Part shown: positions 1-64,000 of the stretch, piece after piece
Layout: each line of letters starts with the position of its first letter
Numbering within the stretch: position 1 is the stretch's first letter
Source of the DNA: Sphingobium faniae
GTDB lineage: Bacteria > Pseudomonadota > Alphaproteobacteria > Sphingomonadales > Sphingomonadaceae
Length of the DNA stretch: 64,000 bases
Reading direction: 5' to 3'
Assembly (NCBI GenBank): GCA_900100475.1
Contig: FMTU01000004.1
Span: forward strand, 193,501-257,500
The notes under the pieces: model-generated
Databases searched by the model: none
The model's input: only the letters and a program-made list of their open reading frames with translations
What the model was told of the DNA's origin: nothing
Translations under genes and position numbers: made by a program

Positions 1-2
1 GG

Positions 3-479
3 GAGCATGATTTCCTGGGCGAACAGCGCCACATGCTCGAAATCGAGCCGCTGCTCAGCGTCGTCTTCAACCCGCCCTATTCCTATGAGGACGATATCGC
101 GGAGCGGTGCGTCCGGCAGGCGCTGAAGGTGGCGAGCGGCATGGTGTGCGCGCTGCTGCCGATCCGGTGGCGGGCGAGCGAGAAGCGTTTCGGCTTCCTT
201 CAGGAGGAATTTCCTCCGCTCGAAATCCTTGAGTTCTGCGACCGTCCGTCCATGCCGCCCGGAACGGCGCTGCACGATCGCGACGAACAGGCCGGGCAGC
301 TGACCGCGTGGAAGCGCGGAAAGACCGATTACGCCTGGTATGTCTGGGACCGGCACCGCCCGCGCCCCGATACCCGCAGCCGCCTTATCCCGCCCCGCAC
401 CCGCGCGCAGAAGATCGCCGATCGCGAATATGATCTGCGGCGGGTCGGCGCGCTCCCCCAGCTGGAGTTGGCCGCATGA
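3..479 (+). CDS. DNA adenine methyltransferase-like phage protein, 5' end cut by window
   Basis: The reading frame is open to the left edge, so the N-terminus is missing. The visible part has an NPPYS motif, the hallmark of motif IV in N6-adenine and N4-cytosine DNA methyltransferases. It is followed by a helical stretch and a late WYVWDR segment of the kind seen in phage methyltransferases. The SAM-binding motif I must lie upstream if the protein is complete. It would modify phage or host DNA, perhaps against restriction. The stop overlaps the next start by ATGA, which places it in the same early transcript. The family is reasonably sure; the target base and site are unknown. Confidence 0.6.
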   Translation, partial: EHDFLGEQRHMLEIEPLLSVVFNPPYSYEDDIAERCVRQALKVASGMVCALLPIRWRASEKRFGFLQEEFPPLEILEFCDRPSMPPGTALHDRDEQAGQLTAWKRGKTDYAWYVWDRHRPRPDTRSRLIPPRTRAQKIADREYDLRRVGALPQLELAA

Positions 480-679
480 CGAAACGCATCAAATATATCG
501 TTGTCGAGAAGTCCGGCATGGTCGGTGAGCACGATGTAGGCACCTTCGGCACCTATTCGGCGGCGCTCAACTGGATGGAGCGCAACTATTCTGAGAGCGA
601 GCGCGATCACACCCATCGGAACTGCCTGTTCCCCGATGTCTGTGTCGAGGTCGATGGCGAGCGGAGCTACGACGTATGA
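476..679 (+). CDS. small hypothetical phage early protein
   Basis: This 67-residue protein starts in an ATGA overlap with the methyltransferase-like gene. It begins with basic residues and a short predicted beta strand (KYIVVEK) and is acidic and aromatic in the middle. It has no signal peptide, membrane segment or metal motif. Its place between the methyltransferase and the transposase block marks it as a phage early gene. Translational coupling on both sides supports that it is real. No family recognised. Confidence 0.55.
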   Translation: MTKRIKYIVVEKSGMVGEHDVGTFGTYSAALNWMERNYSESERDHTHRNCLFPDVCVEVDGERSYDV

Positions 680-915
680 CCGCCGCGTCCGCCCAGGCCG
701 AACGCTTCGCCCGTGCCCGACAGGAATTTGTCGAGGCAATGCAGCGCGGCTGCGCGATTCCCGAACTGCGGAAGCGGAAGGCGGAGGAACGGATCGCGCT
801 GCGCCAGCGCGCGCATGGCGAAGTGGCCGAACATACCGCCGATCTGATGGACGGCGATGAAGCCCTTCATGGCGATTTCCGGGACTTCGGCGCGTCATGG
901 ATGATGAGGGACTGA
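676..915 (+). CDS. small helical hypothetical phage protein
   Basis: This 79-residue, highly charged protein overlaps the previous gene by ATGA. Almost the whole length reads as amphipathic helix rich in Arg, Glu and Ala, with a C-terminal Met-Met-Arg-Asp. It has no cysteine cluster or membrane segment. It lies in the early gene string before the transposase. Function unknown. Confidence 0.5.
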   Translation: MTAASAQAERFARARQEFVEAMQRGCAIPELRKRKAEERIALRQRAHGEVAEHTADLMDGDEALHGDFRDFGASWMMRD

Positions 916-917
916 CG

Positions 918-1058
918 ATGAAGAAGCCCCGCTACATCACCTGGTATGGCTATTTCGGACGCACTTCCAACGTGAAGGACGCGCCGGCGGTGCTGGATAG
1001 CGCCATGGTCGGCCGCATCCTGGGCGCGCTGCCTCCTGCCGGGGAGAAGCGCAAGTGA
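918..1058 (+). CDS. 46-residue phage small ORF
   Basis: The ATG sits two bases after the previous stop and the TGA overlaps the GTG start of the LexA-like gene, so it fills the gap in the overlapping early string exactly. The product starts MKKPRYITWYGYFG and ends in a Lys/Arg tail. There is no recognisable domain. Support comes only from the tight coupling on both sides and the absence of another gene in the gap. Confidence 0.4.
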   Translation: MKKPRYITWYGYFGRTSNVKDAPAVLDSAMVGRILGALPPAGEKRK

Positions 1059-1330
1059 CGGAACGGCAACTTCTCGTCCTGAATTTCATTCGCGAGCGGA
1101 TCGAAAGCACCGGCGTCTGCCCGTCTCTGGTCGAGATCGCCGGGGCCATGGGGGTCAAATCCAAGAGCAACGCCCATCGGGTGATCGGCGCGCTTATCCG
1201 CGACGGCCATCTGTGTCGCGGCGCGAGCCGTTCGAGTCGCAATCTGCGTCTTGCCAACGACAATCTGCGTAAGGTGTCCACCTCCGCATTAATGGCGGAA
1301 CTGGAACGCCGGGGTGTCCGCCTTGGCTAA
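1055..1330 (+). CDS. LexA-type winged-helix DNA-binding protein without peptidase domain
   Basis: This 91-residue protein uses a GTG start overlapping the preceding stop. Residues 1 to about 55 match the N-terminal winged-helix domain of LexA: a T-x-x-Q-L-x-V-L-x-F-I opening, a V-C-P-S-L-x-E-I-A helix and a K-S-x-S-N-A-H-R-V-I recognition helix. The S24 autopeptidase half of LexA and CI is absent, so it cannot be cleaved through RecA in the usual way. It lies directly upstream of the transposase block and is probably a regulator of early phage genes, for example a Ner-like role. The domain call is firm; the role is inferred. Confidence 0.65.
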   Translation: MTERQLLVLNFIRERIESTGVCPSLVEIAGAMGVKSKSNAHRVIGALIRDGHLCRGASRSSRNLRLANDNLRKVSTSALMAELERRGVRLG

Positions 1331-1778
1331 GACCCGCGCCACCCATCCCGACCAGATCGCCTTCACGTTCGAAGTGCCGCAGCCCGCGACGCTTCCGGCC
1401 GCGCTGGCTGGCATGGACAAGCGGATCGCGCGCACGGTTTCCGAGGCGCTGGGCGGTCATGACCGCAATGTCATCGCCGCGCAGATGACTTCCCTGCTCG
1501 CGGAGGACGTCACGAAGCTGATGCTGGACGCCTATGCCAGCCCTGCGCGCGACGGCCACAATATCAGCTTTCATCGCATGTGCGCGCTGATCGCGGTGAC
1601 GAACCGTTTCGATCTGCTGGACCGCGAACTGCGCGCGATCGGCGCGGCGGTGCTGGTCGGCGACGAAATCTACACCGCGCAGGTCGGCCACATCACCAGC
1701 GAGATTTCGCGGCTCCAGCAGCAGCTGAAGTCGCTGCAACGCATGAGCCCCACCATCACGAGGAATCGCCGCAAATGA
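1314..1778 (+). CDS. hypothetical phage early protein, coiled-coil C-terminus
   Basis: This 154-residue protein has a GTG start that overlaps the LexA-like gene by 17 bases, and its TGA overlaps the transposase ATG. The N-terminus is variable. The centre is helical, and residues of about 120 to 145 form a Gln/Leu-rich amphipathic helix likely to be a coiled coil. The basic tail ends in RNRRK. It is always likely to be co-translated with the transposase. No known family was recognised. Confidence 0.55.
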   Translation: MSALAKTRATHPDQIAFTFEVPQPATLPAALAGMDKRIARTVSEALGGHDRNVIAAQMTSLLAEDVTKLMLDAYASPARDGHNISFHRMCALIAVTNRFDLLDRELRAIGAAVLVGDEIYTAQVGHITSEISRLQQQLKSLQRMSPTITRNRRK

Positions 1779-3763
1779 TCGCATCGGGGGGAAAGTCCTG
1801 GTTCACCGCCGCCGAGATCGCCGACCTTGGGTTGCCGGGCCTGCCCCGCACCAAGCGCAAGGTGAACGAACGGGCTGATCGGGAAGGCTGGAAGGTCGCG
1901 GCCGATCGCGACGGCGTGCCGCTGGCCCGGAGCCGTCGCGGTCGTGGCGGCGGGCTGGAGTTCCATATCTCGCAATTGCCCGCGCCGGCGCAGGCGGAAC
2001 TCGTCAGCCGGGGAATCGCGTTTGTTTCTCCACAAACATACAGCCCGAAAGAAGCAGACCGACCACTGGCCGCCAATGACGGTTGCCGCAACCAGATATG
2101 GGCGTGGTTCGACGGTCAGTCGGACAAGGTCAAGGCGGAGGCCGAGCGGCGCGCGCTCATCCTCGTCGACGTGGACGCCTATAAGGCGGCAGGCCTGCCC
2201 GCCACGACTGCCGTCAACCACGCGGCGCGGGCGGCAAAGGTCTCTCCCTCCACCGTATGGAACTGGCTGGGGCTAGTCGATGGCGTTCCCGCGCCGGATC
2301 GCCTTCCACATCTTGCCCCCCGCCGAAAGGGCGGAGGCAAGGAAGCGGAGATCGACCCGGAACTGTGGCAAACGCTGCTGTCGGATTATCTCCGCCTCTC
2401 CCAGCCGACCTTTATGTCCTGCTATCTGCGGACCAAGGCGCTGGCCGACGAAATGGGGATGCCGCTTCCCCACGCCAAAACCCTGCAACGCCGCGTGGAA
2501 GCCGAAGTGCCGCCACAGGTCATCACCCTGCGGCGCAAGGGCAAGGAAGCCTTGCGCCGGATGCTGCCCGCGCAAATCCGTTCGGTCGCCGATCTTCATG
2601 CGATGGAACTGGTCAATATCGATGGCCACAAGGCCGATGTGTTCGTCCGCTGGCCCGATGGCCGGATTGGCCGCCCCACCATCGTTGCGATCCAGGACGT
2701 TTACAGCCGCAAGTTCCTCGCGTGGCGCATCGCCGAAACGGAAGACACCGTGACGGCGCGCCTGGTCTTTGCAGACCTTTTCCAGAAATGGGGCATCCCC
2801 AAGGGGCTGCTGGCGGATAATGGGCGGGCTTTTGCATCCAAATGGCTGACGGGCGGCGCACGGACCCGGTTCCGGTTCAAGATCAGGGATGAGGACCCGG
2901 TCGGCGTCCTCGTGAACCTGGGCATCACGATCCACTGGGCCAAGCCCTATCGCGGACAGTCGAAGCCAATCGAGCGCGGCTTTCGTGATTTTTGCGATCA
3001 TATCGCGCGCCATCCCGCTTTCGAGGGCGCCTATACCGGCAACACACCGCTGGCGAAGCCGGAGAATTACGGCAATGCGGCGGTCGATCTGGAAACATTC
3101 TGCCGGGTCTTTGATGCGGGAGTAGCAGCCCACAACGCGCGCTTGGGCCGACGCACGGAAATGGGCGCGGGACAGCACAGCTTCGATCAGGTCTTCGATG
3201 AAAGCTATGCCCGCGCCACCATCGGCAAGGCGACCGAAGAGCAGCTGCGTCTTGCCTTGTTCGCGGCCGACCAGATCAGCACCGATCGCACCACAGGCGC
3301 GGTCAGGCTCGCGGGCAACAGCTACTGGAAGCCGGACATGGCCCAGATCGCCGGTCAGAAAGTGACGATCCGGTTCGACCCCGACGATTTGACGCGGCCT
3401 GTCCATGTCTATGACCGTGCGGGAAAGTTCCTCGTCACCGCGCCGCTGTGGCAGGCCACCGGCTTCCTGGACATGACCGCGGCGAAAGAGCGCCAGCGAC
3501 TGGAGAAGCGTCATCAGCGCGCCGCGAGGGAAGCGGCCGACGCGCTCAATCTGCTGTCCGCAGCCGATCTTGCGGCACGGCTGCCCACCTATGACGACGA
3601 TGTCGAGCCGAGCGTCCGCCCGGCCGCCAGCCGGATCGTGCGCCAGCGCGGCAACACGGTCGCGGCCCTCAAAGCCGTTTCAGAGCCTTCTCAGAACCCC
3701 GTGACGAACCCCGATTTCGACCGGCTGCACCGCAAGGCGGCGCTCCGGCTGATCGAGCAGTAA
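1775..3763 (+). CDS. Mu A-like DDE transposase
   Basis: This 662-residue protein is almost exactly the length of Mu A. It carries out replicative transposition by cutting and joining phage ends to target DNA. The N-terminus has the Mu-type winged-helix segment (SWFTAAEIADLGLPGLP). The catalytic rve core supplies D283 (NIDGHK), D348 (LLADNGRAF) and E400 (KPIERGF), close to the spacing of D269, D336 and E392 in Mu A. A Mu-type beta-barrel region and a basic C-terminal tail, which in Mu contacts B, follow. The ATG at 1775 is preferred over upstream in-frame codons because it gives the ATGA overlap and a family-like N-terminus. Gene B follows 15 bases later. Confidence 0.93.
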   Translation: MIASGGKSWFTAAEIADLGLPGLPRTKRKVNERADREGWKVAADRDGVPLARSRRGRGGGLEFHISQLPAPAQAELVSRGIAFVSPQTYSPKEADRPLAANDGCRNQIWAWFDGQSDKVKAEAERRALILVDVDAYKAAGLPATTAVNHAARAAKVSPSTVWNWLGLVDGVPAPDRLPHLAPRRKGGGKEAEIDPELWQTLLSDYLRLSQPTFMSCYLRTKALADEMGMPLPHAKTLQRRVEAEVPPQVITLRRKGKEALRRMLPAQIRSVADLHAMELVNIDGHKADVFVRWPDGRIGRPTIVAIQDVYSRKFLAWRIAETEDTVTARLVFADLFQKWGIPKGLLADNGRAFASKWLTGGARTRFRFKIRDEDPVGVLVNLGITIHWAKPYRGQSKPIERGFRDFCDHIARHPAFEGAYTGNTPLAKPENYGNAAVDLETFCRVFDAGVAAHNARLGRRTEMGAGQHSFDQVFDESYARATIGKATEEQLRLALFAADQISTDRTTGAVRLAGNSYWKPDMAQIAGQKVTIRFDPDDLTRPVHVYDRAGKFLVTAPLWQATGFLDMTAAKERQRLEKRHQRAAREAADALNLLSAADLAARLPTYDDDVEPSVRPAASRIVRQRGNTVAALKAVSEPSQNPVTNPDFDRLHRKAALRLIEQ

Positions 3764-3778
3764 AAGGAGAAAAGACCC

Positions 3779-4741
3779 GTGATCCATGTTGATGAACTGC
3801 CCGTCGACATCGAGGAGATGCGCGAGTGGGCCAATGGCTACAAGGCCATGGAAAATCTGAGCTGGAACGACCTGGGCGCAGCCATGGGCATTCCGGGCGG
3901 CACAATCCAACCGTTCTGTAAGGGCAATTACGGCGGCAAAAACGACCGCATCGCCCGCGAAATATTCAAGTTCCGCCAGGGCGTCCAGAACCGGCGCGAA
4001 CAGACGGACGGCATCCCGGTCGAGCCGGGCTATTTCGACACGCCGACATCGCTGCTGATCCGCGAACTGCTTGCTGTCGCATCAAGCGGAGAGATTACGG
4101 TGGGCGCGTTCGGGCCGGGCATGGGCAAAACCAAGACGGCGGGGGATTTTCTGGGCCGGGTTTCGCCCTGCTTCATGGCGACGATTGACGAGGTATCCAG
4201 GGATACCAATGCAATGATCCGCCTTGTTGAAGAGGCGATCGGGCTCAATTGCGCCCGCAGCTGGCCCGCCGCGATCAGCGTCGAGATCATCTCCTTCCTG
4301 CGCCGCCGCAAGGCCACGTTGATCGTCGACGAGGCGAACCATCTGACCTTCAAGGCGCTGGAGCAATTGCGCGCGTGGCACGACGCGACGGGCGTCGGCA
4401 TCTGCCTGCTGGGCAATGAGGAACTGATCGCCCGGATCGAGCGCGGCCGGGAGCGCGACGCCTTCGCCCGGCTAAACAGCCGTATCGCCCAGCGCGTCGT
4501 CCAACCCCAGCCGACGGAAGAAGACGTGCTCGCGTTCTGCGACGCCTGGAAGCTCTTTGATCCCGGCATCCGGCAGACATTGATCGAGGTGGCGCTTCGT
4601 CCCGGTTCGGGCGCGCTGCGCGAGTGCCGCCAGATCGTCGTCAACGCCAGCCGCATCGCGTCGGAAGACGGCGGCAGGCTGCAACTGGCCCATGTGCGCT
4701 GGGCGATCGAACGCCGCGCCATAAGGATCATCCGGCAATGA
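3779..4741 (+). CDS. Mu B-like AAA+ ATPase, transposition target protein
   Basis: This 320-residue ATPase corresponds to Mu B, which binds target DNA, activates the transposase and gives target immunity. It starts at GTG after a good AGGAG site at 3766. An N-terminal HTH-like region (residues about 25 to 60, LSWNDLGAAMGIPGGTI) precedes the AAA+ core with Walker A GPGMGKT at 112 to 118 and Walker B ATLIVDE ending at 185. A sensor-like GNEEL segment follows. The C-terminal helical domain resembles that of Mu B. Position just after the transposase agrees. Confidence 0.92.
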   Translation: MIHVDELPVDIEEMREWANGYKAMENLSWNDLGAAMGIPGGTIQPFCKGNYGGKNDRIAREIFKFRQGVQNRREQTDGIPVEPGYFDTPTSLLIRELLAVASSGEITVGAFGPGMGKTKTAGDFLGRVSPCFMATIDEVSRDTNAMIRLVEEAIGLNCARSWPAAISVEIISFLRRRKATLIVDEANHLTFKALEQLRAWHDATGVGICLLGNEELIARIERGRERDAFARLNSRIAQRVVQPQPTEEDVLAFCDAWKLFDPGIRQTLIEVALRPGSGALRECRQIVVNASRIASEDGGRLQLAHVRWAIERRAIRIIRQ

Positions 4742-4905
4742 GCCCGCTTCTCCGTAAGGCGCTGGATGCGCTTTTGACCGATCCGGTCACAGGCGAGCCG
4801 CTGAGCGCCCTGGATCGCGCCTCCCTCGCCATGGGCTTGTATGTGGCCTTGTTCGTCATCATCGCCATGCTGGTGATGGTCCTGGGCATGGGGCCGGGCC
4901 AGTGA
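4738..4905 (+). CDS. small single-span membrane protein
   Basis: This 55-residue product has an ATGA overlap with the B-like gene. Residues 1 to 28 are polar and a single hydrophobic span follows (MGLYVALFVIIAMLVMVLGM) ending at a short GPGQ tail. The stop overlaps the GTG start of the DnaA-like gene. Such small membrane proteins are common in early phage strings. No specific family recognised. Confidence 0.5.
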   Translation: MSPLLRKALDALLTDPVTGEPLSALDRASLAMGLYVALFVIIAMLVMVLGMGPGQ

Positions 4906-5294
4906 ACGGGGCGCCAGATACCGCTGTCAGCACCGCGCTGACCCTCATGATGGCGCGGATCGCAGGCGGCCCGTCTCCGGCGCTGCCCGACGGGCGGGTC
5001 CGCGTCCGCGACATCATCGACACCGTGGCATGGTGGAGCGGCGTTCCCGCCTCCGACATCATCGGGCCAAATCGACGTTGGAGCTACTTCCGTCCACGCG
5101 CCGCTGTCTGCTGGCTCGCCATCAAGATCGGCGGCGCATCCACCACGACGATCGGCAGGGTTCTGGGTGACCGCGATCATTCGACGATCATCCACGCCAA
5201 AAGGCGAGCCGATGCGCTGCGCCTGATCGATCCGGCCTTTCGCCGCCTGACCGATCGTCTCCTCGACCATTTCCGCGACCTTCAGGAGGACTGA
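4902..5294 (+). CDS. stand-alone DnaA domain IV-like DNA-binding protein
   Basis: This 130-residue protein starts at GTG inside a GTGA overlap. Residues about 40 to 110 match the C-terminal DNA-binding domain IV of the replication initiator DnaA: a helix ending in S-G-V-P-A-S-D-I, an R-x-x-A-x-x-W-L-A helix, and the signature G-R-V-L-G-D-R-D-H-S-T-I-I-H-A (usual form GGRDHTTVxHA). The AAA+ domain is absent. DnaA domain IV reads DnaA boxes through this helix-turn-helix, so the protein may bind phage or host DnaA boxes. It lies between the transposition ATPase and GemA, so a role in coupling phage replication to host replication is inferred. Confidence 0.8.
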   Translation: MNGAPDTAVSTALTLMMARIAGGPSPALPDGRVRVRDIIDTVAWWSGVPASDIIGPNRRWSYFRPRAAVCWLAIKIGGASTTTIGRVLGDRDHSTIIHAKRRADALRLIDPAFRRLTDRLLDHFRDLQED

Positions 5295-5295
5295 C

Positions 5296-6012
5296 ATGGC
5301 GACCGCTGCCCTTAAATCCGCGATCGATCCCCAGCGCCGCGCGCTGATCGCAAAAGTGCACATCGCTCCCAAGCAACTGGGGATGACCGACGAGGATTAT
5401 CGCGCCGTGATGCACCGCGTCACCGGACAAATGAGCGCGCGCGACTGCACTGTCCCTCAATTGCAGGCGCTGGTGGATGAGTTCGCCCGGCGCGGCTTCA
5501 CCACAAAGGCATGCGCGCCGAACCGCAAGGGCGCACCGCGCCGCGCGGATCATCCCATGGCGCGCAAGGCGCGCGCGATGTGGATTTCGCTGGGCCTGCT
5601 CTGCGCGATTCGCGACGGCAGCGAGCCCGCCCTTGAAGCCTTCGCCCGCCGACAGACGGGATGCGAACGGTTCCAATGGGTCAATCAGTCGCAGAGCGAC
5701 CGGCTGATCGAAGCGTTGAAGGCGATGGCGGAACGGCATGGATGGACGCAGGCATTGCCGCGCCTCGCCAAAGTCCATCATGTCCATGCGCTCAAGGGGC
5801 GCTTGTGCGAGGCGATCCTGGCCAAGCTGGTCCGCGCGGGCGTTGTCCCATCCCACTGGGGCCTTGGCCGGGCAGCCTGGGAATTGTGCAAGCTGTCCGA
5901 TCCCGACCAGCATCTTTTCGCAACCGAGGATTATGACCGCATCGCCCACGCGCTGGGCCGGGTGCTGCGTGCCGAAGGCGGCGCTTCCGCCTTTGACGAG
6001 GTCAAGGCATGA
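5296..6012 (+). CDS. gemA: GemA-like regulatory protein (Mu gp16 family)
   Basis: This 238-residue protein has the GemA/DUF1018 hallmark opening: IAKVHIAPKQLGMTDEDYRAVMHRVTG is followed by a basic linker and a second conserved region with MWxxLGLL, a QxxWVNxSQS-like FQWVNQSQSD block and WTQALPRLAKVHHVHALKGRL. In Mu, GemA alters host gene expression and DNA supercoiling and is dispensable. The gene lies at the usual position between the B block and mor. Its stop overlaps the next small ORF by ATGA. Confidence 0.85.
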   Translation: MATAALKSAIDPQRRALIAKVHIAPKQLGMTDEDYRAVMHRVTGQMSARDCTVPQLQALVDEFARRGFTTKACAPNRKGAPRRADHPMARKARAMWISLGLLCAIRDGSEPALEAFARRQTGCERFQWVNQSQSDRLIEALKAMAERHGWTQALPRLAKVHHVHALKGRLCEAILAKLVRAGVVPSHWGLGRAAWELCKLSDPDQHLFATEDYDRIAHALGRVLRAEGGASAFDEVKA

Positions 6013-6161
6013 CCGCTCGTGTCCATACGGGGCGTGGCGGCCATGCCCATGCCGAATGGGAGTCGCTGCCGCTGCTGCAATCCACGCGGCCGCGCCGCCA
6101 TCCCATCGCCGTTTTCGCGATCGCTTTCCTCGTCGGCCTGTTGATCGGGATCGCACTGTGA
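6009..6161 (+). CDS. 50-residue membrane protein
   Basis: The ATG overlaps the gemA stop and the TGA overlaps the GTG of the Mor-like gene. The first 30 residues are polar and His/Arg-rich. The last 18 are hydrophobic (AVFAIAFLVGLLIGIAL), giving one C-terminal span. It is too short for a default ORF scan, but the two-sided coupling supports translation. Function unknown. Confidence 0.45.
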   Translation: MTARVHTGRGGHAHAEWESLPLLQSTRPRRHPIAVFAIAFLVGLLIGIAL

Positions 6162-6565
6162 CACCCAAAGCCGCCTCTTCCCTGCCCGGCGTCCTGGCCG
6201 AAATCGCCGACGTGGCGGGCGAGGACGCGGCGCTGGCGATCGCGAGCGCACGGGGCGGCACCCAAATCTATGTGCCTCCTGTTCCCGACGCCGATCACTG
6301 GATCAGCAAGCTGGTCGGCGTTGAAGCCGCCAGGGCAATCGCCGACCGGCTGACCTGCGGCATCGGCATCGCCCTTCGCCTCGATCTGCCGCTCGGCCCG
6401 GCCGGTCATGCGGCGCGGCAGCGCGCCCAGGTGGACGCCATGATCGCCGAAAACCGCTCCGAGCGTGACATCGCCCTGGCCACCGGCTACACGATCCGCA
6501 CCATTCGCCGCCGCCGCGCCAAGCTCGGCAAGCCGGAAGACGACCGGCAACTCACTTTCCTCTGA
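6158..6565 (+). CDS. mor: Mor-family transcription activator
   Basis: This 135-residue protein begins at a GTG overlapping the previous stop. It has the Mor/C family features: an LPGVLAEIADVAGEDAALAIASARGG segment, then IYVPPVPDADHWISKLVGVEAARAI in the dimerisation domain, and a C-terminal HTH (RSERDIALATGYTIRTIRRRRAKLG). In Mu, Mor turns on the middle promoter and C the four late promoters. Only one such gene is visible here, so it may switch on both lysis and structural genes. A dyad element lies just downstream at 6574. Confidence in the family is high. Confidence 0.88.
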   Translation: MTPKAASSLPGVLAEIADVAGEDAALAIASARGGTQIYVPPVPDADHWISKLVGVEAARAIADRLTCGIGIALRLDLPLGPAGHAARQRAQVDAMIAENRSERDIALATGYTIRTIRRRRAKLGKPEDDRQLTFL

Positions 6566-6573
6566 TCGCTCCA

Positions 6574-6602
6574 CCGGACACCCGTCCGGGGCGCTTGAGC
6601 GG
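6574..6602 (+). promoter_or_regulatory. dyad element, copy 1, upstream of lysis genes
   Basis: CCGGAC, four bases, GTCCGG forms a perfect 6-bp dyad at 6574-6589, followed by GGCGCTTGAGCGG. Nearly the same block recurs at 13505 ahead of the capsid gene. It sits in the only real gap between the Mor gene and the lysozyme. It could be an activator site or part of a late promoter; a simple terminator without a T-run is the alternative. Confidence 0.4.
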
Positions 6603-6668
6603 GCCTCCTCCGCCAGACAGGCGGCATGAGCGAGGCGCAAAAATCCCTTCATCAGGCGGACTTCCGCC

Positions 6669-7220
6669 ATGGCTGAAACGTCCGGCAGGAATGCGATCGG
6701 GCTGATCGCCGCAGGCGCGCTTGTGGCCGCGCCCGCCGCCCTTGTGGTCAATGACCAGGCCGCCAATGTGGCGACCGTCCTTACCGAGAAATGGGAGGGG
6801 ACGAAGACTGTCCCTTATCGCGATCTCGTCAAAAAATGGACCGTCTGCACCGGCGAAACGCGCGTGGAGATGCGTCCCTACACGCTTGGCGAGTGCCGGG
6901 CATTCCTCAATGCGGCCATCCGGGGCGACTATGGCCTGGGCGTCCTCAAGTGCACCCCGCAGCTTCAGCACAGCGTCTACCAGTTGGGGGCAGCGATCAG
7001 CGTCGCCTATAATATCGGCGTGGCGGGCTATTGCGGGTCCACCATGGCGCGGCAGTTCAAGGCCGGGGACTGGTTTTCCGCCTGTCAGGCTTTCGCGCTG
7101 TGGAACAAGGCGGGCGGCGTTGTCGTCACCGGCCTCGTCAACCGCCGCAATGACGAAATGCGGGCCTGCTTCACCAATCTGCCCCCCGAATACACGCTGA
7201 CCGTCAAGGTGCGCGCATGA
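6669..7220 (+). CDS. phage lysozyme (GH24) with N-terminal signal-arrest-release type segment
   Basis: This 183-residue endolysin would cleave the glycan strands of peptidoglycan. The T4-lysozyme-type catalytic triad is visible as E43 (WEG), D52 (YRD) and T58 (KKWTVCTG), with the exact 9 and 6 residue spacing. Residues 9 to 27 form a weakly hydrophobic, Ala/Gly-rich segment (AIGLIAAGALVAAPAALVV), typical of SAR endolysins that are exported by the Sec system and held in the inner membrane until depolarisation. No separate holin was identified next to it, which fits a pinholin or SAR mode; one of the small membrane ORFs upstream could serve. The spanin gene starts in an ATGA overlap. Confidence 0.87.
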   Translation: MAETSGRNAIGLIAAGALVAAPAALVVNDQAANVATVLTEKWEGTKTVPYRDLVKKWTVCTGETRVEMRPYTLGECRAFLNAAIRGDYGLGVLKCTPQLQHSVYQLGAAISVAYNIGVAGYCGSTMARQFKAGDWFSACQAFALWNKAGGVVVTGLVNRRNDEMRACFTNLPPEYTLTVKVRA

Positions 7221-7837
7221 GGTTCCTGCTGGACGCGATCATCCACGTCGGCGCGGAACTGATCGGCCTGCTGGGCGATGGCATCCGCTGGCTCCTCGCG
7301 CGGCCCTGGCGGATGGCGATCCTGATCCTCGCCCTGCTGTGCCTGTGGCTCCATGGTCAGGCGCGAAGCGCGCGCGATCTGGCGGATGCGCGCGGCGTCC
7401 AGGCCTCGTCATGGCACGCGAAATTCGTCGAGCAAAAGGCGGAGATGCTGAAATTCGTCGGAATGGTCCGTGACGCACGGGCCGAGGCCGCGCGCAAGGA
7501 CCGCGAGAATGTGGCCCGCGTCGAGCGGGAGTGGGGTCAAGTCCTTCAGGAGGTGAAAAATGATTATCAGGCCGATCTGGCCAATGCTCGCGCTGATCTT
7601 GCTGAGCGCCTGCGGGTCTCGCGCCCAGGAGCGGGTGCAGCCTGCGGTTCCGGTGGTGGCGGAGCAACGGACCTGTCCGTCCTTCCCTTCCTGTCCTCTG
7701 GACCTTTGCGGGCCGGTCACGCGGCCATCGTGGATGCAGCCGACATCGATGCCTGCACCGTAAACACGCTCCGGGTGGAGCATCTGACCGACGCCTGGGG
7801 AAGAGCGGCGGCGATCAATGTCAATGGGCAGCCATGA
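7217..7837 (+). CDS. inner-membrane spanin subunit (Rz-like)
   Basis: This 206-residue protein has an N-terminal membrane segment at about 29 to 46 (PWRMAILILALLCLWLHG) followed by a long charged helix (residues about 50 to 130), the layout of i-spanins, which fuse inner and outer membranes at the last step of lysis. It follows the lysozyme directly. The C-terminal third after residue 130 is Gly/Ala-rich and less typical. This is because the same DNA encodes the outer spanin in another frame from 7560. No sequence family was identified beyond layout and context. Confidence 0.72.
   Translation: MRFLLDAIIHVGAELIGLLGDGIRWLLARPWRMAILILALLCLWLHGQARSARDLADARGVQASSWHAKFVEQKAEMLKFVGMVRDARAEAARKDRENVARVEREWGQVLQEVKNDYQADLANARADLAERLRVSRPGAGAACGSGGGGATDLSVLPFLSSGPLRAGHAAIVDAADIDACTVNTLRVEHLTDAWGRAAAINVNGQP
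7560..7763 (+). CDS. embedded outer-membrane spanin lipoprotein (Rz1-like)
   Basis: A 67-residue ORF lies wholly inside the inner spanin gene in the +1 frame, as Rz1 lies inside Rz. It has a strong Shine-Dalgarno (CAGGAGGTGAAAA) right before the ATG. It has a signal peptide with the lipobox LLSAC (Cys18), then a short Pro-rich mature part (QPAVPVV, CPSFPSCPLDLCGP), typical of o-spanins. Position, size, lipobox and Pro content all agree. Confidence 0.78.
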   Translation: MIIRPIWPMLALILLSACGSRAQERVQPAVPVVAEQRTCPSFPSCPLDLCGPVTRPSWMQPTSMPAP

Positions 7838-8195
7838 GATGACGCCCATCCTTTCAAGTCCTGATGAAGCGGGGGAAATTGTGAGTTCAGGAATTGGTCC
7901 TGCCATATTGGCGCTGATCGCCAGTCTGGCCAACCTTCTTTGGACGTGGCACGCCAAGAGCCAGTCCGCCGCCGCTGATCGGGTGCAGAAGATCGAGACG
8001 CGTCTCGATCAGGTCGAGGACAAGCAGCTGACCGTCGAGGAGCGGCTGAAGCACCTGCCGACCAAGGACGATATCAGCCAGATCGCGCTTTCGCTGGAGC
8101 GGGTGCTGGGCACCGTCGGCCGTCAGGAAAGCGAAATCGCGAGCATGGGCCGCGTGGTCAACCGCATCGACGATTATCTGCGAGAGAAGGCATGA
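7818..8195 (+). CDS. DUF2730 (Mu gp25-like) protein
   Basis: This is up to 125 residues. A hydrophobic span near residues 25 to 42 (IGPAILALIASLANLLWTW) is followed by a charged coiled coil (AAADRVQKIETRLDQVEDK, then LKHLPTKDDI), the usual look of the DUF2730 family found ahead of the terminase genes of Mu-like phages. The start is uncertain: ATG 7818, ATG 7839 or GTG 7881 after GCGGGGGAAA. The stop overlaps the next gene by ATGA. Molecular role unknown. Confidence 0.7.
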   Translation: MSMGSHEMTPILSSPDEAGEIVSSGIGPAILALIASLANLLWTWHAKSQSAAADRVQKIETRLDQVEDKQLTVEERLKHLPTKDDISQIALSLERVLGTVGRQESEIASMGRVVNRIDDYLREKA

Positions 8196-8488
8196 GCTAC
8201 GAGGAAAGGGTAGCGCAGGACGCGCGCCTCATCATCCTGAAGGAACTGGCCTCGCAGGTGGACGGCCGGTTGAACGAGGTCGCGCTCCAGCATGTGCTGG
8301 ACGCCTTCGCGGTCAAACGCTCTCGCGAATGGGTCCGCACCCAGTTGCGCAAGCTGGCGGAACTGGAGGCGCTGCGCCTTCAGGAACTCGGCACCGTCAT
8401 GGTTGCCGAACTTCGGTCGCTGGGCCGCAATCATGTAGAGCGCCGCGAGATCATCGACGGGGTTTCGCGCCCGTCCGATCCCAGCTGA
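8192..8488 (+). CDS. Mu gp26-like small helical phage protein
   Basis: This 98-residue protein is helical throughout. It opens MSYEERVAQDARLIILKELASQ and has a central WVRTQLRKLAELEALRLQE block, matching the small conserved protein that sits between DUF2730 and the small terminase in Mu-like phages (annotated as the VpaChn25_0724 family). The pattern suggests a winged-helix-like fold, with no catalytic motif. It starts in an ATGA overlap. Function unknown. Confidence 0.65.
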   Translation: MSYEERVAQDARLIILKELASQVDGRLNEVALQHVLDAFAVKRSREWVRTQLRKLAELEALRLQELGTVMVAELRSLGRNHVERREIIDGVSRPSDPS

Positions 8489-8498
8489 GGAACGGCGG

Positions 8499-9074
8499 AT
8501 GACCGACGACACTCCCGATCGCCGGGAAGGCCGGGGACGGCTTTCGTCGATCGACCTCCTTCCCGACGAGGCGGAGCCCGATGTCATCTGGGCTCTGGAT
8601 CAGCTGCGCGACCGCAAGATGCCGCAGACGGCGATCCTGATAGAGTTCAATGCGCGCCTCGCGGATCGCGGTATTGCAGGCATCAGCAAATCATCCTGGA
8701 GCCGCTATGCGGTCCGCAAGGCCATCCAGTTCCGCAAGCTGGACGAGGTGCGCCGTCTCACCGCCGATATCGTGTCCAACCTTGGCACGGACGGTCCCGA
8801 CCAGGTGACGGTCGCGGTGGCCGAGATGATTAAGGCCTCCGCCTATGAACTGCTGGAGAAAGGCGTCAACAGCAAGGGCCTTCAGGAAGTGTCGCGCGCC
8901 GTGCAGACGGCGGTCAACGCGCAGAAGGCATCGGCCGAGGCGCGGCGCAAGCTGGAGGACGATGTCGAGCAGCGCCTGGCAAAGGCGCGTGCGGCGATCG
9001 AAAACGTTGGCAAGCAGAAGGGCGTCTCAGCCGAAACGCTGGCGGAGATCAACCGCGCCCTCGGTGCGGCCTGA
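8499..9074 (+). CDS. DUF3486 protein, Mu gp27-like small terminase
   Basis: This 191-residue protein has the DUF3486 layout. The opening GRGRLSSIDLLPDEAEPDVIWALDQLRDRKMPQTAI is followed by FNARLADRGIAGISKSSWSRYAV, a recognition-like segment, then a long helical C-terminal half with a coiled coil. In Mu-like phages this protein precedes the large terminase and is taken as the DNA-recognition subunit of packaging. The stop codon overlaps the ATG of the large subunit by one base. Confidence 0.78.
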   Translation: MTDDTPDRREGRGRLSSIDLLPDEAEPDVIWALDQLRDRKMPQTAILIEFNARLADRGIAGISKSSWSRYAVRKAIQFRKLDEVRRLTADIVSNLGTDGPDQVTVAVAEMIKASAYELLEKGVNSKGLQEVSRAVQTAVNAQKASAEARRKLEDDVEQRLAKARAAIENVGKQKGVSAETLAEINRALGAA

Positions 9075-10471
9075 TGGGCAACGCCCGCATCGTTCCCGCT
9101 AATCCAGACGCGATCTTCCTGCCCTATCAGGGACGCTGGATCGCGGATGAGGCGCGTCTCAAGCTCATGGAGAAAAGCAGGCAGATCGGCATTTCCTGGT
9201 CGACCGCCTATGCCGCCGTGGCGCGCACCGGAAAGCAGGGCGCGAGACATGACCAATGGGTGTCATCCCGCGACGACATCCAGGCGCGCCTGTTCCTGGA
9301 AGACTGCAAGCTGTTCACGGGAGTCCTGAACATCGCCGCCCGCGATCTGGGCGAGCAGCTGGTGGACCAGGACAAAAAGCAGACCGCCTATGTGCTGAGC
9401 TTCGACAGCGGGAAGCGGATCAACTCCATGAGTTCGAACGCGGACGCGCAGGCAGGCAAGCGCGGCGGACGCATCCTCGACGAGTTCGCGCTCCATCCCG
9501 ACCCGCGCAAGCTGTGGGCCATCGCCTATCCCGGTATCACCTGGGGCGGTTCGATGGAGTTGATCTCCACCCATCGCGGCAGTCATAATTTCTTCAACCA
9601 GCTGGTGCGGGAGATCAAGGAAAGCGGCAATCCCAAGGGGATCAGCCTGCACACCGTCACCCTACAGGACGCGCTGGATCAGGGCTTCCTCTACAAGTTG
9701 CAGAAGGCGCTGCCGGAAGATGATGAGCGGCAGGGGATGGACGAAGCCGCCTATTTCGATTTCGTGAAGAGCGGCTGCGCCGACGAGGAGAGTTTCCTTC
9801 AGGAATATATGTGCCAGCCCGCCGACGACGATGCGGCGTTCCTGGAATATGACCTCATCGCTTCGGCCGAATATCCGTCCGACGTGGACTGGCGGGCGAT
9901 GGAGGGCGGCACGCTCTACGCCGGGATCGATATCGGCCGGAAGAAAGACCTCACCGTCCTGTGGGTGTTCGAGAAGCTGGGCGACGTGCTTTACACCCGC
10001 CATGTCGAGGCGCTCCAGAATATGAGCAAGCCCGACCAGGAAAAGATATTGTGGCCGTGGATCGAGCGGTGCGCGCGCACCTGCATCGACTATACCGGCC
10101 TGGGCATCGGCTGGGGCGACGACGCGCAACGCCGCTTCGGCAAATATGCGATCGAACTGGTGACCTTCACGCCGAAGGTCAAGGAAGCCCTGGCTTATCC
10201 GGTTCGGGGCAAGATGGAGGATCGGCGGCTTCGTATCCCCCAGGACAGCAAGATCAGGGCTGATCTCCGGGCTGTCACCAAGCAAACGACAGCGGCGGGC
10301 AATATTCGCTTCACGGCCGAGCGGACGCCTGATGGCCACTCCGACCGCTTCTGGTCTCTGGCGCTCGCGATCCACGCGGCCGCAGGCACCGATACCGCGC
10401 AATGGCGACCGCTTTCCGCCGTCGAGGCGCATGGCGGCGATTCCTCCGACGAGAACTGGATACCGGCATGA
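9074..10471 (+). CDS. large terminase subunit (Mu gp28 type)
   Basis: This 465-residue protein packages phage DNA into proheads. The N-terminal ATPase has the adenine-binding start FLPYQGRWI and a Walker A-like EKSRQIGIS. A motif RGGRILDEFA follows, with DE as Walker B and catalytic Glu, and then an STHRG coupling segment. The C-terminal nuclease domain starts at YAGIDIGRKKDLTV with its metal-binding Asp. The length is somewhat under 500 residues, usual for Mu gp28-like terminases. The portal gene follows in an ATGA overlap. Confidence 0.9.
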   Translation: MGNARIVPANPDAIFLPYQGRWIADEARLKLMEKSRQIGISWSTAYAAVARTGKQGARHDQWVSSRDDIQARLFLEDCKLFTGVLNIAARDLGEQLVDQDKKQTAYVLSFDSGKRINSMSSNADAQAGKRGGRILDEFALHPDPRKLWAIAYPGITWGGSMELISTHRGSHNFFNQLVREIKESGNPKGISLHTVTLQDALDQGFLYKLQKALPEDDERQGMDEAAYFDFVKSGCADEESFLQEYMCQPADDDAAFLEYDLIASAEYPSDVDWRAMEGGTLYAGIDIGRKKDLTVLWVFEKLGDVLYTRHVEALQNMSKPDQEKILWPWIERCARTCIDYTGLGIGWGDDAQRRFGKYAIELVTFTPKVKEALAYPVRGKMEDRRLRIPQDSKIRADLRAVTKQTTAAGNIRFTAERTPDGHSDRFWSLALAIHAAAGTDTAQWRPLSAVEAHGGDSSDENWIPA

Positions 10472-12570
10472 ACGCTTCGACCCTGACGCGGCCCAAGGCT
10501 GGCTGGCTCAGCAAGGCCCTGACGGCCATGCGGCATTCCGCCCGACCGCCATTCTTCATGAGCCTGCTCAAGCGAACCCGTTTCGATTACCGGAAAGAGA
10601 CCGGCGATTGTCTGGACGCTTCGGTGGTGACGGCGCCCGTGCTCTGGATCGGCCGCGCGCTCCCCGAAGCGAACCTTGCCGTCACCCGCCACGCCCGCAA
10701 TGGCGAGGTCGAGGAGGTGCACGATCATCCGATGCTGGCCCTGATCCAGAACCCCAATCCCTTCTATGGCGACATCGCCCTTTGGATGGCGACGCTGGTC
10801 AGTTTCCTGATTTCCGGCAATGCCTATTGGATTATCGTCCGCAACGGCGCGGGTCGGCCTGCCGAACTCTGGTATACGCCGCACTGGATGATCGAGCCCA
10901 AATGGCCGCAGGACGGCGGGACCTTCATCTCCCACTATCGCTACAGTCCAGGCGGCGGCGCGGAGCCGATGCGGATCGAGCCCAGGGACGTGGTGCATTT
11001 CCGCCATGGGATCGATCCGCGCAATATCCGCATGGGGCTGTCGCCGCTCGACGGCGTGATCCGCGAAATCTTCATCGATCTGGAAAGCTCCAATTTCGTG
11101 GCCTCGCTGCTGCGGAACATGGGCGTCCCCGGCGTCGTCATCAGTCCCAAGGGCGGCGCTATGCCAGCGCCGGAGGATGTCGAAGCCACAAAGACCTGGT
11201 TCAAACAGGCTTTCGGCGGAGACAATCGCGGCGGGCCGTTGGTGATGGGCGCGCCCACGGACGTGCAGCCCTATGGCTTCAACCCGCAGCAACTCAACAT
11301 GAGCGAGGGCCGCGACGTGGCGGAAGAGCGCGTCTGCGCGTGCCTGGGCATCCCTGCCGCTGTCGTGGGCTTCGGCGCGGGGCTTCAGCAAACGAAGGTC
11401 GGCGCGACCATGGAGGAACTGCGCAAGCTCGCCTGGAACAATGGCGTCCTGCCCTTTGCGCGGATGCTGGCCGACGAACTGCAACGGTCGCTGCTGGGCG
11501 AGTTCGGGCCATCGACCGGGGCCGGGACCGTGAAGATCGGCTGGGACACCAGCGAGGTTCTCGCGCTTCAGGAGGATGAGGACAAGAAGGTCGACCGCTG
11601 GGGCAAGATGCTCGCGAGCGGCGCGATCACGGTTTATGAATATCGCATCGGCATTGGCGAAGCGGCAGACGACAGCCACAAATTCTACCTGCGCCAGATT
11701 TCGGTGCTGGAAGTCCCCGCCGATGGCAAGCCGCCGCCGCAGCGCGCGCTGCCCGATCCGAAGACGAAGGCGGAACGCCGCGCCAGCGAAGCCGCCTATG
11801 CGCGCGGTCATGCCTTCGCGCTGACCGTGCAGCGAAGCGGCGACCGGCTTCAAAGGGCTTTCGAAGCACCTTTGGAGATGCTTTTCGGGCAGCTTGGCGC
11901 GGCGGCCGGTGAAGCCGCGCTGCCGATGCTGGAAAGCGATCCCGCCCTTCCCAAGGGGCTCGAAGGCGGCCGGGGCGAAAAGGCCGACGAGCAGCTGATC
12001 GACGCGATCCTGGAGAAGCTCGGCATAGACGCGTGGAACGGTCGCCTGCGCGGCTCCTATGAAGGGCATTATCTCGAAGTCGCCAAGTCGATCGCGGAAG
12101 CGGGCGAGCGCGCTGGCCTGGGCGCATCGCTGCCCGATGTGGTGGCGCGCTCGATCGTCGCGGCCGGGGGACGCCGCGCGGGCCTTATCGATCTGGAAAA
12201 CCAGAGTCGGGCCGCACTGTTCTCTGCCCTGGCTGAAGGACGGGCTGCGGGCGAAGGCGCGGCCCAGCTGGCGGCGCGCATCGTCAGCGAGGTCGAGGGC
12301 GGGCCTTGGCGCAGCGCGGAGATGCGGGCGCGGGTGATTGCGCGGACCGAAACCAAATATGCCCAGAATATCTCGACAATCGAACGCGGCCGCGCGGCGG
12401 GCGTGGGCAGCTTCATCGTCTATGACGGCCGTCTGGGGCCGGGCCGGTCGCTGCTGACCCATATGGCCCGCAATGGCTCCATCGCGACGACCGAGGAGGC
12501 GCTCGCCATGGCGGAAGCCGAACATCCCAACGGGACGCTGAGCTTCGCGCCCAATTTCGAGGAGGACTGA
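10468..12570 (+). CDS. HK97-family portal protein with C-terminal MuF-like domain
   Basis: This is a 700-residue protein from the ATG at 10468, chosen for the ATGA overlap with the terminase. Residues 1 to about 400 are an HK97-type portal: HPMLALIQNPNP, SFLISGNAYW, ELWYTPHWM and VVHFRHG, then SPLDGVIREI. The portal dodecamer forms the DNA channel at one head vertex. The remaining 300 residues are helical and end in RVIARTETKYAQNISTIERGRAAGV, which resembles the SPP1 gp7/Mu F minor head domain. Typical HK97 portals are about 400 residues, so this is a natural fusion of portal and minor head protein. The portal call is firm; the MuF call is likely. Confidence 0.85.
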   Translation: MNASTLTRPKAGWLSKALTAMRHSARPPFFMSLLKRTRFDYRKETGDCLDASVVTAPVLWIGRALPEANLAVTRHARNGEVEEVHDHPMLALIQNPNPFYGDIALWMATLVSFLISGNAYWIIVRNGAGRPAELWYTPHWMIEPKWPQDGGTFISHYRYSPGGGAEPMRIEPRDVVHFRHGIDPRNIRMGLSPLDGVIREIFIDLESSNFVASLLRNMGVPGVVISPKGGAMPAPEDVEATKTWFKQAFGGDNRGGPLVMGAPTDVQPYGFNPQQLNMSEGRDVAEERVCACLGIPAAVVGFGAGLQQTKVGATMEELRKLAWNNGVLPFARMLADELQRSLLGEFGPSTGAGTVKIGWDTSEVLALQEDEDKKVDRWGKMLASGAITVYEYRIGIGEAADDSHKFYLRQISVLEVPADGKPPPQRALPDPKTKAERRASEAAYARGHAFALTVQRSGDRLQRAFEAPLEMLFGQLGAAAGEAALPMLESDPALPKGLEGGRGEKADEQLIDAILEKLGIDAWNGRLRGSYEGHYLEVAKSIAEAGERAGLGASLPDVVARSIVAAGGRRAGLIDLENQSRAALFSALAEGRAAGEGAAQLAARIVSEVEGGPWRSAEMRARVIARTETKYAQNISTIERGRAAGVGSFIVYDGRLGPGRSLLTHMARNGSIATTEEALAMAEAEHPNGTLSFAPNFEED

Positions 12571-12572
12571 CC

Positions 12573-13280
12573 ATGATCGCCAAGGCGATGACCATCGAGA
12601 AGATGGACGAAACGGGAACCGGGCTCGCCCGCATCGCGCAGCTGGCCGCCGTCGATAGCGACGGGGACACATATGCGCCCGGCGCTTTCTCCTGGAAGGA
12701 AGGTGGCGGCCAATGGGTGCAGATGATCCCGGCCCATGATCGCCGCGCCATGCCGTTCGGCAAGGCATGGCTCTACGAAAAGGACGGGTGGGCCGTCGCC
12801 GACCTGAACCTCAATCTCGACACGCAGGCCGGAAAGGACTGGCACGCGGCCCTGAAGTTCGACCTCGCCAAGGGACGGCCGGTGCAGGAATGGTCCTACG
12901 GCTTCAATATTCTGGATGCGGGCTTCGAGCAGCGCGAGGGTTCGCGCGTCCGGGTCCTCAAGCGTCTCGACGTCGATGAAATCTCTCCCGTGCTTCGCGG
13001 CGCTGGCGTGGGCACCGGAACGCTCGCCATCAAATCGGCCCAGCTGAAGGACGCGGCGTTCGCGCCGCTGATCTCCCAGTTGGGCGACCTTGCCGATGCG
13101 CTGGGAGACGATCCCTCCTGCCTGTCGGTGACGGGGATCAAACAGCTTGGCGAAATCCATGTCGCGATCGGCAAGGCGCTCTCCCGCCCGGCCGAGATCG
13201 AGGCGAGGGAACAGGCTGCTACCGGCGCTGCGCTGGCGGGCTATCTCAAGGGTGTCGCGCGCCGTCATCTGAAGGTCTGA
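12573..13280 (+). CDS. HK97-type prohead protease
   Basis: This 235-residue protein matches the HK97 prohead protease (S78/U35) family. It has a conserved DSDGDTYAPGAF opening, a catalytic-region His in MIPAHD, a Ser in WSYGFNILDA, and the family signature LDVDEISPVLRGAG. It matures the head by trimming the capsid protein's N-terminal scaffold domain. The gene precedes the capsid gene as usual. Beyond residue 160 a helical tail of unknown role follows. Confidence 0.85.
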   Translation: MIAKAMTIEKMDETGTGLARIAQLAAVDSDGDTYAPGAFSWKEGGGQWVQMIPAHDRRAMPFGKAWLYEKDGWAVADLNLNLDTQAGKDWHAALKFDLAKGRPVQEWSYGFNILDAGFEQREGSRVRVLKRLDVDEISPVLRGAGVGTGTLAIKSAQLKDAAFAPLISQLGDLADALGDDPSCLSVTGIKQLGEIHVAIGKALSRPAEIEAREQAATGAALAGYLKGVARRHLKV

Positions 13281-13590
13281 GCGAAGATGTCGCGGGAGGC
13301 CCTCACAAGCCGCGTGTGGGCCTTCTGGCTGTCATGTGCTTGGGGATCGTCCCCTGCGCCTCTTAGCCCCTCTTAAATGGCTCTGACGGCCCCTTCGGCA
13401 TCCCGTTGCCCTTCGCTGTCCGGGGTAGCGCCGTTGTCATTGCCCTTTCCCCCCTGCATCGGGTAACACTGCATCTCTCCCTACCGCCGCCGCCCTGATT
13501 GCCACGGACGTTCGTCCGGGGCGCGTGAACGGTGCCGCTGCTTCCATATGGGCCGGATTTCAACGACCGGTCATCGACGGGAGCAAGTAT
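13281..13590. other. 310-base non-coding gap before the capsid gene
   Basis: No convincing ORF is present. The left part holds an imperfect hairpin at 13295-13323 (AGGCCC paired with GGGCCT, with ACA paired with TGT after a two-base bulge), a likely terminator or processing site after the protease gene. Pyrimidine-rich sequence follows. The second copy of the dyad element lies at 13505. A ribosome site CGGGAG lies ahead of 13591. The gap is large for this packed genome, which suggests that the capsid gene has its own promoter. Confidence 0.5.
13505..13532 (+). promoter_or_regulatory. dyad element, copy 2, upstream of capsid gene
   Basis: CGGACG, TT, CGTCCG is a perfect dyad at 13505-13518, followed by GGGCGCGTGAACGG. 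Aligned with 6575, 24 of about 28 positions agree, including the shared core GTCCGGGGCGC and the TGA-N-CGG end. Both copies sit about 70 to 90 bases ahead of the first gene of a functional block. Confidence 0.42.
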
Positions 13591-14907
13591 ATGGCGGTAG
13601 CGGATTTGAGCCTGAAGGAAGCGCGCGAGAAGCTCGCCGCCAAACAGGACGAACTGGGCAAGGTTTTCGCGGAGGCGAAGACGGATGATGGCCAGTATGA
13701 TTTCAAGCGGGTGACGTGCCTGGGCGCGGAGGTGAAGGGTTCGATCGCGGTGGCCGAGAAGGTCAACCAGATGAACGCCGAGCTTAACGAGCTTGCGGAA
13801 CATGCCGAAAAGCTGGAGGGCGCCGAGCGCGCGGCGGGCGAACATGCCGACCGCGAGAAGGCGCGCCGCAATTTCCCGCTGCCAGGCGGCGGCAAGGGCA
13901 ACTATCCCTCGACCGAGCAGCGCCTCAAGGCGCTGGGCGAAATGGCCGTCGAGACCAAGGCATTCCAGGACTGGGTGAAGAACGGCTGCCCGGACGGCAT
14001 CACGATCAACATCGACAATCTCGCTGCGACCGACATGCTGGCGCTGGCGGCTGGTTTCGAGACGATCGGCAGCAAGGCGCTGATGGCCACCACGGCCGGT
14101 TTCGCTCCGGAAAGCGTCCGCCAGCCCGGTTTCGTGGAAGGGCTGACCCGCCCGATCCAGTTGCTGGACATCATCCCGACCTTCCAGACCGATCAGGCGA
14201 CGGTCAAATATATGGAGGAAACGACCCGCACCCACGCCGCCGCCGAAGTGGCGGAGGGCGGAGCCTATGCGGAAAGCACCTTCGTCTTCACCGAGAAGGA
14301 AAGCCCGGTCCGCAAGATCGGCGACAGCCTGCCCGTCACGGACGAGCAGCTGGAAGATGTTTCGATGATGCAGGGCTACATCAACACGCGCCTGCCGTTC
14401 GGCGTGCGCCAGCGGCTTGACGGCCAAATCATCGTCGGGAACGGCACCGCGCCGAACCTGCGCGGCCTCAAGAATGTCGTGGGCATCCAGACGCAGGCCA
14501 AGGCCGCCGATCCGGTGCCGGACGCTTTCTACAAGGCGATGACCAAGGTCCGCCTGGGCGGCCGGTCCGTTCCCACGCACCATGTCCTGCATCCGACCGA
14601 CTGGCAGGGCGTCCGCCTGCTCCGCACCACGGACGGCGTCTACATCTACGGATCGCCGAGCGAGGCCGGACCGGAGCGTCTTTGGGGCCTGCCGGTGGTG
14701 CAGCAGGACGCCGACCTGGCGGGCACGGGCTATACCGGATCGTTCCGGCCGGACACGGTCAGCCTGCACGAGCGCCGAGGCGTGGACGTGCAGGTCGGCT
14801 ATGTCGGGACCCAGTTCACCGAAGGCAAGCGGACGGTCCGCGCCGACATTCGGGTGGCGCTGGTGTGGTGGCGTCCTCCGGCCTTCTGCTCGGTCACCGG
14901 CCTTTAA
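13591..14907 (+). CDS. HK97-fold major capsid protein
   Basis: This is a 438-residue protein from the ATG at 13591, chosen over the upstream in-frame codon at 13525 because of the CGGGAG ribosome site. Residues 1 to about 110 are a charged coiled-coil delta/scaffold domain that the adjacent protease would remove. The rest is the HK97 fold: TTAGFAPESVRQPGF, RPIQLLDIIPTFQTDQ, then the E-loop region with YMEET and EVAEGGAYAEST, and the late LHPTDWQGVRLLRTTDGVY block. The stop is followed by a strong hairpin at 14926. Confidence 0.92.
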   Translation: MAVADLSLKEAREKLAAKQDELGKVFAEAKTDDGQYDFKRVTCLGAEVKGSIAVAEKVNQMNAELNELAEHAEKLEGAERAAGEHADREKARRNFPLPGGGKGNYPSTEQRLKALGEMAVETKAFQDWVKNGCPDGITINIDNLAATDMLALAAGFETIGSKALMATTAGFAPESVRQPGFVEGLTRPIQLLDIIPTFQTDQATVKYMEETTRTHAAAEVAEGGAYAESTFVFTEKESPVRKIGDSLPVTDEQLEDVSMMQGYINTRLPFGVRQRLDGQIIVGNGTAPNLRGLKNVVGIQTQAKAADPVPDAFYKAMTKVRLGGRSVPTHHVLHPTDWQGVRLLRTTDGVYIYGSPSEAGPERLWGLPVVQQDADLAGTGYTGSFRPDTVSLHERRGVDVQVGYVGTQFTEGKRTVRADIRVALVWWRPPAFCSVTGL

Positions 14908-14925
14908 TCTCCGACGGGGCGGAGA

Positions 14926-14964
14926 TGCCGGGCGGACGCGACCCTCTCCTGCGTCCGCCCGGCA
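14926..14964 (+). terminator. perfect 14-bp stem hairpin after capsid gene
   Basis: TGCCGGGCGGACGC pairs perfectly with GCGTCCGCCCGGCA around an 11-base loop. No T-run follows, so it may act as an mRNA stability element or partial terminator rather than a full intrinsic terminator. A smaller ATCTCC/GGAGAT stem lies just upstream. The placement suits high expression of capsid mRNA relative to downstream genes. Confidence 0.7.
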
Positions 14965-14994
14965 CAAACCCCAGACATCAAGAAAGGGCGAACC

Positions 14995-15258
14995 GTGCCG
15001 ACCATTTCCGGTTTTTCAAGCCCGGTGGGCTGCGCGCTGATCCGTGGCGGGGCTGTCGGGGAGCATGTGGTCCCCGGCAATCTCCAGCCCGGCGATACGC
15101 TGCTGTCCGTCGAACATATCACCGACGGCGATCCGCCGACCCGCGTCGATCGCACCGCCGAGTTCACGATCTCCGCCACGAAGGGCGGCGTGATCGAGAA
15201 CACCACCACAAACACCACGGGCGGCTTCCTGCACGTCCTCTGGTCCAAGTCCGAATAG
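14995..15258 (+). CDS. small structural-region protein, possible head decoration or spike
   Basis: This 87-residue protein starts at GTG after GAAAGGGCGAA. It is rich in Thr, Gly and Val with predicted beta strands and no helix (LQPGDTLLSVEHI, then AEFTISATKGGVIENTTTNTTGG). Position right after the capsid gene is where decoration or stabilisation proteins are usually found. No family recognised; a structural role is inferred. Confidence 0.5.
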   Translation: MPTISGFSSPVGCALIRGGAVGEHVVPGNLQPGDTLLSVEHITDGDPPTRVDRTAEFTISATKGGVIENTTTNTTGGFLHVLWSKSE

Positions 15259-15262
15259 GAGC

Positions 15263-16069
15263 ATGACGATGTTCGCGAAGCAAAGGCTCTATCTCACCGC
15301 CGATCGTTCCGCCCTGGTCGCGGAGGGCAATGCGGCGGCCGCCTTCCTCTATGCCGCGCCGGGAGACGAAATCCCCGAAAGCGCGGCGAGGCGGTTCGGG
15401 CTGGTCGACGGCGAACTGTCCGGCGACATGGCCCCGGCCAACACGCTTGTGCAGGCGATCCTGCGCGCGGCGGCCATGGGGGTGATCGGCCCAATCGAGA
15501 TCGCGGGCCTGACCTTCACCAACGAGTTCCGCCTGTTCGCCAAGGGCGACATCGACGATGAGCAGCTGCTCGCGATGGTGACCGCCCCGCAACTGGTGGT
15601 CGAGGCGCTCCAGTTTGTCGATGACGAAGCCAAGGACTGGGGGCCAATCCCCGGCCTCGCTGACTTCATCCCCAAGCTGGCGTTGATCGTGGCCACGGCC
15701 CGGTCGATCGGCGCGGATATGCCGCGTCTGGGCGACGAGCTTTCGGACGAACTCTCTCTGGCGGTCAATGCCGCCGCGCTTGCCGCCGATGCGGCGAATG
15801 CTTCTCCTCCGCCTCCCGGTGAAACAGACCGGTCGGGCGATGATGGCGAGAAGGAGGACTGGAAAGCCGGTGACATGCTGGCGCCTGATCCTGCACCTGA
15901 CAGCGCCGCGCCTGCTGCGCCAGCCACTCCCGCTCCGGCACAGGAAACCGCTTCGGAGAAATCCGGGGATGCTCCGCAGGAGAACAAGGAGAAGGCTCCG
16001 GCCGAGGACAAGGAACAGAAGCGCGGCCACGACAAGGGCAGGAGCGCGAAGGGCGCGGCGAAGGATTGA
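15263..16069 (+). CDS. hypothetical virion-region protein with low-complexity tail
   Basis: This 268-residue protein has three parts. The N-terminal 50 residues (QRLYLTADRSALVAEGNAAAAFLYAAPGDEIPE) resemble small proteins found by head-tail connector genes. The middle is helical and acidic. The last 95 residues are Pro/Ala/Glu/Lys-rich and disordered (PAAPATPAPAQ, then KEKAPAEDKEQKRGHDKGR). The tail may be a flexible linker or a DNA or protein contact region. The exact function is unknown. Confidence 0.5.
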   Translation: MTMFAKQRLYLTADRSALVAEGNAAAAFLYAAPGDEIPESAARRFGLVDGELSGDMAPANTLVQAILRAAAMGVIGPIEIAGLTFTNEFRLFAKGDIDDEQLLAMVTAPQLVVEALQFVDDEAKDWGPIPGLADFIPKLALIVATARSIGADMPRLGDELSDELSLAVNAAALAADAANASPPPPGETDRSGDDGEKEDWKAGDMLAPDPAPDSAAPAAPATPAPAQETASEKSGDAPQENKEKAPAEDKEQKRGHDKGRSAKGAAKD

Positions 16070-16072
16070 GCC

Positions 16073-16639
16073 GTGGCGCTGCTGGACCGGGTCAAACTGC
16101 GCACGGGATCGGACCTCCCCGATAGCGAACTCCAGGCGATGATCGACGCGATCACCGCCGATATGGATGCGCGCTTCGGACCGGCCGGGCCGATCAGCGT
16201 CGAACTGGGCGATCCCACCGATCCCTGTTCGCGCGCCCTGCGCACGCTTCGCCTGGTCCGGCCGCTGGACGATTCGCAGCCGGTGGAGATCGTCGAGATC
16301 GACCCGTCCAACAGCGGGCTTCCCGACAATGAAATCCAGCTGGCCGCGAGCGACTATGCCGTGCTGCACGGCGGGCGGACATTGCAGCGCCTGACGGGCG
16401 GTCCGAACGGGCGCAGCTTCTGGGCTCCGATGGTGCGCGCCACCTACACCCCGGCCGGTGAGCAGGCCGCGCGCGACGAAGCGGTCATCAAGCTGATGCA
16501 ACTCGACCTTTCCTATCGCGGCGGCCTCAAGAGCGAGCGGGCCGGAGACTATCAATACACGCTGAGCGGCGACGTGGCGGCCGAGCGGGAAGCGATCTTC
16601 GGCGCGCTCGCGCAGCGGCGCGGGACGGTGATGGCATGA
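16073..16639 (+). CDS. head-tail connector protein (gp6/neck-like)
   Basis: This 188-residue protein with a GTG start opens with LLDRVKLRTGSDLPDSELQAMIDAITADMDARFGP, the typical helical start of connector proteins that dock under the portal. It then has a beta-rich insertion and a C-terminal helical part that ends in a YTLSGD segment. Location between capsid and head-completion genes agrees. The family call rests on the N-terminal helix and context. Confidence 0.6.
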   Translation: MALLDRVKLRTGSDLPDSELQAMIDAITADMDARFGPAGPISVELGDPTDPCSRALRTLRLVRPLDDSQPVEIVEIDPSNSGLPDNEIQLAASDYAVLHGGRTLQRLTGGPNGRSFWAPMVRATYTPAGEQAARDEAVIKLMQLDLSYRGGLKSERAGDYQYTLSGDVAAEREAIFGALAQRRGTVMA

Positions 16640-16836
16640 GCGGGGACGGCATGGAAGAATTGCTCGTAAAGACGGGCGAGGCCCTGACCGCTGTCAAGGC
16701 GATGCTGGACGCGCAGGGCGCGCAGCCCGGCACTGACCAGCGTTCGCTCGCCATCGCGAAAACGCAGTTCGAAACCGCCTTCCTTTGGGCCGCGAGCGCC
16801 GTCCAGGGACCGGGCATCTTCGAGGCCGTGCCATGA
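16636..16836 (+). CDS. possible Acb2/Tad1-type cyclic-nucleotide sponge protein
   Basis: This 66-residue protein starts in an ATGA overlap. After a helix at residues 5 to 28, the segment DQRSLAIAKTQFETAFLWAASAV (34 to 56) matches the hairpin motif of Acb2/Tad1-domain proteins: an Arg followed by L-A-[IL], then [KR]-T, a Glu two residues on, and a Met/Leu-Trp-Ala run. Known members bind cyclic di- and trinucleotides or gcADPR and block CBASS or Thoeris defence. They often sit among phage structural genes, as here. Some short helical structural proteins could look alike, so this is a motif-level call. Confidence 0.55.
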   Translation: MSGDGMEELLVKTGEALTAVKAMLDAQGAQPGTDQRSLAIAKTQFETAFLWAASAVQGPGIFEAVP

Positions 16837-17003
16837 TGATGGCGATCAAGCGTCTTTGGGGCGTCAGGCATCTGCGCTTTTTCTTCCTGCGCTGGCAGGT
16901 GTTCCGCCATGCGCGCGCATGGGGCCGGATGGGCATTGGCCTGGGCTATCCCAATCCTTCCGACATCGAGCAGCTGGGCATGATCTGGCGGGGTGAGCGA
17001 TGA
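16833..17003 (+). CDS. small hypothetical phage protein
   Basis: This 56-residue ORF begins with ATGATGATG overlapping the stop of the sponge-like gene and ends in an overlap with the next gene. It is Arg- and aromatic-rich (RHLRFFFLRWQVFRHARAWGRMGIGLGYPNPSDI). The hydrophobic face is broken by many Arg residues, so a membrane span is unlikely. It is probably coupled to the gene before it and may work with it. No family known. Confidence 0.5.
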   Translation: MMMAIKRLWGVRHLRFFFLRWQVFRHARAWGRMGIGLGYPNPSDIEQLGMIWRGER

Positions 17004-17473
17004 CCAGTCACACCCTCGCCACGATCATGTCCGTTTATACGGGATCGGACGGCGACCAGACAAAGGCGCTCTACGACGCGCTGGACGCCTTCGGCCCGGC
17101 CGGGGCGGTCGCCATCAACCTGTTTCGCGCCTGCAAGGCCAGCGAGCGGGCGAAGGCTTATCGCGGCGGGATTCGCGGCAAGGGTTCGTTCCGGCGCATG
17201 GCCTATGACCGCAAGGGCTGGGCGATCGACAATCTCACCAAGGCGCTGACGGCGCATGGCGAGGCGATCGGCGTCCGCTGGGGTTGGGGCGAGGATCGCG
17301 CCACGGCTGGCTATGCCCATGTCCTTTATGTGGACACGCCTGCCGGGCAGGTCAGCTTCCATTCGCCGTGCCGGGGTGAAGGCCCGGACTATCCTGACGA
17401 ATGGGACGGGATTCGCGGGCAGGCTGCCCAGCGCATCTGCCGGTTCGTCGCGCAAGTGCTGGGGGCGGCATGA
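17000..17473 (+). CDS. hypothetical phage protein in head-tail block
   Basis: This 157-residue protein, in ATGA overlap on both sides, has a helical N-terminus (DQTKALYDALDAFGPAGAVAINLFRACKASERAKAY). A basic centre follows with GIRGKGSFRRMAYDRKGWAIDNL, then a beta-rich part (YAHVLYVDTPAGQVSFHSP). The last helix contains WDGIRGQAAQRICRFV. The look is of a soluble globular protein, not a known neck protein. Function not recognised. Confidence 0.55.
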   Translation: MTSHTLATIMSVYTGSDGDQTKALYDALDAFGPAGAVAINLFRACKASERAKAYRGGIRGKGSFRRMAYDRKGWAIDNLTKALTAHGEAIGVRWGWGEDRATAGYAHVLYVDTPAGQVSFHSPCRGEGPDYPDEWDGIRGQAAQRICRFVAQVLGAA

Positions 17474-17745
17474 TGGCGGGGCGGACTGGATGGCGGAAAC
17501 TCCCTCTCGACCTTGCCCAGGCCGGGGAGATGCTCCGCGACTATGCCTTGCCCTGCGAGGGCAATCCGGTCGAGGCGGCCGTGTTCCGCGATACTCGTGG
17601 CCGTCATCGTCGCATCAGCGCGCGCTATGCCGATGGCTGGTCGCTCCAGATCAATTTCGCGCTGGATGGGAAGGTCAGCAGCTATCAGCTTTCCTGCTCG
17701 CTTCGCGGCACCGTCACATCCTCGCGCGCGGCGGTCCAGAAATGA
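17470..17745 (+). CDS. small hypothetical phage protein
   Basis: This 91-residue protein starts with ATGATG in an ATGA overlap. It begins with basic residues (GRTGWRKLPLDLAQAGEMLRDY) and then has a run of beta strands (RRISARYADGWSLQINFALDGKVSSYQLSCSL). The overlap with the head-tail joining gene downstream again suggests coupled translation. No family recognised. Confidence 0.5.
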   Translation: MMAGRTGWRKLPLDLAQAGEMLRDYALPCEGNPVEAAVFRDTRGRHRRISARYADGWSLQINFALDGKVSSYQLSCSLRGTVTSSRAAVQK

Positions 17746-18086
17746 TCGCGGGTCGCCTCACCATGCGCGCGGCGGTCGAGCGGAACCAGGCCACGGGAAC
17801 GGATGCCTGGAACAACCGCGTCGGGCCTGATTTCCAGCCGGTCGGAACCCTGCCCTGCTTCATCTGGTCCAACTCTTCCCGCGAACTGATCGATGGGCAG
17901 AAAACCGCGCTGATCGAGGATGTGCGGGGCCTGTTCGCGCTGGGCGCGGATCTCGCGGAGAATGACGAGGTCGCATCGGTGACCGATCGCGCGGGCAATA
18001 TCCTCATTCCCGGCCGCCTGAAGGTCGAAGGGCCAGTGCAGTTCAAGCACACGCACCTGGAAGCCGCGCTGCGGAGGATCGGGTGA
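17742..18086 (+). CDS. head-tail joining (head completion) protein
   Basis: This 114-residue protein has the features of head-tail adaptor proteins that seal the connector: an N-terminal RLTMRAAVERNQATGTDAWNN, a W-rich centre (PCFIWSNSSRELIDGQKT), and an LGADLAENDEVASVTDRAGNILI block that mirrors the D-R-I-x-D-x-x-G pattern of the SPP1 gp16/HK97 gp7 group. Its size (110 to 120 residues) and its position before the HK97 gp10-like gene fit. Confidence 0.65.
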   Translation: MIAGRLTMRAAVERNQATGTDAWNNRVGPDFQPVGTLPCFIWSNSSRELIDGQKTALIEDVRGLFALGADLAENDEVASVTDRAGNILIPGRLKVEGPVQFKHTHLEAALRRIG

Positions 18087-18535
18087 TGGCGGAAAAGTCG
18101 CTCGAATGGAACGGCAAGGCGGTGACCGAGCGGATGCGGCAGGCGCAGATCGCCGGGATCAACCGCACCATGGGCGCGAGCGTCCAGCACGCGCGGGACA
18201 ACCACACATGGCAGAACCGCACCGGCGTGCTGGAAGGCGGCATCGACATCGTGGACTATGCGGCCGAGACGGCGGAAGGAGCCAAGGGCGTCTGGGGCGT
18301 CCATGATGTGCGCTATGCGCTGATCCATGAACTGGGCGGCACCATCGAGCCGGTCAACGCCAAGGCTCTGGCGATTCCCCAGCCCGATGGCGGCGTGCGC
18401 CTGGTCAAGAAGGTGACGATCCGGGCGCAGCCCTATCTGCGCCCCGCGGCCGACGCAAAATATCCTTCGCTGGCCGACAATATCCGCAAGGCTTACGAGA
18501 AATCCGCACCCAAGGGCGGAGGGACCGGTGGCTGA
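18083..18535 (+). CDS. HK97 gp10-like tail completion protein
   Basis: This 150-residue protein starts at GTG 18083 or ATG 18086. It has the HK97 gp10 family signature: a helical N-terminus, then WQNRTGVLEGGI, a segment in which a beta sheet surrounds VRYALIHELGGTI, and RAQPYLRPAADAK near the end. Members sit between the head and the tail terminator and take part in tail attachment. Neighbours on both sides agree. Confidence 0.75.
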   Translation: MMAEKSLEWNGKAVTERMRQAQIAGINRTMGASVQHARDNHTWQNRTGVLEGGIDIVDYAAETAEGAKGVWGVHDVRYALIHELGGTIEPVNAKALAIPQPDGGVRLVKKVTIRAQPYLRPAADAKYPSLADNIRKAYEKSAPKGGGTGG

Positions 18536-18947
18536 TCCGGTCGGCGCTCTGGTCGCGATCCTGATGGATGACGCCGCGACCGCCAGCCGCGTGGCGGCCC
18601 GCGTGTTCGGTGGCGAGCTTCCGGCAACGGAGGCGGCATCGATGCCGCGCCGCGCGTTGGTCATCCGGCCTTCAGGCGGCGTTTCGATGACCGGCGAAAG
18701 CTATGTGGAGCACGATACGCAACGGGTCGATCTGTTCGCCTATGGCGCGACTCCCGCTGAAGCTGGCGACCTGATGGGCATTGCGGCCCTTGCGCTGCGG
18801 CGGGTCAAGCGTCGGGTCGCGGCCGGGACACTGGTTCACTGGGTCCAGAGCGCGGGCGGTTTCTCTTCTGGACGCGAGCCGGAAACGGAATGGCCCCGCG
18901 TCTTTCAGTCCTTCCAGCTGCTCTACGCCATGGAGAGCGTCGCATGA
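18528..18947 (+). CDS. tail terminator-like protein
   Basis: This 139-residue protein with a GTG start overlaps the previous gene by 8 bases. The alpha-beta-beta pattern (DPVGALVAILMDDAATASRVAARVFGGELP, then RALVIRPSGG and HDTQRVDLFAYG) matches tail terminator proteins of the lambda gpU/DUF3168 type, which cap the tail tube. It lies between the gp10-like gene and the tube gene, the expected place. The sequence match is weak. Confidence 0.6.
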   Translation: MADPVGALVAILMDDAATASRVAARVFGGELPATEAASMPRRALVIRPSGGVSMTGESYVEHDTQRVDLFAYGATPAEAGDLMGIAALALRRVKRRVAAGTLVHWVQSAGGFSSGREPETEWPRVFQSFQLLYAMESVA

Positions 18948-19004
18948 GCGCGCCTCTCAGAGCCTTTTTTCACCTGCCCAAGAGACCTTTGAAAGGACGT
19001 TCAA

Positions 19005-19604
19005 ATGCAGCCTTATGAAATCATCGGAGCGCCCCTGACGCTCTGGCTCGCGCCTTCCGGCACGGCCTTCCCTCTCATCGGCGCGGCACCTGCGGGAACG
19101 TGGGTCAAGGTCGGCACCAACGGCACCCGCAACTATTCGGGCGACGGCGTGACGGTGGCGCATGGACGGACCTTCCAGAAGGCGCGGCCTGCCGGGGCCA
19201 CCGGCCCGATCAAGGCGTTCCTCGACGAAGAAGAGCTGATGATCCGCCTGACGCTCTGGGACCTCACGCTGGAGCAGTATCAGCATGTGCTTTCGAGCAA
19301 CACGCTGTCCACGACGGTAGCGGGCGAAGGAACGGCCGGGTTCAAGAAGATCGGCCTCAGCCACGGCATGACGGTCAAGGAATTTTCCCTGCTGGCGCGC
19401 GGGGAGTCGCCCTATGACGAAAAGATGGTGGCGCAGTATGAAGTGCCGCGCTGCTATCAGTCGGGCACCCCGGAAATCGCCTATCGCAAGGCGCAGCCGG
19501 CCGGGCTCGCGCTGGAGTTCACGGCGCTGGAGGATTTGGCCGCCGCGAACGAAGCCGAACGCTTCGGCCGCCTCGTCGTCCAGCACCAGGCTCCGTTGCC
19601 CTGA
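19005..19604 (+). CDS. major tail tube protein
   Basis: This 199-residue protein has a ribosome site GAAAGGACG. It is beta-rich: GAPLTLWLAPSGTAFPLIG, WVKVGTNGTRNYSGDGVTV, then an acidic hairpin with ETEELMIRLTLW-like EEELMIRLTLWDLTLEQYQ, and late EVPRCYQSGTPEIAY. Size and position (after the terminator, before the chaperone overlap pair) are those of the tube protein of a flexible, non-contractile tail. Confidence 0.72.
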   Translation: MQPYEIIGAPLTLWLAPSGTAFPLIGAAPAGTWVKVGTNGTRNYSGDGVTVAHGRTFQKARPAGATGPIKAFLDEEELMIRLTLWDLTLEQYQHVLSSNTLSTTVAGEGTAGFKKIGLSHGMTVKEFSLLARGESPYDEKMVAQYEVPRCYQSGTPEIAYRKAQPAGLALEFTALEDLAAANEAERFGRLVVQHQAPLP

Positions 19605-19612
19605 GCCGCGCC

Positions 19613-20083
19613 ATGACCGAGACCCTCCTCGATCTCGACACGCTGATCGTGCGCCCCGCGATCGCGATCGACGGCTCCCGCTATGAGATATTGAGCCCGG
19701 ATGAACTGTCCGTGCTCGACAGCCATCGTTTCGGCGTCTGGGGACGCCGGATCGAAGCCCTGTCGCAGGGCGACAATGCTGACGACGCGGACGAACTGGA
19801 AGAGCTTTACGAAAAGGTTTCCCGCGCCGTCCTCGTGGACGTTCCCGAAGCGGTATTCGCAAGGCTGACCGGTTCGCAGCGGATCGCGATCGTCGATGTT
19901 TTTACCGGGCTCCTGCTGCGCAGCAAGCTGGGCGTGGCGGGAGCGATGGCGACAGCGATGGGGACGGCGACGGAGGGCCTGTGGACTGGGGGAGGATCAT
20001 TCCCCGGCTCCAACGCTTCTACGGCGGATCGCCGGGCTGGTGGCTTCTGGAAGCGCCTGCGGGGCTGGTTCGCGCATATATGA
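19613..20083 (+). CDS. tail assembly chaperone, first reading frame (gpG-like)
   Basis: This 156-residue protein has a helical N-terminal domain to about residue 110 (DLDTLIVRPAIAIDGSRYEILSPDELS, EELYEKVSRAVLVDVPEAVFARLTGSQRIAIVDVF). After about residue 120 the frame turns into Gly/Ser/Arg-rich sequence that looks like a shadow of the next frame. This pattern is that of a gpG protein whose -1 partner continues the real coding. It follows the tube gene and precedes the tape measure, as in lambda-type tails. Confidence 0.65.
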   Translation: MTETLLDLDTLIVRPAIAIDGSRYEILSPDELSVLDSHRFGVWGRRIEALSQGDNADDADELEELYEKVSRAVLVDVPEAVFARLTGSQRIAIVDVFTGLLLRSKLGVAGAMATAMGTATEGLWTGGGSFPGSNASTADRRAGGFWKRLRGWFAHI

Positions 20084-20316
20084 AAATGCTGCCCCGCCTT
20101 CACGCCCAGGAGCAGCTGAGCGCGATCGAGACGGTAGGTCTCGGTTCGGGCAGCTATGAGGCGCATGACAGCCGGGCGATGCTGGAACGGCTGCGGCAGG
20201 CCGCCAATGAGGGGCAGGAAGGACGGCGCGTGCGCAAGGCGGATCATGCACAACTGGCGGCGATGGGCATTGGCGTGAAGGTGGCGGCATCGCCGGAGGC
20301 GCAGAACGATGTCTGA
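19981..20316 (+). CDS. tail assembly chaperone, second reading frame (gpT-like)
   Basis: This 111-residue ORF lies in the -1 frame relative to the first chaperone and overlaps it by about 100 bases. It reads as real protein from its start (RLQRFYGGSPGWWLLEAPAGLVRAYMKMLPRLHAQEQLSAI). A GTG at 19981 follows GGAGGGCCT, a fair ribosome site. An ATG at 20080 in an ATGA overlap is a second option, and a -1 frameshift giving a GT fusion is a third. The overlap and strand order are typical of tail chaperone pairs ahead of the tape measure gene. Confidence 0.6.
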   Translation: MDWGRIIPRLQRFYGGSPGWWLLEAPAGLVRAYMKMLPRLHAQEQLSAIETVGLGSGSYEAHDSRAMLERLRQAANEGQEGRRVRKADHAQLAAMGIGVKVAASPEAQNDV

Positions 20317-23197
20317 GCAACTGGGCGATGCCGTCCTCGTCCTGCGCACCGACGATCGCGGCCTCAATGCAGGGGTCGATCAGGCGGAGAGCAAAAGCCG
20401 TCAACTCGGCCGAACGCTCGACGCCACATCGGGCAGCGCGACGAAACTCGGCAGCGCGCTGGCGGAAACAGGGAGCAGCGCGAAGGCGGCGAGCGGCAAG
20501 ACGCAGGAATATTCAGCCGATGTGGCGCGGCTGAAGGCGCAGGTCGATCCAGCCTGGGCATCGCTGATGAAATTCCGCGACGGCGCTCAACTCGCGCGGA
20601 CGGCGCTCGAACAGGGCGCGATCAGCCATCGCCAATATGTCGAATATATGCGCCAGAGCGCGCAGGCGGCCGGGCTGCTGACCAACGCCCAAGGCAAGCT
20701 CACAGCGGCTACAGGTGCCCAGCGGGCCGGGATGTCGCAGCTTGCGATGAACGTGAACGACATGTCGACCATGTATGCGTTGGGCGCCCGCCCGATGCAG
20801 ATATTCTCGTCGCAGATGGGTCAGACGCTCCAGGCCATTCAGCTGATGAGCGGCGGCACCAACGGGTTGATGAAAATCCTCGGCTCGCCCTGGACGCTGC
20901 TGGTGTCGTCCGCCGCGCTCGCTCTTGTCCCGCTGATCGGGAAACTGTTCGAAACGGAGGATGCGACAAGCAAGACCAGCAAGGCCAGCCAGTCCTGGGC
21001 CGACCGGCTCGACCTTTCCAAGAACAGCCTGAGAGAGGTCACGCAAGCCCTTCGCGAGTATAATGCCGAGCAGAAGAAGGCGAACGAGATCACGCTGGAA
21101 AGCGCCAAGCTGGAGGCCCAGCGGACCTATCAGGCCTGGCAGACGGTGCTGGCCCTGCGGCAGAAACTCGCCGCAGAGCTTGCCGCGAACGAAGCGTCCG
21201 CGTCCGCCAATGCTGGCCAGGGCACAGGCGGCGCGGCGGGGGCTTTCACATCGGGCCAACTCGACCGGACCCGTTCGCGAATCGCGGAGAACGAAAAGGC
21301 GATTGCCAGCGCGGAGGAGGCTTATCGCAACGCCAGTTCCAATGTCGCCGCCGCGATAGCCAAGCTGGACACCGATCCCACCACGCGGATCAGGACCGGC
21401 TTCGATCTTCTGCGGAAGAAGGCCCGCGAGACGATCACGGATGTCGAGAAGCTGCGCCAGCGTTATGCCGAACTCAACAGACAGGAAGAGGCCGCGCTTA
21501 AAAAAGCGCGTGATGCAGAGCGTTCAGATGGCGCTGCGTCGAACCGCCAATTCGGTCGCGAGATTGGAATATCGGAGGCCCAGATCATCGCGCGGTCGGC
21601 GGGACTGCGAGTTACCAGCGGTGAGCGGAGTTATTCGAAACAAAAGGCGCTTTATGACGCGTGGGTGGCGGCAGGCCGTCCGGCCGATAATCCGGTCGCG
21701 AAACCCGGCAGTAGCGCCCACGAGCGAAACAATGGCTTGGATATCGCTTTCGGTGCAGGTGTGTCGCCCGCGTCGATCCGCAAGGCCTTTGAAGATGAGG
21801 GCGTTCGCCTCACTAAAATCCTAAAAGAGCGCGGCCACTATCATATTGAATGGAGTAGGTCCGGCGCAGATCGGGCCGCTAACAGCGCCGAACGGGAGCA
21901 GGAAAAGGAAGAACGGCGACAGGAGTCGCTCAACCGCGATCTGGCGGGTCTCATGCAGGAGGCGGTCAACCTGCGCCGCCAGATGGCGGATACGGTCGAG
22001 GAGCGTTACCAGATCGAGCGGGAGGCGCTCGACACCGCAATCGAAGAGCAGAAGCGCCGGATCAACGCGAATAACGACTATACGCAGGCCGAAAAAGACA
22101 AGCTCCTCGCGCAACTGGAGATCAAGGCCGGGCTTGAGCGCGAACTGCTCGATCGACGCCGCAGGGAAGAGGTTGCCCGGCAGGCGCTGGAAGTCGCCCA
22201 GGCATTGCAGGCCAATGAAGCCGAACTGCTCCAAAAGCAGCTGAGCCTTACCGGGACGCGGGAAAAGCGCCGCGAGATCGAGCAGCAATTGCTGGACCTC
22301 GCCTATACGCAACGGCGTCAGGCATTGGAGGCGATCAAACCCGGCGACCCGCGCTATGCCGCTGCCCAGATCGATCTTGCCAATCTGGGCGCGCAGCGCG
22401 CCGCCGATCAGAAGCTGCTCGACCGTCAATATGCCAGCCCGATCCAACGCTATATCCGGGAACTCAAAGGACTGGATATCTCCATCAACGACCAGTTGGG
22501 GAATGTCGCGGTCGATGGTCTCAAGACATTGGAGGACCGGCTCGTCGATGTCATCATGCGGACGAAGTCGCTGGGCGCGGCCTTCAAGGATGTGTCGAGG
22601 CAGATCATCGCCGACCTGCTTCGCATCGCGCTTCAGCGCCAGGTCATTGCCCCATTGGCGGAACTGCTTTTCGGGCCTGCCACCGGAAGTTCCGGTGGGG
22701 GTGGCGGCGATATCGTCCTGGGCGGCGCGCTGACCAAGTTCCTGGGCGGCATCGGAGGGGGCTCCAACAATATCGCTACCGGGGAAACAGCCGGGATGCC
22801 GGACTCCTGGTGGCAGATGCTCGGCGGGTTCGGCCTGGGCGGGAACTTCGGCCTGGGCGGGCTTCTCGGCAAGGCTGGCGGCGGATTGCTCGGCAAGGTC
22901 TTCGGCGGGTTCTTCGCCGATGGCGGGCTTATTCCTTCCGGCACCTTCGGCATCGTGGGCGAGCGCGGCCCGGAGCCGGTCATTTCGACATCCAGCGGCA
23001 CGTTGGTCCGGCCCAACTCGGCCCTGTCCGAGATGCGCGGCGGCGGCGGTCCCCGTCGATTGGAAATCAACGTCTCCGGCGCGCGCGGGAACAGGGAAAT
23101 CATGGAAATGGTCAATGCGGGCGTCGCGCAGGGCCTTGCCGCCTATGACAGCGTCGTGGGCGATCGCGTCCAGGATCATCTGGCGAGGCGCGGATGA
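20309..23197 (+). CDS. tape measure protein with inserted M15-type peptidase domain
   Basis: This 962-residue protein sets tail length. The N-terminus is helical with a tail-tape region (NVNDMSTMYALGARPMQIFSSQMGQ), followed by hydrophobic helices (PWTLLVSSAALALVPLIGKLF), long coiled coils, and a Gly-rich end (FADGGLIPSGTFGIVGERGPEPVI) typical of tape measures. Inserted at residues about 425 to 517 is an M15/VanY-like metallopeptidase domain with candidate zinc ligands H471 (SSAHERNNG), D478 and H512 (GHYHIEW). This would cut peptide cross-links during DNA entry. Confidence 0.88.
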   Translation: MSEQLGDAVLVLRTDDRGLNAGVDQAESKSRQLGRTLDATSGSATKLGSALAETGSSAKAASGKTQEYSADVARLKAQVDPAWASLMKFRDGAQLARTALEQGAISHRQYVEYMRQSAQAAGLLTNAQGKLTAATGAQRAGMSQLAMNVNDMSTMYALGARPMQIFSSQMGQTLQAIQLMSGGTNGLMKILGSPWTLLVSSAALALVPLIGKLFETEDATSKTSKASQSWADRLDLSKNSLREVTQALREYNAEQKKANEITLESAKLEAQRTYQAWQTVLALRQKLAAELAANEASASANAGQGTGGAAGAFTSGQLDRTRSRIAENEKAIASAEEAYRNASSNVAAAIAKLDTDPTTRIRTGFDLLRKKARETITDVEKLRQRYAELNRQEEAALKKARDAERSDGAASNRQFGREIGISEAQIIARSAGLRVTSGERSYSKQKALYDAWVAAGRPADNPVAKPGSSAHERNNGLDIAFGAGVSPASIRKAFEDEGVRLTKILKERGHYHIEWSRSGADRAANSAEREQEKEERRQESLNRDLAGLMQEAVNLRRQMADTVEERYQIEREALDTAIEEQKRRINANNDYTQAEKDKLLAQLEIKAGLERELLDRRRREEVARQALEVAQALQANEAELLQKQLSLTGTREKRREIEQQLLDLAYTQRRQALEAIKPGDPRYAAAQIDLANLGAQRAADQKLLDRQYASPIQRYIRELKGLDISINDQLGNVAVDGLKTLEDRLVDVIMRTKSLGAAFKDVSRQIIADLLRIALQRQVIAPLAELLFGPATGSSGGGGGDIVLGGALTKFLGGIGGGSNNIATGETAGMPDSWWQMLGGFGLGGNFGLGGLLGKAGGGLLGKVFGGFFADGGLIPSGTFGIVGERGPEPVISTSSGTLVRPNSALSEMRGGGGPRRLEINVSGARGNREIMEMVNAGVAQGLAAYDSVVGDRVQDHLARRG

Positions 23198-23865
23198 CGA
23201 TCTTCGACTGGCCCGCGACGCTGCTCCCCCGCCACATCAGCATCCGCCCTCCCCGCAAGACGGCTGGCCTCACGACAAGCCTGACCGAGTTCACCCAGGC
23301 GGTGCCCGTGATCCGTCCACCTTTCGGCCTGACCATGGAGTTCGACGCGATATTCGGCAGCGACGTGCTCGCATGGCGCGCCCTGATCGCCCTTCTGGAA
23401 GGCCGCGCCAACGCGGTGCGAGTCCCGCTCTTCGACCTTTGGTATCGGGCATCCGATACGCAGATCGGCGGCGGGATCGTGAGCCATTCGGACGGCGCCT
23501 ATTTCTCCGACGGTGCCGGGTATCTGACCAACGACCTTTCCCAGGTGCTGGTCACCGGGGTTCAGGGGCAGCGCCATATCACGGCCGATTTCGGCCCCTA
23601 TGGGCGATTGCTGGAAGCGGGCCTCTATTTCGGGCTTGGCGATCATCCCTACATCGCGACCGGCGTCACCTGGAACGGCACTGTCGCCACGATCCGCTGC
23701 TCCCCGACCTTGCGGATCGACTACAGCAATCAGCAGCTGCGGCTGAAGCCCGACATGATCGCGCGGCTGACCAACGATGACGGTGGCGAACTGATGCTGC
23801 GCAACCTGCGCCACGGCACCCCCACGCTCGAACTGGAAGAAACTTTCGATGAGCCTCTTTCCTGA
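23194..23865 (+). CDS. distal tail protein-like
   Basis: This 223-residue protein follows the tape measure in an ATGA overlap, the place of the distal tail (Dit/gpM) protein. It starts with a strand-rich part (PRHISIRPPRKTAGLTTSLTEFTQAVPV), then Pro-Phe-Gly-Leu, and a helix DVLAWRALIALLEGRANAVRVPLFD. The C-terminal half is beta-rich (ITADFGPYGRLLEAGLYFGLGD). Function inferred from location and size. Confidence 0.55.
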   Translation: MTIFDWPATLLPRHISIRPPRKTAGLTTSLTEFTQAVPVIRPPFGLTMEFDAIFGSDVLAWRALIALLEGRANAVRVPLFDLWYRASDTQIGGGIVSHSDGAYFSDGAGYLTNDLSQVLVTGVQGQRHITADFGPYGRLLEAGLYFGLGDHPYIATGVTWNGTVATIRCSPTLRIDYSNQQLRLKPDMIARLTNDDGGELMLRNLRHGTPTLELEETFDEPLS

Positions 23866-24442
23866 CACGATCGCCGCCTCGCTGGCGGGCAGCAGAGTCG
23901 ATTGCGCCTTTCTCGTGCGGTTCGATTTCGCCAGCAAGCCCATGCGTCTTTGGAAGGGCAACGGGCGGCTGAGGACCAATGACGGCATGTTCTGGAACGG
24001 CATCGGCCAGCTGGGGTCCATGAGCGGCATCGAGCAGGCGGTGAACGGCGAAGCGCCGGAGATGAGCTTCGGCCTGTCCGGCATCGATGCCGAGATCATG
24101 CGCCTGGCCCGCGACGAGTTCGAAGCCGAGGTGAAGGGTCGCCTCGTCTATGTGCTGATCCAGTTCTTCGGCGTCGACGATCCCGACGATCCCGACAATC
24201 AGCGCCCGCTCGACAATCCCTATCCCGTCTGTTGCGGCCGTTGCCTCACCCCGACCTTCACGATGAACCAGGAGGGCGAGCGATCGGTGACGATCGCGGC
24301 CGAGAGCCTCTTCTCGCTCCGGTCGCGGCCCCGCCACGCCATGTATACGGACGCCGACCAGCAGCGGCGATTCCCCGGAGACAAGGGCTTCGAGTTCGTC
24401 GGTTCGCTGGTCAACAAGGTGGTCACATGGCCGGATTTCTGA
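23849..24442 (+). CDS. DUF2163-like tail hub protein
   Basis: This 197-residue protein opens with a strand-rich FLVRFDFASKPMRLWKGNGRL and has an FGLSGIDAEIMRLARDEFEAEVKGRLVYVLIQFF segment. A late YTDADQQRRFPGDKGFEFV stretch is like those of DUF2163/GTA baseplate hub proteins. The Cys pair in VCCGRCL may bind metal but is not conserved to my knowledge. It lies between the Dit-like gene and the small tail protein gene; assignment to a hub role follows gene transfer agent order. Confidence 0.55.
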   Translation: MSLFPDTIAASLAGSRVDCAFLVRFDFASKPMRLWKGNGRLRTNDGMFWNGIGQLGSMSGIEQAVNGEAPEMSFGLSGIDAEIMRLARDEFEAEVKGRLVYVLIQFFGVDDPDDPDNQRPLDNPYPVCCGRCLTPTFTMNQEGERSVTIAAESLFSLRSRPRHAMYTDADQQRRFPGDKGFEFVGSLVNKVVTWPDF

Positions 24443-24849
24443 AGGAGGCCGCACTACCCGCGATCGCCCGCAAATGGGCATCCTCGCCTTGCGCGCCCTA
24501 TCCCTGCGGCGAAGAAGTCTGGGCCTATGCCTGCGAGGTCGAAGGCATTGCGCCGCCACCGCTGCCGGAGCATCGCACCCGCCGCGCCGTCTCCCGGTTG
24601 CTCCGGGAAAAGGGCGGCCTCGTCGCTTATGCCAGCGAATTGATGGCCAAGCTCGGCTGGGAGGCCGTCGAGCGACCAGGGCGCGGCGACGTGGGTGTTG
24701 CTGACATTCCGGGCATGGGCCTTACCTGCGCCATCTGCCTCGACAATGGCGAGGACCTGCCGCTCTGGATGGCCAAGGGCGATCATCGGGTGCTGACCGT
24801 CCGCGCGCCCTTCCGCCGTGCATGGGGGCCGTCATGCCCCAGGCGATAG
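24427..24849 (+). CDS. DUF6950-like tail-tip protein
   Basis: This is a 140-residue protein from the ATG at 24427, which overlaps the previous gene by 16 bases. The pattern (CAPYPCGEEVWAYACEVEGIAPP, SRLLREKGGLVAYASELMAKLGWEAVERPGRGDVGVADIP) resembles the DUF6950 family located where gene transfer agents and lambda-like phages carry an NlpC/P60 cell-wall peptidase. The second half has the GDVG turn, but a clear Cys-His catalytic pair is not evident. A degenerate peptidase fold is possible. Confidence 0.5.
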   Translation: MAGFLKEAALPAIARKWASSPCAPYPCGEEVWAYACEVEGIAPPPLPEHRTRRAVSRLLREKGGLVAYASELMAKLGWEAVERPGRGDVGVADIPGMGLTCAICLDNGEDLPLWMAKGDHRVLTVRAPFRRAWGPSCPRR

Positions 24850-26900
24850 GCACCGCGCTCATCAAGCTCGGCATCAGCAAGGCGATCGCGATGATCGCGG
24901 CGAAGGTCATCGTCAATGTCGCGATTTCCATCGGCGTCGCGCTGCTGACCAACGCGCTGTTCGGCCCCAAGCGGCCGAAGCCCAGCGACGGTCAGCAGAT
25001 CATTCGCCAGTCCGTGGGATCGCGCAGGCGTCACTATGGCATCGTCCATACGGGCGGGACGCTATCCTTCGAAGAGAGTTCCAACGGCACCCTTGGGATG
25101 ATCGTCACGCTCGGCACCGGCGAGGAAACGGAAATCCTTGAGCATCGGATCAACGACAAAAAAGTAACGGTGGTCGGCGGCACGGTCACCGAGGCGAGCT
25201 TTCGCGGCGCGATCCATATCTATACCCAGTTCGGAACGGACGATCAGGCGGCGATCGGCGAGGTAACGGCGAAGTTCCCGGAATGGACGGCTGACCACCG
25301 CCAGCGCGGTTGCGCCCTCGCAGCGATCATCTGCGACCCGGTGAAACAGAAATATTTCAGCGAGGTCTATAACAACCAGGTCCCGTCCTACAGCCAGATA
25401 CGCAAGGCCGTGAAGCTCTACGATCCGCGGAAGGACAGCACACGCGGCGGCGTCGGCCCCCAGCGACTGAATGACCGTTCGACGTGGGGATGGAACGACA
25501 ACGGCGCTCTGGTGATCGCCGATTATGTCGCGCATCCAGACGGCTACGGCCTGGGCTATGACAATATCAACTGGGACAATATCGCGGCCGAGGCCGATAT
25601 CGCCGACCAGACGGTTGTCACCGTCACGGCCGAGACGATCGCGCGCTGGCGGTTGTGGGCCAGCTACAGCCTTGCCGAGGACGAACGCCGCCAAATCCTG
25701 ACCGATATGCTCAAGGCGGTGGACGGCTTCTGCTGGCAGGGTCCCGATTTCAAATTCAACCTCATGCTTGGCCGCTTCGTCGAGCCCGACATCACCATCA
25801 CCGACGATCATATCAAGGCGATGACCGCCACGCTGGGTCCGAAGGCCCAGCAACGGGTGAGCGCGCTCAAGATGATCTATACCGAAGCGACGATCGGTTA
25901 TCGCGAGCAGGAAAGCGCGACGGTCGCGGCGCCGGATTCGCAGGACGATCCGAACACCAGCCCGCAGGCGGTCGAGGTGTTCTACGCCCCGCATCACAAT
26001 CAGGCGGTGCGGCTGGGCAAGCTGGAAATCTCCCGGCTGGGCGACCGCTGGCATATCGACGCCACGCTCAACCTGTTCGGGCTCAACCTGCTCGGCCGAC
26101 GCTTCTGCCGCTTCTCATCCGCCCAGTTGGGCGTGACCGGCTATTTTGTCGTAGACGGCGGCATAAAGCTCAACATCGGCCCGGATGAGCAAACGGTCAG
26201 CGTGCAGCTGCTGCAAGTGAAACCCGAAGACTGGTCGTTCGACGCAGCGACCGAGGAAGGAACGCCGCCGCTCGCGCCCGAAACCGACGACGGCACCCCG
26301 ATCGTCATCCCGGTTCCGCCCGGCCTCGCTGTGTCTGCCGTGCAGATCGCGCTGGGCGATGCTTCGGGAGTCGCGATTGAGGCAAGCTGGAATGAAGGCC
26401 GTGCCGATCTGACCTATCAGGTGCGCTATCGCCCGGTTGCTGGCGGCACATGGGTGATGATGACGGTCGATGACGACGCGATGACGGCGCGCAGCGGGCC
26501 GGTGGACAGCGGCATTCTTTATGAGGTGCAGGTCCGCGCCCTGACGATCGGCTATCGGGCAAGCGACTGGAGCGCCAGCGCGACGATCACGCCCACGGCG
26601 GACGTTGCGCTTGCTCCGCCAGTGTTTCTGTCGGTCGTGGGAGGCGCGGGAAAGGCGACGGTGCGCCTGCGGCTGCCGACCGGGGCGAACCTCGCCTATG
26701 CGCGGCTCTACCACAACAGCAGTTCCGACTTCGGCACCGCGACGCAGGTCGGAAGCGACATCGTCGGCGGGCTGGGTCAGGTCATCGAGATCACGGACAA
26801 CGGCCTTCCGTCCGGGGCGCAATATTACTGGGCGCGGGCCTACACCTCCGGGGGCGGGTCGTCGGCGCTTGCTGGCCCCGTTTCCGCAACAGTCAGCTGA
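24822..26900 (+). CDS. tail tip attachment (host specificity, gpJ-like) protein with FnIII repeats
   Basis: This 692-residue protein starts at ATG 24822 or 24834. A hydrophobic N-terminal stretch (GISKAIAMIAAKVIVNVAISIGVALLT) precedes the insertion-like core with RHYGIVHTGGTLSFEESSNGTLGMIV. Mid-regions such as DNINWDNIAAEADIADQTV are typical of J-like hub proteins. The last 190 residues contain two fibronectin type III-like modules (YQVRYRPVAGGTW, YEVQVRALTIGYRASDW and later PSGAQYYWARAYTSGG). It would form the tail tip and help host binding. Confidence 0.8.
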   Translation: MGAVMPQAIGTALIKLGISKAIAMIAAKVIVNVAISIGVALLTNALFGPKRPKPSDGQQIIRQSVGSRRRHYGIVHTGGTLSFEESSNGTLGMIVTLGTGEETEILEHRINDKKVTVVGGTVTEASFRGAIHIYTQFGTDDQAAIGEVTAKFPEWTADHRQRGCALAAIICDPVKQKYFSEVYNNQVPSYSQIRKAVKLYDPRKDSTRGGVGPQRLNDRSTWGWNDNGALVIADYVAHPDGYGLGYDNINWDNIAAEADIADQTVVTVTAETIARWRLWASYSLAEDERRQILTDMLKAVDGFCWQGPDFKFNLMLGRFVEPDITITDDHIKAMTATLGPKAQQRVSALKMIYTEATIGYREQESATVAAPDSQDDPNTSPQAVEVFYAPHHNQAVRLGKLEISRLGDRWHIDATLNLFGLNLLGRRFCRFSSAQLGVTGYFVVDGGIKLNIGPDEQTVSVQLLQVKPEDWSFDAATEEGTPPLAPETDDGTPIVIPVPPGLAVSAVQIALGDASGVAIEASWNEGRADLTYQVRYRPVAGGTWVMMTVDDDAMTARSGPVDSGILYEVQVRALTIGYRASDWSASATITPTADVALAPPVFLSVVGGAGKATVRLRLPTGANLAYARLYHNSSSDFGTATQVGSDIVGGLGQVIEITDNGLPSGAQYYWARAYTSGGGSSALAGPVSATVS

Positions 26901-26919
26901 TGAGAACAGGGAGTTACGC

Positions 26920-29589
26920 ATGAGCGCGGGCACGAATAAGCTGAAGAATGCCTTTCGGGACTTCACGGTCGACGGTGTGCCATCCAGCGGCATCAATGAA
27001 CCGCTCAAGAGCGATGTTCGCGAAGGCCTGGATATCATCGGCTCGGAGATCGACGTGGTCAGCGCGTCGGTCGATCAGCTGGCCAATGCGGTCAACCAAA
27101 TCCCCGTCGCCAGCGCCGAAGGCGTCATCTTCGAAAAGACGAAGGCTGATCTGGATGATCGCGCAGCCTCACTTGGTTTAGGCGCTGGTGATGCAGGGCG
27201 CGCTGGGCGGGTCTATGAGGATGGCACCGCAGCCAACAATGGCGATTATCGCTGGAGCGGGTCGGCGTGGCAGTCCCTTGGCGCGGACCGCATAGGAAAG
27301 GCCGAGGCGGCGGCCTCCACGGTTTTCAATCCCCGATATCCTTCGGTTTACGACAAGGACGGGGGCGTCATCAGTTCCACGCCGGAAGCCTTTTTCGTGT
27401 CGCGCGAAATTTTTGCCAGGCGCGGATCATGGGTCCTGAACGGCACCTACGGCATCGCGTCGGCCGAGTTGCCCAGCCATGTCAAACTGACCGTACAGAA
27501 CAATCTCAGCGTCATCTATGTTGATCTCACCGACACGGTGAATCCCTGGAAGGTGGCGAACTATCCGACAGAGGCCCCTGTCGGCTCCCATATCATCATC
27601 GTTTACGATCTCCGCAGCGGCAGCGTGGGAGGGGCTTATCCCGTCCAGTATGCCAGCGAACTACTCAAGGGCAAAATCTCGCCTCGTGCTCCCCTCGCAG
27701 TTGAAGGCGATAAGTTGTTGATCCCGCGCTTCTACAGTTGGCGGAGGCGCGACGGTGCCTTCACCCTGCACCAGCCGGGCGATGGCAGCTATTATTTCGA
27801 AGCGCCGCTCTCGACTACGAATACCGAAGAAACCCGCATCTGGTTCGACAAACTGGCGGCGGCCGCGGGCCTGAGTCCCATCAAATCCGTAGCCGGAAAT
27901 GCATACCCCGGCGTGATTGGCCAAAACGAGTTTGTGGCCATCATCGCGCGAACGTTGAACGGCACGGTGATTTCCGACCTTTCGGTCCATGAGCATATCG
28001 TTGACAGCCAGTTCACACGAGGCAACGACCCTGACCGTGCTGTGCTCTATAGCGGCAACGCGTCGGTGGTGGATGTCACAGACCCGGACCTTAACGCCCT
28101 TGGCATCTATCGGGGCGTGACCGGCACCGAAGCCTTTTATGGTGGGGACCTGCCACCGGATGCCCCGAAAAAGGGCTATTATTACGCTCGCGTTCGTGTG
28201 CTGGCGTCGGCCGACAATGTGTTCCAGACGCCGCGGATATATGTGCAGGATGGTCGCGGTTTCACCCTCGGCAGCGCCACTATGACGTTGGAGAAGAAAA
28301 TTTCCGCTCGCCACGCGATTTTCCTCTTGTTCGGCGACTATAGCTACACGGCGCGTCCTGCATGGGTGAACCTGGGCACATTTCAGACGACGGATCAGGT
28401 TATCATCTGCGCTGGTCAATTTTATATCGGATCGGCGCGGTTTCCGTGGATCAGGCGTGACGTGTTTCCCACTGTGGGCGCCAACGATATGGTCTATGGG
28501 CCGGAGATGTTCTTTGTCGATAATCGGCCCTTGCCGATCTATCCTGACAACATATTCGGTGCGCGCTCGCCTTCGCCCATTCTTTCGATCGCCTCCCCGA
28601 AGGATTTTCCCGATGTTGACTTCGACGCCCAGGCGCAGGGCGGCAGCCTCGTTCTGCGCGGCACGGATCTGGGCAACACGGTCGATCTGACTGCAATCAG
28701 CGGTGGCGTCGAACGAACGACGGTCAAGCGTAAGTCCGTTGCGGTGACGAAAGTCACTACTCCAGTTAGCGGCTCGCCAAAAATCCACCTCAATGGAGAT
28801 AGCATTAGCAATCGCCAAACGGGTTGGAAGCTAAAGCAGATATTGGAAGGCTGGGGGCTGACTCCAGAATGGATCGGGACGATCCCCGGCGCCGACACCA
28901 GTTCGATTACCTCAACAGGAGGTCCCCTCGGCGAATGTCGCGAAGGCTGGGCAACGACGGATGTTATCGGCTCCGACATCTCCGATGACGTGCCGAACGG
29001 CGTCTTGGCCGTGGGCAATGAAGCGGCCTACCTCTCCGCGAGCAAGAGCAACAAGCGCGGCTTTCACCCGTTTCTCAACCCTAATACAGGCGCGGGTTCG
29101 GCCGCGCCGATCGTCACGATCGGCGGGACGAACTACCGGTTCGACTACCGCTTCTATCTCAACCGGTTTTCGCTCGATGACCCCGACATTGTCGCGTTGA
29201 ACCTGGGCATGAACAATCTGTCGGAGGGCTATGCGACGATGCTCTCCAGCTTCTCAGAACAGATGCCCTACATAATCGCGGAAATGCGGCGGGCGATGCC
29301 GTCCGCAAAAATCCTGCTCTGGTCGACAACCGTTCCTTATGGTCGCGTGGGCGACAGCCGCCAGCGCGACGGATGGTCGGCTATCCAGAAGTTCCTCGTG
29401 GATCACGTCGAAACGTTGCGGACAGGCGGCGACAGCAACATTCATCTGTGCAGTTCGTGGGCGCATCAGTCCCCGCTTGCGGGATGGGGTGTTTCTGGCG
29501 ACGTGATGTCCGATCCGACGCACCCGACCGGCACCGCGCGCTGGCAGCATGTCGAGGCGCTGGCGGCCGCGATCGCGAACCTCGTTTGA
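26920..29589 (+). CDS. tail fibre with C-terminal SGNH/GDSL esterase domain
   Basis: This is an 889-residue protein from the ATG at 26920 after CAGGGAG. The first 130 residues are a capsid-attachment part with a helical stretch (EIDVVSASVDQLANAVNQI). The middle is beta-rich and lower in GC than neighbours. Residues about 615 to 889 are an SGNH hydrolase: G-D-S with catalytic S628 (LNGDSIS), N765 in LGMNN, and D865-P-T-H868 (SDPTHPTG). Such domains remove acetyl groups from surface polysaccharide, so it probably unmasks or recognises a capsule or LPS receptor. Confidence 0.83.
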   Translation: MSAGTNKLKNAFRDFTVDGVPSSGINEPLKSDVREGLDIIGSEIDVVSASVDQLANAVNQIPVASAEGVIFEKTKADLDDRAASLGLGAGDAGRAGRVYEDGTAANNGDYRWSGSAWQSLGADRIGKAEAAASTVFNPRYPSVYDKDGGVISSTPEAFFVSREIFARRGSWVLNGTYGIASAELPSHVKLTVQNNLSVIYVDLTDTVNPWKVANYPTEAPVGSHIIIVYDLRSGSVGGAYPVQYASELLKGKISPRAPLAVEGDKLLIPRFYSWRRRDGAFTLHQPGDGSYYFEAPLSTTNTEETRIWFDKLAAAAGLSPIKSVAGNAYPGVIGQNEFVAIIARTLNGTVISDLSVHEHIVDSQFTRGNDPDRAVLYSGNASVVDVTDPDLNALGIYRGVTGTEAFYGGDLPPDAPKKGYYYARVRVLASADNVFQTPRIYVQDGRGFTLGSATMTLEKKISARHAIFLLFGDYSYTARPAWVNLGTFQTTDQVIICAGQFYIGSARFPWIRRDVFPTVGANDMVYGPEMFFVDNRPLPIYPDNIFGARSPSPILSIASPKDFPDVDFDAQAQGGSLVLRGTDLGNTVDLTAISGGVERTTVKRKSVAVTKVTTPVSGSPKIHLNGDSISNRQTGWKLKQILEGWGLTPEWIGTIPGADTSSITSTGGPLGECREGWATTDVIGSDISDDVPNGVLAVGNEAAYLSASKSNKRGFHPFLNPNTGAGSAAPIVTIGGTNYRFDYRFYLNRFSLDDPDIVALNLGMNNLSEGYATMLSSFSEQMPYIIAEMRRAMPSAKILLWSTTVPYGRVGDSRQRDGWSAIQKFLVDHVETLRTGGDSNIHLCSSWAHQSPLAGWGVSGDVMSDPTHPTGTARWQHVEALAAAIANLV

Positions 29590-29741
29590 AAACTGGACTC
29601 GCAACCCGTCAATCAGGCGGGGGGCAAGGGGCGCGCCAACGTCCCTTAACCGCAGGAGTGGAGCCTGCATCTCAGCGTCGATCAGGCGCAGTCGATCCCC
29701 GCCACCGGGCACCCCGGCGGTTGGGCTTGTGGGATGCAAAG

Positions 29742-29909
29742 ATGAAGGAAGAGTTCAGATGTCCCGGATGCAGGGCGTTGTTGTTCAAGGCCAAGGCATC
29801 CGCTATCGGAGCGGATATAGAGATCAAATGCCGACGGTGTCGGCGCTTCACCATTCTGAGGCCAGTGAGCCCTTTCCCGATCGCCAGCGGAGCGGCTTCA
29901 GGGGAATGA
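29742..29909 (+). CDS. com: Com-like zinc-finger translational activator
   Basis: This is a 55-residue protein from ATG 29742. It fits Mu Com: MKEEFRCPGC opening with C7 and C10, a short LLFKAKA strand, then C30 and C33 in IEIKCRRCRR. Com binds the mRNA of the downstream modification gene and opens its ribosome site. In Mu this target is mom. Here a cytosine methyltransferase starts four bases after the com stop. The ribosome site of that gene (AGGGG near 29899) lies inside the end of com, so translational control is plausible. Confidence 0.8.
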   Translation: MKEEFRCPGCRALLFKAKASAIGADIEIKCRRCRRFTILRPVSPFPIASGAASGE

Positions 29910-29913
29910 CATT

Positions 29914-30864
29914 GTGGCTTCATGTGCCCAATCGGAAGAACTGCGTGGCCTCTCGCTCTGTGCAGGATATGGGGGCCTCGACCTTGGTCTCCATATCGCC
30001 GAGGCCGGATATCGGACTGTGGGTTATGTCGAGCGGGAAGCCCATGCGGCGGCAACTCTCGTGGCGCGGATGGCAGACACGGCCCTGGCTGAGGCACCTA
30101 TATGGGACGATCTGCGAACCTTCGACGGCCGACCGTGGCGCGGCCGCGTTCATCTCGTCTCTGCCGGTTATCCCTGCCAGCCCTTCAGCGTCGCCGGGCT
30201 TCGGGCAGGCGCGGACGATCCCCGCCACCTTTGGCCGCAGGTCGCCCGGATCGTCAGGGAGGCCGCGCCCGAATGGGTGTTCTGCGAGAATGTCGAAGGT
30301 CATCTCGACCTGGGATTCCCCGAAGTCGTCGGAGAGCTTCAGGCAATGGGCTTTGACGTTAAAGCGGGACTGTTCACGGCGCGAGAAGCTGGCGCAAGCC
30401 ACCGGCGTCGCCGCCTCTTCGTCCTGGCCCACGCCCACCGCTTCGGATGCGGGCTACTTCCCCGAACTGGTGATCGGCCAGGGCAGCATCCAGCCTGCGA
30501 GTCCGCTGGACATAGCGCAGGGGAGTTGCGGCCAGTTCTCGCTGGCGAACGCCAGCCGCGTCTGGACGAACCTGTTCCTCGTGATCCGGGCGCTGGGGCT
30601 TTCGATGTCTGGGACGTGCCCGTCTTCGCCCCCGGTCCGGGTGAGCTTCAAGCATGGGCCGACCTCGTCGCTTGTCGGCCTGATCTCCAACCCGCGCTTT
30701 TACGAGCATCTGATGGGGTGGCCGATCGGATGGACCGCACCAGAGGAGCCGGTAACGGAGTTTGCAGTTTGGCTGCGGCGATCGCGTGGCGCACTCTCAA
30801 AGCTGCTCATCTGAGGGGTTCGCATGTCGAAGACATCCGATGGCGAAAAGACGAAGCGCCCTAG
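29914..30864 (+). CDS. C5-cytosine DNA methyltransferase
   Basis: This 316-residue protein starts at GTG. It would methylate cytosine at C5 using S-adenosylmethionine, for protection from host restriction. The motifs are in order: LSLCAGYGGLDLGL (motif I), PCQPFS with catalytic C88 (motif IV), ENVEG (VI), ASHRRRRLFVLA (VIII), and GNGVCSLAAAIAW (X) near the end. The target-recognition part between VIII and X is short. The gene lies after com in the place of mom. From 30290 the same DNA carries a second ORF in the +1 frame. The next gene overlaps its last 41 bases. Confidence 0.85.
   Translation: MASCAQSEELRGLSLCAGYGGLDLGLHIAEAGYRTVGYVEREAHAAATLVARMADTALAEAPIWDDLRTFDGRPWRGRVHLVSAGYPCQPFSVAGLRAGADDPRHLWPQVARIVREAAPEWVFCENVEGHLDLGFPEVVGELQAMGFDVKAGLFTAREAGASHRRRRLFVLAHAHRFGCGLLPRTGDRPGQHPACESAGHSAGELRPVLAGERQPRLDEPVPRDPGAGAFDVWDVPVFAPGPGELQAWADLVACRPDLQPALLRASDGVADRMDRTRGAGNGVCSLAAAIAWRTLKAAHLRGSHVEDIRWRKDEAP
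30290..30814 (+). CDS. overlapping +1-frame ORF inside the methyltransferase gene
   Basis: This is a 174-residue ORF that starts at an ATG lying within the ENV motif codons of the methyltransferase. It is entirely inside that gene. The sequence (SSSWPTPTASDAGYFPEL, SPPVRVSFKHG, then ISNPRFYEHLMGWPIGWTAPEE and WLRRSRGALSKLL) looks like the small proteins seen beside phage cytosine methyltransferases, with a W-P-T-P-T and an N-P-x-F-x-E-x-L-M-G-x-P-x-G-W motif. The other frame also keeps a proper C-terminus. No clear ribosome site is visible. Dual coding is therefore likely but not proved. Confidence 0.5.
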   Translation: MSKVISTWDSPKSSESFRQWALTLKRDCSRREKLAQATGVAASSSWPTPTASDAGYFPELVIGQGSIQPASPLDIAQGSCGQFSLANASRVWTNLFLVIRALGLSMSGTCPSSPPVRVSFKHGPTSSLVGLISNPRFYEHLMGWPIGWTAPEEPVTEFAVWLRRSRGALSKLLI

Positions 30865-31525
30865 GTGGAGTTCGAAAGTTCGCCTTTGCGAATGGCGGGA
30901 AGCACAGGCGGCGGCCGAGGCTGCCGCCCCAGTCTATGACGCTCTCAAGGGTATGTGCGAGATCATCGACGACTATCACGAGGGACATGGGTGCAGTTCA
31001 TCGATCCGGCTGACGATGTTCTACTTCTATTGGCTGTCGAGCGATGATCCCAAAGTAGTCAAGGCCGCCATCGCTCAGGTTGAAGAATGGCTTGAGGAGG
31101 GGCGGCGGCGCTGGCGGAACGGGTTCGTGCCCGATCCCTTCGGCAAACCCCGGATCAGGATGATGGCGGAGCAGCCGACCGATCTGCCCTCCTTCACCAT
31201 CGAGCGGCGGCAGGTTCTCGACCTGCTCAAGGCGTGCCGCCATGCCGAAGCGATGCCGTATCAGGACTGGATCGCGACACTTGGCAATCTGGACAGGAGA
31301 AGGCCGCTGGAGCCGTTCGACCAGAACGCGCAGCTGGTGCTGGACGAACTACGCTTCCTCTATAGGGATCAGCTGCCTTTTGGGGTCGGACAGGACGATC
31401 CGCCCATCAACCCCCATACGGGAAAGCCAAGCTGCCAACCGATCATGGACTGCTATTATCAAAACGGTCGCTGGATTGAGGGAGGACGGAAGACGTGGTC
31501 CGGCGAATTGGTGACGGACTATTGA
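30824..31525 (+). CDS. hypothetical protein at the prophage right end
   Basis: This 233-residue protein has a good ribosome site (GAGGGG) and ATG 30824. It has a basic N-terminus, a helical first half (LCEWREAQAAAEAAAPVYDALKGMCEIIDDYHE, then MFYFYWLSSDDPKVVKAAIAQVEEWLEEGRRRW), and a proline-rich, mixed second half (LRFLYRDQLPFGVGQDDPPINPHTGKPS). No enzyme motif was recognised. It is the last phage gene before the repeats of the right end. It could be a cargo (moron) gene. Confidence 0.55.
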   Translation: MSKTSDGEKTKRPRWSSKVRLCEWREAQAAAEAAAPVYDALKGMCEIIDDYHEGHGCSSSIRLTMFYFYWLSSDDPKVVKAAIAQVEEWLEEGRRRWRNGFVPDPFGKPRIRMMAEQPTDLPSFTIERRQVLDLLKACRHAEAMPYQDWIATLGNLDRRRPLEPFDQNAQLVLDELRFLYRDQLPFGVGQDDPPINPHTGKPSCQPIMDCYYQNGRWIEGGRKTWSGELVTDY

Positions 31526-31541
31526 GCAGGCTCTCAGGCGC

Positions 31542-31620
31542 TTCTAAAAGGCTGGTGAGATCAGGAATTGGTGCTACAAAAGGTCTTGTCCCGCACTCCA
31601 AAAGCTCTTGGGCCGCTTCA
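31542..31620. repeat. putative right end of the Mu-type prophage
   Basis: Three related repeats with AAAAG cores begin at 31546 (AAAAGGCT), 31578 (AAAAGGTCTTG) and 31600 (AAAAGCTCTTG), 32 and 22 bases apart, as expected for transposase-binding sites. The sequence then reads GGGCCGCTTCA, ending at 31620. This is close to the GCGCCGCTTCA that ends Mu on the right and has the required CA terminus. The following five bases would be half of the target-site duplication. The left end is out of the window, so the boundary is a prediction. Confidence 0.5.
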
Positions 31621-31701
31621 ACCGCCGTTGCAAAGGCGGCGCGGCGGCAGGGCGTCCTCTGACAGCGCGCCTTCGTCATGCCGCCGGGCGCTGACCTCCG
31701 T

Positions 31702-32331
31702 TCAGGAAAACGGGGCGGTCAGCGCACCGGCGGCCATGTCGATCGCATCCTCATATAATCGGTCGGGCGGCAGGGCCGCCGGCTTGTCCCGATCCATGCC
31801 CCCGATCACGTCCAGCACCAGCAGGTTGATCGCGACCAGCCGGTGCGCGGCCAGCGCCGATGGCAGCGCCGGGCCGCAGGCGGTCAGTCGGCGCAGCAGC
31901 GCATCGGTCGCAGGTGTCATCGTCATGGCGCGTTCGCGCAGGCTGCCCGCCTCGCCATGCCGCAGCACCTGCGCCAGAAAGGCCGCATAGCTGCGCCGCC
32001 CCCGCGCGTCGCACTGTTCGAACAGGGGACGGAACAGGCAGTCGAGCAGGGGTCGGACGCCGTCGACCGGCACTTGCGCCATCAACGCCGCGCGCCGCGC
32101 GTCGATCACGGGCAGGCGGCTGGAAAAGATCGCCCAGATCAGCGCCTCTTTGCCGCCGAAATGATATTGCACGGACGCCGGGTTGGCGAGGCCCGCAGCG
32201 ACGGCGATCTCGCGCAGCGAGGCGCCGTCCAGCCCCCGCTCGCCCCACAGCACCTCGGCAACCTGGACGATCACATCCGGGGTTTTCTGGCGGGCGGGCC
32301 GGATCATGGGGGAATCCTTGGAAGCAGACAT
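31702..32331 (-). CDS. TetR-family transcription regulator
   Basis: This 209-residue protein has the N-terminal TetR HTH (residues about 18 to 65: VAEVLWGERGLDGASLREIAVAAGLANPASVQYHFGGKEALI) and a helical ligand-binding domain. It is divergent from the arylsulfatase gene, with only about 90 bases between the starts. A GCCATGA/TCATGGC repeat there could be its operator. It probably represses the sulfatase until an inducer binds. The phage right end lies about 80 bases past its stop, so the prophage does not interrupt it. Confidence 0.88.
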   Translation of the reverse strand: MSASKDSPMIRPARQKTPDVIVQVAEVLWGERGLDGASLREIAVAAGLANPASVQYHFGGKEALIWAIFSSRLPVIDARRAALMAQVPVDGVRPLLDCLFRPLFEQCDARGRRSYAAFLAQVLRHGEAGSLRERAMTMTPATDALLRRLTACGPALPSALAAHRLVAINLLVLDVIGGMDRDKPAALPPDRLYEDAIDMAAGALTAPFS

Positions 32332-32343
32332 GACGCCATCATA

Positions 32344-32387
32344 GCCATGATGAAAAAATAAAACAGTTGTTGTAATTTGGTCATGGC
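32344..32387. promoter_or_regulatory. divergent promoter region with inverted repeat
   Basis: GCCATGA (32344-32350) and TCATGGC (32381-32387) form a perfect 7-bp inverted repeat around an AT-rich spacer. It lies between the TetR gene and the sulfatase gene. The spacer (about 30 bases) is long for one dimer, so two half-sites or looping would be needed. It is a candidate operator only. Confidence 0.35.
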
Positions 32388-32423
32388 GACAACATGCCCG
32401 AAACAGGTGGGAGGGATAACCGG

Positions 32424-34736
32424 ATGACGATCAAGGCATCACGATATATTTCGCTGCTGGCGCTGGCCGCCGCTGCACCAGCACAGGCGGGTAACGTCCT
32501 GCCGCTGCCCGAACCGGGCTTTCAGGGGAAGGTGGGCCGCACCTTCCGGGAATCGGACCCGCCCGCGCCACCTCCGCCGGTCCAGGCGCCCAAGGGCGCG
32601 CCCAATATCGTCGTCATCATGCTCGACGACGCAGGCTTTGGCCAATATGCGACGTTCGGCGGCGCGATCCCTTCGCCCGCGCTCGACGAACTGGCGAAGG
32701 ACGGGTTGCGCTACAACCGCTTCCACACCGCCGGCATCTGCTCGCCCACACGCGCGGCGCTGCTGACCGGCCGCAACCCGCACAATGCCGGTGTCGGCAT
32801 CGTCACCGAACTGTCGAACGGTTATGACGGCTATACCGGCATCATTTCCCGCGCGACCACGCCCTTCGCCCGCATCCTGCGCGACCATGGCTATGCCACC
32901 GCGATGTTCGGCAAGAACCACAATACACCGACGCCCCAGGCAGGCGCTGGCGGTCCCTATGACCATTGGCCCAATGCCTTTGGCTTCGATTATTTCTATG
33001 GTTTCAATGCCTGGGGGACGAGCCAGTATCAGCCGCTGCTGTTTGAGAACAACCAGCCGCTGCCGCCCTCGACCGATCCCGACTATCACCTGACCAGCGA
33101 CCTGGCAGACCATGCCATCGGCTGGATCAAACAAGTCCGCAGCGTCCATCCCGGCCAGCCCTATCTCGCCTATATCGCCATCGGCGCGGTCCATGCGCCG
33201 CATCATGCTCCCAAAGAATGGATTGATCGCTTCAAGGGGCGGTTCGACAAGGGCTGGGACGCTTATCGGCAGGAAGTCTTTGCGCGGCAGAAGACACTGG
33301 GCGTCATCCCCGCTGACGCGGAACTGACCCCGCGCCCGGCCGAACTGCCCGCCTGGGACAGCCTGACCCCGGACCAGAAGCGCATCGCCGCGCGCCAGAT
33401 GGAGGTCTTCGCCGGCTTTGCCGCCCATGCCGATGCGCAGATCAAGCGGGTGGTGGATGCGGTGCGCGCCATGCCGGACGGCGACAATACGCTGATCATC
33501 TATATCGCTGGCGACAATGGCGCGAGCGCGGAAGGCGCCCAGACCGGGACGTTGAGCGAACTCGCGCCGTCCGAAGGGCTGGAGGAACGGGCGCGCCCGA
33601 CATTGGAAAGCCTCCAGGATCTGGGCGGACCACGCTACAACAACAATTATCCCGCTGGCTGGGCCTGGGCGGTCAATACGCCTTTCCGTTATTACAAGCA
33701 GGTGGTGTCGCATCTCGGCGCGATCCGCAATCCGATGGTGATTGCCTGGCCCAAGGGCATCGACCATAAGGGCGAGGTCCGCACTCAATATGCCGACGTC
33801 ACCGACATCGCGCCGACGCTGCTGGCGGCGGCGGGGCTGACCGCACCCGGCAGCGTCGACGGCGTGGCGCAGAAGCCGATGGACGGTGTCAGCCTGCTCC
33901 CCACTTTCCGCGACGCGCGCGCACCGGAAGTGCGTTCGCGTCAATATTTCGAGGTATTCGGCAACCGCGCCATCTACGACAAGGGATGGATGGCCTCCGC
34001 CAAATTGTCCGACCCATGGAATCCGAACCGCGCGCAACTCGATCCCGGCAAGGCGAAATGGGAACTTTACGATCTGGATCATGACTTCACCCAGTCGCGC
34101 GATCTGGCGGCGAAATATCCCGCGCGGCTGGAGGCGCTGAAACAGCTCTGGTGGGGCGAAGCGGCGCGCAACAACGTCCTGCCACTCGACTGGCGCGCGG
34201 GCGAGCGGCTGGCGACGCTGGGACGGCCAGCGGCGCAGAACCATTACACCCTCTATCCCGGCACCGTCGGCATCGCCGAGGCGATCGCCCCGTCCACGCA
34301 CAACCGCTCCTGGACCATCACCGCGCATGGCCGTTTCCGGCCGGAGGACAAGGGCGTACTGATCACGCAGGGTGGCATGACCGGCGGCTGGGCCATGCGG
34401 ATGGCCGGGGGCCGGCTGCTGTTCGACTATAATCTACAGGCGGTCGACCATCATCGCATCACGTCGGACCAACCGGTCCCGGCGGGAGCGAAGACTCTTT
34501 CGGTCCGCTTCGCCTATGCCGGCGCGGCGGGCGAGCGCGGCAAGGGCGGCACTGTCACCCTGCTTGCCGATGGCCAGCAGATCGGCAACGGCGCCCTGCC
34601 GCAGACGACGGCAGCGGTCTTTTCCCTGAACGAAGGGCTGGACGTCGGCGCCGATTATGGCTCCCCGGTCGCCGACTATGCCCTGCCTGCGCCCTTCACC
34701 GGGACGCTCGACAAGGTGGATATCGACCTGAACTGA
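32424..34736 (+). CDS. type I arylsulfatase, exported
   Basis: This is a 770-residue protein from ATG 32424, with GGGAGGG as ribosome site. A signal peptide at residues 1 to 23 (MTIKASRYISLLALAAAAPAQAG) directs it to the periplasm. The sulfatase core opens at PNIVVIMLDDAGFG (metal site). C106 in ICSPTRAALLTGR is the Cys-x-Pro-x-Arg site converted to formylglycine. Later metal ligands lie in YIAGDNGASAEG. The C-terminal 120 residues form a beta-rich extra domain. It would release sulfate from sulfate esters. The formylglycine-generating enzyme is not in this window. Confidence 0.92.
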   Translation: MTIKASRYISLLALAAAAPAQAGNVLPLPEPGFQGKVGRTFRESDPPAPPPPVQAPKGAPNIVVIMLDDAGFGQYATFGGAIPSPALDELAKDGLRYNRFHTAGICSPTRAALLTGRNPHNAGVGIVTELSNGYDGYTGIISRATTPFARILRDHGYATAMFGKNHNTPTPQAGAGGPYDHWPNAFGFDYFYGFNAWGTSQYQPLLFENNQPLPPSTDPDYHLTSDLADHAIGWIKQVRSVHPGQPYLAYIAIGAVHAPHHAPKEWIDRFKGRFDKGWDAYRQEVFARQKTLGVIPADAELTPRPAELPAWDSLTPDQKRIAARQMEVFAGFAAHADAQIKRVVDAVRAMPDGDNTLIIYIAGDNGASAEGAQTGTLSELAPSEGLEERARPTLESLQDLGGPRYNNNYPAGWAWAVNTPFRYYKQVVSHLGAIRNPMVIAWPKGIDHKGEVRTQYADVTDIAPTLLAAAGLTAPGSVDGVAQKPMDGVSLLPTFRDARAPEVRSRQYFEVFGNRAIYDKGWMASAKLSDPWNPNRAQLDPGKAKWELYDLDHDFTQSRDLAAKYPARLEALKQLWWGEAARNNVLPLDWRAGERLATLGRPAAQNHYTLYPGTVGIAEAIAPSTHNRSWTITAHGRFRPEDKGVLITQGGMTGGWAMRMAGGRLLFDYNLQAVDHHRITSDQPVPAGAKTLSVRFAYAGAAGERGKGGTVTLLADGQQIGNGALPQTTAAVFSLNEGLDVGADYGSPVADYALPAPFTGTLDKVDIDLN

Positions 34737-34803
34737 GCATATCGTTCGAGGTGGCAATGGCTTGGGAGAAGGGTGGCGACCTGTCAATCTGCCGGACGGC
34801 CAG

Positions 34804-35337
34804 TCACTCTTCGTTGTGGAGGCCGCCTGCATATTCGCGGTCGAACCGCTGGTGCAGATCACCCAGCAGGCGGCCCAGAACCTGCTGGTCGGTGGGGCTT
34901 AGCTGGCGAAAGAAGCGAACCAGCTTCGACCGGGCGGCGATATCGACAATCGCCTCTTCGATGAGCGCGCGGCCCCTGGGCGTCAGTGCCAGATCGAAGA
35001 CGCGGCGGTCCACCGGATTGCGCCGCCGTTCCAGCAGGCCGTCCTTCTCCAGTCGCGCGATCCGGGTCGAGATCACCGCATTCGACACGTAAAGAGTAGA
35101 GGCAAGGTCGGTCGCCCGATGCGGCGCTGTCTGTTCGATCGCGAGCGTGCCCAACAGGTCGAGATCGGCGAAGCTGTAACCCAGAGCGCCAGCGATGCCA
35201 TCCAGGTCGGTGGTAACCAGATGGCCTACGGTGAAGAAATGCCACAGCGGTCCGAAATGCGCGACGTCCAGGCCGGGCATGCGACTGGCATAAAAGGATT
35301 GGCCGGCATTGAGCTGGTCGATGGGCTTGCGGGACAT
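34804..35337 (-). CDS. MarR-family transcription regulator
   Basis: This is a 177-residue protein, taking ATG 35337 after an AAGGAT ribosome site; upstream in-frame ATGs exist at 35349 and 35424. It has the MarR winged helix: LDLLGTLAIEQTAPHRATDLASTLYVSNAVISTRIARLEKDGLLERRRNPVDRRVFDLALTPRGRALIEEA, with the D-R-R wing. It runs convergent with the sulfatase and downstream of the P450 cluster on the same strand. A typical MarR would sense an aromatic or other small hydrophobic ligand; the target here is unknown. Confidence 0.88.
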   Translation of the reverse strand: MSRKPIDQLNAGQSFYASRMPGLDVAHFGPLWHFFTVGHLVTTDLDGIAGALGYSFADLDLLGTLAIEQTAPHRATDLASTLYVSNAVISTRIARLEKDGLLERRRNPVDRRVFDLALTPRGRALIEEAIVDIAARSKLVRFFRQLSPTDQQVLGRLLGDLHQRFDREYAGGLHNEE

Positions 35338-35453
35338 GGCATCCTTCATTCTGCGGCGGGACGCCGCGGCTCGACTATCCGCGCAAGGAGACGTGCTGGC
35401 AAGCGGCCGGAGCGCGCAATGCACTCCGGCCTGTCGCGCCTCATGGAAGCAGC

Positions 35454-35496
35454 TTTAGAGTCGTTTCGGTTCTGATTGAACCGAAACGACTCTAAA
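35454..35496. repeat. perfect 19-bp inverted repeat, likely extragenic palindrome
   Basis: TTTAGAGTCGTTTCGGTTC, five bases, then its exact complement reach 35496. It lies between the MarR gene and the end of the CYP101-like gene and may serve as terminator for the P450 operon. It resembles dispersed extragenic palindromes of sphingomonads, and the TAGAGT-N2-TTTCG end is echoed in reverse at 35548-35560. Confidence 0.7.
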
Positions 35497-35527
35497 TTAT
35501 CCTTTGATTACCGCGATTTCCCAGTCG

Positions 35528-35545
35528 CCAGATGATTCCATCTGG
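35528..35545. repeat. 7-bp stem hairpin next to the 19-bp repeat
   Basis: CCAGATG and CATCTGG enclose a four-base loop. It is followed by CGAAATCACTCTA, which mirrors the outer arm of the repeat at 35454 with two mismatches. The two hairpins may be one compound extragenic element of about 105 bases. Confidence 0.55.
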
Positions 35546-35557
35546 CTCGAAATCACT

Positions 35558-36778
35558 CTAGCGCCAGCAGAGGTCGAGGCGCAGAACGCCGTTGACCATG
35601 CCCGTCGCCAGCTCCGGCTTCGTGCCGGGTTTGATCTGGAAATCCGGGATGCGGCTCAGCCATTCCTGCAGGAAGATGCGTATTTCCCGTCGCGCCAGCA
35701 CCGCGCCAGGGCAGGCATGGGGACCATTGCCGAAGGCGGCGTGCACCGGCTTTTGCCGGTTGAAATCGACGACCAGCGGATTTTCATTCACCCGCTCATC
35801 CATGCCGACCCACAGATTGGCGGGCAGGATGCGGTCGCCTGCGCGGAAACTGACTCCCTTATAGTCGAAATCCTCGGCGATCACCCGCGATGTGTTGGCA
35901 AGGCCGTGGCGGCGGATCATCTCTTCGATCGCATGTTTGACGAACGCATCGTCGTCCAGCCGTTCGACCAGTTGATGGCGATGTCCGGGGTTCATCGCCA
36001 GGAAACGGGCGATGAAACCGATCATGCCGGCCACCGTGTCCAGACCGCCGAACAAGACCAACGTGGCGTAACTGACTGCCTCCGCTTCGGAAATGCGGCC
36101 GTCGCCGACATTCACATTGACAAGTTTGCTCAGCAAATCGTCGCCCGGCTGTTCGCGTCGGGCGAGGATCTTGTCCATCAGATAGCCGCCCATTTCACGT
36201 TGCGCATCCAGCCGGATTTCCGCCGTGCTGCCGCGCACCGATCGTTCGGCGATGGGCAGCAGCCGATGCTTGTCGGAAATGGGCAGATCGACCAGTTCCA
36301 GAAAGACGTGGATCGGCAGGACCTTGGCGAAATCCTCGATGAACTCGCATTCGCCCTGCGGCAGCACGCGCTCGATCGCATCGACCGCGACGGCGCGGAC
36401 CTTGCTCTCCAGTTCCGTCACGATCGCGGGCATCAGCGATTGCATCAGCGGGCGGCGGTAGCGGGCATGTTCGGGCGGGTCCATCTCCAGCGGGATCTGG
36501 CGCGGCGTCCCCTCCGGCATGGGCGGCAGGACGATGTGCTTATGCGAGAAACGATGATAGTCGCGCTGCATGGCGATGATGTCCTCGCCCCGCGTCGCGA
36601 CCCAGTGGCCGCCATTGTGCGGCGTCCAGAAAATATCCGGACTGGCCTGCTGGATCGCCGCATAGGCGGCCTGCACATCATCGGCAGAGCCAGGAATATC
36701 GTAGAAGTTGAAGTCGCGCACCAGTTCGGCCGGCACATGATCGGGCCGGATTGCCGCCCTATCCGCCAAAATCGCCAT
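35558..36778 (-). CDS. cytochrome P450, CYP101 (P450cam)-like
   Basis: This 406-residue protein is close to P450cam in layout. It has IPLEMDPPEHARYRRPLM, an I-helix LVLFGGLDTVAGMIGF (P450cam has GGLDTV at this place), E-x-x-R in EEMIRRHGL, GMDERVNENPLVVDFNRQK, and the haem loop AFGNGPHACPGAVLARRE with the proximal Cys. The end (SRIPDFQIKPG, GMVNGVLRL) also mirrors P450cam. It would hydroxylate a camphor-like, terpenoid or other alicyclic compound using the adjacent [2Fe-2S] ferredoxin. The substrate is not predictable. Confidence 0.92.
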   Translation of the reverse strand: MAILADRAAIRPDHVPAELVRDFNFYDIPGSADDVQAAYAAIQQASPDIFWTPHNGGHWVATRGEDIIAMQRDYHRFSHKHIVLPPMPEGTPRQIPLEMDPPEHARYRRPLMQSLMPAIVTELESKVRAVAVDAIERVLPQGECEFIEDFAKVLPIHVFLELVDLPISDKHRLLPIAERSVRGSTAEIRLDAQREMGGYLMDKILARREQPGDDLLSKLVNVNVGDGRISEAEAVSYATLVLFGGLDTVAGMIGFIARFLAMNPGHRHQLVERLDDDAFVKHAIEEMIRRHGLANTSRVIAEDFDYKGVSFRAGDRILPANLWVGMDERVNENPLVVDFNRQKPVHAAFGNGPHACPGAVLARREIRIFLQEWLSRIPDFQIKPGTKPELATGMVNGVLRLDLCWR

Positions 36779-36802
36779 CAGTCTGTCCTCTATCCCGAAA
36801 AG

Positions 36803-36849
36803 GCCCGGACCGCCGCATTGCCATCTTCGCGGTTTGCGGCGGTCCGGGC
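36803..36849 (-). terminator. 15-bp stem hairpin between ferredoxin and P450 genes
   Basis: GCCCGGACCGCCGCA (36803-36817) pairs with TGCGGCGGTCCGGGC (36835-36849). On the minus strand it is followed by CTTTTCGGG, a short T-run. It may act as a partial terminator or attenuator that lowers expression of the downstream P450 relative to the ferredoxin. Confidence 0.65.
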
Positions 36850-36859
36850 GGCGCTTTCT

Positions 36860-37177
36860 TCAGTCTTCCGGCGCGATCGCGACGCGCAGCCCGTCCAGTT
36901 CCGCCGCCATCGAAATCTGGCAGGACAGGCGGGAAGTTTCATCGCGATGTTCCGAACTGTCCAACAAGTCGTTTTCATCCTCGCTGATCGGCGGCAGCAG
37001 CCCGATAAAGGCCGGATCGATTTTCACATGACAGGTCGCACAGGAACAGCAGCCCCCGCACAGCGCCAGCAATTCGTCGAGGCCCGCATCGCGGATGGCC
37101 TCCATCAGCGACAGGCCAGGATCAGCCGCAAGCGTGCGCTCTGCGCCGTCGCGAGTCGTGACAATCACATTGGGCAT
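36860..37177 (-). CDS. [2Fe-2S] ferredoxin, putidaredoxin type
   Basis: This 105-residue protein has the adrenodoxin/putidaredoxin cluster motif in [16 protein letters not shown], with a final Cys in RLSCQI. It transfers electrons from a ferredoxin reductase to P450s. It lies between two P450 genes on the same strand and probably serves both, and perhaps the third P450 across the divergent promoter. No ferredoxin reductase gene is in the window, so that partner must be encoded elsewhere. The extra Cys in the motif (CGGCC) is unusual. Confidence 0.92.
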
Positions 37178-37200
37178 GGAATCTTTTCCCTGAAAAAACG

Positions 37201-38442
37201 TCAGTCGCCAAAGCGGACGTAGAGATGCCTGGGCACGCGCATCATTGATCCGCGTATTTCCGGCCTCGGCTTGTCAGGATCGAAGCGCAGGTTCGGCAGA
37301 TTATCCATCACCGCATGCAGGGCGCGGGTCATTTCCACCCGCGCCAGATGCTGGCCGACGCAGATATGCGGCCCACGCGAGAAGGAAAAATGCGCCTTGC
37401 GTTCGCGAAAGATGTCGAACCTGTCGGGGTCCGGGAAGATCGCCGGGTCGCGATTGGCGGCGCCCGCCACCACGTCCAGCAGCGATCCGGCCGGGATTTC
37501 GACGCCGCCCAGCACCACATCCTCCTTCGCCATGCGCAGTTGCACCGCGACCGGGCCGTCCCAGCGCAGCGCTTCCTCGATCGCGACCGGGATCAGCTTG
37601 CGGTCGGCGCGGATCGCGTCGAACTGGTCGGGATTTTCCAGCAGCGCGGTCAGCAATATGCTGGTGCCGCGATAGGTGGTGTCGCCCGCCGCGTTCATCA
37701 ACTGGCGCAGGAAAGAGATCAGCACCAGTTCGGGCAGATAGTCGCCGTCGACCTCCGTATTGGCGAGCAGGCTGACCAGGTCGGCGCCCGGATTGCGGCG
37801 ACGCTCCTCGACCAGCGCGGTGAAATAGGCCCCCAGCTTGCGCGAAGCTTCCTGCGCCTTGTCGGCATGCATATAGTCGGTCTGGCCGATCGCCAGCCGC
37901 TGGAAAGTGCCCACGTCCGCTTCGGGTAACTGGAGCTGGCGGTAGATCACCTCGAACGGGTAGAGCAGGGTGAACTGCTCTATCAGGTCGGCCCGGCCGG
38001 TGCTCACGAACCTGTCCATCAAGTCATGCACGACCGGATCGACGATCGTGTCGCCCCAGGTCTTCACATATTGCGGCAGGAAGATTTTCTGGAAAATCTT
38101 GCGCCAGCGGCCATGCTCCGGATTGTCCATGACGCTGATGCTGCCCTGGCCGAAGGTTTCACCGATATTGAATTTATAGCCATGGTTGGAAAAACGGTCG
38201 GTATCGGTCAGCGCCGTCAATATCTCGTCCGAACCGACGACCGTGAACATCTTGCGATCGGGATACATCGCCGATTGCAGGCCCATGCGGGGACGATAGT
38301 CGCCCTCCAGCACAGGGGCCTGCGCCCGCCACTTCGCGATCTCCGGATAGGGGTCGAGCGTATCGCCGAAATTGACGTCGTCCGCGCTGAACGGATCATA
38401 GCTCGGATCGTCATATTCCTGAATCTTGACGGCTGTTTCCAT
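37201..38442 (-). CDS. cytochrome P450
   Basis: This 413-residue soluble P450 starts at ATG 38442 after AGGAGAG. It has an I-helix with [13 protein letters not shown]-x-x-R in EEALR, the [33 protein letters not shown] haem region with the Cys ligand, and the usual [11 protein letters not shown] segment. It belongs to a bacterial class I group that uses a ferredoxin, and the ferredoxin gene follows 23 bases downstream. Substrate unknown. A clear sigma-70-type promoter with an overlapping dyad lies directly upstream. Confidence 0.92.
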
Positions 38443-38462
38443 GGCCGGAATCTCTCCTATGC

Positions 38463-38500
38463 AGTAACTACTACATAGTTGCTCCGGCTGGGGCTGTCAA
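38463..38500 (-). promoter_or_regulatory. sigma-70-type promoter with overlapping operator dyad
   Basis: On the minus strand TTGACA (38500-38495), 17 bases, TATGTA (38477-38472) gives a near-consensus promoter for the P450-ferredoxin-P450 genes. The dyad AGTAACTA-ctaca-TAGTTGCT (38463-38483, 7 of 8 matches) overlaps the -10 box, where a repressor would block transcription. The -35 box overlaps the stop codon of the upstream TetR gene, the most likely binding protein. Confidence 0.7.
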
Positions 38501-39153
38501 TCGAACGGCGGCCCCACCAGCGACTGCGCGATCAACTGTTCGAGCACGTCGAGCACCGCCTCGCGTTCCGGCGGATCGGGGAACAGCGCATCCCGCAGGA
38601 TCACGCTGGCCGCGATCATGCCAAAGCCCAGCCGCACGCCGATGCCCAGGTCGAAGGGCGGTTCGATCCCCGCCAGCGCATAGCGTTGCCGCACCTGATC
38701 GACCGACTGCTCGAAAAAGGGGGCAAGCCCACGCAGGCCCGGTGCCGCGTCCTCGCCGCCCACCGGCGGCCCGGCCAGCAGCGCGCGGAACATCGCCTCA
38801 TTGCCTTCGAACAGTTCATAGACCTGCCGGGTGAAGCGGCGCGTCTCCGCCTGTTTGGGAAAGGCGGCGGTGGGGTCGGGATGCAGCTTGACGAAGTCCG
38901 CCATCAGCGCGTGGAACGGGGCGATCACCACCTCGCTGAACAGCCCGGCCTTGTCGCCATAATAGCGGAACAGCAATGTCTCGCTGACGTCGGCCAGACG
39001 CGCTATTTCCCGCGTGGTTGTGCCGCCATAGCCGCGCTCCGCGAATAATTGCCGCGCTGCGTCGCAGATGCGCTGGACCACGTCCTCGCGCGTGCGTCGC
39101 CGCCGGCGTACACGGTCGGTGGTGTCATCGGTGTCGGCTGCGTCTTTCAGAAT
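38497..39153 (-). CDS. TetR-family transcription regulator
   Basis: The HTH is clear (REDVVQRICDAARQLFAERGYGGTTTREIARLADVSETLLFRYYGDKAGLF), with a typical helical ligand domain following. No good ATG exists: in-frame choices are rare codons (ATC, ATT or CTG) at 39162 to 39148 after a GGAGGGG site, or GTG at 39081, which would shorten the N-terminus to the HTH itself. The ATT at 39153 is used here. An upstream ATG would overlap the GMC gene by over 200 bases. It probably controls the promoter at 38463. Confidence 0.75.
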   Translation of the reverse strand: MLKDAADTDDTTDRVRRRRRTREDVVQRICDAARQLFAERGYGGTTTREIARLADVSETLLFRYYGDKAGLFSEVVIAPFHALMADFVKLHPDPTAAFPKQAETRRFTRQVYELFEGNEAMFRALLAGPPVGGEDAAPGLRGLAPFFEQSVDQVRQRYALAGIEPPFDLGIGVRLGFGMIAASVILRDALFPDPPEREAVLDVLEQLIAQSLVGPPFD

Positions 39154-39154
39154 C

Positions 39155-40750
39155 TCAGTGATTGCGCCCCTCCAGGATAATATCGGCCGCGTTCCACGCC
39201 GATGCCATGATCGGTCCGTTGGTATTGGCCGAAACCATCGTAGGCATGATTGATCCGTCCATGACGCGCAAGCCGTCCACCCCCTTGACGCGCAGTTTCT
39301 CGTCCAGCACGGCATCGTCGAAATCGCCCATGCGGCAGGTGCCGCAGGCGTGATAGCCCGCCTGGCCGATCTGGCGGAAGGCCGCCAATATCTCATCGTC
39401 GCTGTGGAGCGAACGGGTCGGCTCGCGTTCGCCCGCGATCATCGGCGCGATGGCGGGGCGGGACATCCATTCACGCAGATAGCGGTGCATCGCTACCGTG
39501 ACGGCGCAATCATAGGGATCGGTCAGATAGCCCGCGCGGATGGTCGCGGGCGCCATCGGATCGGCGGCGGTGATCCGCACCGACCCTTCGCTGCGGGAGC
39601 GTAGCGGATAGCCGAACAGGGTGATGCTGTGGGCGGGGTCGGCGACCATGTTCCCCTTGGCGTCCGGCGCGGCGACGGCGGGCGAGAGCAGGATTTCGAT
39701 ATCCGGCGTCTCCGATTCGGGCAGCACCGTGGCGAAGGCGCCGACATTGCCGTAACCCGCCGCCATCGGCCCGGTGCGGGTGAGGTAATAGCGCAGCACA
39801 TTGCCGACCAGGTTCAATCCCGACAATCCCTTGTTCTGGCTGTGCGGCACGGCAAGGTCATAGACCATGGAAAGCAGGCGATGCTCCAGCATATGTTCGC
39901 CCACGCCGGGACTATCGGCGACGATCGGAATGCCAAGGTCGCGCAGCAATGCGGGCGCGCCGATGCCCGACCGCTGGAGGATTTGCGGCGACATCAGCGC
40001 GCCGGCGCTGACGATGACCTCGCGGCCGCTGGAAAAATCCTGGGTCGCGCCATTCACGCTGGCCCGTACGCCGGTGGCGCGGCGGCGGTCGAAATGGACC
40101 TTGTCCACCGTTGCGCCGGTGACGATGCGCAGGTTCGGGCGGTTGCGCGCACGTTTGAGGAATGCCTGCGCGGCGCTCTGCCGCCTGCCCTTCCAGATGG
40201 TGCGGCTGGTATAGCCCACCCCTTCGCGGCCCGATCGGTTGAGATCGGCGACGCGCGGTATGCCCATCTGTTCGCCCGCCGCGATAAAGGCTTCGGTCAG
40301 CGGATCGTGCATCGGTTCGACCGAAATGTGCAGCGGGCCGTCGCCGCCGCGCACATCGTCGCCACCCAGTTCATGGCCCTCCATCGCGCGGAAGGCGGCG
40401 CCGATCCTGTTCCAGCCCCAGCCCTTCGCGCCCAGCGCTTCCCAATGGTCGTAATCTTCGGCCTGACCGCGGAAATACATCATGCCGTTGACCGAGGAGG
40501 AACCGCCCAGCATCTTGCCCCGGATCCAGGTTTCGGCAGGCACGCTGTCATGCCCCTCCGTCTGGAAATACCAGACATGTTTCGGGTCGGTATAGAGCTT
40601 GGCCGCGCCGCGCGGCATGTGGATGAAGGGGTTGCTGTCGTTCGGCCCGGCCTCCAGCAGCAGCACGCTGTTCACCGGATTTTCCGACAGCCGGTCGGCC
40701 AGCACGCAGCCTGCCGACCCGCCGCCGACGATGATATAGTCATATGTCAT
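39155..40750 (-). CDS. GMC-family FAD oxidoreductase (choline dehydrogenase-like)
   Basis: This 531-residue flavoprotein has the N-terminal FAD-binding YDYIIVGGGSAGCVLADRLSE, the GMC signature IRGKMLGGSSSVNGMMYFRG, the second signature SAGALMSPQILQRSGIG, and the C-terminal active site with His in QAGYHACGTC and Asn in SANTNGPIM. It would oxidise an alcohol to an aldehyde or ketone, for example the product of P450 hydroxylation. It overlaps the serine hydrolase stop by one base and is co-transcribed with it. Confidence 0.9.
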   Translation of the reverse strand: MTYDYIIVGGGSAGCVLADRLSENPVNSVLLLEAGPNDSNPFIHMPRGAAKLYTDPKHVWYFQTEGHDSVPAETWIRGKMLGGSSSVNGMMYFRGQAEDYDHWEALGAKGWGWNRIGAAFRAMEGHELGGDDVRGGDGPLHISVEPMHDPLTEAFIAAGEQMGIPRVADLNRSGREGVGYTSRTIWKGRRQSAAQAFLKRARNRPNLRIVTGATVDKVHFDRRRATGVRASVNGATQDFSSGREVIVSAGALMSPQILQRSGIGAPALLRDLGIPIVADSPGVGEHMLEHRLLSMVYDLAVPHSQNKGLSGLNLVGNVLRYYLTRTGPMAAGYGNVGAFATVLPESETPDIEILLSPAVAAPDAKGNMVADPAHSITLFGYPLRSRSEGSVRITAADPMAPATIRAGYLTDPYDCAVTVAMHRYLREWMSRPAIAPMIAGEREPTRSLHSDDEILAAFRQIGQAGYHACGTCRMGDFDDAVLDEKLRVKGVDGLRVMDGSIMPTMVSANTNGPIMASAWNAADIILEGRNH

Positions 40751-41883
40751 TACAGCGCCGCCCGGATGACGTCGCCGATGATGGTGCGGCTGTCCTCGGC
40801 GATATCGACCGTGTCGAACATGCGGTTGTGGCAGATGCCGACCGCCAGCTTCGTGTCCGGGTCTGCCCAGCCGATATTGCCGCCCATGCCGGGGTGGCAG
40901 AGCGCGCGCATGTTGCGCGGCGCGGATACCGGCGGCGCTTGTGCCCCGCCCAGCCAGTAACCGGACCAGGCGATCGGCACCACCATGCCGAAGAAGACCG
41001 GGTCGGCATCCTCGAAATGGGGGCGCGGCGCGGCAAAGCTGGCGACGCGTTCTTCCGACAGCAGGCGCGCGCCGTTGAATTGTCCGCCATTGGCCAGCAT
41101 CGCCCAGAAGCGGGCATTGCTGCGCGCGTTGAAGATGCCGCCGACGGCCGGGATACAGGCGCGGCGGACATAGGGGCGCTCGAACGGATCGGGCATCAGG
41201 TCGACGATCAGCGGCTGTGCTTCGCGCATCATATTATTGTCCGGCGCGACATAGACGGCGGCAGCGTCCAGCGTGGCGATGCGCGGCTCGGCCGAATCGG
41301 GAATCCCCATCCACAGATCGGTGGCGCCCAGCGGGTCGGCGATCTCCTCCTTGATGAACTGGCCGAACGGGCGGCGCTTGGGGTCGGTGCGGCGCACCAC
41401 CTCGCCGATCATCCAGCCGAAGGTCATCGACTGGTAGGAGGAACGGCTGCCGGCGGGATAGACGCCCTCCATCTCCGCGATGCGGCGGCACATCCAGTCC
41501 CAGTTGGTCATCAGTTCGGGGGTCACGTCAGGCGGCATCCGCAGCACGCCGGAGACATGGGACAGCACATGGCGGACGGTGACGTCGCCCTTCCCTGCCG
41601 CCGCGAATTCGGGCCAGTAGGTCGCGACCGGCGCGTCATAATCGACAAGGCCGCGCTCGACCTGGATATGCATGGCGGTGGCGGTGACGGCCTTCGACAC
41701 GGAATAGACGTTGAACAGCGTGTCGCCGTCCACGCGGCGCCCGGTGGCGGGATCGGCGATGCCCGACCAGCAGTCGACGATCTGTTCCTCGCCCAGCCAG
41801 GCGCTGACCTGTATGCCGATTTCCCCGCCTTCCGCGACAAGCCGGTCGAGCGTGTCCTGCACCGCGTCGTTGACCTTTGTCAT
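40750..41883 (-). CDS. beta-lactamase-family serine hydrolase or esterase
   Basis: This 377-residue protein has the class C-like serine hydrolase layout. S61-V-S-K64 forms the S-x-x-K motif (NVYSVSKAVT), with Tyr in SSYQSMTFGW and HPGMGG in the place of the KTG box. The fold and HPG motif are those of EstB-type esterases rather than beta-lactamases that degrade antibiotics. It has no signal peptide, so it acts in the cytoplasm. It heads the leftward operon and could hydrolyse an ester or lactone in the catabolic route. Confidence 0.85.
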   Translation of the reverse strand: MTKVNDAVQDTLDRLVAEGGEIGIQVSAWLGEEQIVDCWSGIADPATGRRVDGDTLFNVYSVSKAVTATAMHIQVERGLVDYDAPVATYWPEFAAAGKGDVTVRHVLSHVSGVLRMPPDVTPELMTNWDWMCRRIAEMEGVYPAGSRSSYQSMTFGWMIGEVVRRTDPKRRPFGQFIKEEIADPLGATDLWMGIPDSAEPRIATLDAAAVYVAPDNNMMREAQPLIVDLMPDPFERPYVRRACIPAVGGIFNARSNARFWAMLANGGQFNGARLLSEERVASFAAPRPHFEDADPVFFGMVVPIAWSGYWLGGAQAPPVSAPRNMRALCHPGMGGNIGWADPDTKLAVGICHNRMFDTVDIAEDSRTIIGDVIRAAL

Positions 41884-41924
41884 CCTCTATACGCCTTTCC
41901 TGCTGGTCTTGGGTCCCGGCCCGA

Positions 41925-41944
41925 TATCAAGTGTACGCTTGATA
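41925..41944. promoter_or_regulatory. 20-base operator-like palindrome
   Basis: TATCAAG (41925-41931), six bases, CTTGATA (41938-41944). Including the centre, it is palindromic at 9 of 10 pairs. It sits between the divergent esterase and MFS genes and is a good candidate site for one of the local TetR or MarR regulators. The 250-base gap has no other gene that could be supported. Confidence 0.6.
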
Positions 41945-42135
41945 GCATGGAAAGAGGCGAGGGGAAGATATATGCTGGAGACGTTCGAAAATATCATTTC
42001 GCCGCGAAATGAAAGGACGGAGAGTTGGAGCACTGCTGGACGCAGCCTTCGTCCATGTGATCGAATCGAGGGCCGGATTGACCCGTTCCGCCCTGCCTGT
42101 CAGGCCCGCGGGATAGCAACGGGAGAGGGTCGGGC

Positions 42136-43407
42136 ATGACGGACAAGGCGGAAGGCATCACTGCCGCGACGCACATGGCGGCGGACGACCATGGCTGGCA
42201 GGGAGCCGCGGAGGAATGGCGCGTGAACTGGCGCGTCGGACTGGCCGCCTTTCTCGCCATCGGCCTGTCCCATGGCGCCTATCAGTCATTGTCCAGCCTG
42301 TTCGTCCTGCCCTTGCAGGAAGCGTTCGGCTGGTCGCGCAGCCAGATCGCCTTCGCCCATTACAGTTCGCTGGTAGTCGCGATCGCCGCGCCGTTCTTCG
42401 GCCGGGCGGTCGACCGTTTCGGCGCCCGCAGGATCATGCTGGGGGGCATGGTCATATCCGTGCTCATCTATATCGGCCTCGCCGCCATGAATGGTTCGCT
42501 GGCGCTGTTCTACATGCTGAGCGTACTTGCCGGGGTCGTCGGTCTTTCAGCGAGCGGCCTCACCTGTTCTCGCGTGGTCAGCCAGCATTTCGTCCGGTCG
42601 CGCGGCTTCTCACTCGCGGTCGCGCGCAGCGGCCTTGCCCTTGCGAGCGCGGCCCTGCCCACCATCCTCTTCGCGATCATCGCGCGTTTCGGCTGGCGCG
42701 CCGGCTATCTGGCCGAAGCGTTACTGGTGCTGGTCGTGGCCTTGCCCGCTGTCTGGTTCTGGATCGGCCATTCACGTTCGTCCGCCGGGGCCGAGCGGCT
42801 GCGTCACGATCCCGACCTGCCGTCATGGCTGCACCTGCTGCGCGATCGCAAGGTCTGGTTCCTGTGCCTGGGCGCGGGGCTGGGCTATGCGCCGGCGACC
42901 GCCATCATGACCCAACTCCAGCCGCTGCTCATCAGCAAGGGCGTCGACGCCGGATCGGCCGCCGCGCTGGTCGGCATGGCCGGCATCGCCAGTTTCGTCG
43001 GCGCGCTGGTGACGGGCAGTCTGGTCGACCGTTTCTGGGCGCCGGGCATCGCTTTCCTCTTCGCCTGCGGTTCGGCGGCCGGCACCTGCATGCTCGCCTG
43101 GCACGGCACGATCGAAGGTCCGTTCGCAGGGATGGCCATCCTGCTGATCGGCGCCGGCCTGGGCGCGGAGATCGACGTCGTCGCCTATATGGTCGCGCGC
43201 TATTTCGGCATCCGCTCCTTTTCGACGCTCTACGGCATGACCGTCTTCTTCATCGCCTTTTCGGGCGCGGTCGGCGCCTCGATGCTGGGGATCGCCTTCG
43301 ACCGGCACGGCAATTATGATTCCGCCTTGCTGGTGATCGCCGCCAGCTTCATGGCGGCCGGTTGTATCTACCTGCTGCTTGGCCGCTATCCGCCGCGCGA
43401 GAGCTAA
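42136..43407 (+). CDS. MFS transporter
   Basis: This 423-residue protein has 12 predicted membrane spans and the major facilitator motif A variant FFGRAVDRFGARRIMLGG between spans 2 and 3. A second-half repeat follows at GSLVDRFWAPGIA. The N-terminal 30 residues are cytoplasmic. Proteins of this monocarboxylate/oxalate:formate-like type carry organic anions or small carboxylates. It probably imports the substrate, or an early product, of the adjacent oxidation genes. It starts the rightward operon opposite the esterase. Confidence 0.87.
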   Translation: MTDKAEGITAATHMAADDHGWQGAAEEWRVNWRVGLAAFLAIGLSHGAYQSLSSLFVLPLQEAFGWSRSQIAFAHYSSLVVAIAAPFFGRAVDRFGARRIMLGGMVISVLIYIGLAAMNGSLALFYMLSVLAGVVGLSASGLTCSRVVSQHFVRSRGFSLAVARSGLALASAALPTILFAIIARFGWRAGYLAEALLVLVVALPAVWFWIGHSRSSAGAERLRHDPDLPSWLHLLRDRKVWFLCLGAGLGYAPATAIMTQLQPLLISKGVDAGSAAALVGMAGIASFVGALVTGSLVDRFWAPGIAFLFACGSAAGTCMLAWHGTIEGPFAGMAILLIGAGLGAEIDVVAYMVARYFGIRSFSTLYGMTVFFIAFSGAVGASMLGIAFDRHGNYDSALLVIAASFMAAGCIYLLLGRYPPRES

Positions 43408-43413
43408 GCGGAT

Positions 43414-43425
43414 CGTTAGGGCCCT
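43414..43425. promoter_or_regulatory. perfect 12-base palindrome ahead of P450 gene
   Basis: TTAGGGCCCTAA is a perfect palindrome just after the MFS stop and 70 bases before the P450 start. It could be a small operator or a weak transcription pause; no T-run follows. Confidence 0.35.
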
Positions 43426-43494
43426 AAAGGACTTTTCGTTCAATGCTCCGCGCGCATCGCCTACCCTGCGCTGCATCCCATGACGGAGGACAGG

Positions 43495-44790
43495 ATGACT
43501 GAAGCGATTACCGAACCAAAGGCGGGCGAGGCCACGGCGCGACGGCTGATGACCGCCGCGGACCACGCCTTCGATCCCCTTGACCCGGAAACGATCCGCA
43601 ATCCGGGGCCGGCTTATTCGGCGCTGGCGGGAAAATGCCCTTTCTATCACTATCAGGGCGAGGAATATCAGTTCTACATCACCAGCGACTATAAGGAGAT
43701 TCGCGACAAGATTCTGGCGGACAATCCCTACTGGTCGTTCAAATGGGGCGACGCGCCCATGGACTGGGAGACGTTCAGCGATTTCGGCATCCTGACCGAC
43801 CCGCCCTTCCACCTTGAATATATCACCGCGCTGCGCAAAGGCATGACGCCATCGCGCATGCGTTATTATCTGCCTGAGGTGGAGGCGATCGCCGAGGATC
43901 TGGTCGGCGGCCTGGAATCGCGGGCCGACAAGAGCGGCAATTTCCACGACCTGTTCTGCCTGCCGCTGCCCGCGCGGACCATGTGCTTCATGCTGGGCGC
44001 GGACCAGGCCATCTACGCCGATTACAAGCGCTGGGCGGATGAGTTGCAATCGCTGCTCTTCAACGACAAGGACCCAAGCGCCGAACAGACGCTGATCGCC
44101 GAAATTCAGCCGCATTTCATGGGGCTGATCGAAGAACGCAAGCAGATGCTGCGCGACGCGGGCATCGACGAACCCACCCATGAACATTGGGGGACGGTGC
44201 TGCCGTTCGACTATATCTCGCTCGGCCTTGTCAGCCGGGTGGAAGGCCGCCGCTTCAACGATATGGAGCTGTTCCAGATCTGCACGGCGCTGCTGACCGG
44301 CGGGCAGGAAACGACCACCAGTCTGCTGACCAATGTCGTCTGGCGCCTGCTGGAAGTGCCCGAGCGCTGGGAACGGCTGAAGGCCGACCCGTCGCTGTTC
44401 GAAAATGTGATCGAGGAAAGCTTGCGCTTCGACCCGCCGATCAACTCCCATTTCCGCACCAGCCTGTGTCCGGTCAAGATGCACGGCGCCGACCTGCCCG
44501 AACGCAGCAAGCTCATGTTCTCGATGATGGGCGCCAATCGCGATCCGGACATTTTCCCCGATCCCGACAGCTTCGTCATGGACCGGCCGCTCAATCAGGT
44601 GAAGCGGCATTTGTCCTTCGGCTATGGCGTGCATTTCTGCCTGGGCGCGCCGATTGCCCGGCTGGAGGCGCAGGTCGGGCTACGCAAGCTGGTCGAGCGC
44701 CTGCCGAACCTGCGCCTGACGGGCGATACCGAACGGATCAACAGTTGGATCTATTGGGGTCAGCGCCAATTGCCGGTGGCCTGGGACTGA
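43495..44790 (+). CDS. cytochrome P450
   Basis: This is a 431-residue P450, starting at ATG 43495 because GGAGGACAGG immediately precedes it (an ATG at 43480 is in frame). It has I-helix ALLTGGQETTTSLL, E-x-x-R in EESLR, and haem loop SFGYGVHFCLGAPIARLE with the Cys ligand. It is a soluble class I type needing a ferredoxin and reductase. The only local ferredoxin is on the other strand at 36860. It would work on the same pathway. Substrate unknown. Confidence 0.92.
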   Translation: MTEAITEPKAGEATARRLMTAADHAFDPLDPETIRNPGPAYSALAGKCPFYHYQGEEYQFYITSDYKEIRDKILADNPYWSFKWGDAPMDWETFSDFGILTDPPFHLEYITALRKGMTPSRMRYYLPEVEAIAEDLVGGLESRADKSGNFHDLFCLPLPARTMCFMLGADQAIYADYKRWADELQSLLFNDKDPSAEQTLIAEIQPHFMGLIEERKQMLRDAGIDEPTHEHWGTVLPFDYISLGLVSRVEGRRFNDMELFQICTALLTGGQETTTSLLTNVVWRLLEVPERWERLKADPSLFENVIEESLRFDPPINSHFRTSLCPVKMHGADLPERSKLMFSMMGANRDPDIFPDPDSFVMDRPLNQVKRHLSFGYGVHFCLGAPIARLEAQVGLRKLVERLPNLRLTGDTERINSWIYWGQRQLPVAWD

Positions 44791-44971
44791 ACCGGCCGCG
44801 GAAGGATGTGAAAGACATCACTCATCTGAAATATCGCGCGCCGGGCCACCCGACGGCTTGGCGCGCCGCCGGCTTTGGCCCACCTTGCAAGGATATGAAG
44901 CCGATTGCCGGCGAAAGCGCGCATGCGGCTGCCGCGCAATGCCGCGACTCCATTTCGAGAGGAACCATGCC

Positions 44972-46729
44972 ATGTCCGACTATGATCTCATCATCCGGGG
45001 GGGTAAAATCTACGACGGCAGCGGCGGGGAGCCTTATGTCGCCGACATCGCCGTCAAGGACGGGGTGATCGCGGCGGTCGGCGAGATACAGGGCGACGCG
45101 GCCGAGGAGATTGACGCGCAGAACCGCATCGTGACGCCGGGCTTTGTCGACGTGCACACCCATTATGACGGGCAGATCACCTGGGAAAACCGGCTGGCGC
45201 CCTCCTCCGACCATGGCGTGACCACCGTGGTCATGGGCAATTGCGGCGTCGGCTTCGCGCCGTCACGCCCGGAACATCGCAAGCTGATGATCAAGCTGAT
45301 GGAAGGGGTGGAGGATATTCCAGAGGTCGTCATGGCCGAAGGCGTGCCGTTCAACTGGGAAACCTTCCCCGACTATCTGGATGCGCTGGAAAAGCGTGAG
45401 AGCGACATCGACTTCGCGGCGCAACTGCCGCACAGCCCCCTGCGCGTCTATGTGATGGGCGAGCGCGGCGCCAATCTGGAGCCGCCTACGGACGCGGACC
45501 TGGCGGAGATGCGCCGCCTCACCGCCGAAGCGATCGAGGCGGGCGCGCTGGGCGTCACCACCTCGCGCAGCTACGCCCATCAGTTCCGCGACGGCCGTCC
45601 CGCGCCGTCGGTCAAGACCGAGGATCAGGAAGTGCTGGCGCTTGCGGAGGGTCTGCGCGACGCGGGCAAGGGCGTGTTCCAGATGGTGCCGAGCTATGAC
45701 GTCACCGCCACCGAGCGCATGGACCTGCTGGACGACATCGCCCGCACGTCGGGCCGCCCCGTGTCCTTCACCTTCATGCAGACACCCCGAGGCGAGGGCG
45801 ACTGGCAGGAGATGGTGGCGCGGCTGGACGCGGCGAAGAAAGAAGGGCTGGAAGTGCGCGGCCAGATCATCCCGCGCCCGACCGGCGCGCTCCTTGGCCT
45901 GGAACTCTCCATGCATCCCTTCTCCTTCAACCCCAGCTTTCGCGCGATCGAGCATCTGCCGCTGGAGGAAAAGGTCGAACGGATGCGCGACCCGGAATTC
46001 CGCAAGACGCTGATTGCCGAGGAGCCTGACGATCCGCAGGCCTTCTTCATCTTTGTCATTTCCGACCTCGACGGCATGTTCGTGCTGGGGAACCCGCCAA
46101 ACTACAATCCGCGCAGCGACGAAAGCATCGGCGCGCGGGCGCGGGCCATGGGCGTCGATCCCAAGGAACTGATCTACGACGCGCTGCTCCAGCGCGACGG
46201 GCATGAAGTCCTCTATCGTCCGCTTGGCAATTCGGAAGGCGAGCGGTTCGAAAGTTCGGGCCGCCATCTGGTGAAGAACGACCGCACCTTCCCGGCGCTG
46301 GGCGACGGCGGCGCGCATTACAGCATGATCTGCGATGCCGCCTATACCACCTATTTCCTGACCTATTGGGTTCGCGATGCGAAGGGCGACAAGCAGGTCG
46401 ACCTGCCCTACGCCGTTCGCAAGCTGACCTGCGAGCCGGCGCACGCGGTCGGGCTGGACGATCGCGGCCTGATCAGGCCGGGCTACAAGGCGGACCTCAA
46501 CGTCATCGACCTTGAACGGCTGCACCTCTACGCACCGCACGTCGTCTACAACCTGCCGACTGGCGGCCGTCGCCTGCAACAGCGGGCGGACGGCTATGAG
46601 GCCACGATCGTCAGCGGCGTCGTGACCTATCGCAACGGCCGCTCCACCGGCGCCCTGCCCGGCCGTCTGGTGCGCGGCGGCAAGGCCGCGCCCAAGATCG
46701 CGGCCGAAAGAAGCCTCGAACCGGCATGA
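44972..46729 (+). CDS. N-acyl-D-amino-acid deacylase-family amidohydrolase
   Basis: This is a 585-residue protein from ATG 44972 after GAGAGGAA. It has the amidohydrolase start YDLIIRGGKIYDGSG, metal ligands in GFVDVHTHYDGQ, the strand-8 Asp region with GDGGAH, and the C-terminal beta-strand part with SGVVTYRNGRSTGALPG. Family members hydrolyse N-acyl-D-amino acids, hydantoins or cyclic amides. Here it may open a ring amide or lactone, or cleave a conjugate. The upstream 180-base gap contains no other gene. Confidence 0.88.
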   Translation: MSDYDLIIRGGKIYDGSGGEPYVADIAVKDGVIAAVGEIQGDAAEEIDAQNRIVTPGFVDVHTHYDGQITWENRLAPSSDHGVTTVVMGNCGVGFAPSRPEHRKLMIKLMEGVEDIPEVVMAEGVPFNWETFPDYLDALEKRESDIDFAAQLPHSPLRVYVMGERGANLEPPTDADLAEMRRLTAEAIEAGALGVTTSRSYAHQFRDGRPAPSVKTEDQEVLALAEGLRDAGKGVFQMVPSYDVTATERMDLLDDIARTSGRPVSFTFMQTPRGEGDWQEMVARLDAAKKEGLEVRGQIIPRPTGALLGLELSMHPFSFNPSFRAIEHLPLEEKVERMRDPEFRKTLIAEEPDDPQAFFIFVISDLDGMFVLGNPPNYNPRSDESIGARARAMGVDPKELIYDALLQRDGHEVLYRPLGNSEGERFESSGRHLVKNDRTFPALGDGGAHYSMICDAAYTTYFLTYWVRDAKGDKQVDLPYAVRKLTCEPAHAVGLDDRGLIRPGYKADLNVIDLERLHLYAPHVVYNLPTGGRRLQQRADGYEATIVSGVVTYRNGRSTGALPGRLVRGGKAAPKIAAERSLEPA

Positions 46730-46735
46730 TATTCG

Positions 46736-46764
46736 GGCGGCGAACGGGACGTCCGTTCGCCGCC
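46736..46764 (+). terminator. perfect 12-bp stem hairpin after amidohydrolase
   Basis: GGCGGCGAACGG, five bases, CCGTTCGCCGCC. It lies between the amidohydrolase and the SnoaL-like gene. No T-run follows, so it is likely an mRNA end-protecting or pausing element. Confidence 0.6.
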
Positions 46765-46801
46765 AAGGAACAGCCGCACATCGTCAGGAAGAGGAAAAGG
46801 C

Positions 46802-47356
46802 ATGGCCGAAGCACAGCTTACCCCCGAACTCGTCGCCTTCGTCCAGCAGCAGAAGGACCGGCAGGACATTCACGACGCCTTGCTGCGCTATACCCGCGGC
46901 GTCGACCGGCACGACCGCGAGCTGATGTTGTCCGCCTATTGGCCCGACGCCTTTGACGAACATGGCGTGGCAGAAGGCGTGGCCGCCGACTTCTGCGATT
47001 GGGCGATCGGCTGGCACGCCGAATTCCAGACGCAGCACCATCACGTGATCACGAACCACAGTGTCGAACTCGACGGCGATACCGCACATGCCGAGACCTA
47101 TTATCTGTTCTGGGGCGAAAACAGGAATGGCCCGCCGCAGCTCAGCTTCGGCCGATATATCGACCGTTACGAAAAGCGCGGCGGCGAATGGCGCATCGCC
47201 CACCGCGTCTGCGTCAACGAGGGAAGCTCCGAACTGACGCCCGCGAACATTCCCGACGAATATAAGGCCCTGATGTACAAGACGGGGCCGAATCGCCGGG
47301 ACAGGACGGATATATCCTATGCGCGGCCGCTGGTTCGGGAAGCGACGCCGGCCTGA
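46802..47356 (+). CDS. SnoaL/NTF2-like fold protein
   Basis: This 184-residue protein has the cone-like NTF2 fold pattern of the SnoaL-like family: QQKDRQDIHDALLRYTRGVDRHDRELMLSAYWPDAFDEHG, then TQHHHVITNHSVELDGDTAHAETYYLFWG, and a late YIDRYEKRGGEWRIAHRVCVNEGSS. Such proteins act as small isomerases, dehydratases or hydratases in ring compounds, or as ligand binders. It lies between the amidohydrolase and SDR genes and presumably works on their substrate. The ribosome site is GGAAGAGGAAAAGG. Confidence 0.82.
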   Translation: MAEAQLTPELVAFVQQQKDRQDIHDALLRYTRGVDRHDRELMLSAYWPDAFDEHGVAEGVAADFCDWAIGWHAEFQTQHHHVITNHSVELDGDTAHAETYYLFWGENRNGPPQLSFGRYIDRYEKRGGEWRIAHRVCVNEGSSELTPANIPDEYKALMYKTGPNRRDRTDISYARPLVREATPA

Positions 47357-47426
47357 TCGCTGGCCCGGCCGCACTCGCGGCGCTATGGCCTTTTGAGACT
47401 GAACACTGAGATAAGGAGATTTTTGC

Positions 47427-48110
47427 ATGGCATCGCGGACCATCGTCGTAACCGGAGCCTTCGGCATATTGGGAAGCGCGGTCGCCGCCGCCTTTGCCGC
47501 CGGAGGGGATAAGGTCGTCCGTGTCGACTATGCGAAAACGCCCTCCCAGACTTTGGAAGGCGCAACCGACATGGGCGGCGTCGACCTGACCGATGCCGCC
47601 GCCACGCAGGCGCTGGTCGCCGATATCGTTGCGGCGCACGGGTCCATCAATGTGCTGGTCAATGTCGCGGGCGGCTTCGTCTGGGAAACGCTGGCCGATG
47701 GCGGCAGCCCGACCTGGAATCGCATGTTCGCGATGAACGCCACGACCTGCGTCAACATGACCAGGGCGGCGCTGCCGGAGCTGGAGAAAGCCCCGGCCGC
47801 GCGCATCATCAATATCGGCGCTGGCGGCGCCGTGGTCGCGGCAGCGGGCATGGGCGGCTATGCCGCATCGAAGATGGCCGTTCACAAGCTGACCGAAAGC
47901 CTGGCCGCCGAGCTGGCGGGCAAGGACATCACGGTAAACGCGATCCTACCCAGCATCATCGACACGCCGACCAACCGGGCCGACATGCCCGACGCCGATT
48001 TCAGCCAGTGGGTGCAGCCCGCCGCGATCGCCGACGTGATCCGCTTCCTCGCCTCCCCGGCGGCGCGCGGAATCAACGGCGCGCTGATTCCGGTGACGAA
48101 GGGCGGCTGA
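47427..48110 (+). CDS. short-chain dehydrogenase/reductase
   Basis: This 227-residue Rossmann enzyme has the TGAFGILG cofactor motif at residues 9 to 16, the NVAG stretch in LVNVAGG, and the Y-A-A-S-K active-site pair, with Ser probably replaced by Gly near NIGAGGAV. The usual catalytic Ser at this place is not evident, which is unusual. It would oxidise or reduce an alcohol or ketone with NAD(P). It is the last gene of the rightward cluster; an inverted repeat follows before the convergent thiolase. Confidence 0.85.
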   Translation: MASRTIVVTGAFGILGSAVAAAFAAGGDKVVRVDYAKTPSQTLEGATDMGGVDLTDAAATQALVADIVAAHGSINVLVNVAGGFVWETLADGGSPTWNRMFAMNATTCVNMTRAALPELEKAPAARIINIGAGGAVVAAAGMGGYAASKMAVHKLTESLAAELAGKDITVNAILPSIIDTPTNRADMPDADFSQWVQPAAIADVIRFLASPAARGINGALIPVTKGG

Positions 48111-48116
48111 AGCTCA

Positions 48117-48155
48117 GGGAGGGGAAACGCGGCGACGCATGCCTACGCCCCTCCC
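48117..48155. terminator. hairpin between convergent genes
   Basis: GGGAGGGG (48117-48124) pairs with CCCCTCCC (48148-48155) between the converging SDR and thiolase genes. It may act as a bidirectional terminator. There is no T-run. Confidence 0.5.
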
Positions 48156-48162
48156 CTATCCC

Positions 48163-49341
48163 TCAGACGATTTCGAACAGCGCGGCGGCACCCATGCCGC
48201 CGCCGACGCACATCGTCACAACCGCGTTCTTCGCGCCCAGCCGCTTGCCCGCCAGCAGCGCGTGGCCGGTCATGCGCGATCCGGTCATGCCGAAAGGATG
48301 GCCGATCGAGATCGCCCCGCCATCGACATTGACCTTCGCCGGGTCGATGCCCAGCCGATCGCGGCAATAGAGCGCCTGGCTGGCATAGGCTTCGTTAAGC
48401 TCCCACAGGTCGATGTCGGATACCGACAGGCCCAGCCGGTCGAGCAGCCTGGGCACGGCAAAGACGGGACCGATGCCCATTTCGTCGGGTTCGCAGCCCG
48501 CGACCTGCATCCCCTTGTAAAGACCCAGAATCGGGATGCCGCGCCGCGCCGCCTCGTCCGCGTCCATGACCACACACACGCTGGAGCCGTCCGACAACTG
48601 GCTGCAATTGCCCGCCGTCACCGACCCGCCCTCGAACAGGGGTTTCAGCTTCGCCAGACCTTCTGCGTCGGTGCCTGGCCGGTTGCATTCGTCGCGGGTC
48701 AGCGTCACCTCTTCCTGACCCGTCACCGTCAGAGCCTTGTCCACGACATTCTTCGTCGCGGTGATCGGCACGATCTCTCCGTCGAACCACCCCTTGTCCT
48801 GCGCCGTCGCGGTGCGAGTCTGGCTCAGCACCGCAAATTCGTCCTGCGCCTCGCGGCTGATGCCATAGCGGCGGGCGACGATATCCCCGGTCAGGTTCAT
48901 CGCCATGTAGAGTTCGGGCTTATGCTCCAGCAGCCATTCGTCCCTGGTGCGGAATGTGTTGCGATGCGGGTCGACCAGACTGACCGTCTCCACGCCGCCC
49001 GCGACATAGACGCCCCCTTCCCCGCTGCGGATGCGCTGTGCGGCAAAGGCGATGGTCTGAAGGCCCGATGAGCATTTGCGATCCAATGTCACGCCGCACA
49101 CGCTGATCGGCAGCCCCGCGCGGAGCGCCGCCTGCCGCGCAACGTTGGAGCCGACCGCCCCCTCGCACCGGGCCGAACCCAGCAGCACATCGTCGATTTC
49201 GGCCGGGTCAATGCCCGCGCGCCCGACCGCTGCCCGGATCGAATGGGCCGCCAGCGTCGCGCCGTGGATATTGTTAAGCGCGCCCCGATGCGCCTTGCCG
49301 ATTGGCGTGCGCGCGGTGGCGACGATGGCTGCGTCCTTCAT
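48163..49341 (-). CDS. thiolase (acetyl-CoA acyltransferase-like)
   Basis: This is a 392-residue protein from ATG 49341 (GGGAGA upstream). The nucleophile C90 lies in DRKCSSGLQ, with His in GGAISIGHPFGMTGSRM and Cys in VTMCVGGGMGAA, the normal thiolase triad. It cleaves a 3-ketoacyl-CoA to acyl-CoA and acetyl-CoA, or the reverse. It runs convergent to the SDR gene and divergent from the enoyl-CoA hydratase gene, with about 160 bases of shared upstream DNA. It should give the last step of a beta-oxidation-like side-chain route. Confidence 0.92.
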   Translation of the reverse strand: MKDAAIVATARTPIGKAHRGALNNIHGATLAAHSIRAAVGRAGIDPAEIDDVLLGSARCEGAVGSNVARQAALRAGLPISVCGVTLDRKCSSGLQTIAFAAQRIRSGEGGVYVAGGVETVSLVDPHRNTFRTRDEWLLEHKPELYMAMNLTGDIVARRYGISREAQDEFAVLSQTRTATAQDKGWFDGEIVPITATKNVVDKALTVTGQEEVTLTRDECNRPGTDAEGLAKLKPLFEGGSVTAGNCSQLSDGSSVCVVMDADEAARRGIPILGLYKGMQVAGCEPDEMGIGPVFAVPRLLDRLGLSVSDIDLWELNEAYASQALYCRDRLGIDPAKVNVDGGAISIGHPFGMTGSRMTGHALLAGKRLGAKNAVVTMCVGGGMGAAALFEIV

Positions 49342-49505
49342 GCCGAAATCTCCCGCGAAAAGCAGTTCCGGGAGATAGGGACTGGGGGCGGCGCTTGCCA
49401 TAAAGGCGGCGGCCTCATCACGTCTTTGATGAAGCCGGCCTGCCTGCTTGACCCGCGCGGCCGGGGTCCACAAAGCAGGTCTGATTTCGAGGCAGGGAGC
49501 CGCCA

Positions 49506-50276
49506 ATGACCATCACCGTCGAAAAACAGGGACCGGTCGCGATCGTGACGCTGGACCGCCCGCAGACGAAGAACGCGATCACGCAAGACATGCGCGGCCA
49601 ATTGTACGGCGCGTTCGAGGATATCGCGATGGACCGTGACGTCCGCGCCGTCGTCCTGACCGGCGCGGGCGGAGATTTCTGCTCGGGCATGGACGTGTCG
49701 GGCATGCGCCAGGGCGGCGTCACCGCCTCCATGGACCGCATGTACACGCTCAACCGCATCGCCAAGGCGATCTACTCGCTCAAGAAACCCACCATCGCGG
49801 CGGTGCCGGGCATCTGCGTGGGCGTGGGCTTTTCCTATGCGCTGGCCTGCGACATCGTGCTGGCCGCCGAAAAGGCGAAATTCGCCGCGATCTTCCGCAA
49901 TATCGCACTGGCGCCCGATGGCGGCCTGATCTGGCATCTGCGGCAGCTTGTGGGCGTGCAGAAGGCGAAGGAACTCATCTATTCGGGCCGCATCATCCGC
50001 GCCGACGAAGCGGTGGAGATGGGCATCGCCTATGAGAAGGTCGCCGACGATGCGCTGCTGGAGCGGGCCGTCGCGCTGGCGGAAAGCTTCGCGTCCGGCC
50101 CGACCATCGCCATGGGCATGGCCAAGCGCCAGTTCGAGGTGAGCTGGAACACCGGCTTCGAACAATATCTGGAGCTGGAGGCCGCGATCCAGCCGCTGAT
50201 GAGCCGGACCGAGGATCATGAAGAAGGGCTGCGCGCCTTCCGCGAGAAGCGCAAGCCGGCGTTCAAAGGCGAGTGA
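49506..50276 (+). CDS. enoyl-CoA hydratase/isomerase
   Basis: This 256-residue crotonase-fold protein has VTLDRPQTKNAI at the start, an oxyanion-hole segment GDFCSGMDVSGM, and a second in GICVGVGFSYALACDIVLAAEKAKFA. The late catalytic Glu and Asp pair of ordinary hydratases is not both evident in APDGGLIWHLRQLVG, where Asp is present, so it could be an isomerase or hydrolase. The last residues overlap the GTG start of the next gene by four bases. It works with the thiolase on CoA esters. Confidence 0.88.
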   Translation: MTITVEKQGPVAIVTLDRPQTKNAITQDMRGQLYGAFEDIAMDRDVRAVVLTGAGGDFCSGMDVSGMRQGGVTASMDRMYTLNRIAKAIYSLKKPTIAAVPGICVGVGFSYALACDIVLAAEKAKFAAIFRNIALAPDGGLIWHLRQLVGVQKAKELIYSGRIIRADEAVEMGIAYEKVADDALLERAVALAESFASGPTIAMGMAKRQFEVSWNTGFEQYLELEAAIQPLMSRTEDHEEGLRAFREKRKPAFKGE

Positions 50277-50641
50277 CGCCGATGCTCCAGCCCGAAGCCG
50301 AATGGCGCGCGCACCTGGCCGAGGGGCGCTTCATGATCCAGCGCAGCCGGTCCACCGGCGGCCATGTCTTTTATCCACGCATCGCCGAACCCGGCACAGG
50401 CGCGGAAGATCTGGAATGGGTCGAGGCGTCAGGCACGGGCATCGTTCATGCCGTGACCATCGTCCGCAAGAAAGACCCCGCGGACAGCTATACCGTCACG
50501 CTGGTCGACCTGGCCGAAGGACCGCGCCTGATGAGCCGGGTCGATGGCGTGCCCGTGGACGATGTCCGGATCGGCATGGCGGTAAAGGCCAGCATCATTC
50601 AAGAAGGGGACAGGCCGATGCTCGTCTTCGTGCCCGCATGA
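50273..50641 (+). CDS. DUF35 OB-fold protein without zinc-ribbon cysteines
   Basis: This 122-residue protein has the DUF35 layout: a helix (WRAHLAEGRFMIQRSRSTGGHVFYP), then the OB fold (DLEWVEASGTGIVHAVTIV, VTLVDLAEGPRLMSRVDG, DVRIGMAVKAS). The four-Cys rubredoxin-like zinc ribbon normally near residues 30 to 50 is absent. DUF35 proteins pair with SCP2/Ltp2-type thiolases or with hydratases in steroid side-chain breakdown. The next gene is such a thiolase and overlaps by ATGA, so a complex is likely. Confidence 0.82.
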   Translation: MTPMLQPEAEWRAHLAEGRFMIQRSRSTGGHVFYPRIAEPGTGAEDLEWVEASGTGIVHAVTIVRKKDPADSYTVTLVDLAEGPRLMSRVDGVPVDDVRIGMAVKASIIQEGDRPMLVFVPA

Positions 50642-51810
50642 GCATGGGCGGGGACAACAGCGGGGGATTTCCGCGCGGCCGCGCCGCGATCGTGGGCGCC
50701 GCCACCTTCGGGATCGGCAAATGCCCTGGCGTGTCGGCCGTGGACATGGCGGCGAGGGCGGCGCTGCTCGCCCTCGCCGACGCCGGCATTGCGCTGTCGG
50801 AAGTGGACGCGCTCTACACGTCGGCGCCCTATGAGGCGCTGGGCGGCATGGAACTGGCCGAATATCTGGGCCTCACGCCGAAGGTGACGGACTGCAACCG
50901 CACTGGCGGATCGGCGTTCGAAGTCTATGTTCAGCAGGCCGCATTGGCGCTGGAAGCGGGGCTGATCAATTGCGCGCTCATCGCCTATGGCTCCAACCCG
51001 GCGAGCAACCCGCCGCCCGGCGTCGGCATGACGCGACAAAGCCCGTGGGAAGCGCCCTACAAACCGCTCGCGCCGATTTCCTCCTATGCGCTGGCGGCCA
51101 GCCGGCACATGCATCTCTATGGCACCACGCGGGAACAACTGGCCGAAGTCGCCGTGGCAGCGCGGCAATGGGCGCAGTTGAATCCCGAAGCCGCGGTGCG
51201 CGATCCCCTGAGCATCGACGATGTGCTGAAGGCGCGGATGGTGTCCGATCCGCTGAGCGTGCGCGACTGCTGCCTGTTCAACGATGGCGCGGCGGCGATC
51301 ATAATGGTCCGCGCCGACCGGGCGAAGGATTGCGCGAAGGCGCCGATCCATGTGCTGGGCGCGGCCCATGCCGTTACCCATCGCGAGATCAGTTCCATGC
51401 CCGATCTTACCGTGACGGGGGCCGCGATTTCGGGCCGGCAGGCTTTCGCGCAGGCAAGGGTCGCGCCTGCGGATATCCATGTGGCGATGCTCTACGACGC
51501 CTTCACCATCACACCGATCCTGTTCCTGGAGGATCTGGGCTTCTGCCCCAAGGGCGAAGGCGGGCGCTTCGTGTCGGGCGGTCATATCGCGCCGGGCGGC
51601 GGCCTTGCGCTCAATACCAATGGCGGCGGCCTGTCTTGTGTGCATCCGGGCATGTACGGCCTGTTCCTGCTGGTGGAAGCGACGCGGCAATTGCGCGGCG
51701 AATGCGAAGCTCGGCAGGTCCGGGACGCGCGGCTCGCGGTGGCGCATGGCAATGGCGGCGTATTGTCGAGCGAAGCGACGGTCGTGCTGGGGACCGCCGA
51801 TACCCTCTGA
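50638..51810 (+). CDS. SCP2/Ltp2-like thiolase-fold protein, possible retro-aldolase
   Basis: This is a 390-residue protein from ATG 50638. The thiolase fold is clear (AAIVGAATFGIGKCPG, VAMLYDAFTITPILFLEDLGFCPKGEG, GLSCVHPGMYGLFLLVEATRQLRG). The usual nucleophilic Cys in the N-terminal half appears to be missing; the comparable stretch reads DCNRTGGSAFEVYVQQA. Ltp2-type enzymes also lack the thiolase Cys and cut beta-hydroxyacyl-CoA by a retro-aldol reaction with a DUF35 partner, which lies next to it here. Aldolase or thiolase activity is uncertain. Confidence 0.82.
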   Translation: MSMGGDNSGGFPRGRAAIVGAATFGIGKCPGVSAVDMAARAALLALADAGIALSEVDALYTSAPYEALGGMELAEYLGLTPKVTDCNRTGGSAFEVYVQQAALALEAGLINCALIAYGSNPASNPPPGVGMTRQSPWEAPYKPLAPISSYALAASRHMHLYGTTREQLAEVAVAARQWAQLNPEAAVRDPLSIDDVLKARMVSDPLSVRDCCLFNDGAAAIIMVRADRAKDCAKAPIHVLGAAHAVTHREISSMPDLTVTGAAISGRQAFAQARVAPADIHVAMLYDAFTITPILFLEDLGFCPKGEGGRFVSGGHIAPGGGLALNTNGGGLSCVHPGMYGLFLLVEATRQLRGECEARQVRDARLAVAHGNGGVLSSEATVVLGTADTL

Positions 51811-51849
51811 TCTGCTGCCATTGTGCAACCTGTCCAAAAAATTGCAGGC

Positions 51850-52235
51850 AGCCCAGCTTCGCGACGATCGACCCCAGCGCATCCTTCTACCTGACCAACA
51901 CACCCAAGCATGCGCTGGGCCTGTCGGGGGATTGGACCTTGCCCCTGGGCATGGGTGGCGCCGGAGTGGGTGTTCCATGGCGACTATTCGCTGTCGAGCC
52001 GGATCAACGGTTCGACACGCGTCCGCAATGGGAATTTCGCCTGCGATACCAAGCGCGATGTGGCTAATGGCCGTATCTCGCTGCAGAATATCGGCAGCGG
52101 TCCAACGACGATCCGGGTCGCGGGTTTCGTCAACAACATATTCGACACGGCTATCCGACCTATGCCGCGCCGGGCGGCAACGCGATCCTGCCGCCGCCGC
52201 GCACCTATGGGCTGGAACTGGGTCTCAATTTCTGA
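51850..52235 (+). pseudogene. TonB-dependent receptor remnant
   Basis: The sequence after the SCP2-like gene encodes pieces of a TonB-dependent receptor C-terminal barrel split over different frames: FYLTNTPKHALGLSGDWTLPLG, then WVFHGDYSLSSRING and GRISLQNIGSGPTTIRVAGFVNNIFDT, then YAAPGGNAILPPPRTYGLELGLNF and a stop at 52235. At least two frameshifts separate the pieces, and the plug and most of the barrel are absent. It is a decayed 3' fragment, suggesting that the cluster once had its own outer-membrane uptake protein. Confidence 0.75.
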
Positions 52236-52426
52236 TCCTGACCATCAGGCTGGGGCGGCGCGACGCTGCCCCACGCCTCCTGTCGCCGCGAGCCTGCCGG
52301 TGCAATGTGGGAGCCTTTATCGGCCAGTCATATAGAGGGCGCAGGTCACCGGCGGACCATTCCGATCCACCGAAAGACATGGTCGCGTCGCACCGAAGGA
52401 ACGGCGAGGGCCTTTCCGTCAGGCGA

Positions 52427-53152
52427 TCAGAATTTGAAGACGGTGCCGAGATAGACGGCCTGGCTGTCCTGCCGGTCGTCGGTCATCGGCGTCAGGCGGC
52501 CCGCGACGCTGTTGTTGTACCGGACGCCTGCGGTGACGTTCAGGTTGCGCGTCAGGGAATAGGAACTCGCCAGGTCCAGCGAATAATCCTTGTCCGCATT
52601 CGGATTGCGGACAGCCGTGGCCGGGTCACGCCGGCTTTCGATCAGCACCTTGGTGCTGAAGCGGTCCTTCTTGCCCTGATCGAGCGAGAAATTCTTCGCC
52701 TCGGCCATGGTTTCGACCGGAACGGGGTCCAGCGCCTTGCGTCCGACCGAATCGGGCAAGGCGAACTTGCGCCAGTTATGGGCATTGTTCAGGCTGAAGG
52801 CGACAGGCTTGATGTCAACCGAGGTGAGCGTACGGTTGACGACGACGCGATCATTGTCCGCGCGGACCATCACGGTGACGGAGCGCTGGCCGCTGAGTGA
52901 GCCGCTGGTGGGAGTGAAACGGAAATTCTGCCGGCCGGCCGTAGCCGCGATCCGGGCATAGGCTGCCGCGAGACGGGGATCCTTGGTGGTCGGCGTGAAG
53001 GAGGAAATGCTGCCCAGCGCGCCCAGCGACACCGGCGTTTGGGTCCGCAGCCGGTCAAGATCGGTCGCCGCGCCAATCGCCGGAGACAGCACGAAACCGG
53101 TCACGGCAACCGCCGCACCCGCCAATGCCAAATGTCCCCTTTTCACGCGCAT
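52427..53152 (-). CDS. exported protein of unknown function
   Basis: This 241-residue protein has a signal peptide (MRVKRGHLALAGAAVAVTGFVLSPAIGA). The middle is beta-rich with Ser/Thr-rich stretches. The C-terminal 60 residues (YSLDLASSYSLTRNLNVTAGVRYNN, VYLGTVFKF) read as outer-membrane beta strands ending in Phe, as in many barrel proteins. A small barrel or porin-like lipid contact role is possible. It stands on the opposite strand from its neighbours and is separated from the catabolic genes by the receptor remnant. No family recognised. Confidence 0.6.
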   Translation of the reverse strand: MRVKRGHLALAGAAVAVTGFVLSPAIGAATDLDRLRTQTPVSLGALGSISSFTPTTKDPRLAAAYARIAATAGRQNFRFTPTSGSLSGQRSVTVMVRADNDRVVVNRTLTSVDIKPVAFSLNNAHNWRKFALPDSVGRKALDPVPVETMAEAKNFSLDQGKKDRFSTKVLIESRRDPATAVRNPNADKDYSLDLASSYSLTRNLNVTAGVRYNNSVAGRLTPMTDDRQDSQAVYLGTVFKF

Positions 53153-53374
53153 GATCGCGACTCTCTAACCCCCGAGCTATAATTCACCGCCCATTACGCA
53201 TGAAAACCGGCGGAAATCTAGTGCCGGCTCCGCTTTTTTGCCCCTGCTGTTGCACAGAACACACAATGTTTCGTCGGCACGCCGAAGCGATGGCGCCGCG
53301 CGCCCCCTTGCCCAATGACGCGGGTCCACTATAGATGCGAAGCGTTTTCTTATCATTCATTATGGGACATACTG
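53153..53374. other. 222-base divergent gap
   Basis: The gap between the minus-strand exported protein and the plus-strand lipoprotein has no convincing ORF. AT-rich stretches (TTTCTTATCATTCATTATGGG near 53345) could be part of the lipoprotein promoter. No strong palindrome was seen. Confidence 0.5.
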
Positions 53375-53824
53375 ATGGTCCGCCGCTTTTCCCTTCCCGT
53401 TTCCGCCGGTTTGATGCTGGCCGCGCTCCTGCCGCTCGCCGCCTGCGGGGGCGGGTCGAAGGAGCGGCCCAAGGCCGACCTCGCCGCGTCGAAGATCACG
53501 ACCATCGGCGTCAACAGCTATTTGTGGCGCGCCAGCCTCGACACGCTGTCCTTCATGCCGATGGTGCAGACGGACTCCAATGGCGGCGTCATCGTCACCG
53601 ACTGGTACAGCAATCCCAACAGCCCCAATGAACGGATGAAGCTGACCGTCTCCATCCTGGACCAGGATCTGCGCGCCGACGCGCTGCGGGTGGCGGCCAG
53701 CCGTCAGGTCAATCAGGGCGGCCAGTGGGTCAACGCCCCGGTGGAAGCCGCGACCGTGCAGAAGCTGGAGGAGATCATCCTGACCAAGGCGCGCGACCTG
53801 CGCCGCATGGCGATTGCGGGCTGA
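53375..53824 (+). CDS. DUF3576 lipoprotein
   Basis: This is a 149-residue lipoprotein from ATG 53375. The signal peptide ends in a lipobox LLPLAACGGG. The mature part matches DUF3576: ITTIGVNSYLWRASLDTLSFMPMVQTDSNGGVIVTDWYSNPNSPNERMKLTVSILDQDLRADALRV. The family occurs in alphaproteobacteria and is commonly located just upstream of leuS, as here. It is presumed to act at the outer membrane; the biochemical role is not known. Confidence 0.87.
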   Translation: MVRRFSLPVSAGLMLAALLPLAACGGGSKERPKADLAASKITTIGVNSYLWRASLDTLSFMPMVQTDSNGGVIVTDWYSNPNSPNERMKLTVSILDQDLRADALRVAASRQVNQGGQWVNAPVEAATVQKLEEIILTKARDLRRMAIAG

Positions 53825-53907
53825 TCCACCCTTCCTTTCTTTTTCTTTCAGGACGGGACCGGGCTGCCTCGCGCAACCCCGGTCCCAAAGCATTTTGAGG
53901 ATTCGAC

Positions 53908-56421
53908 ATGCAAAGGCGCTTCAACCCGCTTGAGGCCGATGCCCGCTGGCAGGCCGTCTGGGATGAGAAGCAGACGTTCCAGGCGTCCGACAGCAGCGAC
54001 CGCCCACGCAGCTATGTGCTGGAGATGTTCCCCTATCCGTCCGGGCGCATCCATATCGGCCATGTCCGCAACTATTCGATGGGCGACGTGCTGGCGCGCT
54101 TCCGCCGGATGACGGGGCATGAAGTGCTGCACCCGATGGGCTGGGACGCCTTCGGCATGCCAGCCGAAAATGCGGCGATGGAAAAGAAAGTGCATCCGGG
54201 CGAATGGACGCGCTCCAACATCGCCAATATGCGCGCGCAGTTGAAGAAGCTGGGCTTCGCCATCGACTGGAGCCGGGAACTGGCCACCTGCGAGCCGGAC
54301 TATTATGGGCAGGAACAGGCGCTGTTCCTCGACATGCTGGAAGCGGGCCTTGTCTATCGCAAGGAAAGCGCGGTCAACTGGGACCCGGTCGATATGACCG
54401 TGCTGGCCAATGAACAGGTGATCGACGGGCGCGGCTGGCGGTCGGGGGCGCTGGTGGAGAAGCGCAAGCTTAGCCAGTGGTTCCTCAAGATCACGCAGTT
54501 CGCCGACGATCTGCTGGAGGGGTTGAAGACGCTCGACCAATGGCCCGACAAGGTGCGGACCATGCAGGAAAACTGGATCGGCAAGTCGGTCGGCCTCCAG
54601 TTCCGTTTCCGGCCGGTTGCGCCGTTCGACGCGGAAATCGAGGTTTATTCCACCCGGCCCGACACGATTTTCGGCGCGAGCTTCGTGGCGGTCGCGGCCG
54701 ATCATCCGGTGGCGCAGGCGGTCGCGGCGGGCAATCGCGATGCCGCCGCCTTCATCGAGAAGTGCAAGGCAGGCGGCACCACCGCCGCCGAACTGGAAAC
54801 GGCGGAGAAGATGGGCTTCGACACCGGCCTTTCGGTGGCGCATCCCTTTGATCCCGAATGGAAGCTGCCGGTCTTCATCGCCAATTTCGTGCTGATGGAT
54901 TATGGCACCGGCGCTGTCATGGGGGTGCCGGGGCATGACCAGCGCGACCTTGATTTCGCGCGCAAATATATGCTGTCGGTCGAACGCGTCGTCGCGGCCG
55001 AAGGGGATGAGGACAAACCCATCCACGACGAAGCCTATGCGGGGCAGGGTAAGCTGGTCCATTCCCGCTTCCTCGACGGCATGAGCATCGAGGAAGCCAA
55101 GGCCGAAGTCATCCGCCGCGCCGAAGAGGGCGGCTGGGGCACCGGCACCACCGTATTCCGGTTGAGGGACTGGGGCGTGTCGCGGCAGCGTTATTGGGGG
55201 ACGCCGATTCCGGTCATCCATTGCGACGGCTGCGGCGTGGTGGGCGTGCCCAAGGATCAGCTTCCGGTGGTGCTGCCGGAAGATGTGAGCTTCGACATTC
55301 CAGGCAATCCACTGGACCGGCACCCGAGCTGGAAGCATGTCGATTGCCCGCAATGCGGCAAGCCGGCGCGGCGCGAGACGGACACGCTCGACACCTTCGC
55401 CGATTCAAGCTGGTATTTCATCCGCTTCGCCAGCCAGCCCAAGGACAAGCCGTTCGATCGCGCGACGGTCGAAAAATGGCTGCCGGTCGGGCAATATATC
55501 GGCGGCGTCGAACATGCGATCCTGCATTTGCTCTATGCCCGCTTCTGGACCCGCGCGCTCCAGCATATGGGGCAGCTTGGCTTTGCCGAACCGTTCACCG
55601 GCCTCTTCACGCAGGGCATGGTGACGCATGAAACCTACAAGGCGGGCGACGGAAGCTGGCTCTCGCCGGGCGAGGTGAAGAAATCGGGCGACGATTATGT
55701 CCATATCGACAGCGGCGCGCCGGTCACGGTCGGCCGTGTCGAGAAGATGTCCAAGTCGAAGAAGAATGTCGTCGATCCCGATGACATCATCGCCCAATAT
55801 GGCGCGGACGCCGTGCGCTGGTTCATGCTGTCCGACAGCCCGCCGGAACGCGACCTGCCCTGGACGGAAAGCGGCATCGAGGGGTCATGGCGTTTCGTGA
55901 ACCGCTTGTGGCGCCTGTTCGGCGAAGCGGACAAGGCGGCCGAAGGGCAGGACAAGGCTCTGGACCGCAAGCTGCACCAGACGATCGACGGCATCGCGAA
56001 GGATATCGAGGCGCTGAGCTTCAACAAGGCGGTGGCCAAAATCTACGAACTGGCCAATGCGGTCGAGAAGGCGAAGCCGTCGGCCTCGCGCAGCGCCACT
56101 ATCCGCGCGCTGGCGCTGCTGGTCGCTCCGATGACGCCGCATCTGGCCGAAGAAGCCTGGGCCGCGATGGGTGAGGATGGATTGATCGCCGACGCCGCCT
56201 GGCCCGCGGTCGATCCGGCACTGCTGGCCGATGATGAAGTCACCATCGCCTGTCAGGTGATGGGCAAGTTGCGCGACACCATCACCGTGCCCAAGGGAAC
56301 GCCGAAGGACGAACTGGAGAAACTCGTCCTCGCCGCGCCCAATGTGGTGCGGGCGCTGGACGGCGCGGTGCCCAAAAAGGTGATCGTGGTGCCGGACCGG
56401 CTCGTCAATCTGGTTGTCTGA
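53908..56421 (+). CDS. leuS: leucyl-tRNA synthetase
   Basis: This 837-residue class Ia enzyme attaches leucine to tRNA-Leu. It has the HIGH motif in [14 protein letters not shown] near residues 46 to 58, the editing domain with characteristic Thr-rich and [17 protein letters not shown] segments, and the KMSKS loop in [17 protein letters not shown] near residue 615. The C-terminal anticodon-binding part and end domain follow. Length fits bacterial LeuRS. It is followed by lptE and holA, a conserved alphaproteobacterial order. Confidence 0.98.
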
Positions 56422-56429
56422 AAGAGGAA

Positions 56430-56486
56430 CCGTTCGCCCCAACGCCCTTCGACAAGCCCAGGCTTCGACAAGCGCGGGGTGAACGG
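56430..56486. repeat. sphingomonad-type extragenic palindrome
   Basis: CCGTTCGCCCC (56430-56440) and GGGGTGAACGG (56476-56486) form an imperfect inverted repeat (10 of 11). Inside are two copies of CTTCGACAAGC. The sequence resembles the abundant extragenic palindromes of sphingomonads built on CCCTTCGACAAGC and GGGCGAACGG. It sits between leuS and lptE. Confidence 0.65.
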
Positions 56487-56501
56487 ATATAGGATCGTCA
56501 T

Positions 56502-57008
56502 ATGAAGCGCCTGGTTCCCCTGCTCGCCGTCACGGTCCTTCTTTCCGCCTGCGGGCTGCGGCCGGTATATGGCGGCGGCGGGCATGGCGCGGTGGCGCAG
56601 GCGCTCGGCAATGTCGACGTGCAGCCCATTGAGGGCAAGGCAGGCTGGCTGGTCCGCAACGCGCTCAACGACCGGCTTTCGGCGATGAGCGGCAAGGGAC
56701 CGTCCTACAAGCTGGTGGTGAAGCTGGACGACCAGATCAGCGGCTTCGGTCTGCGCAGCGACGCCGCGATCACGCGGGAGCGGCGCACATTGCGCGCCCG
56801 CTATCAGTTGATCGACGGGGCGACCGGCACCCAGATACTGGACGATACCGCCGGAACGGACGCGGGCATCGACGTCACCTCCAGCGAATATGCGACGATC
56901 GCGGCGGAGGATACGGCGCTCGAACGGCTGTCGCAGACGATCGCGGATCAGATCATCGCGCGGCTCGCCACCTTCGCGACGCGGGATCGGCGGCATGAAG
57001 GCCAATAA
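56502..57008 (+). CDS. lptE: LPS assembly lipoprotein LptE
   Basis: This 168-residue lipoprotein has a signal peptide with lipobox VLLSACGLRPVYG, the common start of alphaproteobacterial LptE, then the beta-alpha fold with VQPIEGKAGWLVRNALNDRL and a RARYQLID strand. LptE plugs the LptD barrel and helps insert LPS in the outer membrane. It overlaps the holA start by 14 bases. The leuS-lptE-holA order supports the call. Confidence 0.9.
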   Translation: MKRLVPLLAVTVLLSACGLRPVYGGGGHGAVAQALGNVDVQPIEGKAGWLVRNALNDRLSAMSGKGPSYKLVVKLDDQISGFGLRSDAAITRERRTLRARYQLIDGATGTQILDDTAGTDAGIDVTSSEYATIAAEDTALERLSQTIADQIIARLATFATRDRRHEGQ

Positions 57009-58020
57009 AGGCCAGATCGAGAAGGCGCTGGATGCGCCCCCGGCGGACGTCCGCTTCTTCCTACTCTACGGTCCCGACGAGGCGGGCAGCCTGGCGCTCG
57101 GCAAGCGGCTGGAGCGCGCCATGGGGCCGGAGGCGGAACGGATCGACCTCGATGGACCGACCCTGCGCGAAGACCCGGCAAGGCTGGCGGATGAAGCCGC
57201 TTCCTTCTCCATGTTCGGGGACAGGCGCTGGATACGCATCAGCGGCATGGGCGAGGAATCCGTGCCCGCGCTGACCGCTCTGCTGGAGGCGGAAGTGGCG
57301 GGCAATCCGGTGATCGCGGTGGCGGGCGCGCTCAAGGGCACGTCGAAGCTCGTCAAGCTGGCGCTGGAGCATAAGCAGGCGCTCGCCTTCATCTCCTACC
57401 AGCCCGATGCGCGGGAAGCCGAACAGATCGCCGTCGCCATCGCGCGGGAAGGGGGCCTGCGCCTCTCATCCGACCTTGCGCGGCGGATCGTGGACCTTGC
57501 CAATGGCGATCGCGCGCTGATGGACGGGGAGATCGAAAAGCTGATCCTCTACCTCGACGCCGCGCCGGATCATCCGAAGGAGGCAACGGAAGAAGCGCTG
57601 GATGCGCTCTCCGCCGACAATCCGGAAACCGACTCCGTGCCGCTGGTGAATGCCGTGCTGGGCGGCGACCTCAAGGCGATGCACAAGGAACTGGGGCGAT
57701 TGGCGGAAGTCGGAGCCGCGATGGCCTCCGTCCTGCGCCCGCTGCTGACGCGAGCCATGCTGCTCGCCAATATCCGCGCCGATTTCGATCAGAGCGGGCG
57801 ACTGGATGCGGCCATCGAAACGGCGGGCAAGGCCGTCTTCTGGAAGGAAAAGGGCGTCGTCACCCGGCAGGTGCGGCTGTGGGACGCGCAGGGCATCGCC
57901 CGCGTGATCCAGCGCCTGTCACAGGCTGAGAGAGCCAGCCGGGGCGGGCGGGGGCTGGGCGACCTGATGGTCCGGCACGAACTGCTCACCATCGCCCGGC
58001 AAGCCGCAAGAGAGCGGTGA
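56995..58020 (+). CDS. holA: DNA polymerase III subunit delta
   Basis: This is a 341-residue protein from ATG 56995. It is the clamp-loader subunit that opens the beta clamp. Features: VRFFLLYGPDEAGSLALGKRLE near the start, a degenerate P-loop region with no real Walker A, SMFGDRRWIRI, the mid-domain with RIVDLANGDRALMDGEIEKLILYLD, and a C-terminal helical collar. It is preceded by lptE in the same operon. Confidence 0.93.
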   Translation: MKANKGQIEKALDAPPADVRFFLLYGPDEAGSLALGKRLERAMGPEAERIDLDGPTLREDPARLADEAASFSMFGDRRWIRISGMGEESVPALTALLEAEVAGNPVIAVAGALKGTSKLVKLALEHKQALAFISYQPDAREAEQIAVAIAREGGLRLSSDLARRIVDLANGDRALMDGEIEKLILYLDAAPDHPKEATEEALDALSADNPETDSVPLVNAVLGGDLKAMHKELGRLAEVGAAMASVLRPLLTRAMLLANIRADFDQSGRLDAAIETAGKAVFWKEKGVVTRQVRLWDAQGIARVIQRLSQAERASRGGRGLGDLMVRHELLTIARQAARER

Positions 58021-58063
58021 AGGCGGGCTTGCGCCGTGAAGACCCGCAAGCCATATTGCGGCC

Positions 58064-58468
58064 ATGGAAAAGCTCAACCTGCCCGATGAGGAATGGCGCG
58101 ACCGCCTTTCCCCCGAACAATATCATATCTTGCGGGAAGGCGGCACCGAGCGGGCCTTCACCGGCAAATATAACAGCAACAAGGCCGATGGCGTTTATTA
58201 TTGCGCGGGCTGCGGGGCGGAACTGTTCGATGCTGAGGAGAAATATGACAGCGGGTCGGGCTGGCCCAGCTTCACCGCGCCCGTCGACATCGACGCGGTC
58301 GATGAACTGCGCGACAACAGCCATGGCATGATGCGCACCGAAGTGCGCTGCGCGAAGTGCGAGGGGCATCTGGGCCACGTCTTCCCCGATGGGCCGGGCG
58401 TCAACGGCCTGCGCTATTGCCTGAACAGCGCGTCGCTCGACTTCAGGTCGCGCGACGAAGCCGAGTGA
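58064..58468 (+). CDS. msrB: peptide methionine-(R)-S-oxide reductase MsrB
   Basis: This 134-residue protein has the MsrB fold with the two CxxC zinc pairs (CAGC, CAKC), the GSGWPSF motif, the [10 protein letters not shown] motif and the catalytic Cys in [10 protein letters not shown]. It reduces methionine-R-sulfoxide in oxidised proteins with thioredoxin. It lies about 40 bases after holA and could be cotranscribed. Confidence 0.97.
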
Positions 58469-58589
58469 CCGTTCATTGCGGGTAAAGCCGCGATCTTCTT
58501 GAGACAGGCAGACATTTTTTTAAGGGCCGACGCCTGATTTGCGCTGGTCCCTTTTTCCTTAAGCGCGTATCCGGGGCGGCACGGACATC

Positions 58590-60656
58590 ATGGCAAGATC
58601 GGGCAAGAGCAAGGAACCGCCGGGCACGGCAAGGCTGTGGCTGACGCGGGGACTCAAGGCGGGCCTGATCGCGCTGGTCGCGGGCCTCGTCGCGGTCGTG
58701 GTGGCGGTGGTCATCGCGATGCAGTCCCTGCCCGACTATAACAGCCTCAAATCCTCACCCAATGGCCAGATGATCCGCGTCCATGCGGCGGACGGCAGCG
58801 TCATCGTGTCGCTGGGGCCAAGCTTTGGCCGCTGGCTTGACTATGACCAGATTCCGCAGGTGATGGTCGACGCGATGGTGTCGACCGAAGACAGGCGTTA
58901 CTATCTGCATCCCGGCGTCGATCCCATCGGCATGGCGCGCGCGGCATGGGTCGCGGTGGAAAACCGGGGCAAGGGCCGCCGCCTTCAGGGCGCGTCCACC
59001 ATCACCCAGCAGGTGACGCGCAACATCTTCCTCAACAACAGCTATAGCTGGGGCCGCAAGGTCCGGGAAATGGTTCTGGCGCTGGCGCTGGAGCGCAAGT
59101 TCAGCAAGCGCCAGATATTGGAGCTTTACCTCAACAAGGTCTATTTCGGCGGCGGCGCCTATGGCATCGACGCGGCCAGCCGCAAATTCTTCGGCCATCC
59201 CGCCAATGAACTGAGCCTGCCCGAAGCCGCCATCATCGCCGGGCTGGTGAAGGCGCCTTCCAGCTATTCGCCCACCGCCGATGCGGAGGCCGCCATCGGC
59301 CGCGCGGGCGTGGTGCTGGACCTGATGCGGGAAAATGGGAAGATCAGCGCGGCGCAGCGGGACAGCATCCATCTCCAGGACGTGAAGATGGCGCCGGAAC
59401 CGCCGCAGAACAGCGTGCGCTATTTCACCGACTGGGCGCTGCCGCAGCTCGATACGCTCATCAACGAACCGAATGAGCCGCTGGATGTCTACACCACCAT
59501 CGACCTTCCCATGCAGCGGGCCGCCACCACCGCAATTCAGGCCAATGCGCCCAAAGGATCGCAGGGCGCATTGGTGGCGCTGGATCGGGATGGAGCCGTG
59601 CGGGCCATGGTCGGCGGGCTGGACTATGTGACCTCCAACTATAACCGCGCCACCACCGCGACGCGTCAGCCGGGTTCGGCGTGGAAGCTCTTCGTCTATC
59701 TGGCGGCGCTGGAAGCGGGCTACACGCCCGATACCGGCGTGACCGACGAACCCGTCACCATCAACGGCTGGTCTCCGCGCAACAGCAATGGCCGCTTCTC
59801 CGGCGATATCGACGTTCGCACCGCCTTCGCCTATTCGGTCAACACCGTGGCCGCGAAGCTGGGCGTGGAAGTCGGCTTCCCCACCATTGCCGACATGGCG
59901 CGCCGCTTTGGCATCTCGACACCGATCAACACCCATCCGTCCATGGTGCTGGGCACTTCGGACGTGCGGCTGGTCGACATGACCCGCGCCTTCGCCTCGG
60001 TCGCGCGCAAGGGGATCGCGGTCGCGCCCTATGGCATCACCAAGGTGACGACGGCCGACGGGCGCGTCCTCTACGAGCATCAGGACGATACCAGCCGCGT
60101 CCTGGTCGCGCCCTGGGTGGCGGCGGGGATGACCGACCTCATGCAGACGGCGGTGTCCACCGGCACCGGCAAGGCGGCGCAGATCGGACGGCCCGTCGCG
60201 GGCAAGACCGGCACCACCAGCAGCAACAAGGATGGCTGGTTCCTCGGCTTTTCGAGCGGCATCACCACCGGCGTCTGGATGGGCCGCGACGATGCCCGCG
60301 CCGTGAGCGGATTGCAGGGCGGTCGCGCGCCTGCGCGCGCCTTCGCCGATTTCATGAAGGTCGCCGTCGCCAAGCGTCCGGCGGAACAGTTCGACACGCA
60401 GGTCACGCTGCCCGAATGGCAGTTGGAGCCGGACGAGGAAGCCTATTATGGTTCCCCCGACAATGGAACGGGTGGGGGCATGATGGTCGATGAGAACGGC
60501 CTGCCATTGGAGCGCGCGCGGCCGCAGGAACCACACGATCCGGATGCCAGCGAGGACGTCCCATCCGATCCGGCCGCGCCTCCCGCACCGCAGCGGCTGG
60601 ACCAGCAATGGATCGACCAGGTGCTGGGTCGCGACCGTCAGCGGCCGAGTCCTTAA
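58590..60656 (+). CDS. class A penicillin-binding protein (PBP1A family)
   Basis: This 688-residue bifunctional peptidoglycan synthase has an N-terminal membrane span (GLIALVAGLVAVVVAVVIAM). The glycosyltransferase domain shows EDRRYYLHPGVD and QGASTITQQVTRN. The transpeptidase domain has RQPGSAWKLF (S-x-x-K), YSVNTVAAKL (S-x-N) and GKTGTTSSNKDGWF (KTG). The C-terminal 70 residues are Pro/Asp-rich and disordered. It polymerises and cross-links cell wall in the periplasm. Confidence 0.93.
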   Translation: MARSGKSKEPPGTARLWLTRGLKAGLIALVAGLVAVVVAVVIAMQSLPDYNSLKSSPNGQMIRVHAADGSVIVSLGPSFGRWLDYDQIPQVMVDAMVSTEDRRYYLHPGVDPIGMARAAWVAVENRGKGRRLQGASTITQQVTRNIFLNNSYSWGRKVREMVLALALERKFSKRQILELYLNKVYFGGGAYGIDAASRKFFGHPANELSLPEAAIIAGLVKAPSSYSPTADAEAAIGRAGVVLDLMRENGKISAAQRDSIHLQDVKMAPEPPQNSVRYFTDWALPQLDTLINEPNEPLDVYTTIDLPMQRAATTAIQANAPKGSQGALVALDRDGAVRAMVGGLDYVTSNYNRATTATRQPGSAWKLFVYLAALEAGYTPDTGVTDEPVTINGWSPRNSNGRFSGDIDVRTAFAYSVNTVAAKLGVEVGFPTIADMARRFGISTPINTHPSMVLGTSDVRLVDMTRAFASVARKGIAVAPYGITKVTTADGRVLYEHQDDTSRVLVAPWVAAGMTDLMQTAVSTGTGKAAQIGRPVAGKTGTTSSNKDGWFLGFSSGITTGVWMGRDDARAVSGLQGGRAPARAFADFMKVAVAKRPAEQFDTQVTLPEWQLEPDEEAYYGSPDNGTGGGMMVDENGLPLERARPQEPHDPDASEDVPSDPAAPPAPQRLDQQWIDQVLGRDRQRPSP

Positions 60657-60663
60657 GGACGTA

Positions 60664-61620
60664 TCAACCCGCGGGCGCGCCCGCCGTGGCGAAGCGCGTT
60701 CTTTCGAGGAATCCCATATCGGGCAGCAGGAAGTCCACCTTCCCCCTGCCGAAATCTATCGCGACCCGGTCAAAGCCCTTGAGCGCATTGATGCCCAGCA
60801 ACAGAGCGGGCTTATCAGCCAGCCCCAGCTCCTCAAACGGGTCGGCGTCCGCGAACAGCACCGGCAGATCGCGGAGCGTGACCCGGCCCAGATGCACTTC
60901 GCGAATCTTGCCCACTCGCCCCACCAATGTTCCGCCGGTCACGCTGGTGAGCGTCGCTTCCTCCAGTTCCGGCGCGCGCTTCTTGCGGATCAGCTTGTTC
61001 ATCAGCGCCAGATTGCCGACGCTGAAATTGGTGCCGGTATCCAGAACGATGTTCACCTTCATGCCGTTCACGTCGGAATCGAGCAGGATGAGTTGCCCGT
61101 TTTTGCGCCGGGCTTGGACGATGATCGTATCGGGATCGCGGAAATAGCGGCTTTTGCTTTCGCTGATCTCCATTCGGCCCGTGCGGAAATCGAGTAGCAG
61201 CCGCTTGGCTTGCAGGCTGTCGAGACCAAGCAACCCCGGCGCCCCCAAATGCCCGCCATCCAGCACGGGGGCTTCGATATTCCGGACCTGCGAATTGCCG
61301 AAACCCAGTTCGGGCAGGGCGACCGTGCCGGTCTTCAGCCGATCCGTCATGCTCAGCACGATGACGGAATTATGCACCGGCAGCGCCAGCCGGTTGGCCA
61401 GATCACGCGAAATCACGGTGCGCTGCGACCCGGTGTCGACGATGAAGTTCCACGGTCCCTTGCCGCCGATATGGATGGGAATCGTAACGCGACCCTCCGC
61501 CGACGGTCCGGTGCGGACCACGGCAGGCGGGATGGCGGGATCGAGCGGAGGGGCCTCCTGCGCCGCAAGAGGGGCGCATAGCGCTCCGGTCATTGCCACC
61601 AGGGAAAGCAGGCGGCGCAT
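60664..61620 (-). CDS. retropepsin-like aspartyl protease with two DTG motifs
   Basis: This is a 318-residue exported protein from ATG 61620, with signal peptide MRRLLSLVAMTGALCAPLAAQ. Two Asp-Thr-Gly motifs are present: FIVDTGSQRTVIS and NIVLDTGTNFSVG, each with the retropepsin flanks. In retropepsins one DTG per chain needs a dimer; two in one chain suggest an internally duplicated, monomeric form. It has a conserved ALLLGINALKGF near the C-terminus. It likely cuts periplasmic peptides or matures a protein. Confidence 0.85.
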   Translation of the reverse strand: MRRLLSLVAMTGALCAPLAAQEAPPLDPAIPPAVVRTGPSAEGRVTIPIHIGGKGPWNFIVDTGSQRTVISRDLANRLALPVHNSVIVLSMTDRLKTGTVALPELGFGNSQVRNIEAPVLDGGHLGAPGLLGLDSLQAKRLLLDFRTGRMEISESKSRYFRDPDTIIVQARRKNGQLILLDSDVNGMKVNIVLDTGTNFSVGNLALMNKLIRKKRAPELEEATLTSVTGGTLVGRVGKIREVHLGRVTLRDLPVLFADADPFEELGLADKPALLLGINALKGFDRVAIDFGRGKVDFLLPDMGFLERTRFATAGAPAG

Positions 61621-61904
61621 ATCCCTCGTCCTTTCCTTTTGTCGTCTTATATCATGGCCGGGGCAGGGCGGTCTATCGCCGCGAAGAACGCTCAGCCCCC
61701 TTGAAGCGGCAGAGCGAAGCCGATCGCCCCCCCCGACCGAATTTTCCCTTGCGAAAGCCCATGTGCCGCCTTGACGAGGGCGGGGCGCGCTCGCTAAATG
61801 CGATCCATCCACCCGCCCGTCCGGCGCGGGCGTTCCCAGCTATCTGATTGCCGGGCTTTCCCCTTTTCGTCCCTACGACACTCTTATCCATCGGACCGAC
61901 TCGC
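61621..61904. other. 284-base divergent upstream region of rho
   Basis: This DNA lies between the minus-strand aspartyl protease and the plus-strand rho gene. No ORF with support was seen. The half next to rho is C-rich with few structure elements (for example GGGCTTTCCCCTTTTCG), in line with a leader where Rho could act on its own transcript, as in other bacteria. No clear promoter could be read. Confidence 0.5.
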
Positions 61905-63161
<1,257 letters not shown>

Positions 63162-63281
63162 GGAGCCGAGCGGTTGGTGCGTTGGCGACAGCGCGCCCAT
63201 CGCCTTGCTCCCATTCGCCACGATTTCCGATCATGAGCGGGGGCCACTGACCGGAAATCGCCACAGGGGATTTAAGCTATC

Positions 63282-64000
63282 ATGCTCGATCTTTTCGTTA
63301 CTGCTGCCTCCGCCGCCCAGGGTTTCGGTTCTCCAACCGATATATGGGGCCATATCGTCAATGATTTCAGTAATATAACGTCTCCCGCCGCGATGGCCGC
63401 CTTCGGTCAGGTGCTGATGATCGACATCCTGCTGGCGGGCGACAATGCCATCGTCGTCGGCGCGCTGGCCGCCGGTCTGCCCGTCGCCCAACGGCAGCGG
63501 GTCATCCTGATCGGCATCATCGCCGCTCTCGTGCTGCGGATCGGCTTCGCGCTGGTGGTGACGCAACTCATGCAGATCGTCGGCCTGATCCTTGCGGGCG
63601 GGCTGCTGCTGTTGTGGGTAAGTTGGAAGATGTGGCGCGAACTGCACCCCAAGCGCGGTGCGGAAACACCCGACGATCCGAGCGACGACGATATTTCAGG
63701 TGTGCGGCCCGCCAAGAGCTTTGCGGCGGCCGCCTGGGCCGTCGCCGTGGCGGACGTCTCCATGAGCCTCGACAATGTGCTGGCGGTCGCGGGCGCGGCG
63801 CGGGATCATCCGGGCATCCTCATCATCGGCCTGATCCTGTCGGTGGCGATGATGGGCATCGCAGCGAACATCATCGCCAAATATATCGAGCGGTTCCGCT
63901 GGATCGCCTATCTCGGCCTGGTCGTCATCGTCTATGTCGCGCTCAAGATGATCTATGACGGCGTCGTCGATCAGAATGTCGGTATATTGACGCTGTTCTG
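63282..64000 (+). CDS. TerC-family membrane protein, 3' end cut by window
   Basis: This is an open reading frame from ATG 63282 to the window edge, 239 codons visible. It has at least six hydrophobic spans and the two family signatures: MIDILLAGDNAIVVG and ADVSMSLDNVLAVAG, each with Asp and Asn in a membrane helix. This is the YjbE-like subgroup, thought to move metal ions such as manganese, rather than a tellurite-resistance protein. An acidic loop (ETPDDPSDDD) lies between the halves. The C-terminus may continue a few residues. Confidence 0.9.
   Translation, partial: MLDLFVTAASAAQGFGSPTDIWGHIVNDFSNITSPAAMAAFGQVLMIDILLAGDNAIVVGALAAGLPVAQRQRVILIGIIAALVLRIGFALVVTQLMQIVGLILAGGLLLLWVSWKMWRELHPKRGAETPDDPSDDDISGVRPAKSFAAAAWAVAVADVSMSLDNVLAVAGAARDHPGILIIGLILSVAMMGIAANIIAKYIERFRWIAYLGLVVIVYVALKMIYDGVVDQNVGILTLF

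Follow-up and report, generated by a model that had tools for sequence, protein, structure and literature searches.

A hairpin-only relative of the Acb2/Tad1 family in the head-tail block of a Sphingobium prophage, a candidate cyclic-nucleotide sponge

The window analyzed here, 64,000 nucleotides of a contig of Sphingobium faniae (FMTU01000004.1, positions 193,501 to 257,500), carries in the head-tail block of a prophage a small gene whose 66-aa product we call a relative of the Acb2/Tad1 hairpin family, neither Acb2 nor Tad1. The gene shares sequence kinship with this family, lacks the N-terminal arm of Acb2, stands at an accessory position in the late operon, evolves under purifying selection, and occurs in a genome that also harbors a type III CBASS operon. 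Judged from its sequence, the protein is a candidate sponge. We tentatively propose, with somewhat less than even confidence, that it is a self-assembling, hairpin-only sponge that sequesters cyclic trinucleotides of the cA3 type, the presumed signal of the type III CBASS of the lysogen. The broader proposal, a minimal, arm-less and trinucleotide-selective sponge that serves sphingomonad prophages as swappable late-operon cargo against cA3-type (type III) CBASS, is more doubtful. The coordinates of all features are compiled in Table 1.

Table 1. Features of the prophage locus (window positions) and the CBASS operon of the same genome
Feature	Position	Strand	Evidence
Major capsid protein, marker of the head-tail block around the slot	13525..14907	+	PF05065, E 8.9e-31
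Connector-like gene, 5' flank of the slot, weak label DUF3199/YqbG	16073..16639	+	PF11436 E 0.014 and NF050002 E 0.0076, both below cut-offs; common to 21 loci
Variable slot between connector-like and closure-like genes, four small genes here	16637..17744	+	Slot length in 21 loci
66-aa hairpin-only Acb2/Tad1 relative, candidate cyclic-nucleotide sponge	16636..16836	+	PF24729 E 8.2e-6; profile comparison E 5.5e-12; AF2 helices
56-aa slot gene, Arg-rich product, no obligate partner of the hairpin	16833..17003	+	Without hairpin in L144-L147; missing beside hairpin in G037
157-aa slot gene	17000..17473	+	Seven relatives besides own phage; directly 3' of hairpin in G037
90-aa slot gene	17473..17745	+	Weak relatives in L008 (27%, E 0.001) and L150 (39%, E 3e-11)
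Closure-like gene, 3' flank of the slot, weak label Phage_HCP	17742..18086	+	E 0.24, below cut-off; conserved in 21 loci
Type III CBASS operon	L133 (contig 78, 4000-20000): 5823-11148		Cyclase, HORMA, TRIP13, Cap17-like, exonuclease

Kinship with the hairpin family

The translated ORF contains the R-x-L-A-I-A-K-T-x-F-E-x-A-F-L-W-A pattern as the initial annotation had described it, in residues 36-52 (R36-S-L-A-I-A-K-T-Q-F-E-T-A-F-L-W-A52). An alignment of nine hairpin relatives has 14 invariant columns, nine of which fall in T43-A52. Pairwise dN/dS values of the hairpin genes ranged from 0.07 to 0.40 across eight comparisons (Nei-Gojobori), and are rough estimates, as several dS exceeded 1.3. 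The gene is real and purifying selection acts on it; given these values and the fact that the motif forms the conserved core of the nine relatives, the motif is not a product of chance.

PF24729 (Acb2_Tad1_hairpin) was the sole Pfam match of the 66-aa protein at E <= 1 and covered profile positions 23-56 of 58. The score of 26.4 bits (E 8.2e-6) lies 0.6 bit below the curated cut-off of 27 bits, and because this cut-off was narrowly missed we refer to the protein as a relative of the hairpin family and not as Acb2 or Tad1. All nine members of the subfamily alignment (A2), which were drawn from the protein database and from IMG/VR contigs, matched PF24729 at E <= 1 (best 2e-6). Scored singly against the cut-off, L009 (28.3), L104 (29) and L105 (56.9) passed and the other 13 failed: L009 was above and eight others were below in the first scoring set, and L104 and L105 were above in a second set of seven relatives. 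L102 had no Pfam match at E <= 0.1 and L103 reached PF24729 only at E 0.051. Comparison of the nine-member profile with a profile of 31 canonical Acb2-like proteins (A3) by hhalign scored 97.5%, with an E value of 5.5e-12 over 44 columns. The Acb2/Tad1-like identity assigned by the initial annotation, together with the HMM search it had proposed, is therefore upheld for the hairpin (E 8.2e-6, nine of nine members, hhalign), and not for a full Acb2 or Tad1, nor at the level of the Pfam cut-off.

In a PDB search, the canonical profile retrieved the solved Acb2 structures of Pseudomonas phage p26 (8h2j, 8ixz) and of T4, Vs.4 (7uq2), which served as references; the profiles that find Acb2 include canonical rows and thus provide no independent proof of kinship. 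The profile built from the nine relatives alone failed to reach solved Acb2 in the PDB, single-sequence phmmer of the 66-aa protein against the PDB returned chance matches only, and PADLOC and NCBIfam gave no match. Searching the protein database with the 66-aa protein recovered one relative besides itself, and its PHROG matches, led by phrog_717 (E 1.1e-4), were to families without an assigned function. The two groups are linked by L105 (189-509), which combines an Acb2-type GYR arm with the AKTQFETAF core (PF24729 E 2.4e-15) and has a terminase gene about 1.2 kb 3' of its hairpin gene. The titles and abstract openings that were searched, which exclude most subscription journals, contained no description of a hairpin-only minimal form.

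The AF2 model of the 66-aa protein is an antiparallel two-helix hairpin (helices 3-28 and 35-54, pLDDT 88.3) with no strand, which as a prediction bears out the helical hairpin initially suggested; 12 of the 22 rows of the input alignment were canonical Acb2-like and may steer the model. The loop has six residues both in this model and in that of a canonical relative. When the single-chain model of the 66-aa protein was compared with PDB and BFVD by Foldseek, no structure matched at E <= 0.001, and in the VIA list of seven chains Tad1 came after four designed helical bundles and one ribosome chain, in sixth place. The canonical relative, modelled alike, found Acb2 (8h2j) at E 7e-5.

At the level of residues, canonical Acb2-like proteins usually start with MDNQHKxIKGYR and keep N23, K26, and R66 in at least 90% of 31 sequences. 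These near-invariant residues and likewise Y11 are without counterpart in the 66-aa protein. V11, G14, and S54 occupy the positions of N23, K26, and R66 in a register that was counted back manually from the shared Asp (D34 = D46) and is supported by the equal six-residue loops, and nothing is equivalent to the first 12 canonical residues including the IKGYR arm. Y11 and K26 of Acb2 presumably contact the dinucleotide. In an alignment of 22 sequences from both groups, D34 and T43 are invariant and R36 is nearly so; we take R36 to equal R67 of Pseudomonas Acb2. T43 aligns to T68 of T4 Acb2, in a register that follows from the PDB match of the canonical profile and includes a deduced numbering offset of one. 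According to PMC12657230, the T68M exchange lowers binding by T4 Acb2 and Y8A is binding-deficient; Y8 (T4 numbering) falls in the N-terminal arm that is missing here. D34, R36, and T43 probably face the ligand in the 66-aa protein.

This pattern bears on the possibility that the gene encodes a decayed or repurposed hairpin that lacks sponge activity and, for example, binds a protein. The absence of several near-invariant Acb2 residues and the subfamily's own signature, FETAFLWA, are in line with such a fate. Decay, however, is opposed by the dN/dS values of 0.07-0.40 in the eight pairs, which do not oppose repurposing, and D34, R36, and T43 are kept in common with Acb2. We regard a hairpin that lost or changed its activity as rather unlikely and retain the candidate sponge as our reading.

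A variable slot in the head-tail block

The capsid gene of the window is followed by two genes and then by the connector-like gene, the hairpin gene, the 56-aa, 157-aa, and 90-aa genes, the closure-like gene, and the neck, tail terminator, and tail tube genes. The location in a head-tail block, already stated in the initial annotation, is marked by the PF05065 capsid gene. The same locus recurs in L004, an IMG/VR contig 36168 bases long, and from the coordinates of this contig the prophage is estimated, by arithmetic only, to start before the window and to end near 30814.

Six peptide patterns from the connector of the window retrieved 21 loci that share this gene. Among them, the distance between the connector-like and closure-like genes varies from a 1-nt overlap up to 2138 nt, and in four (L111, L125, L127, L130) it is at most 8 nt, i.e., the flanking genes adjoin. 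The hairpin is present in two of the 21 loci, the own phage (L110) and the phage of L005 (L123). Neither tblastn nor an unfiltered six-frame profile search detected it in the other 19, a proportion that is no population frequency because the loci were found via the window's own connector patterns, and that comprises fewer independent cases because L125/L127, L114/L116, and L118/L120 are alike by position. L126 has a weak match to the canonical profile (E 0.015) upstream of the connector, outside the slot. These two hairpin-bearing loci belong to the eight known hairpin loci of this slot type (own phage, L005, L006, L008, L102, L103, L109, G037). Unrelated genes occupy the slot in other phages, such as a 222-aa gene that fills it in four hairpin-free loci (L114 4785-5453, L116 4396-5064, L118 4833-5501, L120 4833-5501).

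Elsewhere the hairpin takes other positions. In L009, L010, L100, and L108 it lies immediately 5' of the portal gene (phrog_113, which we take to be a Mu-type portal; E 1.4e-136 or better), preceded by a terminase gene in L100 and L108, the two loci searched for terminase, and in L107 it stands between the neck gene and the tape measure. This distribution is the pattern of mobile cargo and not of a core virion part. Alternatively, the product could serve in the virion or its assembly, as a small component of the head-tail joint with nothing but the helical hairpin in common with Acb2; in favor of this, its gene is located in the head-tail block, and relatives are encoded in the late operons of further phages. 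The 19 connector loci devoid of the hairpin, the four with adjoining flanks, and the varied positions make such a role unlikely, and PHROG and Pfam searches gave no match of the 66-aa protein to a virion structural family; we consider the virion protein quite improbable, and favor the sponge as accessory cargo. A canonical member was seen in a comparable setting in Leptolyngbya phage Lsp-JY19 (L016 4872-5096), where a full-length Acb2-like gene (PF24729 E 3.9e-19) follows two genes after the major capsid gene; canonical members thus also occur in a head-tail block.

The other slot genes are not tied to the hairpin. ATGA junctions join the hairpin ORF to the connector-like gene (16073-16639) on its 5' side and to the 56-aa ORF (16833-17003) on its 3' side. 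The initial annotation had noted the latter overlap and the Arg-rich composition of the 56-aa product, both of which agree with our data, and had read the two genes as coupled partners, which does not hold since each occurs without the other. Outside the own phage the 56-aa gene has four relatives, and no hairpin accompanies any of them in the stretches read; the relative in L144 occupies the same connector-closure slot. Conversely, in G037 the hairpin gene is followed by the 157-aa gene and the 56-aa gene is missing. The seven relatives of the 157-aa gene in other viral contigs also have no hairpin in the stretch read; one (L149) is in the same slot and six are without neighboring core genes in the stretch read. 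The 157-aa product had no Pfam match above cut-off. The relative of the 90-aa gene in L008 stands before the hairpin. The 56-aa, 157-aa, and hairpin genes assort independently. A dedicated two-gene module of hairpin and Arg-rich protein might be read from the ATGA overlap, but such overlaps are found at other junctions of the same operon as well, and with L144 and G037 each showing one gene alone, we consider this module highly improbable.

The resident CBASS operon

The genome that carries the prophage (4.84 Mb, 93 contigs) encodes a type III CBASS operon on contig 78. It comprises a CD-NTase (PADLOC Cyclase, 5.8e-128), HORMA (3.2e-79), TRIP13 (6.2e-126), a Cap17-like effector (PF18178 4.6e-91; PADLOC 1.6e-216, with the PADLOC label TIR), and an exonuclease (1.9e-90). 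An HTH/IrrE-type regulator gene on the opposite strand borders the operon, which is followed by a Fic/DUF4172 gene (L133 11428-12555). PMC9122588 lists CdnC, Cap7 (HORMA), Cap6 (TRIP13), Cap17, Cap18 (exonuclease), CapW, and Cap19 for the CBASS of E. coli upec-117. The nearest solved relative of the CD-NTase in the PDB is CdnC of E. coli MS115-1 (E 4.2e-34), which according to PMC13424991 makes cA3; the host CdnC-like enzyme reads AGSF, and we infer from its sequence that it probably makes cA3, too.

Across genomes, the HORMA marker PF18138 was present in 6 of 397 and the hairpin in 2 of 397 genomes of the family sample, and in 6 and 2, respectively, of 94 genomes of the genus. With the own genome left out, the marker occurred in one of five other hairpin genomes as compared to 5 of 395 hairpin-free genomes of the family sample (Fisher p 0.07), groups that come from different samples and in which G156 and G489 represent one genome, as judged from their identical coordinates. 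This association is not counted as evidence, and with the HORMA marker in only one of the five hairpin genomes besides the own, the resident CBASS beside the hairpin prophage may be a coincidence. Cas10 (PF22335) had no match in the own genome. The Thoeris SLOG domain (PF18185) was matched neither in the own genome nor in any control, and its absence is therefore uninformative. In Rhizobium phage RHph_X2_26 (L017 4363-5168), a gene whose Acb2-like product has a GY arm lies directly 3' of a gene annotated as TIR domain-containing protein; the two are possibly a signal-sponge pair on a phage.

Proposed function and comparison with known sponges

Acb2 and Tad1 each bind both cyclic di- and trinucleotides, with the trinucleotide held at trimer interfaces of the hexamer, as described in PMC12043709. 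Our preference for a trinucleotide ligand is inferred from the hairpin being the part common to these two sponges, both of which bind trinucleotides at trimer interfaces, and from the dinucleotide pocket of Acb2 using an N-terminal segment that is missing here. A protein reduced to the shared hairpin would thus keep the trinucleotide site. Briefly, the 66-aa hairpins are predicted to assemble into an oligomer, at whose three-fold interface the cyclic ring would be held via the conserved D-x-R-(x)6-T segment. The sponge gene would be transcribed together with the late (capsid-tail) genes upon induction or in an infection, and its product would silence the Cap17-like effector by holding the signal, not by cutting it. 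Alternatively, the sponge could have another ligand: cyclic dinucleotides as for Acb2, gcADPR as for Tad1 against Thoeris, or the signal of a decoy system of the Panoptes kind. We judge another ligand to be fairly improbable. Sequestration of cyclic trinucleotides remains our preferred reading.

As di- and trinucleotides are both ligands of Acb2 and Tad1, a hairpin-only form found in nature would be informative: within 66 residues, it would allow the capture of each signal to be assigned to a part of the fold. The candidate sponge and a type III CBASS are paired in one genome and hence testable against each other. Moreover, the slot between two head-tail genes and the late-operon gaps of other phages are places in which to seek counter-defence genes.

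Among known systems, the 66-aa protein resembles Acb2 (anti-CBASS 2) in the second-helix signature D-x-R-x-L-A-x-x-[KR]-T, in the helical hairpin with its equal loop length in the AF2 models, and in being the product of a small phage gene. It differs from Acb2 in lacking the IKGYR arm and the equivalents of N23, K26, and R66, in its length (66 aa versus 89-93 aa in the solved chains), and in that Foldseek with its model does not retrieve Acb2, which was absent from the matches at E <= 10. From Tad1 (Thoeris anti-defence 1; PDB 7uaw) it is set apart by the absence of the N-terminal beta-sheet domain. Tad2 and Acb4, to which no sequence match arose in the searches run, have other folds with beta-strands according to PMC12043709 and PMC11722364, but they too are phage proteins of small size by which nucleotide signals are held, and the 66-aa protein would work alike.
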